IMG/VR virus record: IMGVR_UViG_3300045972_000055
Location: 1-37,175 of that record
DNA from: a virus
Strand: one strand, 5' to 3'
Length of the DNA stretch: 37,175 nucleotides
Made by a program: the position numbers and the translations under genes
Part shown: one piece after another, positions 1 through 37,175 of the stretch
How the letters are laid out: every line of letters begins with the position of its first letter
Numbering within the stretch: the stretch's first letter is position 1
The notes under the pieces: generated by a model
What the model saw: the letters and a program-made list of their open reading frames with translations, nothing else
What the model was told of the DNA's origin: nothing
The model's database searches: none

Positions 1-127
1 GTGGACTTGAACAAAATGGAAACGAAAAGAAAAACGTTGACGTTGGCGAAGGTCGATGAAGTAAAAAAGCAAATTCAAGAACAGGCGAAAATGTATCTTA
101 ACTCGCCTGAAAGAGTTGTTGAGGCGT
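1..127. repeat. Terminal direct repeat, left copy
   Basis: The first 127 bases are identical to the last 127 (37049-37175). A perfect end overlap of 127 bp, a common maximum assembly k-mer, is the usual mark of a circular contig from a short-read assembler. The repeat lies inside coding sequence on both ends, which argues against a true packaged terminal repeat. Unique length is 37,048 bp. Confidence 0.95.
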
Positions 128-492
128 TAGTGTTTGTGAGAATGTTGGAGGAAGTTGGCGATGAGATTAAGGAGTTTGCGAAAAAGAGAGGGGCGCAAAT
201 GATGAGCGATGCGAACGTTACAGAGGTTGAATTGGATGGTTGGAAAATTCAACAAGTTCAACCAACGATAACCAAAAAATATTCTGTTACGAGCGTGATT
301 GAGGGATTAGGAATGGAGCGGGCGATTGCGTTTTTGGAAATCAGAGGCGGAGCGTTGGAAAAATATGCAATGAAGGCGGTGAAAAATGGTGCGATGACTT
401 ATGGCGAAATGGAAATTTGCCAACAAGCGATGAAGAGCGCACCGAAAAAAGGTTTTATCAAATTGACAAAAATTAAGGATAAAGCAGAATGA
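16..492 (+). CDS. Conserved-type phage protein of unknown function next to ERF recombinase
   Basis: A soluble protein of 158 residues with a helical, charged N-terminal half that probably forms a coiled coil, then a more globular C-terminal half. I do not recognise the family. ATG at 16 is chosen because it has the acaaaATG context typical of this genome. A GTG at position 1 would add five residues. The gene spans the artificial contig ends: on the circle it follows the ERF gene and a small membrane protein, whose end overlaps it in another frame. That neighbourhood suggests a role in recombination or replication, but nothing catalytic is visible. Confidence 0.85.
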   Translation: METKRKTLTLAKVDEVKKQIQEQAKMYLNSPERVVEALVFVRMLEEVGDEIKEFAKKRGAQMMSDANVTEVELDGWKIQQVQPTITKKYSVTSVIEGLGMERAIAFLEIRGGALEKYAMKAVKNGAMTYGEMEICQQAMKSAPKKGFIKLTKIKDKAE

Positions 493-500
493 GGCGGGTG

Positions 501-740
501 ATGTATATTGCGAAATTTATTGGAAACGATAAAGATTTGCAAACCCGAAAATGGGGCATCAAAAAAGGAAATCCGTATTTCGTTGACATCCGAACATTGG
601 GAATATTCGAGCGATGGTGGAAGGGTTGGGATATTGAGGCGGATGTTGATGGGGGCGGTATTCGTGTTTTAATACCATATTCAAATATGCATACTTTCAA
701 GGCAAATTGGAAGATATTGCATAAAGAAAATTATGTTTGA
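501..740 (+). CDS. Small phage protein of the MYIAKFIG type, unknown function
   Basis: 79 residues. The start at 501 is preferred over ATG 489 because GAGG/CGGG purine bases sit 8-11 nt upstream, and because small phage proteins often begin Met-Tyr-Ile-Ala-x-Phe-Ile-Gly. The alternative ATG 489 would overlap the previous stop as ATGA. The protein looks like a small beta-barrel: alternating strands, a Gly-Gly-Gly turn near residue 55, and a C-terminal Phe-Lys-Ala-Asn-Trp. No catalytic residues are visible. Its end overlaps the next gene by 8 bp, so the two are probably translated together. Confidence 0.7.
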   Translation: MYIAKFIGNDKDLQTRKWGIKKGNPYFVDIRTLGIFERWWKGWDIEADVDGGGIRVLIPYSNMHTFKANWKILHKENYV

Positions 741-963
741 AATTAAAAAATGGCAATGTAATAGTTGCGGACACGTGGGAAAAAAGAAAACGTATACAAA
801 AGGAAGTTTATTGGTTGAAATCTTTTTGTGGTTGATGTTTATTTTCCCTGGCATCTTATACTCGATATGGCGATTGTCGAGCAGATATGAGGGTTGCGAG
901 AATTGTGGGTTTCAATTTCTTGCACCATATAATCCGACAAAGATAAATGTGGAAGAAAAATAA
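733..963 (+). CDS. Membrane protein with split zinc ribbon around a hydrophobic hairpin
   Basis: 76 residues. Cys9/Cys12 and Cys55/Cys58 form two CxxC knuckles of a zinc ribbon. Between them, residues about 25-48 form one long hydrophobic segment with an internal Pro-Gly (39-40), ending Tyr-Ser-Ile-Trp-Arg-Leu. This layout matches a widespread bacterial family of zinc-ribbon proteins with a Pmp3/superinfection-immunity-like hydrophobic core (family assignment from memory). It should sit in the host membrane. A role in superinfection exclusion is possible but is only inference. It overlaps the upstream gene and is followed directly by the next start. Confidence 0.75.
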   Translation: MFEIKKWQCNSCGHVGKKKTYTKGSLLVEIFLWLMFIFPGILYSIWRLSSRYEGCENCGFQFLAPYNPTKINVEEK

Positions 964-964
964 T

Positions 965-1684
965 ATGGCAAAAGATATAGAACCCGCATCAACATTACCA
1001 TCAAAAAATAAAGGTATATTTGCGGAAGAAAAACCAATTGAAAAACCTATTGAAAATTTAAGTGAAACAATGAAAGAGGTTGGAGGCGGAATGGGAAAAG
1101 CGGAAAAGCACGAAATCAATGCGGGAGATTATGCGAGATTTAGTGCGAGCAAGATGGATGATAAATTGATTAAATTTTTAATCGAACAGGCAACGATTGA
1201 TTATAAAACGATTGGATTTGATAAAGAAAGTGTTGAGGCGATGACGAAACTGCAAAAATTCAGAGAGCAAATAAATAAAATTGATGCAAATTCTGATGCA
1301 GTACCCGCCCCCGTGATGATAAATCTGCAAACGGAAATAATGAATTGTAAATATTTGATTGAAAGGAATTTGTACACGCTTCTCGCTGGTCAATCATACG
1401 CCTTCATTTTCCGAAAATATTATACAGCGGAGCAATTCACCCCGACAAAAGATAGATTGCTTGTCGAGTTAGGGAGGAAGGCGTTGGCGGATGAAGTTGA
1501 TGGCGAGATTGAGAAAAAAATGGTTGCGGTTCGGAAGGCGGATGTTGCGATGGCGACAGCGATTGGGCGGGTGAAGTCCTTGATTAGTTGGTGCGGAGAT
1601 GTTAATATGAACCTTCAAATACGTATCAGAGAAAAGGCGCAGGATAGAAAGATGGATTATATGGACAAGAACCAAACCCACTAA
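965..1684 (+). CDS. Hypothetical protein upstream of the replication region
   Basis: 239 residues, not recognised. The first 50 residues are polar and low in complexity with a Gly-Gly-Gly-Met-Gly stretch. The rest is mainly helical and charged, with no Walker, zinc or nuclease motif. Start 965 is chosen for its taatATG context one base after the preceding stop; an upstream ATG at 947 lies inside the previous gene. It is the last gene before a 260-bp non-coding control region, so it probably ends the recombination transcript. Confidence 0.75.
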   Translation: MAKDIEPASTLPSKNKGIFAEEKPIEKPIENLSETMKEVGGGMGKAEKHEINAGDYARFSASKMDDKLIKFLIEQATIDYKTIGFDKESVEAMTKLQKFREQINKIDANSDAVPAPVMINLQTEIMNCKYLIERNLYTLLAGQSYAFIFRKYYTAEQFTPTKDRLLVELGRKALADEVDGEIEKKMVAVRKADVAMATAIGRVKSLISWCGDVNMNLQIRIREKAQDRKMDYMDKNQTH

Positions 1685-1747
1685 TTGATAATTTGTCAAG
1701 TGGATAACTGGTGAATAAGGGGTGGACAAAACGGGTATTTTCAATCA

Positions 1748-1775
1748 TTGACCACCCCTTAAAAAAGAGTACAAT
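1748..1775 (+). promoter_or_regulatory. Sigma-70-like promoter of the replication operon
   Basis: -35 TTGACC at 1748-1753, a 16-bp spacer, and -10 TACAAT at 1770-1775. Transcription should start near 1782, about 160 bp before the initiator gene. The -35 overlaps the right arm of the inverted repeat 1717-1760. Confidence 0.65.
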
Positions 1776-1800
1776 TGAACTGCTAATAAATTCAGTTCAA
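1775..1800. promoter_or_regulatory. Operator-like inverted repeat over the transcription start
   Basis: TTGAACTG at 1775-1782 and CAGTTCAA at 1793-1800 form a perfect 8-bp inverted repeat with a 10-bp spacer, starting at the last base of the -10 box. The half-site spacing (18 bp centre to centre) and position suit a dimeric repressor blocking the promoter. The binding protein is not known; the HTH-like protein at 35731 is one candidate. Confidence 0.55.
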
Positions 1801-1849
1801 AAAAAATGCAAAATAAAACTTTCAAAAAAACAGAAAAACGATTGAAGAT

Positions 1850-1913
1850 AAAAAGCGGTGTTTGGTTTTGGGTTTCCTGAAAGTTACCCTTGCATTTCCA
1901 AACATCGCTTTTT
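1850..1913 (+). other. Long leader hairpin upstream of the replication initiator
   Basis: The arms 1850-1865 and 1898-1913 pair over 16 bp with one G-U wobble. A further GGGT/ACCC pairing lies inside (1870-1873/1886-1889). A T-rich stretch follows the right arm, so it could act as a leaky terminator (attenuator) in the leader of the initiator transcript, or shape its translation. Confidence 0.5.
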
Positions 1914-1944
1914 GTTTTGTAATTTTCTTTCAATAAATAAAAAT

Positions 1945-2784
1945 ATGGCGAATTTCATTGAGCAGGAACACCATTTTGATGTTGCGACAGCGATAAAATA
2001 TGGAGTTGAAAAGGCGGTTATTCTTTATAATTTGAGGTGGTGGATTAAAAAAAATCTCGCAAATAAAAAGAATGTAAAGAAGTTGGATGAAAAAAAATAT
2101 GTTTGGACTTATAATAGCGCAAGAGCGTTTGCGACATTATTTCCTTATATGAAAGCAAAAAGTATCGGGAGATGGTTGCGTGAGTTGGAGGAGGATAAGG
2201 TTATTATTGTTGGAAATTTCAACCGAAGGAGTGGGGATAATACAAAATGGTTCACGATGCCAGAATTTGAAATTGTTGAGGAAATAGGGGGCGAACAAAA
2301 CGACACCCCACTATCCCAAAATGGGCAAGCAATGTCCGAAAATGAGCAAGCTATACCAGATAGTAAACAACAGATAGCAAACTTAATTACTAACGTAATT
2401 AAGAGCGATGCTCCCGATGAGGATTTAATTGTTTTGGATTTGAGTGAAAATGCATTGGGCAAGAAAGTGGTGGCGGGGCGGGTGGATAATCGACATCCCG
2501 ACATTGAGGCGATTTATGCGGTGTTTGAGGAAGAGTGTGGTGTGCGACCTGCGCCCATAAAGGGCGGTAATGGATTTGATTTGAACCGTGGGGCGTGTGT
2601 GAGGATGATTAAGAAATACAGCGTTGAAGAGGTTTGTGGGATGGCGAAACAGATGTTTAAAGCGATGAAGGAAGATAAATTTTGTAAAGTTGTTACGAAC
2701 CCGCTGGATATGGAAAGGAATTTGGGTTGGTATAAAATCCACTTTGAGCGGAAGGGTGGAACGGATGGAGGTGTATTTGTATGA
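1945..2784 (+). CDS. Replication initiator with N-terminal winged-helix domain
   Basis: 279 residues. The first about 112 residues have the layout of phage replisome-organiser N-terminal domains: Phe-Asp-Val-Ala-Thr-Ala, a helix with Asn-Leu-Arg-Trp-Trp, then a winged-helix segment in which Ser-Ile-Gly-Arg-Trp-Leu-Arg-Glu-Leu-Glu resembles a recognition helix, ending in a beta wing before Lys-Trp-Phe. A variable polar linker follows (about 113-165), then a C-terminal helical domain of the kind that contacts the helicase. Start 1945 has the aaatATG context; a longer frame from 1858 runs through the leader hairpin and is unlikely. Helicase and CHC2 protein genes lie directly downstream. The family assignment rests on architecture rather than a clear signature. 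Confidence 0.75.
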   Translation: MANFIEQEHHFDVATAIKYGVEKAVILYNLRWWIKKNLANKKNVKKLDEKKYVWTYNSARAFATLFPYMKAKSIGRWLRELEEDKVIIVGNFNRRSGDNTKWFTMPEFEIVEEIGGEQNDTPLSQNGQAMSENEQAIPDSKQQIANLITNVIKSDAPDEDLIVLDLSENALGKKVVAGRVDNRHPDIEAIYAVFEEECGVRPAPIKGGNGFDLNRGACVRMIKKYSVEEVCGMAKQMFKAMKEDKFCKVVTNPLDMERNLGWYKIHFERKGGTDGGVFV

Positions 2785-3098
2785 TTGTAATTTGTGACGG
2801 TCAAGGTAAAAAAATACCACTCACGAAAGAGGAATATGATGGAGCGGTGCGGAAGATTGCGGGCGGGGGCGGATGGATTATTTTTAAGAATAGGATTGGG
2901 GGTGTCAATCTGAATTTTTGTAAATATTTCGAAGATGTTGAACCGTATGCGGTTGTGGACTGTGTAGAATTTGTGGATAAACCCAGCTTCGAACTTGCCG
3001 TTAAAAAAGGTATAATTGTTATGGGTGTCGAGAATAACAAAAATACGTTTCACTTTAAAAAAAATGCAATAACAATAAACAAAAATGGAGCAAGCTGA
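2781..3098 (+). CDS. Hypothetical protein between initiator and helicase
   Basis: 105 residues, ATGA overlap with the initiator and a 14-bp overlap with the helicase gene, so clearly part of the replication operon. It is a mixed alpha/beta protein with a Gly-Gly-Gly-Gly turn near residue 30 and no recognisable motif. By position it could be a helicase loader or replication accessory factor, but this is not supported by sequence. A perfect DnaA-box 9-mer on the complement strand lies inside the gene at 2972-2980. Confidence 0.75.
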   Translation: MIVICDGQGKKIPLTKEEYDGAVRKIAGGGGWIIFKNRIGGVNLNFCKYFEDVEPYAVVDCVEFVDKPSFELAVKKGIIVMGVENNKNTFHFKKNAITINKNGAS

Positions 3099-3984
3099 AA
3101 TAAAAAAAGCAATCGAGGCGGAAATGCGATTGGCGAATTATGATGGTGAGGATAAAATTGTTGATGTAAAAGAGGTTTATGAGTTTGAGAAATTACATCA
3201 AAAACCAATATTATTTAAAACAGGGATTTGGAATTTGGATGCGTTATGCGATGGGTTCAAAGAGGGAGAGGTGATTGTTATTACGGGAATGGCGAAGAGA
3301 GGGAAAACAACGTTGGCGAAAACCATCACTAAAAATAATTCAAAAGAGATTGAAATGTTGTGGTTCAGTTTTGAGGAAAGTGTTTATGAATTTTACAAAG
3401 ATATAAACCCCGCTGATTTTTATGTTCCGAAAAAATTAAAGGCGAAGGATATGAATTGGTTGGGAGAAAGAATTGTGGAGAGTAAATTGAAATATGGTAC
3501 GAAAGTTGTATTTATCGACCATCTGCATTATCTCTTTACGGTTGGGAGTAATCAAGGCAATACATCATTGTTAATCGGTGACCTGATGCGAACAATTAAA
3601 CGAATAGCGGTTGATAATGGATTAGTGATATTCGTGTTGGCGCATACGAAAAAGGTTGATGGTAACAGAATACCGAGAGCGGAGGATGTAAGAGATAGTG
3701 CCTTGATTGCGAATGAGTGCGATAAGATGTTTGTGGTTCACCGTGATAGGTCGGACGGTGAATTAGGGGGGTCGTCAATGTCACCATATACAAAAGTCGT
3801 GATTGAATTGGACAGACAAAACGGAAGAAATATGGGCGTGATATTGGAGATGGAATTTATTGATGGAGTTTTAAAACCAAAAGGATATGGCGATTATACA
3901 CCTCCACCATCTGAACCTAAGTGCGAGGCAATCCCTCGAACGGATGAGGAAAGGGTGGTTGGTATGTTTGGAGATATTTGCTAA
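3085..3984 (+). CDS. DnaB/RecA-fold replicative helicase ATPase
   Basis: 299 residues. Walker A is GMAKRGKT at residues 68-75. A catalytic Glu is expected in FSFEES (94-99). Walker B is VVFID at 141-145. FVLAHTKK (183-190) corresponds to the H3/sensor motif of DnaB-type ATPases, and RAEDVRDSALIANECD (198-213) to the DnaB segment that usually reads RxSxxIExDAD. It is shorter than cellular DnaB (about 450 residues) and has only about 45 residues before the ATPase core, so it lacks the usual DnaB N-terminal primase-interaction domain. It should unwind the phage replication fork, loaded by the upstream initiator. Start 3085 has the acaaaaATG context. Confidence 0.9.
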   Translation: MEQAEIKKAIEAEMRLANYDGEDKIVDVKEVYEFEKLHQKPILFKTGIWNLDALCDGFKEGEVIVITGMAKRGKTTLAKTITKNNSKEIEMLWFSFEESVYEFYKDINPADFYVPKKLKAKDMNWLGERIVESKLKYGTKVVFIDHLHYLFTVGSNQGNTSLLIGDLMRTIKRIAVDNGLVIFVLAHTKKVDGNRIPRAEDVRDSALIANECDKMFVVHRDRSDGELGGSSMSPYTKVVIELDRQNGRNMGVILEMEFIDGVLKPKGYGDYTPPPSEPKCEAIPRTDEERVVGMFGDIC

Positions 3985-4591
3985 TTTGACCGAAGAAAAC
4001 GTTGCGATATTGGAGCAAGAATTGGATGCGGAAACGGTGGCGATGACGGTTGCGGAAAAATATTGGATGAGCGTTGAGAGAAATAAAGTGCGTGAAAAAG
4101 TTGCGGAGTGGAAAAAAGAATTTCCCGAAGATTGGAGAAAGGAGAGGCGGATTGATTTTTTCAGATACGAATATGCAAGATGGAATAAAAGGGAAAAGGA
4201 AGTTGCGGAATTAGCGCAGTCAATTTTGGGAAAGCGTGGAGCGAATTGGGAGAGGCAATATGTCACGGAACAATTTGCGGAAATAGAAAAGAAAAAACAA
4301 AGTTGCGTTTCTGCGGTGAATGGGATAAAAGGAACGGGGAATAAAGGGGTGACAGTGGATGATGAGATTATTGCGTTGGCACGGGAATTTCCATTGGAGA
4401 ATTTGGTGGAAATAAACCCGCAAGGATTTGCGGTTTGCATCAATCACACGGACAGTCGGGCGAGTATGTTTTGTAAAAAGAATTACGCCCATTGTTTCGC
4501 TTGCGGATTTAATGCGGATGTGATTGGGGTATATCAGAAATTGCACGATGTTAATTTTATTGAAGCGGTTAAAATACTTGCTAATCATTAA
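3947..4591 (+). CDS. CHC2 zinc-finger primase-type protein without TOPRIM
   Basis: 214 residues. The last about 55 residues carry a CHC2 primase zinc finger: CxxH (C-I-N-H), then AHCFACGFNADVI with CxxC, followed by Val-Ile-Gly...Asn-Phe-Ile-Glu-Ala-Val-Lys-Ile-Leu, the helix that closes this domain in DnaG. In DnaG this finger is N-terminal and is followed by the TOPRIM catalytic domain; here it is at the very C-terminus and nothing follows. The first about 155 residues are helical and charged. ATG 3947 is preferred, giving a 38-bp overlap with the helicase; the frame is open further upstream, so the start is uncertain. It probably recognises priming sites or works with a host primase. Confidence 0.8.
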   Translation, partial: RKGWLVCLEIFANLTEENVAILEQELDAETVAMTVAEKYWMSVERNKVREKVAEWKKEFPEDWRKERRIDFFRYEYARWNKREKEVAELAQSILGKRGANWERQYVTEQFAEIEKKKQSCVSAVNGIKGTGNKGVTVDDEIIALAREFPLENLVEINPQGFAVCINHTDSRASMFCKKNYAHCFACGFNADVIGVYQKLHDVNFIEAVKILANH

Positions 4592-4604
4592 ATACAGATT
4601 ATTT

Positions 4605-4976
4605 ATGGGAAAAGTCGGAAGAAAATTTGGACACACGACCTCCGAAGTATCGAGGGAAAAAATGCGGTTAGCTCGCATAGGTAAAATTTCAAATAATTGG
4701 AAGGGCGGAAAGGCAATGGCGGGGGGATATGTGATGGTTCATAAACCAGAACACCCGTTTGCGAAAAAGGATGGTTATGTTTTAGAACACAGGTTAGTTG
4801 TTGAAAAGTATATCGGGAGATATTTAACAAAAAAGGAGGAAGTGCATCACATAAATGGTAATCGTGAAGATAATAGAAAGATAAATTTATATTTATTTAA
4901 TTCGAAAGGTGAACACACAAGTTTCCACAATTTTGTTAAAAAAGGTTATGTTGTTTTGTTAAAATGTAATTTTTAA
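4605..4976 (+). CDS. HNH endonuclease with NUMOD3-like N-terminus (homing type)
   Basis: 123 residues. Residues about 17-35 (REKMRLARIGKISNNWKGG) match the NUMOD3 DNA-binding motif of free-standing homing endonucleases. The catalytic region follows: EHRLVVEKYIG (61-71), VHHINGNREDN (80-90) with the His-His and Asn residues, and a closing His-x3-His (104/108). Length and layout fit phage homing HNH enzymes, which are usually mobile and dispensable. Start 4605 has an A/T-rich context 13 nt after the previous stop. Confidence 0.88.
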   Translation: MGKVGRKFGHTTSEVSREKMRLARIGKISNNWKGGKAMAGGYVMVHKPEHPFAKKDGYVLEHRLVVEKYIGRYLTKKEEVHHINGNREDNRKINLYLFNSKGEHTSFHNFVKKGYVVLLKCNF

Positions 4977-4986
4977 AAAATGCAAA

Positions 4987-5622
4987 ATGAATACAAATAT
5001 TAGAAATGATATACCCATTGTGTGCGTTGAGTGTGCGAGGTTGGTGGATTGGATTGATTGGAATGATAAGCGGTTGATGTGTACCACGTGCGCCAAAAAA
5101 GGGATTATAATAAAGTTGGATGAAAAAGAGATTGAGTTTATAAAAGAGTGTTCGGAAAAAATACGGGAGAATAAATTGCGGAATGGTCGATACCTGCAAC
5201 CCGTGGACAAGGAGAGAAAAAATACACTCACGGATGATATTGGTGTGGCGGGAGAATATGTGATGTGTAAATATATGAATATCCCGTATAAGTTGAGGTT
5301 ATTTTTGGGGGGTGATGGCGGTGAAGATTTATCAATAAGGGGAAAAATTGTTGATGTAAAAACCTGCCAAAACCACTATCCGCATTTGAAGGTGATGAAA
5401 AAGGATTATTATAAAAAAACGGATTTGTATGTGAACATTCGTCAATGTAATTATCCGAACCTTGATATGTGGGAGATTATTGGATGGATAAGTAAAAAGG
5501 AATTTTTAGAAAAATCAATTTTAAGAATTACCAATAAAAATTATCCCGATAAACCGATGTATGTTGTGGATAGGCGAGATTTAAGGAGTGTGTTTGGTTG
5601 GGCGGAGGCGTATAATAATTAA
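4987..5622 (+). CDS. PD-(D/E)XK nuclease with N-terminal zinc ribbon
   Basis: 211 residues. Cys13/Cys16 and Cys32/Cys35 form a small zinc ribbon. The nuclease core has Glu90 (Gly-Val-Ala-Gly-Glu helix), Asp114 (GGEDLSIRG) and D123-V-K125 (KIVDVKT), the spacing of the PD-(D/E)XK fold, followed by a strand with Asp-Leu-Tyr-Val. It should cut DNA with metal ions. Candidate roles are junction resolution, host DNA degradation or homing; the sequence does not decide. It starts 10 nt after the HNH gene. The zinc ribbon may give site recognition. Confidence 0.82.
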   Translation: MNTNIRNDIPIVCVECARLVDWIDWNDKRLMCTTCAKKGIIIKLDEKEIEFIKECSEKIRENKLRNGRYLQPVDKERKNTLTDDIGVAGEYVMCKYMNIPYKLRLFLGGDGGEDLSIRGKIVDVKTCQNHYPHLKVMKKDYYKKTDLYVNIRQCNYPNLDMWEIIGWISKKEFLEKSILRITNKNYPDKPMYVVDRRDLRSVFGWAEAYNN

Positions 5623-5634
5623 ATTTAAAATGTT

Positions 5635-5877
5635 ATGTTTAAACAAAATGTAGCGGTGACAATTTTTTTCGACAGTGCGAACCAAAAGCGAGAGGGTGAT
5701 GTTGTGTTATCAACGCAGATGACTTCACATTTTGAAATCGGTGCGGAGGTGAGTGCGGGAGAGGTGACGAAAACCGTGGTGAGTATTGTTGAGTTGGCGA
5801 TGAGGAAGGGTGTTGTGGTTAAATTTTCGGATGGGATTGCGTGGAAATATGTTGGATTTAATTATATTTTAAGTTAA
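5635..5877 (+). CDS. Small hypothetical beta-rich protein
   Basis: 80 residues with alternating strands (VAVTIFF, VVKFSDG, WKYVGFNYI) suggesting a small beta-barrel. No motif is recognised. It lies in the run of small genes between nucleases, 12 nt after the previous stop. Confidence 0.65.
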   Translation: MFKQNVAVTIFFDSANQKREGDVVLSTQMTSHFEIGAEVSAGEVTKTVVSIVELAMRKGVVVKFSDGIAWKYVGFNYILS

Positions 5878-5885
5878 AAAAAGAT

Positions 5886-6047
5886 ATGGACGAACACGAA
5901 ATAAACGGCGAAACTTACGGACAAATAAATGAAGAGCGGGAGATGTTGATTGATTGTATTTTGGAGGCGGATGACCGTGAAGAGCGGGCGTGTTTGATAA
6001 GTCGGATGCGGGATTGTGAGGATAGGATGAGCGAGTTTATGGATTAA
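5886..6047 (+). CDS. Very small acidic protein
   Basis: 53 residues, starting with ATG in the context agatATG and ending at TAA 6045-6047. It is strongly acidic and helical (many Glu, Asp and Arg) and contains three Cys. It fills the gap exactly between its neighbours: 8 nt after one stop and 1 nt before the next start, which supports it being real. Function unknown. Confidence 0.6.
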   Translation: MDEHEINGETYGQINEEREMLIDCILEADDREERACLISRMRDCEDRMSEFMD

Positions 6048-6048
6048 G

Positions 6049-6336
6049 GTGGGTGACGATATAAAGGGGACGGGGTACGATACGTATATTGAGGATTTTA
6101 TTGATGAATACGGTTATCTGTATTGTGAAAAATGCGGAGAAAATGAGATGAATAATATCCTTTCCCGTCACCACATCTTTTTTCGGAGCGAAAAACCGAA
6201 GCATCCGAATTTGCATCACAAGGATAATATAATTTTAGTGTGCGAAAAGTGTCATAGGAAATTTCACGACAAGAAGAGCATACGTGAAAAATTGGGCGAG
6301 ATGTGGGAAAAAGCGAAAGCGTTATTTATTAAATGA
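6049..6336 (+). CDS. Small HNH endonuclease (C4-HH-N type)
   Basis: 95 residues starting with GTG, preceded by taagg directly after the upstream stop. Zinc-structural Cys26/Cys29 and Cys65/Cys68 flank the HNH core His41-His42, Asn60 and His73. This is the classic compact McrA-like HNH fold, as in CEKCG ... RHHIFFR ... NIILVCEKCHRKFH. It differs in type from the NUMOD3-HNH enzyme at 4605. Roles could include homing, packaging nicking or host DNA breakdown; it is not next to the terminase genes, which makes the packaging role less likely. Confidence 0.88.
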   Translation: MGDDIKGTGYDTYIEDFIDEYGYLYCEKCGENEMNNILSRHHIFFRSEKPKHPNLHHKDNIILVCEKCHRKFHDKKSIREKLGEMWEKAKALFIK

Positions 6337-6345
6337 TAAAATTAT

Positions 6346-6690
6346 ATGGTTGATGAAAACAAAGCGATAATTGTTGAGAATTTGAATGAAATATTTGCGG
6401 AGGTTTCGAAAACAGTTGCGGAGCGGGATGTGTTTTTATTGGAAAATGCGGAAACTCTGGCAAAGTGGCAAGGATTAGAACAAGAGGTTAATGTAAAAAA
6501 GTTTTGGGCGAATGAGAAAGTTGATATGTTGGTGTCGGAAGGCAAGGTTATTTTGGAAGGCGGTGAGTTTATGCAAGATGAACATATTGAAATGAAAGTT
6601 AGAGCGACAAAAGCAGAAATTGACTCAACAGAGCCGTTATTTGCTCTTGACTTTTTCGAAAAAGTGCGCTACAATAAGGGAAAGAATTAA
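6346..6690 (+). CDS. Hypothetical helical protein carrying an internal promoter at its end
   Basis: 114 residues, mostly helical and acidic, with no recognised domain. Start 6346 has the attatATG context. Its last 15 codons contain a strong sigma-70-like promoter (6647-6675) for the following genes, which explains the unusual codon use of the Asp-Phe-Phe-Glu-Lys-Val-Arg end. Confidence 0.65.
   Translation: MVDENKAIIVENLNEIFAEVSKTVAERDVFLLENAETLAKWQGLEQEVNVKKFWANEKVDMLVSEGKVILEGGEFMQDEHIEMKVRATKAEIDSTEPLFALDFFEKVRYNKGKN
6647..6675 (+). promoter_or_regulatory. Sigma-70-like promoter for the 6706 operon
   Basis: -35 TTGACT (6647-6652), exactly 17 bp spacer, -10 TACAAT (6670-6675). Transcription should start near 6682, 24 nt before the gene at 6706. 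The promoter lies inside the 3-prime end of the preceding gene. Confidence 0.75.
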
Positions 6691-6705
6691 AACTTTCCAA
6701 ACAAA

Positions 6706-7014
6706 ATGTATAACGAAGAATTACACAAAGAAATTTTAAACGTTATCGTAAAAGCAGAGGAAAACCCCGCCCCGAATTTAGGTGACGGGGTTTTTGCGTT
6801 CTCTTGTTATTTGCGAAAAGGTGGATATAAAAGTGATGCGAAGGTTTATTTGTCGGAAAATATCACGCCAGCGATTGCGGATGTTTTGATTAGAAATATT
6901 TATGCGAGCGTGTATGAGTTCGCACACCGTGGGGATAAGGACAGTAAGGAATTGAACAAGAAATTGAGGGCGTTGAAAGGTGAAGATGTTGATAGGGATA
7001 AGGAAAAAATATGA
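6706..7014 (+). CDS. Hypothetical protein with embedded attenuator-like hairpin
   Basis: 102 residues, not recognised. It is the first gene after the promoter at 6647 and overlaps the VRR-NUC gene as ATGA. A terminator-like hairpin lies at codons 19-30. The protein is mixed alpha/beta with a charged C-terminal helix (Lys-Glu-Leu-Asn-Lys-Lys). Start context is aacaaaATG. Confidence 0.68.
   Translation: MYNEELHKEILNVIVKAEENPAPNLGDGVFAFSCYLRKGGYKSDAKVYLSENITPAIADVLIRNIYASVYEFAHRGDKDSKELNKKLRALKGEDVDRDKEKI
6761..6795 (+). terminator. Intragenic terminator-like hairpin (possible attenuator)
   Basis: AAAACCCCG (6761-6769) pairs perfectly with CGGGGTTTT (6786-6794) around a 16-nt loop and ends in five Ts (6791-6795). 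It has the form of an intrinsic terminator, about 80 nt downstream of the expected transcription start but inside a coding region, so ribosome position could control read-through. Confidence 0.5.
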
Positions 7015-7292
7015 GCGAGGGAGAAATTCAAAAATTGATTTTGGATTGGTTGAAATTGCGTAATATTTTTCATTGGAGAAACAACACGGGGCGGAGAGGG
7101 AAGGTGAGTTATGGGTGTAAAGGGTCGCCCGATATTATTTGTTTACATCAAGGGCGTTTTGTCGGGATTGAGGTGAAGGGCGAGAAAGGTGAGTTGAGCA
7201 AGGAACAATGTGATTTTAGGTGTAGAATAGAAAAAGCGGGCGGGATTTATATTATGGCGAGGGATTTGGTTGATATTGTGGATTTTTTTTAA
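7011..7292 (+). CDS. VRR-NUC domain nuclease
   Basis: 93 residues, the usual size of stand-alone phage VRR-NUC proteins. The core is visible: an N-terminal helix with Glu5 and Gln7, GSPD (38-41), then GIEVKGEKGELS (52-63) with catalytic E54-x-K56, and Gln66. These are structure-selective nucleases of the PD-(D/E)XK superfamily, related to the Fan1 nuclease domain and known from phage replication modules. It probably processes branched DNA during replication or before packaging. It is translationally coupled to the upstream gene. Confidence 0.92.
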   Translation: MSEGEIQKLILDWLKLRNIFHWRNNTGRRGKVSYGCKGSPDIICLHQGRFVGIEVKGEKGELSKEQCDFRCRIEKAGGIYIMARDLVDIVDFF

Positions 7293-7356
7293 TATTTGCG
7301 AGGGGGAGTGATTTTTGGGTATCCTATCTTTTTATCCAAACCTCCTCGTAAGTATT
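7291..7356 (+). other. Intergenic hairpin upstream of the 7371 gene
   Basis: Bases 7291-7303 pair with 7344-7356 over 13 bp, including two G-U wobbles. The inside can pair further (TTTGGGTAT with ATCCAAA). There is no T-run after it, so it is not a typical terminator. It ends 14 nt before a start codon that lacks a Shine-Dalgarno, like several other hairpins in this genome. Confidence 0.55.
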
Positions 7357-7370
7357 AAACTATAAACAAA

Positions 7371-7610
7371 ATGGCAAAAAAACAAAATGCGCCAGTAGTT
7401 GCAACAAAAAAAGTGGGCGAGTATTTCGAATTGAACAAAGACGAGTTCAGGATTTTAGCACACGTTAATCTTGCAAAGAGTGAAGATGTGAGAGTTTCGA
7501 TTGGGAGGCAAGGCGACAGGGTTGCGAGTTTTCAGTTTCAGGATAGTAAACCCGAAGTTTTGCGAGCGATTGGGGAACTTTTAATTGAAGCAAGTAAATT
7601 GGCAAAATAA
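7371..7610 (+). CDS. Small hypothetical protein, beta-rich then helical
   Basis: 79 residues: a basic N-terminus, three predicted strands (FRILAHV, VRVSIGRQ, VASFQF) and a C-terminal helix. The size and strand-strand-strand-helix order recall small nucleic-acid-binding folds, but I cannot match it to a family. Start context is acaaaATG. Confidence 0.7.
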   Translation: MAKKQNAPVVATKKVGEYFELNKDEFRILAHVNLAKSEDVRVSIGRQGDRVASFQFQDSKPEVLRAIGELLIEASKLAK

Positions 7611-7611
7611 T

Positions 7612-7977
7612 ATGCAACAAAAATTACAATTTGTATTTGAGGAAACTTTGGAATTGCAGGATAAGCGTGGTGTTTTGGCGGAAATGTATAAGGATGCGTT
7701 GGAAAATTCAAAAGATTATATTGAATTGGGTGACCAGATTAAAGCGTTGAGGGAAAAAAGAAAAGTGATTGAAGTTCAAACGATGGAAAAAATGGGAGGA
7801 ACGATTGATGATTTGAAAATGGTGAAGGAAAAAATTGAAATGGACAAGGACACGATGAGTGCGTTTGTTTATGGAATGATTTTGGAGGGAGAAAAATTGG
7901 AAGAGATTATTGTAAAGGATGGATTTGATAATGAGTATACCCCGCAAATTAAAGTAAACTTTAAGAAAAAGAAATGA
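7612..7977 (+). CDS. Coiled-coil hypothetical protein
   Basis: 121 residues; start at 7612 in the taatATG context one base after the previous stop. Residues about 10-80 form a long charged helix consistent with a coiled coil (GDQIKALREKRKVIEVQTME). No catalytic motif. The next gene overlaps its stop. Confidence 0.7.
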   Translation: MQQKLQFVFEETLELQDKRGVLAEMYKDALENSKDYIELGDQIKALREKRKVIEVQTMEKMGGTIDDLKMVKEKIEMDKDTMSAFVYGMILEGEKLEEIIVKDGFDNEYTPQIKVNFKKKK

Positions 7978-8183
7978 TAACAGTTAGTATTTCGATAAAT
8001 GGAGAACCGTTGTTCACAAGAACAGCGGTTAATACGGGAAAGAAAAAAGAGGTGAAGCGTTGGGGGTGTTCAAAAATGGAAACGATTTATAAACTTGATG
8101 ATGGGAGCGAGGTATTACACGCTAGAAATTCGGGGGCGGTTCGATTGGCGATTAAAATTTTGAAAACGATAAAAGAACAATGA
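7974..8183 (+). CDS. Small hypothetical protein
   Basis: 69 residues in a tightly overlapping gene string (4 bp with both neighbours). Strand-rich first half, helical basic end. It resembles small phage proteins that sit beside ParB-like genes only by position. Function unknown. Confidence 0.68.
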   Translation: MITVSISINGEPLFTRTAVNTGKKKEVKRWGCSKMETIYKLDDGSEVLHARNSGAVRLAIKILKTIKEQ

Positions 8184-8815
8184 GCGAAAAACGACAAAAT
8201 ATCGAAATCGGATTATTGAAATTGTGGGATAAAAACCCCCGAAAAATTTTGAGGCGTGAGTTGGACAAATTAAAGAAAAGTATTTTTGATGATGGTGATT
8301 TTTTGGATGCAAGACCTCTTTTAGTGAACGTGGTGAATAATGAATTTATCGTATATGCGGGAAATCAAAGATTAAAGGCGTGTACTGAATTGGGATGGAA
8401 AACTGTGCCGTGCTTTGTGGATATTGATTTAGATGATGAAACAATGAGAAAGCGGGCGATTAGGGATAATGTGAATTATGGTGTTTTTGATATTGATTTG
8501 ATACGAGATTTGGAATTTGAAAAGCCCTTTTTGGAGCAGATGAATATCAAGGTTGCGGAAATCAGTTTTGAAGTACCTGCGGAGGTGGAGTTTACACGTG
8601 AGGTGATGGAGGCGAATAATTATATTATTTTGCTTTTTGATAATGAAATGGATTGGTTGAGTGCGGAGAGTATGTTTGAACTTTCGCAAGCGCAAGCGTT
8701 GGATAGTCGGGAAGATTATCAACGGGCGGGAATTGGTCGTGTCGTGGACGGTAAAAAATTATTAGAGTTATTGATTGAAAAAAAATATGAAGATAATAGT
8801 GCCGACATATCGTAG
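8180..8815 (+). CDS. ParB-like (ParB/Srx-fold) protein
   Basis: 211 residues. The first about 80 residues carry the ParB/sulfiredoxin-fold pattern: LKLWDKNPRK (13-22, the N-P-R motif), then RPLLVN, IVYAGNQRLKAC (57-68, the G-N-Q-R motif), and WKTVPCFV (73-80). In phages this domain often occurs with DNA methylases or other DNA modification genes. The rest (about 110-211) is unrecognised. There is no partner ParA and no partition site was seen, so plasmid partition is unlikely. It overlaps the following glycosyltransferase gene by 29 bp, implying a shared function. Confidence 0.88.
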   Translation: MSEKRQNIEIGLLKLWDKNPRKILRRELDKLKKSIFDDGDFLDARPLLVNVVNNEFIVYAGNQRLKACTELGWKTVPCFVDIDLDDETMRKRAIRDNVNYGVFDIDLIRDLEFEKPFLEQMNIKVAEISFEVPAEVEFTREVMEANNYIILLFDNEMDWLSAESMFELSQAQALDSREDYQRAGIGRVVDGKKLLELLIEKKYEDNSADIS

Positions 8816-9500
8816 AGCGAACAATTGCCAAACTGCGAAATATTTAAGTAGTGCGATTTTATTGGTGAATGAGAGCGAGGTGGAGGAATACCGCAAGAAT
8901 TACCCGAATGAGATTTTGCCGATGCCAGACCGATACGGCGGGAATATGGCGAGAGTGAGGAATTATATTTTGAATAACGTGAATGATGATTTGGTGATGA
9001 TGGATGATGATATAAAATATATCGGTTATTTTGAAAACTCGTGCGTTTATAAAATGAAAGAGGCGGAAGTATTGGAGAGGTTTAAGAATTTTTTTGAGAT
9101 GGCGAATGATGCGAGAACCCCGCTTTGGGGAATAAATGTGGTGAATAGTCGCAAGGCATATCGGGAATATTCGCCGTTGTCGTTGAGTTCGGTGGTGCTT
9201 GGACCGTGTATGGGAATTACAAAAGGATGTTTGGTACGGTTTGATGAGGATTTAGGTTTGAAGGAGGATTATGATTTTTCATTGCAGATTTTAAATAAGT
9301 ATCGGAAAATTTTAAGATTTAATAAATATCATTATTTATGCGGTCACATTAAAGTTAAGGGAGGATGTGCCAGTTATCGAACACGTGACATCGAGGCGGA
9401 GCAAATGAAAAGGTTTGTGAGAAAGTGGGGAAACTCGATTGTGAGGTTTGAGAAAGGTGACATAAATCCCGTGGTTAGTGTGCCAATAAGGGGAATATGA
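8787..9500 (+). CDS. GT-A-like glycosyltransferase, TAGT-like
   Basis: 237 residues. MKIIVPTYRR at the start gives the first strand of a GT-A Rossmann-like fold. DRYGGNMARVRNYIL (48-62) and LVMMDDDIKYIG (69-80) follow, the latter holding the Asp-Asp-Asp (73-75) that stands for the DxD metal/nucleotide-sugar motif. LGLKEDYDFSLQI further on fits an acceptor/catalytic segment. The arrangement resembles TET-associated glycosyltransferases (TAGT) of phages, which glycosylate modified bases. No TET/JBP dioxygenase or methylase is visible in this genome, so the acceptor is unknown. ATG 8787 is chosen for its aaatATG context. Confidence 0.78.
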   Translation: MKIIVPTYRRANNCQTAKYLSSAILLVNESEVEEYRKNYPNEILPMPDRYGGNMARVRNYILNNVNDDLVMMDDDIKYIGYFENSCVYKMKEAEVLERFKNFFEMANDARTPLWGINVVNSRKAYREYSPLSLSSVVLGPCMGITKGCLVRFDEDLGLKEDYDFSLQILNKYRKILRFNKYHYLCGHIKVKGGCASYRTRDIEAEQMKRFVRKWGNSIVRFEKGDINPVVSVPIRGI

Positions 9501-9766
9501 AAAAATGCAAACACGAGTATTATGTGCAAAATCAAATGGGAATGGCGGAATGTGCTGATTGTGGATTATTGGCGACCACGATTAAGGAGATGGCGAAAGA
9601 AAATGCGCCGTATGCGTTACCGAGTGTTCGGATAAGGGCGATACACGAAAAGAGGCGGGAAATGGCAGAGAGGGGAGAATTGGATGAAATAGATATGCTT
9701 TTTGGGAAGTGTTCGGTGCTAGAAAAATCAATAATACAATATCACGATGAAGAATATGAAAAATAA
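9497..9766 (+). CDS. Small protein with N-terminal zinc knuckle
   Basis: 89 residues. Cys4/His6 and Cys19/Cys22 suggest a small zinc finger; the remainder is helical and acidic. It overlaps the glycosyltransferase gene by 4 bp. Role unknown; it could be a partner of the modification genes or a simple DNA-binding protein. Confidence 0.7.
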   Translation: MKKCKHEYYVQNQMGMAECADCGLLATTIKEMAKENAPYALPSVRIRAIHEKRREMAERGELDEIDMLFGKCSVLEKSIIQYHDEEYEK

Positions 9767-9998
9767 CTATGAGGTTATAAAATTTGAGCGGATAATTTCA
9801 GGAGAGGAATGGTTTGGTGCGAAGGTGTATGTTGAGGAATTTAAGGATTATTTATGTTTTATGTTTCGAACGGATGAAATACGAGAGGAAAATATAAATA
9901 ATAAGACAGAGTTAAACCAAAATGTCAACAATGCAATTAAAAACCGAAGGAGAGGGAAACGAGGAATTAATGAAGTCGGAGCGGAAGATTTTGAATAG
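9756..9998 (+). CDS. Hypothetical protein with basic C-terminus
   Basis: 80 residues from ATG 9756 (agaatATG); ATG 9747 is an alternative. The N-terminal half is strand-rich and acidic. The last 25 residues include Lys-Asn-Arg-Arg-Arg-Gly-Lys-Arg and overlap the next gene by 77 bp in another frame. One of the two starts may therefore be mis-assigned: the downstream gene could begin at 9970 instead. Confidence 0.5.
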   Translation: MKNNYEVIKFERIISGEEWFGAKVYVEEFKDYLCFMFRTDEIREENINNKTELNQNVNNAIKNRRRGKRGINEVGAEDFE

Positions 9999-10347
9999 CC
10001 TACCCGCTTTTACGGAAAGCGTTGGAAGTTCGGCAACCTTGACTTATGAGGATTTGCGAAGGGCGAAGGAGGCGTTGGAAGAGAGCAGAAATGAACCGCA
10101 GTTAATCGAGGTGATGTTATGGGGTACGGTTGGCGAGGCGGTGAGATTTAAAGATTGTCGGAATGGGATAAATATGGGTTTATGGTCAAGGGCGATTTTG
10201 CGTGAGCGTGTTTGTTGGTTGAAAGAAAAACAGGTGGGATTGAGAATGAGCGATGATACAATTTACCTTATAACAGAAGGAGATAAGGAGATGATAAAAA
10301 TAAGTGGAGAATTATTTAAAATAACGTATGGGGATTTAAAAAAATGA
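9922..10347 (+). CDS. Hypothetical protein upstream of terminase
   Basis: 141 residues from ATG 9922 (accaaaATG), or 125 from ATG 9970, which has GAGG about 5 nt upstream. No known domain: a helical first half with Thr-Tyr-Glu-Asp-Leu-Arg-Arg-Ala, then strands ending in a helix. It overlaps the small terminase gene by 4 bp. Confidence 0.65.
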   Translation: MSTMQLKTEGEGNEELMKSERKILNSLPAFTESVGSSATLTYEDLRRAKEALEESRNEPQLIEVMLWGTVGEAVRFKDCRNGINMGLWSRAILRERVCWLKEKQVGLRMSDDTIYLITEGDKEMIKISGELFKITYGDLKK

Positions 10348-10832
10348 GCGAAAAAATGCCACAAGTTATCGAAAAACGATTAAAACCAGTGGGGATAAAA
10401 AGCAACGGGCGACCTTGGTTTTCGGGTAGAGATGAGGGTGAAGTACTTGCGAAACTGGAAACAGTGTGGACGATAGGCGGAACGGATAAAGAAGCGTGTT
10501 GTTATGCGAATATTAGTGAAGATGCGTTGTATAGATATTTGAAAAAAAATAAAGACTTACGCAAGGGAAAAGAGCAGTTGAAAGAGAACCCGAAATTAAA
10601 GGCAAGAACCACCATATACTCGAATATGCACGATGCGAAAACTGCACAATGGTTTCTCGAAAGAAAAGCGAGTGATGAGTTTGGAAATAAAACAGAGGTT
10701 AAAATTGTCGAGGATAGTGAAGTTGTGCGATTGCGTAAAGATATGAAGTCATTATTGAGAAATACAAAAAATGCTGGAAAAGCGAAAAATGACAGCGGAG
10801 GAAAAGCGGGTGTGCCTGTATCTGTTGAGTAA
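10344..10832 (+). CDS. terS: Terminase small subunit
   Basis: 162 residues. A helix-turn-helix lies at about 46-66 (TDKEACCYANISEDALYRYL), preceded by a Gly-rich start and followed by a long helix with the typical Ala-Lys-Thr-Ala-Gln-Trp-Phe-Leu-Glu-Arg segment, which marks many small terminases of this type. It should bind the packaging site and feed DNA to the large subunit. Its last 62 bases overlap the large terminase gene, tying translation of the two together. The C-terminal Lys/Gly/Ser-rich tail is probably flexible. Confidence 0.85.
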   Translation: MSEKMPQVIEKRLKPVGIKSNGRPWFSGRDEGEVLAKLETVWTIGGTDKEACCYANISEDALYRYLKKNKDLRKGKEQLKENPKLKARTTIYSNMHDAKTAQWFLERKASDEFGNKTEVKIVEDSEVVRLRKDMKSLLRNTKNAGKAKNDSGGKAGVPVSVE

Positions 10833-12195
10833 CTTTTTTATTGAGGGGGTGCGAGCGGATTTGGTTGCGACAGAAGGGCAGATTATAATATTTTGGGCGA
10901 TTGTATTTCGTGTGCATAACCGTATTCATATTGAAACGTGTACGCAGTACGGGAAATCGCTTTTTATTGCGTTGGGGTGCATTATTGTATCTTGTATTGA
11001 TGAGAAAGTTGTGTGTGTGCTTGCTCCATCAGGAGAAAAAGCAAAGATTATAATGCGATATTATTTCGAACATCTTGGAGATAATAAATTGTTTGAGGAT
11101 TTGTTGGATGCAAATACTAAACTGGAACGGTTGAGGCAAGAGGAAAGTAAGGACAGGATAATGTTGCGAAATCGTGGAGGAATGTTTTGTTTATCATTAA
11201 ATCAAAGGAATTTTGGGAAGAGTGTTGAAAGTGCGATGGGTGCGGGAAGTGAGATTGTGATTGGCGATGAGTTCGGGTTGGTGTCGGATGATACGGAAGC
11301 GACTGTGTATCGTATGATTGCGGGAAAAGGAAAAGAGGCGTGTTATATTAAAGTTGGAAATACATTTTATTCTGAACAACCATATTCACATTTTTACGAA
11401 AGTTCGAATAACCCGAAGTATTTAAAAATTCATATTGATTATAAACAGGCGTTGGCGGAAGGGAGATATACGGAAGAATTTGTTGAAGAGGCGAGAAAGA
11501 AACCTATGTTTGATGAATTGTATGCGTGTATATTTCCGAAAACTGGTGGCGAAGATAAAGAAGGGTATAAGCGATTATTTCCCGATGCGTTGCTTGATAA
11601 GGCATTTATTAAGGAAATACCCGAAGAGAAATTGGGAGTGAGGCGATTGGGAACGGATGTGGGAGAGGGAAATGATGGAAGCGTTCACACGATACGATAT
11701 GATAATGTGATGTTCAGGAAAAACAAAAACGGAATAAAAGATATAATGCAACAAGTTCCGATAATCGAAAAGTGTGAAGCGGATGAAGTTTACGTTGACC
11801 ATACGGGGGTTGGTTCGGGGGTAACGTACCGATGCCTTGAATTGGGAATGAACGTGAGAGGTATAATGTGGGGTAGTAGTTCGGGGGGTGAGCTTGCTTT
11901 GGACACGGGAACGAAAAAGAAAAGTACCAGAATAATGCGTTTTGCTAACCTTAAAGCGGAAAACTATTGGAAGTTTATGACTTGGATATTGGAGGGGGGG
12001 CGAATAGTCGAAGATAAAGATGGAGATTTTAGACATCAGTTGCGACAAATTAAATATAAGATTAATTCGGGGGGGCGTGTACAAATTGAACCAAAGGAGC
12101 GAATGAAGGCGAGAGGTCACGGGTCACCCGATACGGCGGATAGCGGTGCGCTTACTTTCAATAAAATCATTAAACCTAAAATGTCGTTTTTATGA
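10771..12195 (+). CDS. terL: Terminase large subunit (ATPase-nuclease)
   Basis: 474 residues. The ATPase half has a deviant Walker A TCTQYGKS (56-63) and Walker B EIVIGDEF (161-168, D166-E167). The C-terminal RNase H-fold nuclease has Asp296 (RLGTDVGEG), Asp343 (VYVDHTGVGSG) and Asp454/457 (GSPDTADSGALTF). This motor pumps DNA into the prohead and cuts it. Which packaging strategy it uses cannot be decided here; the circular assembly fits headful or cohesive-end phages. It is followed by a zinc-ribbon gene overlapping by 4 bp. Confidence 0.95.
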   Translation: MLEKRKMTAEEKRVCLYLLSNFFIEGVRADLVATEGQIIIFWAIVFRVHNRIHIETCTQYGKSLFIALGCIIVSCIDEKVVCVLAPSGEKAKIIMRYYFEHLGDNKLFEDLLDANTKLERLRQEESKDRIMLRNRGGMFCLSLNQRNFGKSVESAMGAGSEIVIGDEFGLVSDDTEATVYRMIAGKGKEACYIKVGNTFYSEQPYSHFYESSNNPKYLKIHIDYKQALAEGRYTEEFVEEARKKPMFDELYACIFPKTGGEDKEGYKRLFPDALLDKAFIKEIPEEKLGVRRLGTDVGEGNDGSVHTIRYDNVMFRKNKNGIKDIMQQVPIIEKCEADEVYVDHTGVGSGVTYRCLELGMNVRGIMWGSSSGGELALDTGTKKKSTRIMRFANLKAENYWKFMTWILEGGRIVEDKDGDFRHQLRQIKYKINSGGRVQIEPKERMKARGHGSPDTADSGALTFNKIIKPKMSFL

Positions 12196-12380
12196 AACAT
12201 ATTGGATATTGCCCGCATTGCGGAGCGAAATTGGTTGAGGCGAGTGTTTTGGGGATGTATGATGATTTTACGATTGTTTGTTTTGGTTGTAAGCGTAAAG
12301 TTCCGATTTATTTATTGAAGTGGAAAAATGTTGGTGAGATATCCACAGTTATCAACAAGTTATCCACAGTTATCGAATGA
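12192..12380 (+). CDS. Zinc-ribbon protein whose 3-prime end encodes the DnaA-box array
   Basis: 62 residues. Cys7/Cys10 and Cys30/Cys33 form a zinc ribbon (YCPHCG ... CFGCKR). The tail ISTVINKLSTVIE is an imperfect duplication produced by the tandem DnaA-box-like DNA repeats at 12339-12378, so this part of the protein seems shaped by the DNA signal. Overlaps terL by 4 bp. Function unknown. Confidence 0.75.
   Translation: MKHIGYCPHCGAKLVEASVLGMYDDFTIVCFGCKRKVPIYLLKWKNVGEISTVINKLSTVIE
12339..12378 (+). other. Four helically phased DnaA-box-like repeats (candidate origin)
   Basis: Same-strand repeats start at 12339 (ATATCCACA), 12349 (TTATCAACA), 12360 (TTATCCACA, perfect consensus) and 12370 (TTATCGAAT). 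Start-to-start distances are 10, 11 and 10 bp, about one helical turn each, so all sites face the same side of DNA. An AT-rich stretch follows directly (12381-12475). Confidence 0.6.
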
Positions 12381-12499
12381 GTAAGAAATATTGCTATATA
12401 AATATTTTGGGTTTTCACTTATCATTGAATTTTGTAAGTTTCTTTTTTCCGTTTATTGAAAGAAAAAAATGTGGGTGGTGCAAACGATGGCATAGATAA
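12377..12499 (+). CDS. Possible 40-residue membrane protein with CxxC tail
   Basis: It starts with ATGA overlap on the zinc-ribbon gene, the coupling used throughout this genome, and ends at TAA 12497-12499. One hydrophobic segment (about 8-27, rich in Phe and Leu) is followed by a basic tail with CGWCKRWHR, giving a CxxC motif. A real small membrane protein is plausible. It could equally be a chance frame through the AT-rich part of a candidate origin. Confidence 0.4.
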   Translation: MSKKYCYINILGFHLSLNFVSFFFPFIERKKCGWCKRWHR

Positions 12500-12518
12500 G
12501 CGATTATATGAAGGGGCA

Positions 12519-12547
12519 TTGACAAATACGAATTTCCGTGCTAGACT
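12519..12547 (+). promoter_or_regulatory. Sigma-70-like promoter of the short RNA / late leader
   Basis: -35 TTGACA (12519-12524, perfect consensus), 17-bp spacer, -10 TAGACT (12542-12547). Start expected at G12554. No other promoter was found between here and the head genes, so read-through from this site may also feed the late operon. Confidence 0.7.
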
Positions 12548-12553
12548 GGATTT

Positions 12554-12669
12554 GCGATGAAGTAATGCCATCTTTAAATCAGCGAAACCCCACGGGGTTC
12601 AATGATAAGGGCGTTTTGCCCACGACAGCGATAATCTCACGAGGTTATTGATGTTGTGGGCATTTTTTT
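12554..12669 (+). ncRNA. Candidate structured non-coding RNA or terminator-controlled leader
   Basis: Expected transcript of about 116 nt bounded by promoter 12519 and the terminator ending at 12669, without an ORF. Predicted elements are a GATG/CATC hairpin (12556-12559/12569-12572), an AACCC-CACG-loop-GGGTT hairpin (near 12586-12599), and GGGC/GCCC (12609-12612/12618-12621), which uses the same GCCC as the terminator left arm. The last two structures exclude each other, a layout seen in attenuators and riboswitch expression platforms. I cannot match it to a known RNA family. It may be an independent small RNA, or an attenuator for the portal operon. Confidence 0.55.
12618..12669 (+). terminator. 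Strong intrinsic terminator before the portal gene
   Basis: 12618-12627 pairs with 12652-12661 (10 bp, one G-U), and 12629-12636 with 12643-12650 (8 bp, two G-U), around a 6-nt loop, followed by seven Ts (12663-12669). Confidence 0.85.
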
Positions 12670-12692
12670 ATACAAAAATTTTTATATACGAT

Positions 12693-14021
12693 ATGAACAT
12701 ATTTACTAAAATATTCAACGGCGCAAAGGAGAAAGGATTGGGGTTTGTGCCTAGCGTATCGGGATTGATTGGAAGGTTTCAAGGGTTGGGATTAAAAAAC
12801 GAAAAAGACATTGATAAATATAAAGGTTGGGTGATGCGTTGCGTTCAGATGAAAGCGGATGAAGTGGCGAGTACTCAATTACGTTTATACAAAAAAGATG
12901 CGAACGGAAAGAAAACGGAAGTTACTGAACACGCATTATTGGATTTGATTTATCACCCGAACAGCGAAATATCGTACATTGAAATGATGGAGGGTATCGC
13001 TGCGTTTTGCGATTTGAATGGCGATATGTTTTGGTATAAAGCGAAAAGCGGAAATACCACGAAAGAATTATGGCCATTAAGACCCGATTGGATGAAAGTT
13101 GTGCCATCAAAAACCCCCGACAGATTGATTGAGGGTTATATTTATTTTAAAGATGGATTGAGCGACCAACCAGTGCCAATGGAAGTCGAAGAGGTGATTA
13201 TGTTTAGGAATTTCAACCCGAAATTTTATGATAAACAATTACCATATCGTGGAGTTTCAACGGTGAGCGCAACGAGGATAATGTTGGATGAGGATGAAGT
13301 GTTGCGTGAATGGAATAAAAATTTTATCAAGAATGGTGCTGCGTTTGATGGTGTGTTGGAATATGATGGTGTTTTGAGTGAAGAGGAAACAGCGAGATTT
13401 AAAATGGCGTGGAAGAACTCACAGAGCGGTAAGGAGCAAGCGGGAAATATCCCGTTCTTGCAAGGAGGAATGAGATGGAAACCAAACGGACTATCACAGC
13501 GTGATATGGCGTACATTGAACAAAAGAAAATGAACCGTGATGATGTGTTTGGATTGTTTGGAGTTCCGAAAGGATTGATTGCGAGTGATGATGTGAACCT
13601 TGCTAATGCGAAGATGGCGTTATGGGTGTTCACACGTTTCACGGTGCGACCAATGTTGAAAAGAATTGAGAGCGTTTTGAATAATGCGTTGGCGGTTGAA
13701 TATAAAGGATTATTTTTTGAGTTCGATAATCCAGTACCAGCAGATAGGGCGCAGGAAATCACAGAGTTCACGGCATCTTGCAATAAATGGATGACAGTGA
13801 ATGAAATTCGTGAGATTGAAGGGTTGAAACCCTTGGAAGGATTTGATGAGATTAAAGCACCTGTACAGATTGGAGCACCTGCAAGTGAAGCGGATAATGC
13901 GGATGATGAAAATGCGGATAATCAAGATGATGCGAAAGATACGAAAGATGAGAAAAAGGGATGTGGTCACAACCACGGTAAAAAAAAAACTCAAATGTCG
14001 AATTATCCGAACGGGAGATAA
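12693..14021 (+). CDS. Portal protein (HK97 type), zero-frame product
   Basis: 442 residues with the HK97-family portal pattern: WVMRCVQMKADEVASTQLRLYKK near the start, LLDLIYHPN, LNGDMFWYK, the MFRNFNP segment, then DVFGLFGVPKGLIASDD and an aspartate-rich tail. It forms the dodecameric ring through which DNA enters. Start 12693 (gatATG) lies 24 nt after the terminator T-run; a longer frame from 12648 would start inside the terminator stem. Near the end, ten As (13980-13989) create a likely -1 frameshift site that would fuse it to the MuF protein. Without the shift the protein ends ten codons later. Confidence 0.93.
   Translation: MNIFTKIFNGAKEKGLGFVPSVSGLIGRFQGLGLKNEKDIDKYKGWVMRCVQMKADEVASTQLRLYKKDANGKKTEVTEHALLDLIYHPNSEISYIEMMEGIAAFCDLNGDMFWYKAKSGNTTKELWPLRPDWMKVVPSKTPDRLIEGYIYFKDGLSDQPVPMEVEEVIMFRNFNPKFYDKQLPYRGVSTVSATRIMLDEDEVLREWNKNFIKNGAAFDGVLEYDGVLSEEETARFKMAWKNSQSGKEQAGNIPFLQGGMRWKPNGLSQRDMAYIEQKKMNRDDVFGLFGVPKGLIASDDVNLANAKMALWVFTRFTVRPMLKRIESVLNNALAVEYKGLFFEFDNPVPADRAQEITEFTASCNKWMTVNEIREIEGLKPLEGFDEIKAPVQIGAPASEADNADDENADNQDDAKDTKDEKKGCGHNHGKKKTQMSNYPNGR
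13980..13989 (+). promoter_or_regulatory. Candidate -1 frameshift site joining portal and MuF frames
   Basis: Ten consecutive As. In the portal frame they read AAA AAA AAA ACT, giving the slippery heptamer A-AAA-AAA at 13982-13988. After a -1 slip the frame continues AAC TCA AAT without a stop through the MuF gene to 14773. The predicted fusion is 693 residues (432 + 261). Confidence 0.6.
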
Positions 14022-14044
14022 GAGGTGAGGATGCGTGGGAGAAA

Positions 14045-14773
14045 ATGTTGAAAGGGCAGAGGGTTTATGAGGGAAAATGGAAGTCGGTAATTGCTAGATA
14101 TTTTGATGAATTACGATTAAGAGTGAAGCAAAATTACAATAATCAAAAATCAATTCAAGCGAGGGATTTATTGGATGAGGATGCGGAAAAGGGATTGGTA
14201 TTTGATTTATTGACACCACTGCAAAGGGAATACATTGAAAAAGAAGGTCAACGGGCGATGAATGAATTGGGATTGGGTGGAGTGTTCGTGGTAACCCCCG
14301 AAATAGCGGATGCGTTGGATAGTTACACGATGAAATTATCGGGAGGGATAACACAAACATCCATAAATAAAATTAAGGAAATATTGATTGAAAATAGTGA
14401 AGAAGGAATTAGTACGGTAGCGGAAAAGATTGATGAATTTTTTGATTATTCGATGGGGTATAGAGCGGAGATGATTGCAAGGAGTGAAACAATCAGAAGT
14501 TCAAATTGGTCAATGGTTGAGGCGTGGAAGCAAACGGATGTGGTTGATGCGAAAGAATGGTACACGGCGCAGGATGAAAGAGTTTGTGAATTTTGTATGG
14601 AGATGGACGAGCGAAGTATTGAACTCAATGCAACGTTCATAAATGAAGGAGATACGATGTTGATTGAAGATGAGGATGGATTTGTGAGTGAGATGGTTGC
14701 GGATTATAGAGATATTGATGAACCACCATTACACGCCAATTGCCGATGCGTATTGTTACCAGTTTTAAAATAA
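14045..14773 (+). CDS. MuF-type minor head protein (possibly expressed as portal fusion)
   Basis: 242 residues from ATG 14045. The Mu gpF/SPP1 gp7 domain is clear in the C-terminal half: AEMIARSETIRSSNWSMVEAW, VCEFCMEMDE with paired Cys, and the closing PPLHANCRC. It is a minor head component ejected with or bound to the portal. The reading frame stays open upstream to 13982 without an ATG, GTG or TTG, and there encodes LSEREIRGEDAWEKML, which looks like the conserved start of this domain. The true N-terminus therefore probably comes from the portal frame by -1 slippage, or a homopolymer error splits one gene. The ATG has weak GGGAG immediately upstream. Confidence 0.88.
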   Translation: MLKGQRVYEGKWKSVIARYFDELRLRVKQNYNNQKSIQARDLLDEDAEKGLVFDLLTPLQREYIEKEGQRAMNELGLGGVFVVTPEIADALDSYTMKLSGGITQTSINKIKEILIENSEEGISTVAEKIDEFFDYSMGYRAEMIARSETIRSSNWSMVEAWKQTDVVDAKEWYTAQDERVCEFCMEMDERSIELNATFINEGDTMLIEDEDGFVSEMVADYRDIDEPPLHANCRCVLLPVLK

Positions 14774-14793
14774 ATCAATAAATAAACTTAATT

Positions 14794-15627
14794 ATGAAAA
14801 AGAAGAAAAAATATACGGGGGTATTTTCCGAAGAGGCGAGTTTGAAATTTGCGGAAGAACTGCAAAAAACCATCATCCCGTTTATGGAGAAATCTATTGG
14901 CGAGGGTGAAGATAATGGAACGTTCGAGGTTATTGCTTCGACAAGCGTTGTTGACCGTCACGGGGAAATCATATTGCAGGAAGGTATCGACACGAAGAAT
15001 TATATGAAAAATCCCGTTATTCTTTTGTCGCACGATTATTGGGCGTTGCCTATTGGGAAAGCGACAAGTGTGGAATTGGTTGATGGAAAAACGATTGTCA
15101 AAGGAGTATTCGCAAGCGGTGAGGCGAACCCAATAGCACAGCAAGTTAGAAAATTGTATGATGCGGGAATTTTGAAAACAGTTAGCGTTGGAATTATGGT
15201 TAAGGAATGGGAAGCGCAAACAATTACGAAATGCGAATTGCTTGAACTTTCTTTTGTGAGCGTTCCTGCTAATCCCGAAGCGTGTGATATTGCGAAAGGA
15301 TTGGAATTGGATGCGGAATTTCTTGCGAAGATGCTGGTTGATAAAACAGTTGATGATGATGCAAAAGGCGAGGAGGAAGATGAAGATACGAAAGAAATGA
15401 AGGCGATAAAAACATTGGTTGATGTTGTTAAAACCCTTAATAAGAATATTGAGGATTTGACAGTTGAAAATAAAAATCTAGCGGTGGAATTGGTCGAAAT
15501 AAAATCGCTAGTCACCAAAACGGTGCAAGAAGGAGAGGATGCAAAGAGCAAACTCGAAACCTCGGCGCAGATGGGCAAAATGCTTTCGCAAATTGTCAGC
15601 AAGCATAATGAGGTGTTGAAAAAATAA
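14794..15627 (+). CDS. Prohead maturation protease with scaffold-like C-terminal coiled coil
   Basis: 277 residues. The N-terminal about 170 residues form a HK97 prohead protease (U35): STSVVDRHGEII, LLSHDYWALPIG with His80, KTVSVGI with Ser131, and ELLELSFVSVPAN. His and Ser are the expected catalytic pair, with Glu148/Glu151 near the third position. Residues about 185-277 are acidic then long helical (TLVDVVKTLNKNIEDLTVEN), as expected for a scaffold. No separate scaffold gene is present before the capsid gene, so protease and scaffold are probably one chain. Twenty bases separate it from MuF. Confidence 0.93.
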   Translation: MKKKKKYTGVFSEEASLKFAEELQKTIIPFMEKSIGEGEDNGTFEVIASTSVVDRHGEIILQEGIDTKNYMKNPVILLSHDYWALPIGKATSVELVDGKTIVKGVFASGEANPIAQQVRKLYDAGILKTVSVGIMVKEWEAQTITKCELLELSFVSVPANPEACDIAKGLELDAEFLAKMLVDKTVDDDAKGEEEDEDTKEMKAIKTLVDVVKTLNKNIEDLTVENKNLAVELVEIKSLVTKTVQEGEDAKSKLETSAQMGKMLSQIVSKHNEVLKK

Positions 15628-15651
15628 TTAAAATAAGTCGAGAAAAAAAAT

Positions 15652-16812
15652 ATGTTTACAGAAGAACAAATGAAGTCAATAAGTGAGATGTTTGCAAAAT
15701 CTTTGGAAACTCTTGATGTTGCGGGTGCTGTTGAAAAGGCATTGGAGGAAAAAGGTTTGAACAAAATCGGGAAAAAGTTTCTTGGTTCTCTTGAAGTGAA
15801 AGAAGGACTTGGAAAACTTGAAGGAATGGAGAAAATGGTTGCGTTCATCAAAGCAGTTCACGGAAAGGATAAGGAAAATGCACTTGCTATTTCTGGTAAG
15901 GGTATGTTGGAAGGAACAGACAGCGCAGGTGGATTTGCTGTACCCGAAGAGTTCCGTGCAGAAGTTGTTAGATTGGCAGCAGACTTCGGTATCGTGCGAA
16001 AACTTGCACGTATTATCCCGATGAGTCGTGATACCCTTAACCTCCCGAAAGTGACCGCATCGGTTACCGTTTCTTGGCCAGGTGAAGCAACCGCAGGAAC
16101 ACCGTCACAACCAGTGCTTGGTCAGGTTCAATTGCTTGCTAAAACCCTTGTTGGTTTAACAATTCTTTCAAACGAATTGCTTGAAGATGCAGCGATTGGA
16201 ACAGTTGAATTGCTTGCAGAATTGTTTGCAGAGGCAATCAGCGGTGAGGAAGATAAGCAAGGTTTGGTTGGAACAGGTGCGCCGTTTACTGGAATTTTGA
16301 GTGCAGCGAATACTAATCTTGTAACGTTCTCAGCTGGAAATGTTGCGTTTAGCAATATCACTGCTGATTATCTGCGTGATATGATTAGTGGTGTGAAAAC
16401 CCTTGCGCTTATGGGTGCTGGTTTCACAATGCATCGTTCAGTTTGGGGAATAATTCAGAAATTGAAAGGTTCAGATGGTCAGTACATTGCTACTGTATCA
16501 AACCCAATTTTGACAGGTGATGCATCGAAGGGACAAGGAGTGGTTGGTTATGTTTGGGGATATCCTGTATATCTTTCAGAACAAATGCCATCAACGACTG
16601 CTGTTGGTACTAAGTTCATAATTTTCGGAAATCTTAAATATCTTTATCTTGGAGATAGACAACAGATGGCACTTTCAGTTTCGCAAGAAGCGACTGTTGG
16701 TGGAGTTTCCGTGTATGAAACCAATCAATCTGCTGTTCGATTTATCGAGCGTATCGGGTTGACTGTGGGATTGGCAGAGGCGTTCGCTATCGCAAAAACT
16801 GCTGCTGTCTAA
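15652..16812 (+). CDS. Major capsid protein, HK97 fold
   Basis: 386 residues. A helical N-terminal arm (about 1-85) matches a delta domain removed by the upstream protease; the mature part probably begins near GTDSAGGFAVP (88-98). FRAEVVRLAADFGIVRKLARIIPM and the segment TLNLPKVTASVTVSWPGEA are typical of the N-arm and E-loop of this family. The C-terminus is hydrophobic (VGLAEAFAIAKTAAV). It is the main shell protein. Codons shift toward GCA, GTT and CTT relative to the neighbouring genes, consistent with high expression. Confidence 0.97.
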   Translation: MFTEEQMKSISEMFAKSLETLDVAGAVEKALEEKGLNKIGKKFLGSLEVKEGLGKLEGMEKMVAFIKAVHGKDKENALAISGKGMLEGTDSAGGFAVPEEFRAEVVRLAADFGIVRKLARIIPMSRDTLNLPKVTASVTVSWPGEATAGTPSQPVLGQVQLLAKTLVGLTILSNELLEDAAIGTVELLAELFAEAISGEEDKQGLVGTGAPFTGILSAANTNLVTFSAGNVAFSNITADYLRDMISGVKTLALMGAGFTMHRSVWGIIQKLKGSDGQYIATVSNPILTGDASKGQGVVGYVWGYPVYLSEQMPSTTAVGTKFIIFGNLKYLYLGDRQQMALSVSQEATVGGVSVYETNQSAVRFIERIGLTVGLAEAFAIAKTAAV

Positions 16813-16831
16813 CATTAGCTGTTAGCGGTTC

Positions 16832-16894
16832 AATATATTCGTATATTCGGAGGGTTTGGGGATTTAATCCCCTCCCTCCAACCCTACGGGGGTT
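16832..16894 (+). other. Three consecutive hairpins after the capsid gene
   Basis: AATATA-TTCG-TATATT (16832-16847, a UUCG tetraloop); GGAGGG/CCCTCC (16849-16854/16874-16879) enclosing GGGGAT-TTA-ATCCCC (16858-16872); and AACCC/GGGTT (16880-16884/16890-16894). No T-run follows, so it is probably not a simple terminator. It may stabilise the 3-prime end of the abundant capsid message or reduce downstream expression. Confidence 0.65.
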
Positions 16895-16923
16895 CGTGAT
16901 TAATTAAACTTAATGTAAAAAAT

Positions 16924-17133
16924 ATGACCGAAGTAAAAAAAGAAGAAGAAGTAAAAAAAGAAAAACCAAAGACATATTATGTGAAAAAATCACATCTTAT
17001 TATCGAAGGTGTGCAGTATATGATTGGTTCACCTGTTGTACTTTCTGCTCTTGAAGCGAAGGCGATTGGTGGTGAGTATCTTACTACTAAAGCACCCACT
17101 GATGCGAAAGATACTGAAATTGAAATTGAATAG
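16924..17133 (+). CDS. Small charged protein after the capsid gene
   Basis: 69 residues with a Lys/Glu-rich N-terminus (about 1-20), a short globular core (YYVKKSHLIIEGVQYMIGSP) and an acidic tail. Small proteins at this position are often head accessory proteins, but no match is evident. Preceded by the triple hairpin; start context aaaatATG. Confidence 0.75.
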   Translation: MTEVKKEEEVKKEKPKTYYVKKSHLIIEGVQYMIGSPVVLSALEAKAIGGEYLTTKAPTDAKDTEIEIE

Positions 17134-17143
17134 TTAGCTGGTT

Positions 17144-17180
17144 GCGGGGAGGGATTTGCCATTTTGTTTAACCTCCCCGC
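17144..17180 (+). other. Intergenic hairpin before the head-tail connector gene
   Basis: GCGGGGAGG (17144-17152) pairs perfectly with CCTCCCCGC (17172-17180) around a 19-nt loop. No T-run follows. It ends 30 nt before ATG 17211, which has no Shine-Dalgarno. Confidence 0.65.
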
Positions 17181-17210
17181 CACGAGAAAATTATTATATT
17201 TTGAATAATT

Positions 17211-17753
17211 ATGTTGACCACAAAAGAAAACGTAAAAGGATTATTGGGAATAAGTGTGACCACACACGACACACTGATAACGCAATTAATTGCGAGTATT
17301 TCGGGATTTGTGGAAAAGGTTTGTAATCGTAAATTTGGAGCGGATGATTTTGAGGAATATTTTGATGGAGGTGGTAAAGATTTGATGGTAAAAAATTACC
17401 CGATAAATACGTTGACAAGCGTGAAATATAATAGCGGAACGCCGAATACTCCGATATGGACAGACGTTGAAGCGAGTTATTATGTCGGTTTCTTGAAGGA
17501 AGGGATTGTGCATTGCTTGTTAAATTTCCCACGTGGGTATCGAAATATTCAAGTAAAATATAATGGAGGGTTTGATGAAATCCCCGCAGAATTGGATGGG
17601 TTAGCGAGCGAATTGGTTGCGGAAAAATTCACAAAGAGAAAGGCGATTGGGAAAAATAAGGAAAGTATGGGAGGTGCGAGTATTGAATGGAGAGTTGGAA
17701 TGTCAGATGAACAGAAAGCTATAATTGATAGTTATAAGAAAATAGTTGTATGA
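17211..17753 (+). CDS. Head-tail connector (gp6-like adaptor)
   Basis: 180 residues in the order expected after the capsid gene. The N-terminus MLTTKENVKGLLGISVTTHDTLITQLIASISGFVEKVCNR is the helical start of the gp6-like family, followed by strands (YPINTLTSVKY), a YNGGFDEIPAEL segment and a C-terminal helix. It forms a ring under the portal. Translation is coupled to the next gene by ATGA. Confidence 0.88.
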   Translation: MLTTKENVKGLLGISVTTHDTLITQLIASISGFVEKVCNRKFGADDFEEYFDGGGKDLMVKNYPINTLTSVKYNSGTPNTPIWTDVEASYYVGFLKEGIVHCLLNFPRGYRNIQVKYNGGFDEIPAELDGLASELVAEKFTKRKAIGKNKESMGGASIEWRVGMSDEQKAIIDSYKKIVV

Positions 17754-18055
17754 GTAGTTTTTTCACCAAACAATTTACAAGCGAGAAATTGACCCACACG
17801 GGCGATAAATCGGGTTTTGTGGTCGGTGTATCAGGTGAGGGATATTTGCGCCAACTGGATGAGAAATCAAGCGCATTAAATGGCATACAGTACGGGATAG
17901 GGTTTAAGATGACGGTTGAAATTGGAGTGGATGTGAGTATTGGGGATAGGTTGACGGTTGATGGGGTGAAATATGAAGTGAAAGGGATTAAGGATGACGA
18001 GATGGGAAGTATTGAGATAAGAGAATTATTGTTGAATAAGAGGGTTGCAAAATAG
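17750..18055 (+). CDS. Head closure / head-tail joining protein
   Basis: 101 residues. The strand-rich sequence with GDRLTVDGVKYEVKGIKDDE is typical of small head-closure (stopper) beta-barrels of siphoviruses. Its position between the connector and the gp10-like gene supports the call. Start overlaps the previous stop. Confidence 0.72.
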   Translation: MSSFFTKQFTSEKLTHTGDKSGFVVGVSGEGYLRQLDEKSSALNGIQYGIGFKMTVEIGVDVSIGDRLTVDGVKYEVKGIKDDEMGSIEIRELLLNKRVAK

Positions 18056-18056
18056 T

Positions 18057-18512
18057 ATGGCATACGAAATCAAAATTGCTAACATCAAGAAAATCCAAAA
18101 AATTGCAGTGGAATATCCCGAAGTTGCAAATAGACATTTCGGAAAGGCAATATCACAAGTTCTTTTGACAGCACAACGATACGCACAACTTTCTGCGCCA
18201 CGTGATACGAGTAAAATGGCGGGAGGTTGGGATTTGGAGATGAGTTTTATGAAAGGTGTATTGAAAAATACGACAAATTATGCCGCCGCTGTTGATGCGG
18301 GAAGTAGACCGCATTTCGTTTCACCACAATCATTGAAGGCGTGGGCGGGAAGAAAAGGATTGAACCCGTTTGCGGTTGCGAAAAGTATTGCGAAACACGG
18401 TACGAAACCTACGATGTTTTTCGGAAATGCGGTGAAGTTGGCGGGAAGATTTGCGGATGTAACGTTTAAGAAAGCATTGGATGAAGCGTTAAATGAATTA
18501 GTCAAAAAATAA
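18057..18512 (+). CDS. HK97 gp10-like tail completion / neck protein
   Basis: 151 residues from ATG 18057 in the context tagtATG; a TTG at 18045 is less likely. The N-terminal long helix (FGKAISQVLLTAQRYAQLSAPRDTSKMAGGW), then TTNYAAAVDAGSRPHFVSP, is the typical gp10 family pattern in which the helix, the Gly-Trp strand and the Tyr-Ala-x-x-Val-x-x-Gly segment occur in this order. It functions in the head-tail interface. Confidence 0.87.
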   Translation: MAYEIKIANIKKIQKIAVEYPEVANRHFGKAISQVLLTAQRYAQLSAPRDTSKMAGGWDLEMSFMKGVLKNTTNYAAAVDAGSRPHFVSPQSLKAWAGRKGLNPFAVAKSIAKHGTKPTMFFGNAVKLAGRFADVTFKKALDEALNELVKK

Positions 18513-18514
18513 TT

Positions 18515-18943
18515 ATGGGATTTGAAATAATACAGGCAAAAATTAAAGAGAAATTTGATGCGAATAAGGGCGATGGGAAAGTATTGGTTGAAGTTTATGA
18601 AGAGCATCGGACAGAGTTTGAAGGTTATCCGTCCGTGACGTTTGAACCTAGCGATTTACAGAGTGATTTTTTTACAACCAATGCGAACAAAAGGCAGTAT
18701 ACATATAAGGCGTTTGTGCATCAGGAAATCGGAAACTTGGGAAGAGCAAAGGCGATTAAGCGGGTACAGAAAGCGGTGGATGTGTTGGTGGAAGAATTTG
18801 AACGGGATTATTCATTGGGTGGGATTGTTGATTGGTGCTTGCCGATGCCGATGCAATTCGGATTTTATGATGAAGGGTCGGGGATGGTATGTTATGCGGA
18901 GTTGAAAATAATTTGTATAAAAGAGGTTTCATTGGGTGCATAA
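18515..18943 (+). CDS. Tail terminator / tail completion protein
   Basis: 142 residues in the slot of the tail terminator, two bases after the gp10-like stop. Its alpha/beta layout (N-terminal helix, YPSVTFEPSD, TYKAFVHQEI, a long helix AIKRVQKAVDVLVEEFE, then strands) matches that protein class. It should cap the tail tube. Confidence 0.75.
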   Translation: MGFEIIQAKIKEKFDANKGDGKVLVEVYEEHRTEFEGYPSVTFEPSDLQSDFFTTNANKRQYTYKAFVHQEIGNLGRAKAIKRVQKAVDVLVEEFERDYSLGGIVDWCLPMPMQFGFYDEGSGMVCYAELKIICIKEVSLGA

Positions 18944-18966
18944 TAAATAACTTTAAATATAAACGT

Positions 18967-19113
18967 ATGATGAAAAATGAAAAAAATAAGATGATGACGG
19001 GAGTTGAGAAATCAGCAAAACAAAAGTTTTATTTCCCCCACCTCGATAAGGTCGTTGAGGCGGACAGTCAAGAAGAGGCAGAGGAAAAAGTAAAAGAGGG
19101 GGAAAAAGAATAA
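18967..19113 (+). CDS. Small charged protein before the tail tube gene
   Basis: 48 residues, from ATG 18967 (aacgtATG). It consists of a Lys-rich start, FYFPHLDKVVEADS, and an acidic Glu/Lys helix. The middle resembles short phage proteins in which an aromatic-His-Leu core precedes an acidic helix. Function unknown. Confidence 0.6.
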   Translation: MMKNEKNKMMTGVEKSAKQKFYFPHLDKVVEADSQEEAEEKVKEGEKE

Positions 19114-19144
19114 TTTAAAATAATCAAACTAATTAAAAACCATT

Positions 19145-20119
19145 ATGTTTATCGGAAGAAAAATACAAGTTGGTATCGGAAAGGAAACTGTAAGAGGTTC
19201 AGTTGTTGCGCCTACTTATTGGATGCCTAAATTGGAGGCAAGTGTTGAGGAAAAAAGAGTATATGCGAACGATGAGAGTTCAATTGGAAACATTGCGGAT
19301 GCGGTTAATTCAAAGGTAGTGAAGGAATTTGCGGAAGGAGAAATACAAGGAAATATCACAGATAAAACTTTTGGATTAATTTTGCTTGCAGGACTTGGAC
19401 AAGTTTCAAGCGTTGCGGGAACTGCGGGCGACACAGCGGTTTATACTCATACGTTTTCAGTAAAGAATGATAATGCACATCCATCTCTTTCAATCGAAGT
19501 GAAAGACGATGTTGCTCAATATGCTTTCCCTCTTGCAATGTTAAATTCATTGAAGATTAATGCGGAGGTTGGAAAATATGCGACCTTTTCAGCAGGGTTC
19601 AAGGCGAAGAAAGGTGCGACATCTTCATCAACACCAGCGTATACCGAAGAAAATACTTTTATTTCAAAACACGCATCTTTGAAACTTGCGACCAACCTTG
19701 CGGGGTTGACCGCTGCGCCAGTTCTCGATGTGAAAAGTGTTGAAATCTCGATTGATAAGAATTTGGATGAAGAGGAAATATTGGGTTCACTTGAACCAAA
19801 AGATATTACCAATCAGCAAATTTCAGTTAGCGGAAATATCGAAGCAGCGTTTAAGGATGAAACAACTTTTAAAAATTTATTTAAAGCGGGAACAAAAAAG
19901 GCGGTTAGAATTGCTTTGACAAATTCAGATGTGACGATTGGTGCGACCAAAAACCCTACAATTCAGATTGACCTTGCGAGTTGTGTATTTGAGGATTGGA
20001 GCAGACCAACAGCAAATAATGCGAGCGTTACGCAAACAATCAAGTTCAAAGGATTATTCAGTATTGCTGATGCGAAGATGATTGAAATTGCGCTTACCAG
20101 TTTAGCAGTATCTTTCTAA
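19145..20119 (+). CDS. Major tail tube protein
   Basis: 324 residues, mainly beta with few charged motifs. The N-terminus GRKIQVGIGKETVRGSVVAPTYW is the signature start of a phage tail tube family (integration-host-like GKE-T-x-R-G), followed by strand-turn-strand repeats and a C-terminal region with TIQIDLASCVFEDWSRP. Its place before the tail chaperone genes confirms the call. The length exceeds the minimal tube fold (about 150-200), so an added surface domain is likely. Confidence 0.9.
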   Translation: MFIGRKIQVGIGKETVRGSVVAPTYWMPKLEASVEEKRVYANDESSIGNIADAVNSKVVKEFAEGEIQGNITDKTFGLILLAGLGQVSSVAGTAGDTAVYTHTFSVKNDNAHPSLSIEVKDDVAQYAFPLAMLNSLKINAEVGKYATFSAGFKAKKGATSSSTPAYTEENTFISKHASLKLATNLAGLTAAPVLDVKSVEISIDKNLDEEEILGSLEPKDITNQQISVSGNIEAAFKDETTFKNLFKAGTKKAVRIALTNSDVTIGATKNPTIQIDLASCVFEDWSRPTANNASVTQTIKFKGLFSIADAKMIEIALTSLAVSF

Positions 20120-20132
20120 TTGAACTTTAATA

Positions 20133-20162
20133 GGGGGGTTATCGGATAGGGATGACCACCCC
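20133..20162 (+). other. Intergenic hairpin before the tail chaperone gene
   Basis: GGGG (20133-20136) and GGT (20137-20139) pair with CCCC (20159-20162) and ACC (20155-20157), leaving A20158 bulged. No T-run follows, and the ATG at 20175 comes 12 nt later. It could lower the amount of transcript after the abundant tail tube gene. Confidence 0.5.
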
Positions 20163-20174
20163 ACAAACAACAAA

Positions 20175-20558
20175 ATGGCACGAGGAATAAAAGAAATCAC
20201 AACTAAAAAAAGCGGGAATGTTGTGGTGATAAAAGAATGGTTGAATAAAGGAGAGGAATTGGAATTGATTAAATTTTTCGCAACGAGAGCGAAGGAAGTT
20301 GATGGAAATTATGAAGCGAAAGACCCCGTTTCAATTATTGATTATTACAAATTGCTTGTAAGCGTTTGGGTTATGTCGGTTGATGGCGTGAAGGAAAAAG
20401 TTTTGGAGAATATGTTGGAACTTCACCCGTCAGATTATGATGAGGTGATTGCGTTTATCAAGTCAGAAAAAGACGTGGACGAGGAAAAAAAAACGAAAGA
20501 AGTGACCAATACTGGCGACTCCTCACAAGTGGAAGCGCAGACGTTGACGAAGAATTAG
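20175..20558 (+). CDS. Tail assembly chaperone, short (G-like) product
   Basis: 127 residues. Acidic helical protein (GEELELIKFFATRAKEV, LLVSVWVMSVDGVKEKVLENM) directly before the tape measure gene, the invariant position of tail chaperones. It coats the tape measure during tail assembly. Nine As at 20485-20493 within the gene allow a -1 shift into an overlapping frame. Confidence 0.87.
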   Translation: MARGIKEITTKKSGNVVVIKEWLNKGEELELIKFFATRAKEVDGNYEAKDPVSIIDYYKLLVSVWVMSVDGVKEKVLENMLELHPSDYDEVIAFIKSEKDVDEEKKTKEVTNTGDSSQVEAQTLTKN

Positions 20559-20692
20559 CGATTGCGAGATTGTGCAGGGAGATGCATTGGACATACCAGC
20601 AGTATATGGAACAACCCGTGTGGTTCGTGGATGAGATGAGAATGATGATGACGAATGATGCACATTATTCAAAATTAAAATCGAAAAAATAA
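20175..20692 (+). CDS. Tail assembly chaperone, frameshifted (G-T like) product
   Basis: Predicted fusion of 172 residues: zero-frame codons 20175-20492 (106 residues), -1 slip on A-AAA-AAA (20486-20492), then 66 residues ending at TAA 20690-20692. The extension (..ADVDEELAIARLCREMHW.. with PVWFVDEM) is open from the slip site and ends exactly at the tape measure ATG, as expected for G-T pairs of lambda-like phages. Confidence 0.82.
20486..20492 (+). promoter_or_regulatory. -1 frameshift slippery heptamer in the tail chaperone gene
   Basis: A-AAA-AAA in the zero frame (GAA AAA AAA ACG) within a run of nine As (20485-20493). After slipping, AAC follows. The downstream bases are not obviously structured. 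Confidence 0.8.
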
Positions 20693-22768
20693 ATGTCCGA
20701 ACAAACAGAATTACAATTGATTATAACCGCCCAAAATCAGGCAACGCAGGAACTTGCGAAATTGGGTAAGGATATGAACGCTTTGCAAAACAAAACGCAA
20801 TCAAGTTCGCTATCTTTTGGAAAGATGGCGGGCGTTTTGGCGACTGTTGGAATTGGATATGGAGTGATTAAGAATGGAATAATGGACAGTATTTCTGCGT
20901 TCAATGAGAGCGAGAAAGTAATGGCACAAACTAATGCAGTTCTTGCATCAACGAAAGGCGTGGCGGGAATGAGCGCACAGGCAGTTGGTGACCTTGCGAA
21001 ATCAATTCAAAATCTCACAACGTTTGATGATGAGGCGATACAAAGTGCGGAAAATATGTTGCTTACTTTTACAGCGATTGGAAAAGATGTTTTTCCCGAA
21101 GCAACGTGGGCGATTGCGGATATGTCGCAAGCGTTGGGGCAAGATTTAAAATCGTCAACTATTCAAATTGGAAAAGCGTTGCAAGACCCGATTAAAGGAG
21201 TAACGGCGTTGAGAAAAGTTGGTGTAAATTTCAACGAAACACAGACCGAAACAATCAAGAAATTGGTTGATAGTGGAAAGGCGATGGATGCACAAAAATT
21301 GATTTTGAAAGAATTGGCGACTGAATTTGGAGGAAGTGCGAAGGCACAACTTAATACTTTTGGTGGAAGAATGACGTGGTTGAAAAATCAGGTCGGAGAT
21401 TTACAGGAAACATTGGGAGGAACATTGGTAAATTCGCTTACTGTAATGACGGGAGGATTTAATATGTCGGCAGATGGTACGGTTTCAGCGTTTGAAAAAA
21501 TGAAAGGATTTATACAAAAGTGGTTACCCGCTATTTTAATTGGGTTGCAAACTGTTTTTAAATATGTCGGTAGTGCGTTGGCGATGATTGGGAATGGAGT
21601 GTTTGCGTTTGGAAAGATATTGGTGGCGGTGTTTATGGATGCGTATGATACGATTAAAAATTTAGGTTCAGGATTTGCACAATTAGGACAAGTGATAAAG
21701 ATGGTTATGACTGGTGATTTTGAGGGTGCGATGAACGCTTTTACGAATATTCAGGTGGTTGCAAGCGCACGAACTCAAAAAGCAATCGAAGAGGAAAGTA
21801 CCGTGATGGGATTAATGTGGGATGATTTTAAGAATATCGGCACTAATGCATTGAATGATTATGATAAAACCCAGCAATTAGCAACACAAGGTACAAAAGA
21901 TTTTGGCGGTGCTGCTGCGGGTGCGGGAGATAGCGTGAAGGAAATGGGAAAGAAAGTTAAGGATGGACAGAAAAAAATTAGCGACCTTTCAAAGGAATAT
22001 AAAAAAGCAATCAATGACATCAAAAACGATATTAAAAGTTTGAAGTCAACGCTGGATGAAGACAATAAAAAATCGGATGCGACATTAGGAAAAGACATTG
22101 CGACTGAAATTGTTGCGAAACAAAAAGAGCAGGAAAGTTTGCGTAAACAAATTCAGGCAGAAACAGACGAAACGAAAAAGGTGGAATTACAGACCGAACT
22201 TGATACTGTTACGGGTTTTCTTGATGCTCATAAATCAGAACAGCAACAATATGCTACGGAAATTTTAGAGGCGAAAAAGGTTGATGGATTGGACAGTATT
22301 CAATTGATGCAGTATCAACACGACCAAGAACAGATTGAGCGTAATAAGGAATTTGAGAAAGATATGGCGGATTTGCAGGATAAATTAAAAGCGGTGAAAA
22401 AGGAATATAAAGACAAATTTAAAGAACTTAAAAAAGAATTAAAGGATGAGGGATTGGACACATTGACCCTTAAAATAAAGGCGATTGTTGATAAAATCAA
22501 CGGGAAAGATGATGATAAAAAGAAGCGTGCAACGGGTGGTTCTGTTACGGGCGGTCAATCTTATTTAGTGGGAGAGCGAGGACCAGAATTATTCACACCT
22601 TCATCAAACGGGAATATTAATAATAATCCTGTTGTTGGTGGTGGTCAGACACAAAATTTTAGTTTCAATTTTGCGGGTGCTAATATCACAGATATTCGTA
22701 TGCTGAAAGATGAAATTATTAAATCAATCAATCGTTCGCAAGAATTAAACAGATTAGGAATACGATAA
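20693..22768 (+). CDS. Tail tape measure protein
   Basis: 691 residues. N-terminal helical region (SEQTELQLIITAQNQATQELAKL), TMP-type segments (SAFNESEKVMAQTNAVLASTKG, IQIGKALQDPIKGVTALRKVGV), a hydrophobic stretch at about 275-325, long charged coiled coils (about 420-610), and a C-terminal TGGQSYLVGERGPELFTPS motif common in phage tape measures. At about 0.15 nm per residue (family rule) the tail would be near 100 nm. Starts immediately after the chaperone TAA with no spacer. Confidence 0.95.
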   Translation: MSEQTELQLIITAQNQATQELAKLGKDMNALQNKTQSSSLSFGKMAGVLATVGIGYGVIKNGIMDSISAFNESEKVMAQTNAVLASTKGVAGMSAQAVGDLAKSIQNLTTFDDEAIQSAENMLLTFTAIGKDVFPEATWAIADMSQALGQDLKSSTIQIGKALQDPIKGVTALRKVGVNFNETQTETIKKLVDSGKAMDAQKLILKELATEFGGSAKAQLNTFGGRMTWLKNQVGDLQETLGGTLVNSLTVMTGGFNMSADGTVSAFEKMKGFIQKWLPAILIGLQTVFKYVGSALAMIGNGVFAFGKILVAVFMDAYDTIKNLGSGFAQLGQVIKMVMTGDFEGAMNAFTNIQVVASARTQKAIEEESTVMGLMWDDFKNIGTNALNDYDKTQQLATQGTKDFGGAAAGAGDSVKEMGKKVKDGQKKISDLSKEYKKAINDIKNDIKSLKSTLDEDNKKSDATLGKDIATEIVAKQKEQESLRKQIQAETDETKKVELQTELDTVTGFLDAHKSEQQQYATEILEAKKVDGLDSIQLMQYQHDQEQIERNKEFEKDMADLQDKLKAVKKEYKDKFKELKKELKDEGLDTLTLKIKAIVDKINGKDDDKKKRATGGSVTGGQSYLVGERGPELFTPSSNGNINNNPVVGGGQTQNFSFNFAGANITDIRMLKDEIIKSINRSQELNRLGIR

Positions 22769-22769
22769 T

Positions 22770-23522
22770 ATGAATATCACATTTGATAATGTCGGGTTAA
22801 ATAATGCGCCTTATTCAATTAAGAATATCAGGCACGAACAATCTTCACCACGTGAGATTTATTTGCAAAATCTTTCAAGGGAGCGAGGTGCGGTTTTGGT
22901 TGGGTATAATTATCGTCCGAAAGAGATTGTGATTGTGGGGAGAATTACGGGAACGGATAAGGTTGATTTGGAAACAAAAATTGATGCGTTCAAAGAGATT
23001 TTAAGTCGTGATAATAAGAACCTTGATATTGACTATGCGACTGGTACGAGGCGATATGTGGCGTATGCGGATGATGTGATTATTAATCGTGATTATTTCC
23101 ATATTAATTATGCGCCTTTTGAGGTGAAATTTATTGTGCCGAGTGGAGTTGGAAAAGATATTACTGCAACAGTTGATACAATTAATGGAACGACAACCGC
23201 CACAAAAACAGGAACATTGCACGTTGATGGTTCAGCGTTTCCGAACCCCACAATTAAATTGACGTTGACGGCGGTTACTGCGGTGACGGCGTTGAGTTTC
23301 TTATGTAATGGGGATAAAATCACACTCACTCAAACATTGTTAGTAAATGACGTTATTATTATTGATACGGAAAATAAAAAGGTGACAGTGAATGGAGTTG
23401 AAAAAGATTATACTGGAATGTTTGCGAGTTTTGTGGTGGGAGATAATGCGTGGCAAATTGATTTAACGAGAACAGTGTGTACGTATAATATAGAAATTTC
23501 TTATTTCAAAAAGTTTTTATGA
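22770..23522 (+). CDS. Distal tail protein (Dit)
   Basis: 250 residues. An N-terminal tube-like beta domain (about 1-120; INRDYFHINYAPFEVKFIVPSG ends the core) and a C-terminal beta domain rich in Thr/Val (about 130-250), as in siphovirus Dit proteins. It lies between tape measure and hub genes. It caps the tail tube and anchors the baseplate. The start is one base after the tape measure stop. Confidence 0.83.
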   Translation: MNITFDNVGLNNAPYSIKNIRHEQSSPREIYLQNLSRERGAVLVGYNYRPKEIVIVGRITGTDKVDLETKIDAFKEILSRDNKNLDIDYATGTRRYVAYADDVIINRDYFHINYAPFEVKFIVPSGVGKDITATVDTINGTTTATKTGTLHVDGSAFPNPTIKLTLTAVTAVTALSFLCNGDKITLTQTLLVNDVIIIDTENKKVTVNGVEKDYTGMFASFVVGDNAWQIDLTRTVCTYNIEISYFKKFL

Positions 23523-25207
23523 TTGCGAAAAGATTTGTTTATAAAATTTATAGCAGTACGGGAATGTATATTACCACGTGGAAAGACGTGCAGAGCGAAC
23601 CCGAATTTTCAATACCCATCAATGGGGCGTTTTCGGAGATGCAGGTTAAACTTGCTCGACCATTGGATAACTACGGGGAAAATCTTGATGTTAAATATGG
23701 GAACGTTTTAAAATTATATGCGTTTGATGGTGACAGCGGACAGAGCGGAGTGTTAATTTATTCGGGATTTATTTCAACTTATGAACCTTTGGTTGATGGT
23801 GGAAAAGAGGAAATTGTTGTGACGTTCGTAAATTGGTGGTGGGAACTGAACCGTTATTTATTGGAGGGAGATGGTAATGGAATTGATAGTTTGATATACG
23901 GGAATGGGTATGGTTCGAAGATAAATACGAATATGACAAGTAATGTGTTGCCTAGTCCGCAAGTTGCAAGCGCAAGCACTACAACGTCAGGATATGATGC
24001 TTTTCGAGCGTTTAATGGAGTAAAAACAGTTGAAAATCCGTGGGCGAGTACAACGTTGCCAGCGTGGTTGAAATTGGATATGGGCGTTGCGAAGGTTGTC
24101 ACGCAGTATAATGTCACGGGAAGGTCGTTGGCGAACGCAAACCAAAACCCGAAGAGTTGGGTTTTGCAAGGAAGTAACGATGATGTTAATTGGATTGATT
24201 TGGATAAACAAACAAACGAGGTTAGTTGGATTGATTTGGAAACACGCACATATTCTTTTGAAAATGACACAGCGTATCGTTATCACAGAATTTATATTAC
24301 AGAGGTGAATGGAACGACTTTGGCGGCAATTCAAGAATTGGAATTGATTGCGAGTTTGCCGTTTGCGAAATTAAATGCGACCAGTATTAAATATTTAGCA
24401 CAAGACCCATCAAACATATTGAAGGATATATTGGACAAATTCACGGCATCGGGAGGTAAATTGGATTATGGTGCGGGAACGGTTGATTTGACTGGAACAG
24501 TTACATCATACTTATTCAATACAAATTTCGCACAGGAAGCATTGGAAAAGGTAATTGACCTTTGTCCGATGGACTGGTTTTTTCGTATTGGTTCAGATGA
24601 TAAGGTTTATTTGAAAGCAAAGAGTGCGGGGACAGACCATAAATTTCATATTGGGCGAAGTGTGAGTTATTACCGCCAAGAAAAACGGTTGGAAAATATC
24701 GTGAACTTTATTTATTTCAAGGGCAAGGGATTTTATAAAAAATATTCTAATTCGGGAAGTGTCGCCGCCTACGGGAGATATTCGCAGAAGATTGTGGATG
24801 AAAAGGTTGTGGATGTTGCGACTGCGGATATTATGGCAAATGCGATTTTGAACAAAATGGCATCACCTGAAATCCGTATCACGGCGAGAATAATTGACAA
24901 TAATAATAATGACGGTTTTGGATATGATATTGAAAGTTTGAAAGTTGGAGATACTTGCAAAATATTTAATGCGACATCAAAGGCGGAAAATCTTTGGGAC
25001 AGTATAATGTGGGATGTTGATGCGTGGGATTATGATGTGACAAACACAGCGGGATTAGTGTTGCAAATTCAGAAAATCACATACCACCCAGATTATGCAG
25101 AGTTGGAAATTTCAAACAGGCAACCCGATATGTCAAAGCGTATCGAGGAAATAAATAAGAGTTTGATTGATAGTCAGACAATAGATAATCCAGTAATACC
25201 ACAATAA
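23519..25207 (+). CDS. Tail-associated hub protein (Tal-like) with inserted discoidin domain
   Basis: 562 residues. The N-terminal about 140 residues (strand-rich, LKLYAFDGDSGQSGVLIYSGFIS) and the segment from about 285 onward (ILKDILDKFTAS, WFFRIGSDDKVYLK, IVNFIYFKG) form the gp27-like baseplate hub. Residues about 141-279 look like an inserted F5/8 type C (discoidin) domain: GYDAFRAFNGV, PAWLKLDMG, WVLQGSNDDVNWIDL and YHRIYI. Such domains bind carbohydrates. The insertion contains a short internal repeat (NWIDLD/SWIDLE). Start overlaps the Dit stop. Confidence 0.85.
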   Translation: MIAKRFVYKIYSSTGMYITTWKDVQSEPEFSIPINGAFSEMQVKLARPLDNYGENLDVKYGNVLKLYAFDGDSGQSGVLIYSGFISTYEPLVDGGKEEIVVTFVNWWWELNRYLLEGDGNGIDSLIYGNGYGSKINTNMTSNVLPSPQVASASTTTSGYDAFRAFNGVKTVENPWASTTLPAWLKLDMGVAKVVTQYNVTGRSLANANQNPKSWVLQGSNDDVNWIDLDKQTNEVSWIDLETRTYSFENDTAYRYHRIYITEVNGTTLAAIQELELIASLPFAKLNATSIKYLAQDPSNILKDILDKFTASGGKLDYGAGTVDLTGTVTSYLFNTNFAQEALEKVIDLCPMDWFFRIGSDDKVYLKAKSAGTDHKFHIGRSVSYYRQEKRLENIVNFIYFKGKGFYKKYSNSGSVAAYGRYSQKIVDEKVVDVATADIMANAILNKMASPEIRITARIIDNNNNDGFGYDIESLKVGDTCKIFNATSKAENLWDSIMWDVDAWDYDVTNTAGLVLQIQKITYHPDYAELEISNRQPDMSKRIEEINKSLIDSQTIDNPVIPQ

Positions 25208-25208
25208 T

Positions 25209-25769
25209 ATGTTGGGAACTTGTAATAATTGCGGAACACAAATAATGGATTTGACCCGAAAAGGTCAGGAACGTTTTTTGGTTAATTATCGTGACCACGT
25301 TTTAGAAATCAGTAATGGAACATTGATGCGGGTTGGGGTGTGCCAAAATTGTAAAGAGTTGTTAGTGGCGGGAAAAAAAGTTAAGAAAACGGCGGAGGAT
25401 ATTTTGGAAAATTGTAAAGCGTTTTGGCGGGGGTCGGATGAGTATGCACCACACGGATTTGAGATGTTTGAAGTGATTGACCCTAACACGGATGAGGATA
25501 AATTTGCATTGAAACGAAAGAATAAAAATTTGGAAGAGGGCGAAAAATTACAAGCGCAGAAGGATTATTTTGCAGAAAATCACGATATAGAGGAAAAGCG
25601 GATTGAAAAAGAATTAAAAATTAAAAGAGATAAAGAAAAAGAGAAGCACGAAAAATTTGTTAAGGATGTGGAGGAAAGGGCAGAGAAAGAAAAAAAGATA
25701 AAAGATAAAAGCGAAAAGGAGAGAGAGGAAGAGGAAAAAAAATTAATTACTAATTTTGGATTATTATGA
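25209..25769 (+). CDS. Zinc-knuckle protein with highly charged coiled coil
   Basis: 186 residues. Cys5/Cys8 and another CxxC near residue 45 form a likely zinc ribbon. Residues about 105-180 are almost only Lys, Glu, Asp and Arg (single helix or coiled coil). It lies between hub and fibre-tip genes and overlaps the next by 4 bp, so it is probably a tail or assembly protein. Function not recognised. Confidence 0.75.
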   Translation: MLGTCNNCGTQIMDLTRKGQERFLVNYRDHVLEISNGTLMRVGVCQNCKELLVAGKKVKKTAEDILENCKAFWRGSDEYAPHGFEMFEVIDPNTDEDKFALKRKNKNLEEGEKLQAQKDYFAENHDIEEKRIEKELKIKRDKEKEKHEKFVKDVEERAEKEKKIKDKSEKEREEEEKKLITNFGLL

Positions 25770-26314
25770 GTTGGGCATCAATTACATATACATTTTCACC
25801 ATCCACTATCGCTAAGGCGAGCGAGGTAAACCAAAATTTTTCCGATGTGGTAGCGGGATTAAATAAAGCAATGCCAAGCGGTGGTATTATTCTTTGGAGT
25901 GGTTCAATTGCAAGCATTCCAGTTGGATATTATTTGTGTGATGGAAATAACGCAACACCTAACCTTGTCGGAAAATTCGTACAAGGTGCAGGTTCAGGAT
26001 ATGCGGTTGGAGCAGTTGGTGGAAGTGCGACACACCAACACGCAGGAGTTGACCACTTACACTATGATGACCATTATCATAACGTTATTGGAAACACGGG
26101 CGGAACTTTTGATACAGATATTGTTCGTAGGGGAAGCAGTGACCCGTTTTATCTTTCAAATAGTTCGCATACGCATAATATTGCAATTGCATCAGCTACA
26201 AAGAGTTCAATGGGATATGGTTCATATACAAACGGTAGTGATAGAGATTTAACAAGTGGTTCAACAGATACTCGACCACCATTTTTGACACTTGCTTATA
26301 TAATGAAATCATAA
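25766..26314 (+). CDS. Tail fibre tip with phage collar domain (first copy)
   Basis: 182 residues. N-terminal linker STIAKASEVNQNFSDVVAGL, then the collar motif GGIILWSGSIASIPVGYYLCDG, NLVGKFVQGAG, and multiple His-x-His pairs (HTHNIAI) before the end PPFLTLAYIMKS. Collar-type tips form trimers in which His pairs bind metal ions. It should contact the host surface. Confidence 0.9.
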   Translation: MSWASITYTFSPSTIAKASEVNQNFSDVVAGLNKAMPSGGIILWSGSIASIPVGYYLCDGNNATPNLVGKFVQGAGSGYAVGAVGGSATHQHAGVDHLHYDDHYHNVIGNTGGTFDTDIVRRGSSDPFYLSNSSHTHNIAIASATKSSMGYGSYTNGSDRDLTSGSTDTRPPFLTLAYIMKS

Positions 26315-26323
26315 ATAAAAAAA

Positions 26324-26971
26324 ATGATACCGAATTTATTTGTACCAATGACAACAATCGAGAGTTCGAAAGTAAATGCAAATTTTGCTATTTTAGGTGC
26401 GAGCGGAATTATACAGATGTTTGGTGGAGATGTTGCGCCGACAGGATGGTTATTGTGTAATGGTGCGTTGGTTTCAAGGTCAACATATAATGATTTATAT
26501 GCTACAATTGGGGTGAAGTTTGGAGCGGGTGACGGGTCAACAACTTTTGCATTGCCTGATTTTCGTGGAAGAGTTGGGGTTGGAAAAGACGGGACGACTG
26601 AATTTCTTAATGTGGGTACTATTGGCGGAGAAAAATTGCACACATTAAGCATTGCAGAATTGCCATCCCATTATCATACTGTTGACCCACCAAGCACAGC
26701 ATCGGGAGGAGTAACTGCAAACCACACGCATAATGAGCATCCATCAGTTTATGCTAATGTTGCGGGAAGCGATTATTGGCCGCATAGTGGTTCATCATAC
26801 TGGATGAATACGGAATATAGCGGAAGGGGAGCGATAGCAACTGGAACAATTTCATCAGACCACGCCCATTATACAGATATTGGTCAATTTAATTCAGGAA
26901 GCACGGGAACAGGAACAGCGTTTAATGTTTTACAACCATATCTAACAATTAATTATATTATAAAAATATGA
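26324..26971 (+). CDS. Tail fibre tip with phage collar domain (second copy)
   Basis: 215 residues. Same design as the preceding gene: TIESSKVNANFAILGASG linker, then GDVAPTGWLLCNGALVSRSTY, TTFALPDFRGRVGVGKDG, His-rich TANHTHNEHP, and the closing LTINYIIKI. The collar core is more canonical than in the first copy. The tandem pair suggests ancient duplication and divergence, or two different receptors. Confidence 0.92.
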   Translation: MIPNLFVPMTTIESSKVNANFAILGASGIIQMFGGDVAPTGWLLCNGALVSRSTYNDLYATIGVKFGAGDGSTTFALPDFRGRVGVGKDGTTEFLNVGTIGGEKLHTLSIAELPSHYHTVDPPSTASGGVTANHTHNEHPSVYANVAGSDYWPHSGSSYWMNTEYSGRGAIATGTISSDHAHYTDIGQFNSGSTGTGTAFNVLQPYLTINYIIKI

Positions 26972-27195
26972 TAACGATACCAGTAAAAATAAAGGATGTG
27001 AATTATCAAGCAGTGATTGATGCGGTTTGTGCAAACGGACACTATAAAGATGAGATTGATGATGGAACGGGATTGAATGTAATGATACCAAACCCGATGA
27101 CGAAAGAACAATTTGTAATTAAGCAAATTAAAAAAGGTTTATTTGAGCAAAAAAGATTATACGAAAATACAATTTCAGTCGAAGAAGATTTATAA
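26968..27195 (+). CDS. Small hypothetical protein coupled to the collar fibre gene
   Basis: 75 residues, 4-bp overlap with the upstream fibre gene. A strand-rich N-terminus (MITIPVKIKDVNYQAVIDAVC) and a C-terminal charged helix (FVIKQIKKGLFEQKRLYE). Could be a fibre chaperone or minor tail component; family not recognised. Confidence 0.7.
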   Translation: MITIPVKIKDVNYQAVIDAVCANGHYKDEIDDGTGLNVMIPNPMTKEQFVIKQIKKGLFEQKRLYENTISVEEDL

Positions 27196-27221
27196 TTTAA
27201 CCCATTAAAAAATGCAAAAAA

Positions 27222-27575
27222 ATGAGTGATGAACACGTATGCAATCAAGGTAAAAAATTTGATGCGATAAACGAAAGTGTCGGGGAAGTTAAGCGTGATT
27301 TGGATGAACATCGAAAAATCCAACAGGAGCAAGACAGAGAAAGAGAAAAACACAGGATAACACAACAAGCACACGATAAAGCGATTGATACGAAACTGAA
27401 TGAAATTAGTGCACAGATAACGAGTTTGATTGAATTAAATACGGATGTAAATAATATAAAAATTGCGTGGAAAGTTGGGAAAAGTGTTGGGTATAATATC
27501 ACGAAATTTATAATAGCGGTGACGGTTATTTTGGGAGCAATATGGGCGTTGAGAGATTTTTTTACAAGAAAATAA
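27222..27575 (+). CDS. XhlA-like coiled-coil membrane protein (lysis associated)
   Basis: 117 residues: a long charged coiled coil (about 12-75) followed by one C-terminal transmembrane segment (about 91-110, FIIAVTVILGAIWAL) and a short basic end. This is the layout of haemolysin XhlA-type proteins that sit near phage lysis genes. The amidase and holin lie 4 kb downstream, so either the lysis genes are split or this protein serves another membrane role. Confidence 0.7.
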   Translation: MSDEHVCNQGKKFDAINESVGEVKRDLDEHRKIQQEQDREREKHRITQQAHDKAIDTKLNEISAQITSLIELNTDVNNIKIAWKVGKSVGYNITKFIIAVTVILGAIWALRDFFTRK

Positions 27576-27587
27576 AGGAGGTGTGAA

Positions 27588-27770
27588 ATGCCTAGTACAT
27601 ACGTTTGCAATAATAGATTATGCAAGAAAAATCGTGAGGGAAACCCCTGCAAGGTTGGATGTATAATTGATGGTATCGCAAATTATTGTGCGGGGTGTGA
27701 TGGAAGCGTTGGAGCGTTGGGCGAACTTGTTCGCATAACCGTAGTTCATTGCAAAGGAGGAAGAGAATGA
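27588..27770 (+). CDS. Cysteine-rich small protein
   Basis: 60 residues with eight Cys (CNNRLCKKN, CKVGC, CAGC, HCKGG), probably one or two zinc sites. It has one of the few strong Shine-Dalgarno sites in this genome (AAAGGAGG, 7 nt before ATG). Function unknown. Confidence 0.72.
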   Translation: MPSTYVCNNRLCKKNREGNPCKVGCIIDGIANYCAGCDGSVGALGELVRITVVHCKGGRE

Positions 27771-27928
27771 AACCGATAATTATTGCGTGTAAGTGCGGAA
27801 CAAGGTCGGTTCAAAAGGTGCGGAAGTTTGGGGTTTGGGTTGTGCCTGACAGCGGACAAATGTCGGCGATAAAGTCGGGAACGTACAAACGTCAATATGA
27901 AAAGTGCGTGAGTTGTTTAAGTGCGTGA
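27767..27928 (+). CDS. Small zinc-binding protein
   Basis: 53 residues: CKCG near the start and CVSC near the end give a two-knuckle zinc site. It has AAAGGAGG upstream of its ATG and overlaps the previous gene by 4 bp. Together with the upstream gene it forms a pair that uses classical ribosome binding sites, unlike the neighbours. Function unknown. Confidence 0.65.
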   Translation: MKPIIIACKCGTRSVQKVRKFGVWVVPDSGQMSAIKSGTYKRQYEKCVSCLSA

Positions 27929-27932
27929 TTTA

Positions 27933-27990
27933 TGCGGAGGGGCGGGAAGTGAACGATTTGCCACAAGCAAATTTTTCCGCCCACTCCGCA
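27933..27990 (+). other. Three-part GC-rich hairpin before the cationic peptide
   Basis: TGCGGAG (27933-27939) pairs with CTCCGCA (27984-27990); GGGCGG (27940-27945) with CCGCCC (27977-27982), with A27983 bulged; and ATTTGC (27956-27961) with GCAAAT (27967-27972) as the apical stem. No T-run follows. The next ATG is at 28002. Confidence 0.65.
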
Positions 27991-28001
27991 CCATAAAAAA
28001 T

Positions 28002-28110
28002 ATGCTTGTAGATATAAAATTAAAAATAAGAATTTTTAAAATAAAATTGAAAAGTCGAAAGTGTTGGTTGAAATCTGTTAAAAAAATTTATCGAATAGTA
28101 TTAAAAAATT

Positions 28111-28118
<8 letters not shown>
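28002..28118 (+). CDS. Possible 38-residue cationic amphipathic peptide
   Basis: Starts at ATG 28002 in the typical aaatATG context, just after the 27933-27990 hairpin, and overlaps the collagen-like fibre gene by 8 bp. Thirteen Lys/Arg, one acidic residue, and alternating basic/hydrophobic residues (KLKIRIFKIKLKSRK). Amphipathic cationic phage peptides that disturb the outer membrane are known as disruptins (for example in phage phiKT). The similarity here is only in character, not sequence. A chance frame in AT-rich DNA is the alternative. Confidence 0.45.
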
Positions 28119-29298
<1,180 letters not shown>

Positions 29299-29299
29299 T

Positions 29300-29575
29300 A
29301 TGTTTTTCGAAAAAACAACAGCGGAAATAAGTGGAATTTCGGTGATATTAAAAAAATTATTTGGTGTATTGTCAAGACCGATGTGGGTTGACCCAAATAC
29401 ATCGAGAGTAAAAACCGATACGGTGCTTATTTCGGGAACGGTCACGACAGTTACCACAGTAACAACGGTAACAGGATTGACAAATATTGGCGGGTTCGAT
29501 GCGAAGCAAACATTGCTTTACGCAACGGACAGGATAAATTGGGCGGAGAGTGTGCGAAGGCGTATACATTCATAA
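29300..29575 (+). CDS. Small virion protein with VTT repeat
   Basis: 91 residues. Contains the Val-Thr-Thr repeat (GTVTTVTTVTTVTG) followed by LTNIGGFDAKQ and a C-terminal WAESVRRRIHS, a combination I have seen in small structural proteins beside phage fibre genes. Probably a tail fibre or baseplate accessory. The repeat corresponds to a short direct repeat in DNA (29440-29475). Confidence 0.78.
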   Translation: MFFEKTTAEISGISVILKKLFGVLSRPMWVDPNTSRVKTDTVLISGTVTTVTTVTTVTGLTNIGGFDAKQTLLYATDRINWAESVRRRIHS

Positions 29576-29592
29576 TTTATAAATAAAAAAAT

Positions 29593-29802
29593 ATGACAAC
29601 GGAAGAAATCATTGAGCAAATAAAAGAGGAAAGCGATGTAATCAGAGAGAAAATGAATAAAAGTGTTCAGACATCTTGCCCACACGTTTTATGTGTGGAG
29701 TGTGCGAAAGCAGAAATTGAGAGGATAAAAGAAAATGAGATGTTGATGGTTAATTTGAGAGAAAAAGAGGAATTAATTAATAATTTAATATCAACGCAAT
29801 AA
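29593..29802 (+). CDS. Coiled-coil protein with Cys-His cluster
   Basis: 69 residues, nearly all helical, with CPHVLCVEC in the middle (a possible metal site). Its position between structural genes suggests a minor tail or assembly role. Not recognised. Confidence 0.68.
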   Translation: MTTEEIIEQIKEESDVIREKMNKSVQTSCPHVLCVECAKAEIERIKENEMLMVNLREKEELINNLISTQ

Positions 29803-29803
29803 T

Positions 29804-31360
29804 ATGAAAATTGACCATTTCGACATTGTAGATAAACCAGAGTGGCGACCACTCGCCGTGATGCTAAACGCATCCGCTGCGGGAGGTTCGATTTGTGGAG
29901 ATTTAAGAAATAGTGAGGATAGGCATCCCGAAATTTTCCAACTTGCATCAGCAACAGTTTTAAATGCGTATCATATCAAAAATGATGGACCAGTTTTCAA
30001 TGGTTCACCTGCTTTGACTGGAACGTTCGGAGCGGGAGCGGGATGTGTTTTTATGCCGTCTTTTGGACCACGTGGAACAATCGCCACAGGTGCGACAACA
30101 TCGAAGTTCACGTTGACGACTGCGTTACCTGCTACGGTCGCCGCTATGCAATTATCGGGGCGTGGGGATGGTGTTGGGTTTAAGGTTCGTATCATTGATA
30201 ATGGTGCGGGAGGTTCAGGAAAAACAGAGGAAAGATATGTGGTCGCAAATACGGCGGGAACAACTCCGCTAATCACGGTTGACACGCCATTTTCTTTCAC
30301 GCCTGTATCAGGTTCAGCGTATGAATTTTTATCGGGTAAGGTATTTATGTTGAGTGCGGGAACGTTAGCAGCGGGAATATGGAAATGGTTTGATGTTTTG
30401 ACAAACTCGTTTTCAGGAAACCTCGCAACCACCAACCTTCCTGCAACAATCGGGACAGATAGTGAGTTGATTTGTTTGGATGAATTATATGTACCAGCAA
30501 CTAAAAACCCAGGGGATGGATTTTTGGGAAATTTAATTGCAACGGCAATTTCTGCAACATCCATCACGGGTCAAGCATCGGGCGGAGATGCGAGTGTGTT
30601 GATAAACGAATATCGTAATTTTCAAATTCGTATTATTGAAGATACGGTGAATAAGACAGCTGTTGGACAGAGGAGAAAAATTACATCTCACACGGCGGGA
30701 GTAAGTCCAGTTTATACTGTGCCTACGTGGACAGTTACGCCATCAGCAAATGCGAAATTTGTGATTGAAAATGCGAATGAAATTTTGTTGTTCAGTTCTG
30801 CATCTGCAAATACCCACACATACGCACCGTTTGCGATTGGAGCGATGACGGCGGATACGTGGAATACAACAACTTACGGCGCACGTGGTGGTGCAGTTGG
30901 TGCGGGAGTTATGGCGGTTCAGTCGTTCGGAATTACGCCCGATGCAGATAAAAATGTTCGTCACAGTCACATCTATTCGTTCCGTGGAGGTAATGTGGTG
31001 ACGTTGGATATGTTGGATATTGCGGGAGGTGCGAATGGATTATGGAGTAATGCGATGGCGTATGGTTCAGGACCATTATTCACAACGGGTTCAAGTATTG
31101 CGTATGATGCGGTTACTAATGGCGGAAAATTTGCATACATAAATCTTAATGGAACTCAAAACTGTTACAGGTTTAATTGTGTGACACGTCAATTGAACGA
31201 GTGGACACAGATAAGATATGCACAAGGTACGGCGGTTGTTGGAAATAAATTGGTGTGTTATCCAGCGATTGACCCCGCAATAACAACTGATAAAATGTCG
31301 TTTCTTACAATGTTAAGAAATACGGGGGCGGAATTATTTGAAATGTTAATTGAAAGATAA
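29804..31360 (+). CDS. Large beta-rich virion protein (tail/receptor-binding candidate)
   Basis: 518 residues, rich in Gly, Ala, Thr and Ser, with repeated beta strands and few helices. The N-terminus HFDIVDKPEWRPLAVMLN... and repeats such as AYHIKNDGPVFNGSPAL, GNVVTLDMLDIAGGANGLW and RQLNEWTQIRYAQGTAVVGN (a kelch-like blade pattern) suggest a propeller or layered beta structure. The ending MLRNTGAELFEMLIER is conserved-looking. It is the largest protein of the fibre region, so it may be the main adhesin. No enzymatic motif is visible. Confidence 0.8.
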   Translation: MKIDHFDIVDKPEWRPLAVMLNASAAGGSICGDLRNSEDRHPEIFQLASATVLNAYHIKNDGPVFNGSPALTGTFGAGAGCVFMPSFGPRGTIATGATTSKFTLTTALPATVAAMQLSGRGDGVGFKVRIIDNGAGGSGKTEERYVVANTAGTTPLITVDTPFSFTPVSGSAYEFLSGKVFMLSAGTLAAGIWKWFDVLTNSFSGNLATTNLPATIGTDSELICLDELYVPATKNPGDGFLGNLIATAISATSITGQASGGDASVLINEYRNFQIRIIEDTVNKTAVGQRRKITSHTAGVSPVYTVPTWTVTPSANAKFVIENANEILLFSSASANTHTYAPFAIGAMTADTWNTTTYGARGGAVGAGVMAVQSFGITPDADKNVRHSHIYSFRGGNVVTLDMLDIAGGANGLWSNAMAYGSGPLFTTGSSIAYDAVTNGGKFAYINLNGTQNCYRFNCVTRQLNEWTQIRYAQGTAVVGNKLVCYPAIDPAITTDKMSFLTMLRNTGAELFEMLIER

Positions 31361-31369
31361 TAAAAAATT

Positions 31370-31684
31370 ATGGAACAAATAAACGTTACGCAAAATGACA
31401 AGGGGTATGATGTTATTTTTGAGGTCGTGAATGATGATAATACCCCGATGGATTTGACGGGGGCGACTGAAATAAAATTTAATGTCAAGTTGGAGGTGAG
31501 TGTTTTGAGTGGAACGTGTGTGATTGTCGGAGATGCAACGGAAGGAATTTGTAAATACGTTGTTCAGGCAAACGACTTTCCTACTGATGGCGTTTATAAA
31601 TCAGAGGTTCAAATTAAATTCGGAACGTTAAAAACGCTTACGTTACCAACATTTGAATTAGTGGTTGAAAAAGAAATAGCATAG
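31370..31684 (+). CDS. Baseplate protein with BppU-N-like domain
   Basis: 104 residues with the Ig-like BppU N-terminal pattern: DKGYDVIFEVVNDDNTPMDLTGATEIKFNV, a strand with Gly-Thr-Cys, GICKYVVQANDFPTDGVYKSEVQIKF, and the closing strand. In other phages this domain attaches receptor-binding proteins to the baseplate. It stands alone here, suggesting an adaptor. Confidence 0.78.
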   Translation: MEQINVTQNDKGYDVIFEVVNDDNTPMDLTGATEIKFNVKLEVSVLSGTCVIVGDATEGICKYVVQANDFPTDGVYKSEVQIKFGTLKTLTLPTFELVVEKEIA

Positions 31685-31699
31685 TATGGTGCGGGTTTA

Positions 31700-31751
31700 C
31701 CCCTGCGCCTCGCTCCGCAATTTCCCCCTAGTTGCGGAGTGAGATGTGGGG
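31700..31751 (+). other. Intergenic hairpin before the lysis genes
   Basis: CTCGCTCCGCAA (31709-31720) pairs with TTGCGGAGTGAG (31732-31743) over 12 bp with one G-U pair. CCCC (31700-31703) and GGGG (31748-31751) can close the base. No T-run follows. The rest of 31752-31814 is AT-rich and holds no supported site. Confidence 0.6.
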
Positions 31752-31814
31752 ATAATCATTAAATAAAACCTTATTTGTAAACGACCTTACAAAGAGATAA
31801 TAATATTTATTGGA

Positions 31815-31937
31815 GTGTTGATTGCGATTGCGTGGTTGATAATTACAACAGCGCAAGCGATGGCACGAGTTGGTAAAAGAGATTGGACAACAAAGGAGAG
31901 TAATTTATTTATTAATCATAAAGAAAAAACAAAATGA
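31815..31937 (+). CDS. Possible small membrane protein upstream of the amidase
   Basis: 40 residues from GTG 31815; the frame is open to 31767. A hydrophobic helix (LIAIAWLIITTAQA) resembling a signal peptide with an Ala-x-Ala end, then a basic soluble tail. Its stop overlaps the amidase start as ATGA, the coupling typical of this genome, which supports it. It could be a lysis accessory or spanin-like protein. The start codon is uncertain. Confidence 0.42.
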   Translation: MLIAIAWLIITTAQAMARVGKRDWTTKESNLFINHKEKTK

Positions 31938-32425
31938 AAATCACGAACATCATTAAGCAATTGAAGTGGAAAAATTCGAATGGTTCAATGAAAAAAGAAA
32001 TCATTGATACAATCGTTGTGCATCACGATGACGAATTGCGACCAGACCGTTATAACTCGCTTGTACGTTATCAAAAAGAGGCGGAATATCACGCATCAAA
32101 AGGATGGGGACATATTTCGTATCATTTTATTATTGATAATACTGGTGCAGTATTTCAAGCATTACCTGAAACAGAGGTTGCGTACCATTGTGGAAATCTT
32201 GTAATCAATAGGAAATCAATTGCGATTAAATTTGATGGAAAAATGGAAACGCAGAAACCAACGGATGCACAGTTGAAGGCGTATAAGGAATTGATTAAAT
32301 ATTTAACATCACAACGACCTGATTTGCCAAAGGTTGTCGTGTCGAGTATCAAAGGGCATCGGGATATGAAACCTACTGCGTGTCCTGGCAAAAATCTTTA
32401 TCCGTTAATTCGTAAAATAAAATAA
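31934..32425 (+). CDS. Endolysin: N-acetylmuramoyl-L-alanine amidase
   Basis: 163 residues, a single Amidase_2 domain as in T7 lysozyme. Zinc ligands are His30 (VVHHDD), His142 and Cys150 (GHRDMKPTACPG). Further landmarks are HISYHFII with Tyr63 and VAYHCGN with His85. It cuts the amide between N-acetylmuramic acid and L-alanine in peptidoglycan. There is no signal peptide and no separate wall-binding domain, so it depends on the holin next to it for access to the wall. Confidence 0.95.
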   Translation: MKITNIIKQLKWKNSNGSMKKEIIDTIVVHHDDELRPDRYNSLVRYQKEAEYHASKGWGHISYHFIIDNTGAVFQALPETEVAYHCGNLVINRKSIAIKFDGKMETQKPTDAQLKAYKELIKYLTSQRPDLPKVVVSSIKGHRDMKPTACPGKNLYPLIRKIK

Positions 32426-32429
32426 TAAT

Positions 32430-32600
32430 ATGTTGAATGACATTGGAGGAAGAAAATTTGCGTTCGCAATATTGCTTACAATTTTATTCGGAGCGTTTGT
32501 TGCTTTTGGTAAAATGACGGTGGAACAATTTAGCACGGTTTCACTTGTTGCGTATGGTTTATTTGCGGGAGCGAATGTTGCGCAAAAATTCAATAAATAA
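32430..32600 (+). CDS. Holin (two transmembrane segments)
   Basis: 56 residues, ATG 32430 (aataatATG). GGRKFAFAILLTILFGAFVAFGK is the first membrane helix and FSTVSLVAYGLFAGANVAQKF the second, with a short polar turn between them (MTVEQ). Small phage proteins with the Gly-Arg-Lys-Phe start and Ala-Asn-Val-Ala-Gln-Lys end, placed next to endolysins, are commonly called holins. It would form the membrane lesion that releases the amidase. It is directly followed by the operon terminator. Confidence 0.75.
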   Translation: MLNDIGGRKFAFAILLTILFGAFVAFGKMTVEQFSTVSLVAYGLFAGANVAQKFNK

Positions 32601-32630
32601 TTATATCCAATAGGATATAAACGAATATTA

Positions 32631-32656
32631 AAAACGGGATTAAAACCCCGTTTTTT
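32631..32656 (+). terminator. Intrinsic terminator of the late operon
   Basis: AAAACGGG (32631-32638) pairs with CCCGTTTT (32647-32654) around an 8-nt loop and ends in TTTTTT (32651-32656). It follows the holin stop by 30 nt and closes the lysis genes. Confidence 0.88.
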
Positions 32657-32740
32657 GTTGTGGATAAACTAATCAAACGAAACGAAAAGGAACGATTAAG
32701 GGCGTGGTTAAGGGATAAAATGATTATAAATAATTGATAC

Positions 32741-32769
32741 TTGACTATTCGTTTGATTTGATATACAAT
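32741..32769 (+). promoter_or_regulatory. Early promoter 1 with shared spacer motif
   Basis: -35 TTGACT (32741-32746), 17-bp spacer ATTCGTTTGATTTGATA, -10 TACAAT (32764-32769). The spacer motif CGTTTGATT recurs at the same position in the promoters at 33745 and 35661. Confidence 0.82.
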
Positions 32770-32777
32770 GGAGTTAC

Positions 32778-32844
32778 AAAGGTAAGGAGCGGGAGTGGTC
32801 GGACAATAATTATTTTTTCCGCTAACCCAGTCCGCTCCACCTTT
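32778..32844 (+). other. Leader hairpin at the start of the early transcript
   Basis: AAAGGT (32778-32783) pairs with ACCTTT (32839-32844), and GGAGCGG (32786-32792) with CCGCTCC (32832-32838), leaving AA (32784-32785) bulged. It begins almost exactly at the expected transcription start, so the message would open with a closed stem that could protect it from decay. Confidence 0.65.
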
Positions 32845-32870
32845 CAAATAATCTTTAATTAAAAAAATGT

Positions 32871-33176
32871 ATGAAGTTGATGACCAAAGAAATCGAAAAG
32901 CGTTTTGCACAAGTAGGTTCGCAGGATGAGGTTGGAGATGATGCGATTGTGATTGCGAAGTTCTTTAATCCAGCGGGGCGAGGAACTTGGTATGCGACAG
33001 AGTACGATGCGGAGAGAAAAGTGTTTTTCGGATGGGTTTCAATTTTTGGAGATGAGTGCGATGAGTGGGGTGAGTTTTCATTGGAGGAATTGGAAACATT
33101 GAGATTGCCGTTAGGGATGAAGATTGAAAGAGATTTATATTGCGGGGAAAAGAAGTTGAGTGAATTTTTAAAATAA
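32871..33176 (+). CDS. DUF2958-like protein
   Basis: 101 residues with the pattern of the DUF2958 family (recalled from memory): AKFFNPAGRGTWYATEYD, FFGWVSIFGDECDEWGEFSLEEL and IERDLY. These proteins occur on plasmids and phages, but their function is not established. It is the first gene of the early transcript from promoter 32741. ATG 32871 is used, with ATG 32880 as an alternative. Confidence 0.85.
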   Translation: MKLMTKEIEKRFAQVGSQDEVGDDAIVIAKFFNPAGRGTWYATEYDAERKVFFGWVSIFGDECDEWGEFSLEELETLRLPLGMKIERDLYCGEKKLSEFLK

Positions 33177-33183
33177 TAAAAAA

Positions 33184-33221
33184 GTGGGGCAAACGGGGGT
33201 AGGGGAAAAACCTCGCCCCCC
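33184..33221 (+). other. G-rich/C-rich leader hairpin
   Basis: GGGGG (33195-33199) pairs with CCCCC (33216-33220), extended imperfectly inward (T-G wobble, one mismatch, then GG/CC) around an A5 loop. It ends about 17 nt before ATG 33238, which lacks a Shine-Dalgarno. Confidence 0.45.
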
Positions 33222-33237
33222 TCGCTCGAAATTAAAT

Positions 33238-33411
33238 ATGACGATGATAAAGTGTATCGTGTGCGGGAAAGAGTGGGATGATATGAGCGGTCACCCAGAC
33301 GACCAAGAAAACGTTGCTTGCGTTTTGGAACACGGCGGTTGCTATCCGTGTTATGCGGAAGGTAAAACAGAGGATTTTGAAATGAGTTTAGATGATTTTT
33401 TAAAACTATAA
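33238..33411 (+). CDS. Small zinc-finger protein
   Basis: 57 residues from ATG 33238 (aaatATG); a GTG at 33184 would run through the hairpin. CIVCG near the start and CYPCY pair as a zinc site, and the tail is acidic (EDFEMSLDDFL). Function unknown. Confidence 0.72.
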   Translation: MTMIKCIVCGKEWDDMSGHPDDQENVACVLEHGGCYPCYAEGKTEDFEMSLDDFLKL

Positions 33412-33415
33412 TTAT

Positions 33416-33739
33416 ATGACAAAGGAAAAAGGGAAGTGTTGTTTGTGTGGAGGTGATTATGACCATTGGGGAAATAATGCATCACCAATTAAGGATGGAA
33501 GGTGTTGCGATGCTTGCAATCAAAAAGTAATCCTTGCGAGATTGGATAAAATCAGGCGGGCGACACGTTCAAAAAAGGAGGTTGAAATTGAGAGATTATT
33601 TAAGGGAATTTATGGAACTTTGATTGATAAAAAGTATATCGAATTAGGTGAGCGTGAAATCTTTTCGATTGCGGTGATGGCAATTAAGCAATTTGCGGAT
33701 GAGAACGGGATTGGGATTGAGGTTGATATGGGGTTATAA
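33416..33739 (+). CDS. Phage zinc-finger protein (CCLCG...CCDAC type)
   Basis: 107 residues. KCCLCGGDYDHWGNNASPIKDGRCCDACN is a known-looking zinc-binding start shared by small phage proteins, followed by ILARLDKIRRATR and a second helical half. Probably nucleic-acid binding or a transcription modulator; not shown. Confidence 0.78.
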   Translation: MTKEKGKCCLCGGDYDHWGNNASPIKDGRCCDACNQKVILARLDKIRRATRSKKEVEIERLFKGIYGTLIDKKYIELGEREIFSIAVMAIKQFADENGIGIEVDMGL

Positions 33740-33744
33740 AGGAC

Positions 33745-33773
33745 TTGACGTTTCGTTTGATTAGGTGTACAAT
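33745..33773 (+). promoter_or_regulatory. Early promoter 2 with shared spacer motif
   Basis: -35 TTGACG (33745-33750), 17-bp spacer TTTCGTTTGATTAGGTG, -10 TACAAT (33768-33773). A TTTGG/CCAAA hairpin (33793-33797/33813-33817) lies in the leader just before ATG 33821. Confidence 0.8.
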
Positions 33774-33820
33774 GCTAGTATAAGTTAATAAATTTGGTGG
33801 GGGTGAACACTGCCAAAAAG

Positions 33821-33970
33821 ATGAGTAAAAAACAAACATTGAGGGCGTTGAATGATGCGATTGATAAGTTAATTATTAAGGGGTTAAAATCTCCCGCACA
33901 GAAAAAAGAGTTTCGAAGGTTGTGCGATTTGCACACGGTACTCGTGCGAGAAATGCCACCAGTTAAATAA
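33821..33970 (+). CDS. Very small basic protein
   Basis: 49 residues, first gene after early promoter 2; ATG in context aaaagATG. Helical and basic (KKQTLRALNDAIDKLIIKGLK). It fits between the promoter and the next start with a one-base gap. Function unknown. Confidence 0.62.
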   Translation: MSKKQTLRALNDAIDKLIIKGLKSPAQKKEFRRLCDLHTVLVREMPPVK

Positions 33971-33971
33971 T

Positions 33972-34169
33972 ATGCGGGAAACATTGAGAGCAAAATATGA
34001 AGAGGCGACAATCGCCAAAGGGTTATACTTTCAAGGTCGGATAACCCGTGAGGAAGCAAAGGAGCGGATTGAACCGTACCTAACAGAGGCGAATGAGGTG
34101 GGGCGGGAGATAATGAAGAAATATAATAAAAAGCACACAGACATCACATTTATTAAATTCGTAAGATAA
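33972..34169 (+). CDS. Small helical protein
   Basis: 65 residues, start one base after the previous stop (aataATATG context). Amphipathic helices with REEAKERIEPYLTEANEVGREI and a basic tail ending ITFIKFVR. I have no family name for it. Probably a host-takeover or DNA-binding protein by position only. Confidence 0.7.
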   Translation: MRETLRAKYEEATIAKGLYFQGRITREEAKERIEPYLTEANEVGREIMKKYNKKHTDITFIKFVR

Positions 34170-34182
34170 ATTAAAAATAATC

Positions 34183-34201
34183 ACTCCTTGGGTGGCGGGG
34201 T
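34183..34201 (+). other. Weak hairpin before the 3D-domain gene
   Basis: ACTCC (34183-34187) can pair with GGGGT (34197-34201) over 5 bp with one wobble, 9 nt before ATG 34210. The weakest member of the recurring leader hairpins. Confidence 0.3.
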
Positions 34202-34209
34202 TATCAAAA

Positions 34210-34791
34210 ATGAACGTAACACAAAAAATCGAGGCAAAGCGTAGAGAATTGAACCGAAATAAGAGGGGAAAATTTAAAAAGAAAGGTTTTGAATGGAAAA
34301 GATTGGGGCGTGAGATTATGTTTTATATCGGAATGGTTGCAATTTTGAATAACGTGGTGGAGTTCGCAAAGACATATTCGGGAGTTCGAACGATTGTGAT
34401 TGAGAATGTACAGGCGAAAATGGAGGATGAGGATATGGTTGAGGCGTTCAAAATTGACCCGTGTTCGATGAAGGATGTGGTTTGTGATAGCGAGGTGGTC
34501 AAAGGCGGGAAGGAGGTACTGGCAACGACCTACAATGCGGAGGAGGCACAAACAGATGCAGACCCTTTCACGATGGCGAGCGGTGCGAGAGTTTATGAGG
34601 GAGCGGTGGCAAGTAATTGTTACCCATTGAAATCGAAAATCGTGATTGAGGGAATGGGAGAGTTCACGGTTGAGGATAGAATGAACAAACGTTACACGGT
34701 GGATTGTGGAACGGAAAAGGAAAGGATTGATATTTTTAAGTGGGAGCGAAAAGACAATTTCGCTAAAAAGGTAACTATTAAAAAAATATAA
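34210..34791 (+). CDS. Membrane-anchored 3D-domain cell-wall protein
   Basis: 193 residues. A basic N-terminus and a hydrophobic segment (about 36-54, IMFYIGMVAILNNVV) look like a membrane anchor. Residues about 103-177 form a 3D domain (double-psi barrel of the RlpA/MltA type): LATTYNAEEAQTDADP (Asp116), GMGEFTVEDRM (Asp156) and ERIDIF (Asp174) give the three Asp. Such domains cut or bind peptidoglycan in bacterial wall-remodelling enzymes. It lies in the early region, away from the lysis genes, so a role in early wall change or superinfection exclusion is more likely than final lysis. Confidence 0.82.
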   Translation: MNVTQKIEAKRRELNRNKRGKFKKKGFEWKRLGREIMFYIGMVAILNNVVEFAKTYSGVRTIVIENVQAKMEDEDMVEAFKIDPCSMKDVVCDSEVVKGGKEVLATTYNAEEAQTDADPFTMASGARVYEGAVASNCYPLKSKIVIEGMGEFTVEDRMNKRYTVDCGTEKERIDIFKWERKDNFAKKVTIKKI

Positions 34792-34795
34792 ATTT

Positions 34796-35128
34796 GTGAG
34801 GAAGAAAACAATTAAACTCTTAGAGGATGAGGAAGTAAGGAAGAGGTTTGCAAAATTGATGGTTCGTGATTGTTTTAGAAATACGATACTGGAGGACTAC
34901 CACGCAGGTAAAGAATTACCTAAAAAATATAAAGAATATTCGAGAATTACGGATTTGGAAATGAGGTTTTTAATGCGAGAGGCGGTTGATAATATGTATC
35001 TTTATTTGTCTGCGGTTATTGATGGAAAGATGATTGATGAGGTGTTAGGGTATTTGAAGGAAAACGACCCGCTTAGTTTTTGGGATGAACCAAAAATACC
35101 AAAGGCAGTAATTTTTAAAAAGAAATAA
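34796..35128 (+). CDS. Hypothetical helical protein (early region)
   Basis: 110 residues, GTG start at 34796 four bases after the previous stop. It contains RKRFAKLMVRDCFRNTILEDYHAGK and a helical core MRFLMREAVDNMYLYLS. Similar segments occur in small phage proteins of unknown function. Acts early by position. Confidence 0.72.
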   Translation: MRKKTIKLLEDEEVRKRFAKLMVRDCFRNTILEDYHAGKELPKKYKEYSRITDLEMRFLMREAVDNMYLYLSAVIDGKMIDEVLGYLKENDPLSFWDEPKIPKAVIFKKK

Positions 35129-35130
35129 TT

Positions 35131-35481
35131 ATGTTCAAAGTGCCAGAGGACTGCCGTGTTATAGTCGGCATATTAAAATCAGACAGTTCATACGGAAATA
35201 ATGGATGCTTCGATGTTCATTTTGAAAGCAATGCGATGATGGTAATTGCGAGCGATGGCGAGGGATGGGAACACGTGAGCGTTTCAATGAAAAACAGAAC
35301 CCCGAACTGGAAAGAAATGTGTTTTGTAAAAGATTTGTTTTGGGATGATGATGATTGTGTGGTTCAATATCATCCACCAAAAAGCGAATACATAAATAAC
35401 CACCCGTATTGTTTGCATCTTTGGCGACCAATCGGGCGTAATCTTGAAACCCCTCCAAGTATTTTGGTTGGTATAAAATAA
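35131..35481 (+). CDS. DUF7694-like conserved phage protein
   Basis: 116 residues with a highly recognisable core: WEHVSVSMKNRTPNWKEMCF, VKDLFWDDDDCVVQYHPP, and SEYINNHPYCLHLWRP. These invariants are shared with a widespread phage/bacterial family (DUF7694 by memory) with unknown role. Conserved His, Cys and Trp suggest a metal or ligand site. Confidence 0.8.
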   Translation: MFKVPEDCRVIVGILKSDSSYGNNGCFDVHFESNAMMVIASDGEGWEHVSVSMKNRTPNWKEMCFVKDLFWDDDDCVVQYHPPKSEYINNHPYCLHLWRPIGRNLETPPSILVGIK

Positions 35482-35485
35482 AAAT

Positions 35486-35653
35486 ATGTTGGAGAAATTA
35501 AGCGGAATATTTAGCATATTGGAAACGGTTGCATTTGAGGAATGGAAGGATGCAAGCGAAGAGCGGAGGTTGGAAATTACTAAAAAAATTGGGGAAATTG
35601 AGGGGCGGATGATATTGGATGAAATAGAAAAAGAGTGCATAAAACGTGCATAA
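35486..35653 (+). CDS. Very small acidic helical protein
   Basis: 55 residues, ATG in the context aaatATG four bases after the previous stop, ending TAA 35651-35653 just before early promoter 3. Nearly all helical and acidic. Function unknown. Confidence 0.6.
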   Translation: MLEKLSGIFSILETVAFEEWKDASEERRLEITKKIGEIEGRMILDEIEKECIKRA

Positions 35654-35660
35654 GTCCGAC

Positions 35661-35689
35661 TTGTTAAAACGTTTGATTTGATATAAAAT
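35661..35689 (+). promoter_or_regulatory. Early promoter 3 with shared spacer motif
   Basis: -35 TTGTTA (35661-35666, weaker), 17-bp spacer AAACGTTTGATTTGATA, -10 TAAAAT (35684-35689). It drives the HTH-like gene and the ERF recombination genes. Confidence 0.75.
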
Positions 35690-35730
35690 TAGGGAGTAAT
35701 AAATTATTAGAAAGGAGGCGAAAACAAATT

Positions 35731-35970
35731 ATGAATAAGAAAGTATCAGAACAAGAAATTTTTGATTATCTTGTAAAAATGGAAAAGGTAAATGAGGAAC
35801 AGTGCGGAAAAAAGGGGATTTTTCCAGTAACTCGACAAGTCGAATTAGTGTTTGGAATTAGCAAGGAGCGGGCGAATTATTACATCAATGAAATTCAAAA
35901 GCGACATCGCAAGAATTTCAGATTGAACCCCGTGAGTAAGATTAGTAAGATAATCAAAATAAGAAAATAA
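35731..35970 (+). CDS. Small HTH-like protein (candidate regulator)
   Basis: 79 residues. VTRQVELVFGISKERANYYINEI has the helix-turn-helix spacing (Gly-Ile-Ser turn), followed by a basic tail (KRHRKNFR...KIIKIRK). The gene has one of the few strong Shine-Dalgarno sequences (AAAGGAGG, 14 nt before ATG) and is the first gene of promoter 3. It is the best candidate for the protein that binds the shared promoter motif or the operator at 1775-1800, but no evidence connects them. Confidence 0.7.
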   Translation: MNKKVSEQEIFDYLVKMEKVNEEQCGKKGIFPVTRQVELVFGISKERANYYINEIQKRHRKNFRLNPVSKISKIIKIRK

Positions 35971-35972
35971 TT

Positions 35973-36905
35973 ATGCAAAAAAACAAAGTGGCAAAAGAAA
36001 AAAAAGGGTTGGCAATAGGCGTACAATCATCAACGGGAATAGTTAAAAAACCAACAAAATCACCTGTTGTGGTGCTGGAAAAAGAGGTTGCTGTTGTCGA
36101 TACGTCCGTTGAAGGTTTGATTATGCGGGCGATTGATAAAGGTACGCCAGTTGATACGATGGAAAGAATTTTGGCGATGAGGAAAGATTTGAAAGAAGAG
36201 AGAGCGAGAGAGGAATTTTTTAAGGGGATGGCAAATTTTCAAAATGATTGCCCTATTATTCAAAAAACTAAAAAGGTATTAGCGAAGGATAAAAAAAGCG
36301 TTCGTTATCAGTACGCACCGATTGATGCGATTATTGACCAAACGAAAACCTTTATTCAAAAACACGGATTTTCATATAGTGCCAATGCGGTTGTTGAAGA
36401 TGGTTGGGTTACTGCGGTTGTTATCGTTACTCACGAATTAGGACACAGCGAAAAAAGCGAGTTCAAAGTGCCAGTTGATAAAGACAGTTATATGAGCGCA
36501 CCACAGCAATTCGCTGCCGCCTTAACGTTTGCGAAAAGATATGCGTTTTGTAATGCGTTCGGGATATTGACGGGAGATGAAGATACTGATGCGGTTCAGG
36601 ATGAAGAGCAACCAAAAAACAATTATTCAAAACCTGCATATCAAAAACCAACGGAAGAAAAAATTATAAATGGTGCGGTTGTGCCTGAAAAAATGACAGC
36701 AGAGCAAAAAGGAGATATTGAAAAGATGTTGGAGATTTTGAAAAAGGATGTTGCGTGGTTGGAAAAAGTCGGAAAAGTAAAATTTGATATTTACACCAAA
36801 GCACAGGCGGATGGAATTATTGCACAGTTAATCCCGTTGGTTAATAAACAAGCACCCGCATCAACAGAAGATAAAGATGGCGTGAAGGATGCGGAGATTT
36901 GTTAA
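35973..36905 (+). CDS. erf: ERF-family single-strand annealing recombinase
   Basis: 310 residues. The ERF core covers about 47-210: AREEFFKGMANFQNDCPII, VRYQYAPIDAIIDQTKTFIQKHGFSY, and the APQQFAAALTFAKRYAFCNAFGI segment with the family's Gly-Asp-Glu-Asp-x-Asp ending. It anneals single-stranded DNA during recombination and may circularise terminally redundant phage DNA. The C-terminal part (about 225-310) is a variable linker and a helical tail. Start two bases after the HTH-like gene. Confidence 0.93.
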   Translation: MQKNKVAKEKKGLAIGVQSSTGIVKKPTKSPVVVLEKEVAVVDTSVEGLIMRAIDKGTPVDTMERILAMRKDLKEERAREEFFKGMANFQNDCPIIQKTKKVLAKDKKSVRYQYAPIDAIIDQTKTFIQKHGFSYSANAVVEDGWVTAVVIVTHELGHSEKSEFKVPVDKDSYMSAPQQFAAALTFAKRYAFCNAFGILTGDEDTDAVQDEEQPKNNYSKPAYQKPTEEKIINGAVVPEKMTAEQKGDIEKMLEILKKDVAWLEKVGKVKFDIYTKAQADGIIAQLIPLVNKQAPASTEDKDGVKDAEIC

Positions 36906-36909
36906 AAAT

Positions 36910-37107
36910 ATGATGTTTAAGGAAACAAGGTCAAGCATTGAATTGAGTGCATTGACGGTCGGAACTAATTTTGTTAAGTTGTTTGTTAATTTATTATTTG
37001 TGCCACTCTTAATCCTGATGGCGTTTGTAATCGACATCGTGAGAATGTGTGGACTTGAACAAAATGGAAACGAAAAGAAAAACGTTGACGTTGGCGAAGG
37101 TCGATGA
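36910..37107 (+). CDS. Small membrane protein between ERF and the first gene
   Basis: 65 residues from ATG 36910 (aaatATG). One long hydrophobic segment (TNFVKLFVNLLFVPLLILMAFVIDIV, in two parts) and a polar tail. Its last about 44 bases overlap the start of the gene at position 16 in another frame after circular closure. Function unknown. Confidence 0.65.
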   Translation: MMFKETRSSIELSALTVGTNFVKLFVNLLFVPLLILMAFVIDIVRMCGLEQNGNEKKNVDVGEGR

Positions 37108-37175
37108 AGTAAAAAAGCAAATTCAAGAACAGGCGAAAATGTATCTTAACTCGCCTGAAAGAGTTGTTGAGGCGT
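37049..37175. repeat. Terminal direct repeat, right copy
   Basis: Identical to 1-127. Removing one copy gives a circular genome of 37,048 bp. The gene starting at 16 is continued here up to its codon 37, so it should be counted once. Confidence 0.95.

Follow-up and report, generated by a model that had tools for sequence, protein, structure and literature searches.

In phage lambda, the Q gene stands directly before the late promoter. In the late operon of lambda, transcription stops by default within the leader, and antitermination opens the way (PMC4825925); in Gifsy-1 an antiterminator gene, antQ, immediately precedes isrK, a short terminated RNA that can also be read through (PMC4825925). 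The alp locus provides a further parallel of a leader opened by antitermination (PMC7969949). In Xp10, the phage protein P7 makes the host polymerase bypass the intrinsic terminators preceding late genes (PMC6624301).

The locus described here lies in a virus record of 37,175 bases (the window, that is, the whole stretch of DNA that was analysed). Positions 1-127 and 37049-37175 of the record are an identical 127-base direct repeat, and such identical ends suggest a circularised assembly. The features between the large terminase and portal genes are as follows.

Ending at 12195: large terminase gene, upstream of the Zn-ribbon ORF
12192-12380, + strand: Zn-ribbon ORF of 62 aa (CPHCG...CFGC), the final ORF of at least 60 aa ahead of the promoter
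12519-12547, + strand: promoter TTGACA-17-TAGACT, with TG directly ahead of the -10 element; found at the same position in relatives
12554-12669, + strand: leader RNA of about 116 nt, its start site inferred from the promoter
12586-12599, + strand: YACG-loop hairpin with stem AACCC/GGGTT and loop CACG
12609-12621, + strand: small hairpin with stem GGGC/GCCC and loop GTTTT, of which 12618-12621 are common to the 5' arm of the terminator
12617-12669, + strand: intrinsic terminator, stem 12617-12662 (-27.3 kcal/mol) and T7 at 12663-12669
12693-14021, + strand: portal protein gene, the first gene of the late unit, with its ATG 23 nt past the T-tract

The promoter had been annotated initially as a consensus one, and a search of both strands shows it to be the sole zero-mismatch TTGACA-N17-TANNNT site. 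As a class, promoter-like sites in the window are not above shuffles (31 found vs 43 expected), so the real support for this promoter comes from relatives. The terminator, previously described as strong and carrying seven Ts, is indeed more stable than any other terminator-like site found on the two strands of the 37 kb; its apical loop, which had been missed, is also CACG. The fold of 12550-12669 is more stable than that of shuffled sequences (z = -4.3), and both of the small hairpins annotated within it are present (12586-12599 and 12609-12621). The leader was also said to span about 116 nt without an ORF; its length is indeed 116 nt, but it contains a 28-codon ATG frame at 12565-12651, which is probably due to chance. 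Leader-peptide attenuation was considered on account of this frame and rejected, because no matching frame was seen in relatives. A tracrRNA or anti-CRISPR RNA, considered from appearance, was also dropped. The window showed no nucleotide similarity to known phages, and no viral contig searched contained its exact leader pattern. A 40-aa ORF, MSKKYCYINILGFHLSLNFVSFFFPFIERKKCGWCKRWHR, occupies 12377-12499, overlapping the stop codon of the Zn-ribbon ORF and stopping just ahead of the promoter. Two TTATCCACAGTTATC-like repeats at 12342-12378, within the end of the Zn-ribbon ORF, fit the DnaA-box consensus.

We propose, with a probability of roughly 0.7, that this RNA is the 5' leader of the late (virion) operon, that its terminator is a gate opened by antitermination, and that the Zn-ribbon protein encoded upstream is a candidate for the factor. 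A host-type RNA polymerase would start from the promoter at 12519-12547 and make the leader of about 116 nt; by default, it would stop at the terminator ahead of the portal gene and a short RNA would be released, and the late genes would be expressed once polymerase can pass this point. The promoter, the terminator, their position and recurrence, the repeated hairpin motif and a partial conservation of pairing are features read from the sequences; that read-through is conditional, when it occurs and which factor brings it about we infer. In its late promoter, its short terminated leader, its terminator before late genes and the short RNA expected by default, the locus resembles the lambda Q/PR'/6S/tR' system, and here too a candidate regulator gene is directly upstream of the promoter. 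The differences are that the gate here is located between terminase and portal, that the upstream ORF is a 62-aa Zn-ribbon with no Q homologue recognised, and that lambda Q binds a DNA element in the promoter region, where a sigma-dependent pause also occurs; the repeated signal here is in RNA hairpins. Gifsy-1 antQ/isrK differs in that its downstream gene is an antirepressor, and no sequence relation to the window is shown.

Wider searches for relatives yielded 115 portal clusters with less than 80% identity between clusters. A promoter, counted when at least 10 of 12 consensus positions match, precedes the portal gene in 38 of the 115 clusters on the sense strand and in 6 of 115 on the antisense strand (p = 6e-8). 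Strong terminators are found there in 23 clusters in the sense and 8 in the antisense direction; nearly all of the sense ones (21/23) are accompanied by a promoter, for which the threshold was at least 9/12. TATAAT, TTGACA and T6 are likewise enriched ahead of the portal. By the strict criterion, 92 of the 115 clusters have no strong terminator, so the gate is not universal; the antisense strand, used as a control, also yields 8. In leaders measured individually, between 0 and 41 nt (median 6) separate the end of the T-tract from the portal start codon. A further promoter does not fit into this space, so that transcription of the portal gene must cross the terminator. Leader lengths range from 40 to 280 nt across relatives and the overall fold is not conserved. 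Thus, of the two readings offered in the initial annotation, a switch for late genes is favoured, because many diverged phages have the arrangement immediately ahead of the portal, and an independent packaging or regulatory small RNA is disfavoured, because leader length and fold vary while the position beside the portal is kept.

Relatives in genome bins include some from Daviesbacteria and other Patescibacteria, and others from bins that may be misassigned. Among 380 sampled genomes from the phylum of the Daviesbacteria MAG there were three matches including the starting genome, and no close relative was added. In three phage-collection records with distant portals, terminase and portal are contiguous or such a leader is absent. 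Two relatives have terminase ORFs of 788 aa (L043, 6016-8382) and 793 aa (L051, 5002-7383) vs the usual length of about 470 aa, and may contain an insertion, for example an intein.

Two relatives, L003 and L004, whose terminases are 54-55% and portals 46% identical to those of the window, show the same layout at the corresponding position: a promoter, then a structured leader (212-218 nt) and a terminator. Aligned directly with these two leaders, that of the window has no real sequence similarity. Between L003 and L004 there are zero substitutions over roughly the last 119 leader alignment columns, and 60-nt windows of their flanking genes are mostly 72-97% identical.

The leaders share a local element. 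YACG-loop hairpins occur twice in the window leader, twice in L003, and three times each in L042 and L071, compared with 0.02-0.06 expected from the respective shuffles, 0.06 being the figure for the window leader. Since the YACG loop was picked after inspecting the leaders, the total of 10 (about 0.2 expected) was corrected for all 256 tetraloops, and it survives this correction. The loop, (U/C)ACG, is invariant across the four lineages while stems differ. A covariance search in related phages had been suggested initially. In the L071 group the pairing of the first YACG hairpin is partly conserved (of 12 pairs, 6 vary, 0 are broken and 1 is changed on both sides), and with the four sequences of this group the sliding control is clearly lower but the column-shuffle control is not exceeded (133/500).

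The repetition of hairpins in the leader suggests that the signal is carried by RNA, and those with a YACG loop would be the most likely recognition sites of an antitermination factor. Hairpins of the leader RNA as the likely signal are a likeness to lambda N/nut (boxB) and HK022 put, although both of these act on early operons; furthermore, boxB has a GNRA-like pentaloop, whereas the window hairpins have CACG tetraloops, and neither a boxA (by eye) nor an N-like protein was identified here. P7 of Xp10 differs in that it plugs the RNA exit channel, and the available part of its description contains no RNA hairpin code (PMC6624301).

Repeated hairpins whose loop is invariant while their stems vary, as well as the near-perfect conservation between the L003 and L004 leaders, ask for more than a terminator. 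This is the difficulty for the main rival explanation, a passive attenuator or insulator, in which a fixed read-through fraction sets the level of late genes and no dedicated factor is involved. We consider it unlikely, even though it needs no extra component, agrees with the widely varying strength of terminators among relatives (about -7 to -34 kcal/mol) and accords with the fact that no antiterminator was recognised among the window proteins scanned. An independent small RNA acting in trans from its own promoter and terminator, a role compatible with that of a gate, seems to us quite improbable: the unit is self-contained and stably folded, and terminated leaders can serve as small RNAs, as Gifsy-1 IsrK does (PMC4825925), but in many diverged phages the position relative to the portal start codon is fixed where length and fold are not, and the window and L003 have no sequence conservation at 55% terminase identity.

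A further proposal was that the GGGC/GCCC hairpin and the terminator exclude each other. The shared bases are real, but the overlap is not beyond chance (p = 0.07 and 0.36), and the hairpin has a stability of -5.8 vs -27.3 for the terminator. Hairpins overlapping the 5' arm of the terminator are also found in several relatives (L038, L093, L097 and L144), a likeness to BglG/LicT; here, in contrast, the overlap is not significant across leaders, no PRD-type protein was found and the RNA sequence is unrelated. In 20 leaders, the median p for a hairpin competing with the terminator is 0.34, vs 0.51 for 355 control terminators, which is not above background, and consequently we do not claim this specific switch as shown. 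The recurring YACG-loop hairpins give a stronger signal. The same overlap, together with the leader and terminator architecture, might suit a ligand-sensing riboswitch ahead of the late operon. That is very improbable, as relatives have no conserved global fold or pocket, the overlapping hairpin is not above shuffles, and no Rfam family, whether riboswitch, pRNA or small RNA, was matched above its gathering score. The earlier statement that no family with this sequence is known holds at permissive thresholds too, where nothing credible appeared. Least probable of all is a DNA-packaging RNA resembling phi29 pRNA, which belongs to a different packaging motor: its position between terminase and portal would fit, but leaders of 40-280 nt with unlike folds, a terminator abutting the portal gene and the lack of an Rfam match do not.

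If the late leader is a gate opened by antitermination, the best candidate for the factor would be the Zn-ribbon protein encoded just upstream. Across phages the small gene at this place is of two types, Zn-ribbon (also in L003, L004, L071, L118 and L208) or DUF2292/YezD-like. For one member, the DUF2292 name comes from a Pfam match below threshold; for the others, it comes from resemblance. In a Pfam scan of the 62-aa Zn-ribbon ORF no match reached the cut-off; a weak hit to Mu Com (PF10122, E = 0.18) is not claimed. No known antiterminator family was recognised among the window proteins scanned, nor was the Q family found in PHROGs and Pfam scans of the proteins tested.

The leader motif goes with the type of the upstream small ORF. 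A second clade (L118, L211, L219, L208) carries ACUACGNGAG, which was found 10 times in a partly redundant sequence set of 2.2 Mb. Behind a DUF2292/YezD-like ORF, 5 of 15 leaders have an AAGAA-loop hairpin, which recalls the boxB pentaloop, and none has the YACG or ACUACGNGAG motif. Only three changes are needed on the portal tree for the two labels, and the association thus represents few independent events. L077, with both ORF types, is not a clean fit, and neither is L036, labelled as DUF, in which a second, zinc-finger-like ORF comes after the DUF-like one.

Tentatively, these associations may reflect a new RNA-protein antitermination system of uncultured phages, in which small Zn-ribbon proteins would recognise repeated elements of the late leader, either YACG-loop ones or ACUACGNGAG, and take polymerase past the terminator, with a parallel pairing of DUF2292/YezD-like proteins and AAGAA-loop hairpins in relatives. 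We found no described system of this kind in open-access papers. If the proposal is right, a broad group of phages seen only in metagenomes, some relatives of which sit in Patescibacteria genome bins, would activate the genes for its virion by letting transcription continue past a terminator. The antitermination factor and its RNA sites may then be adjacent, two small phage protein families without a function would gain one, and the locus would offer a compact terminator switch suited to reporter testing.

Elsewhere in the window, a symmetric GC hairpin with A and T runs on its flanks is found at 32630-32655, past the lysis region, and likely marks the end of the late unit. Three promoter-like sites (32741-32769, 33745-33773 and 35661-35689) have CGTTTGATT in common between -35 and -10, and an inverted copy is located at 32669-32689; CGTTTGATT may be an operator shared within the early region. 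Positions 28111-29298 are a collagen-like Gly-X-Y coding region with a 48-nt repeat family of 15 copies.
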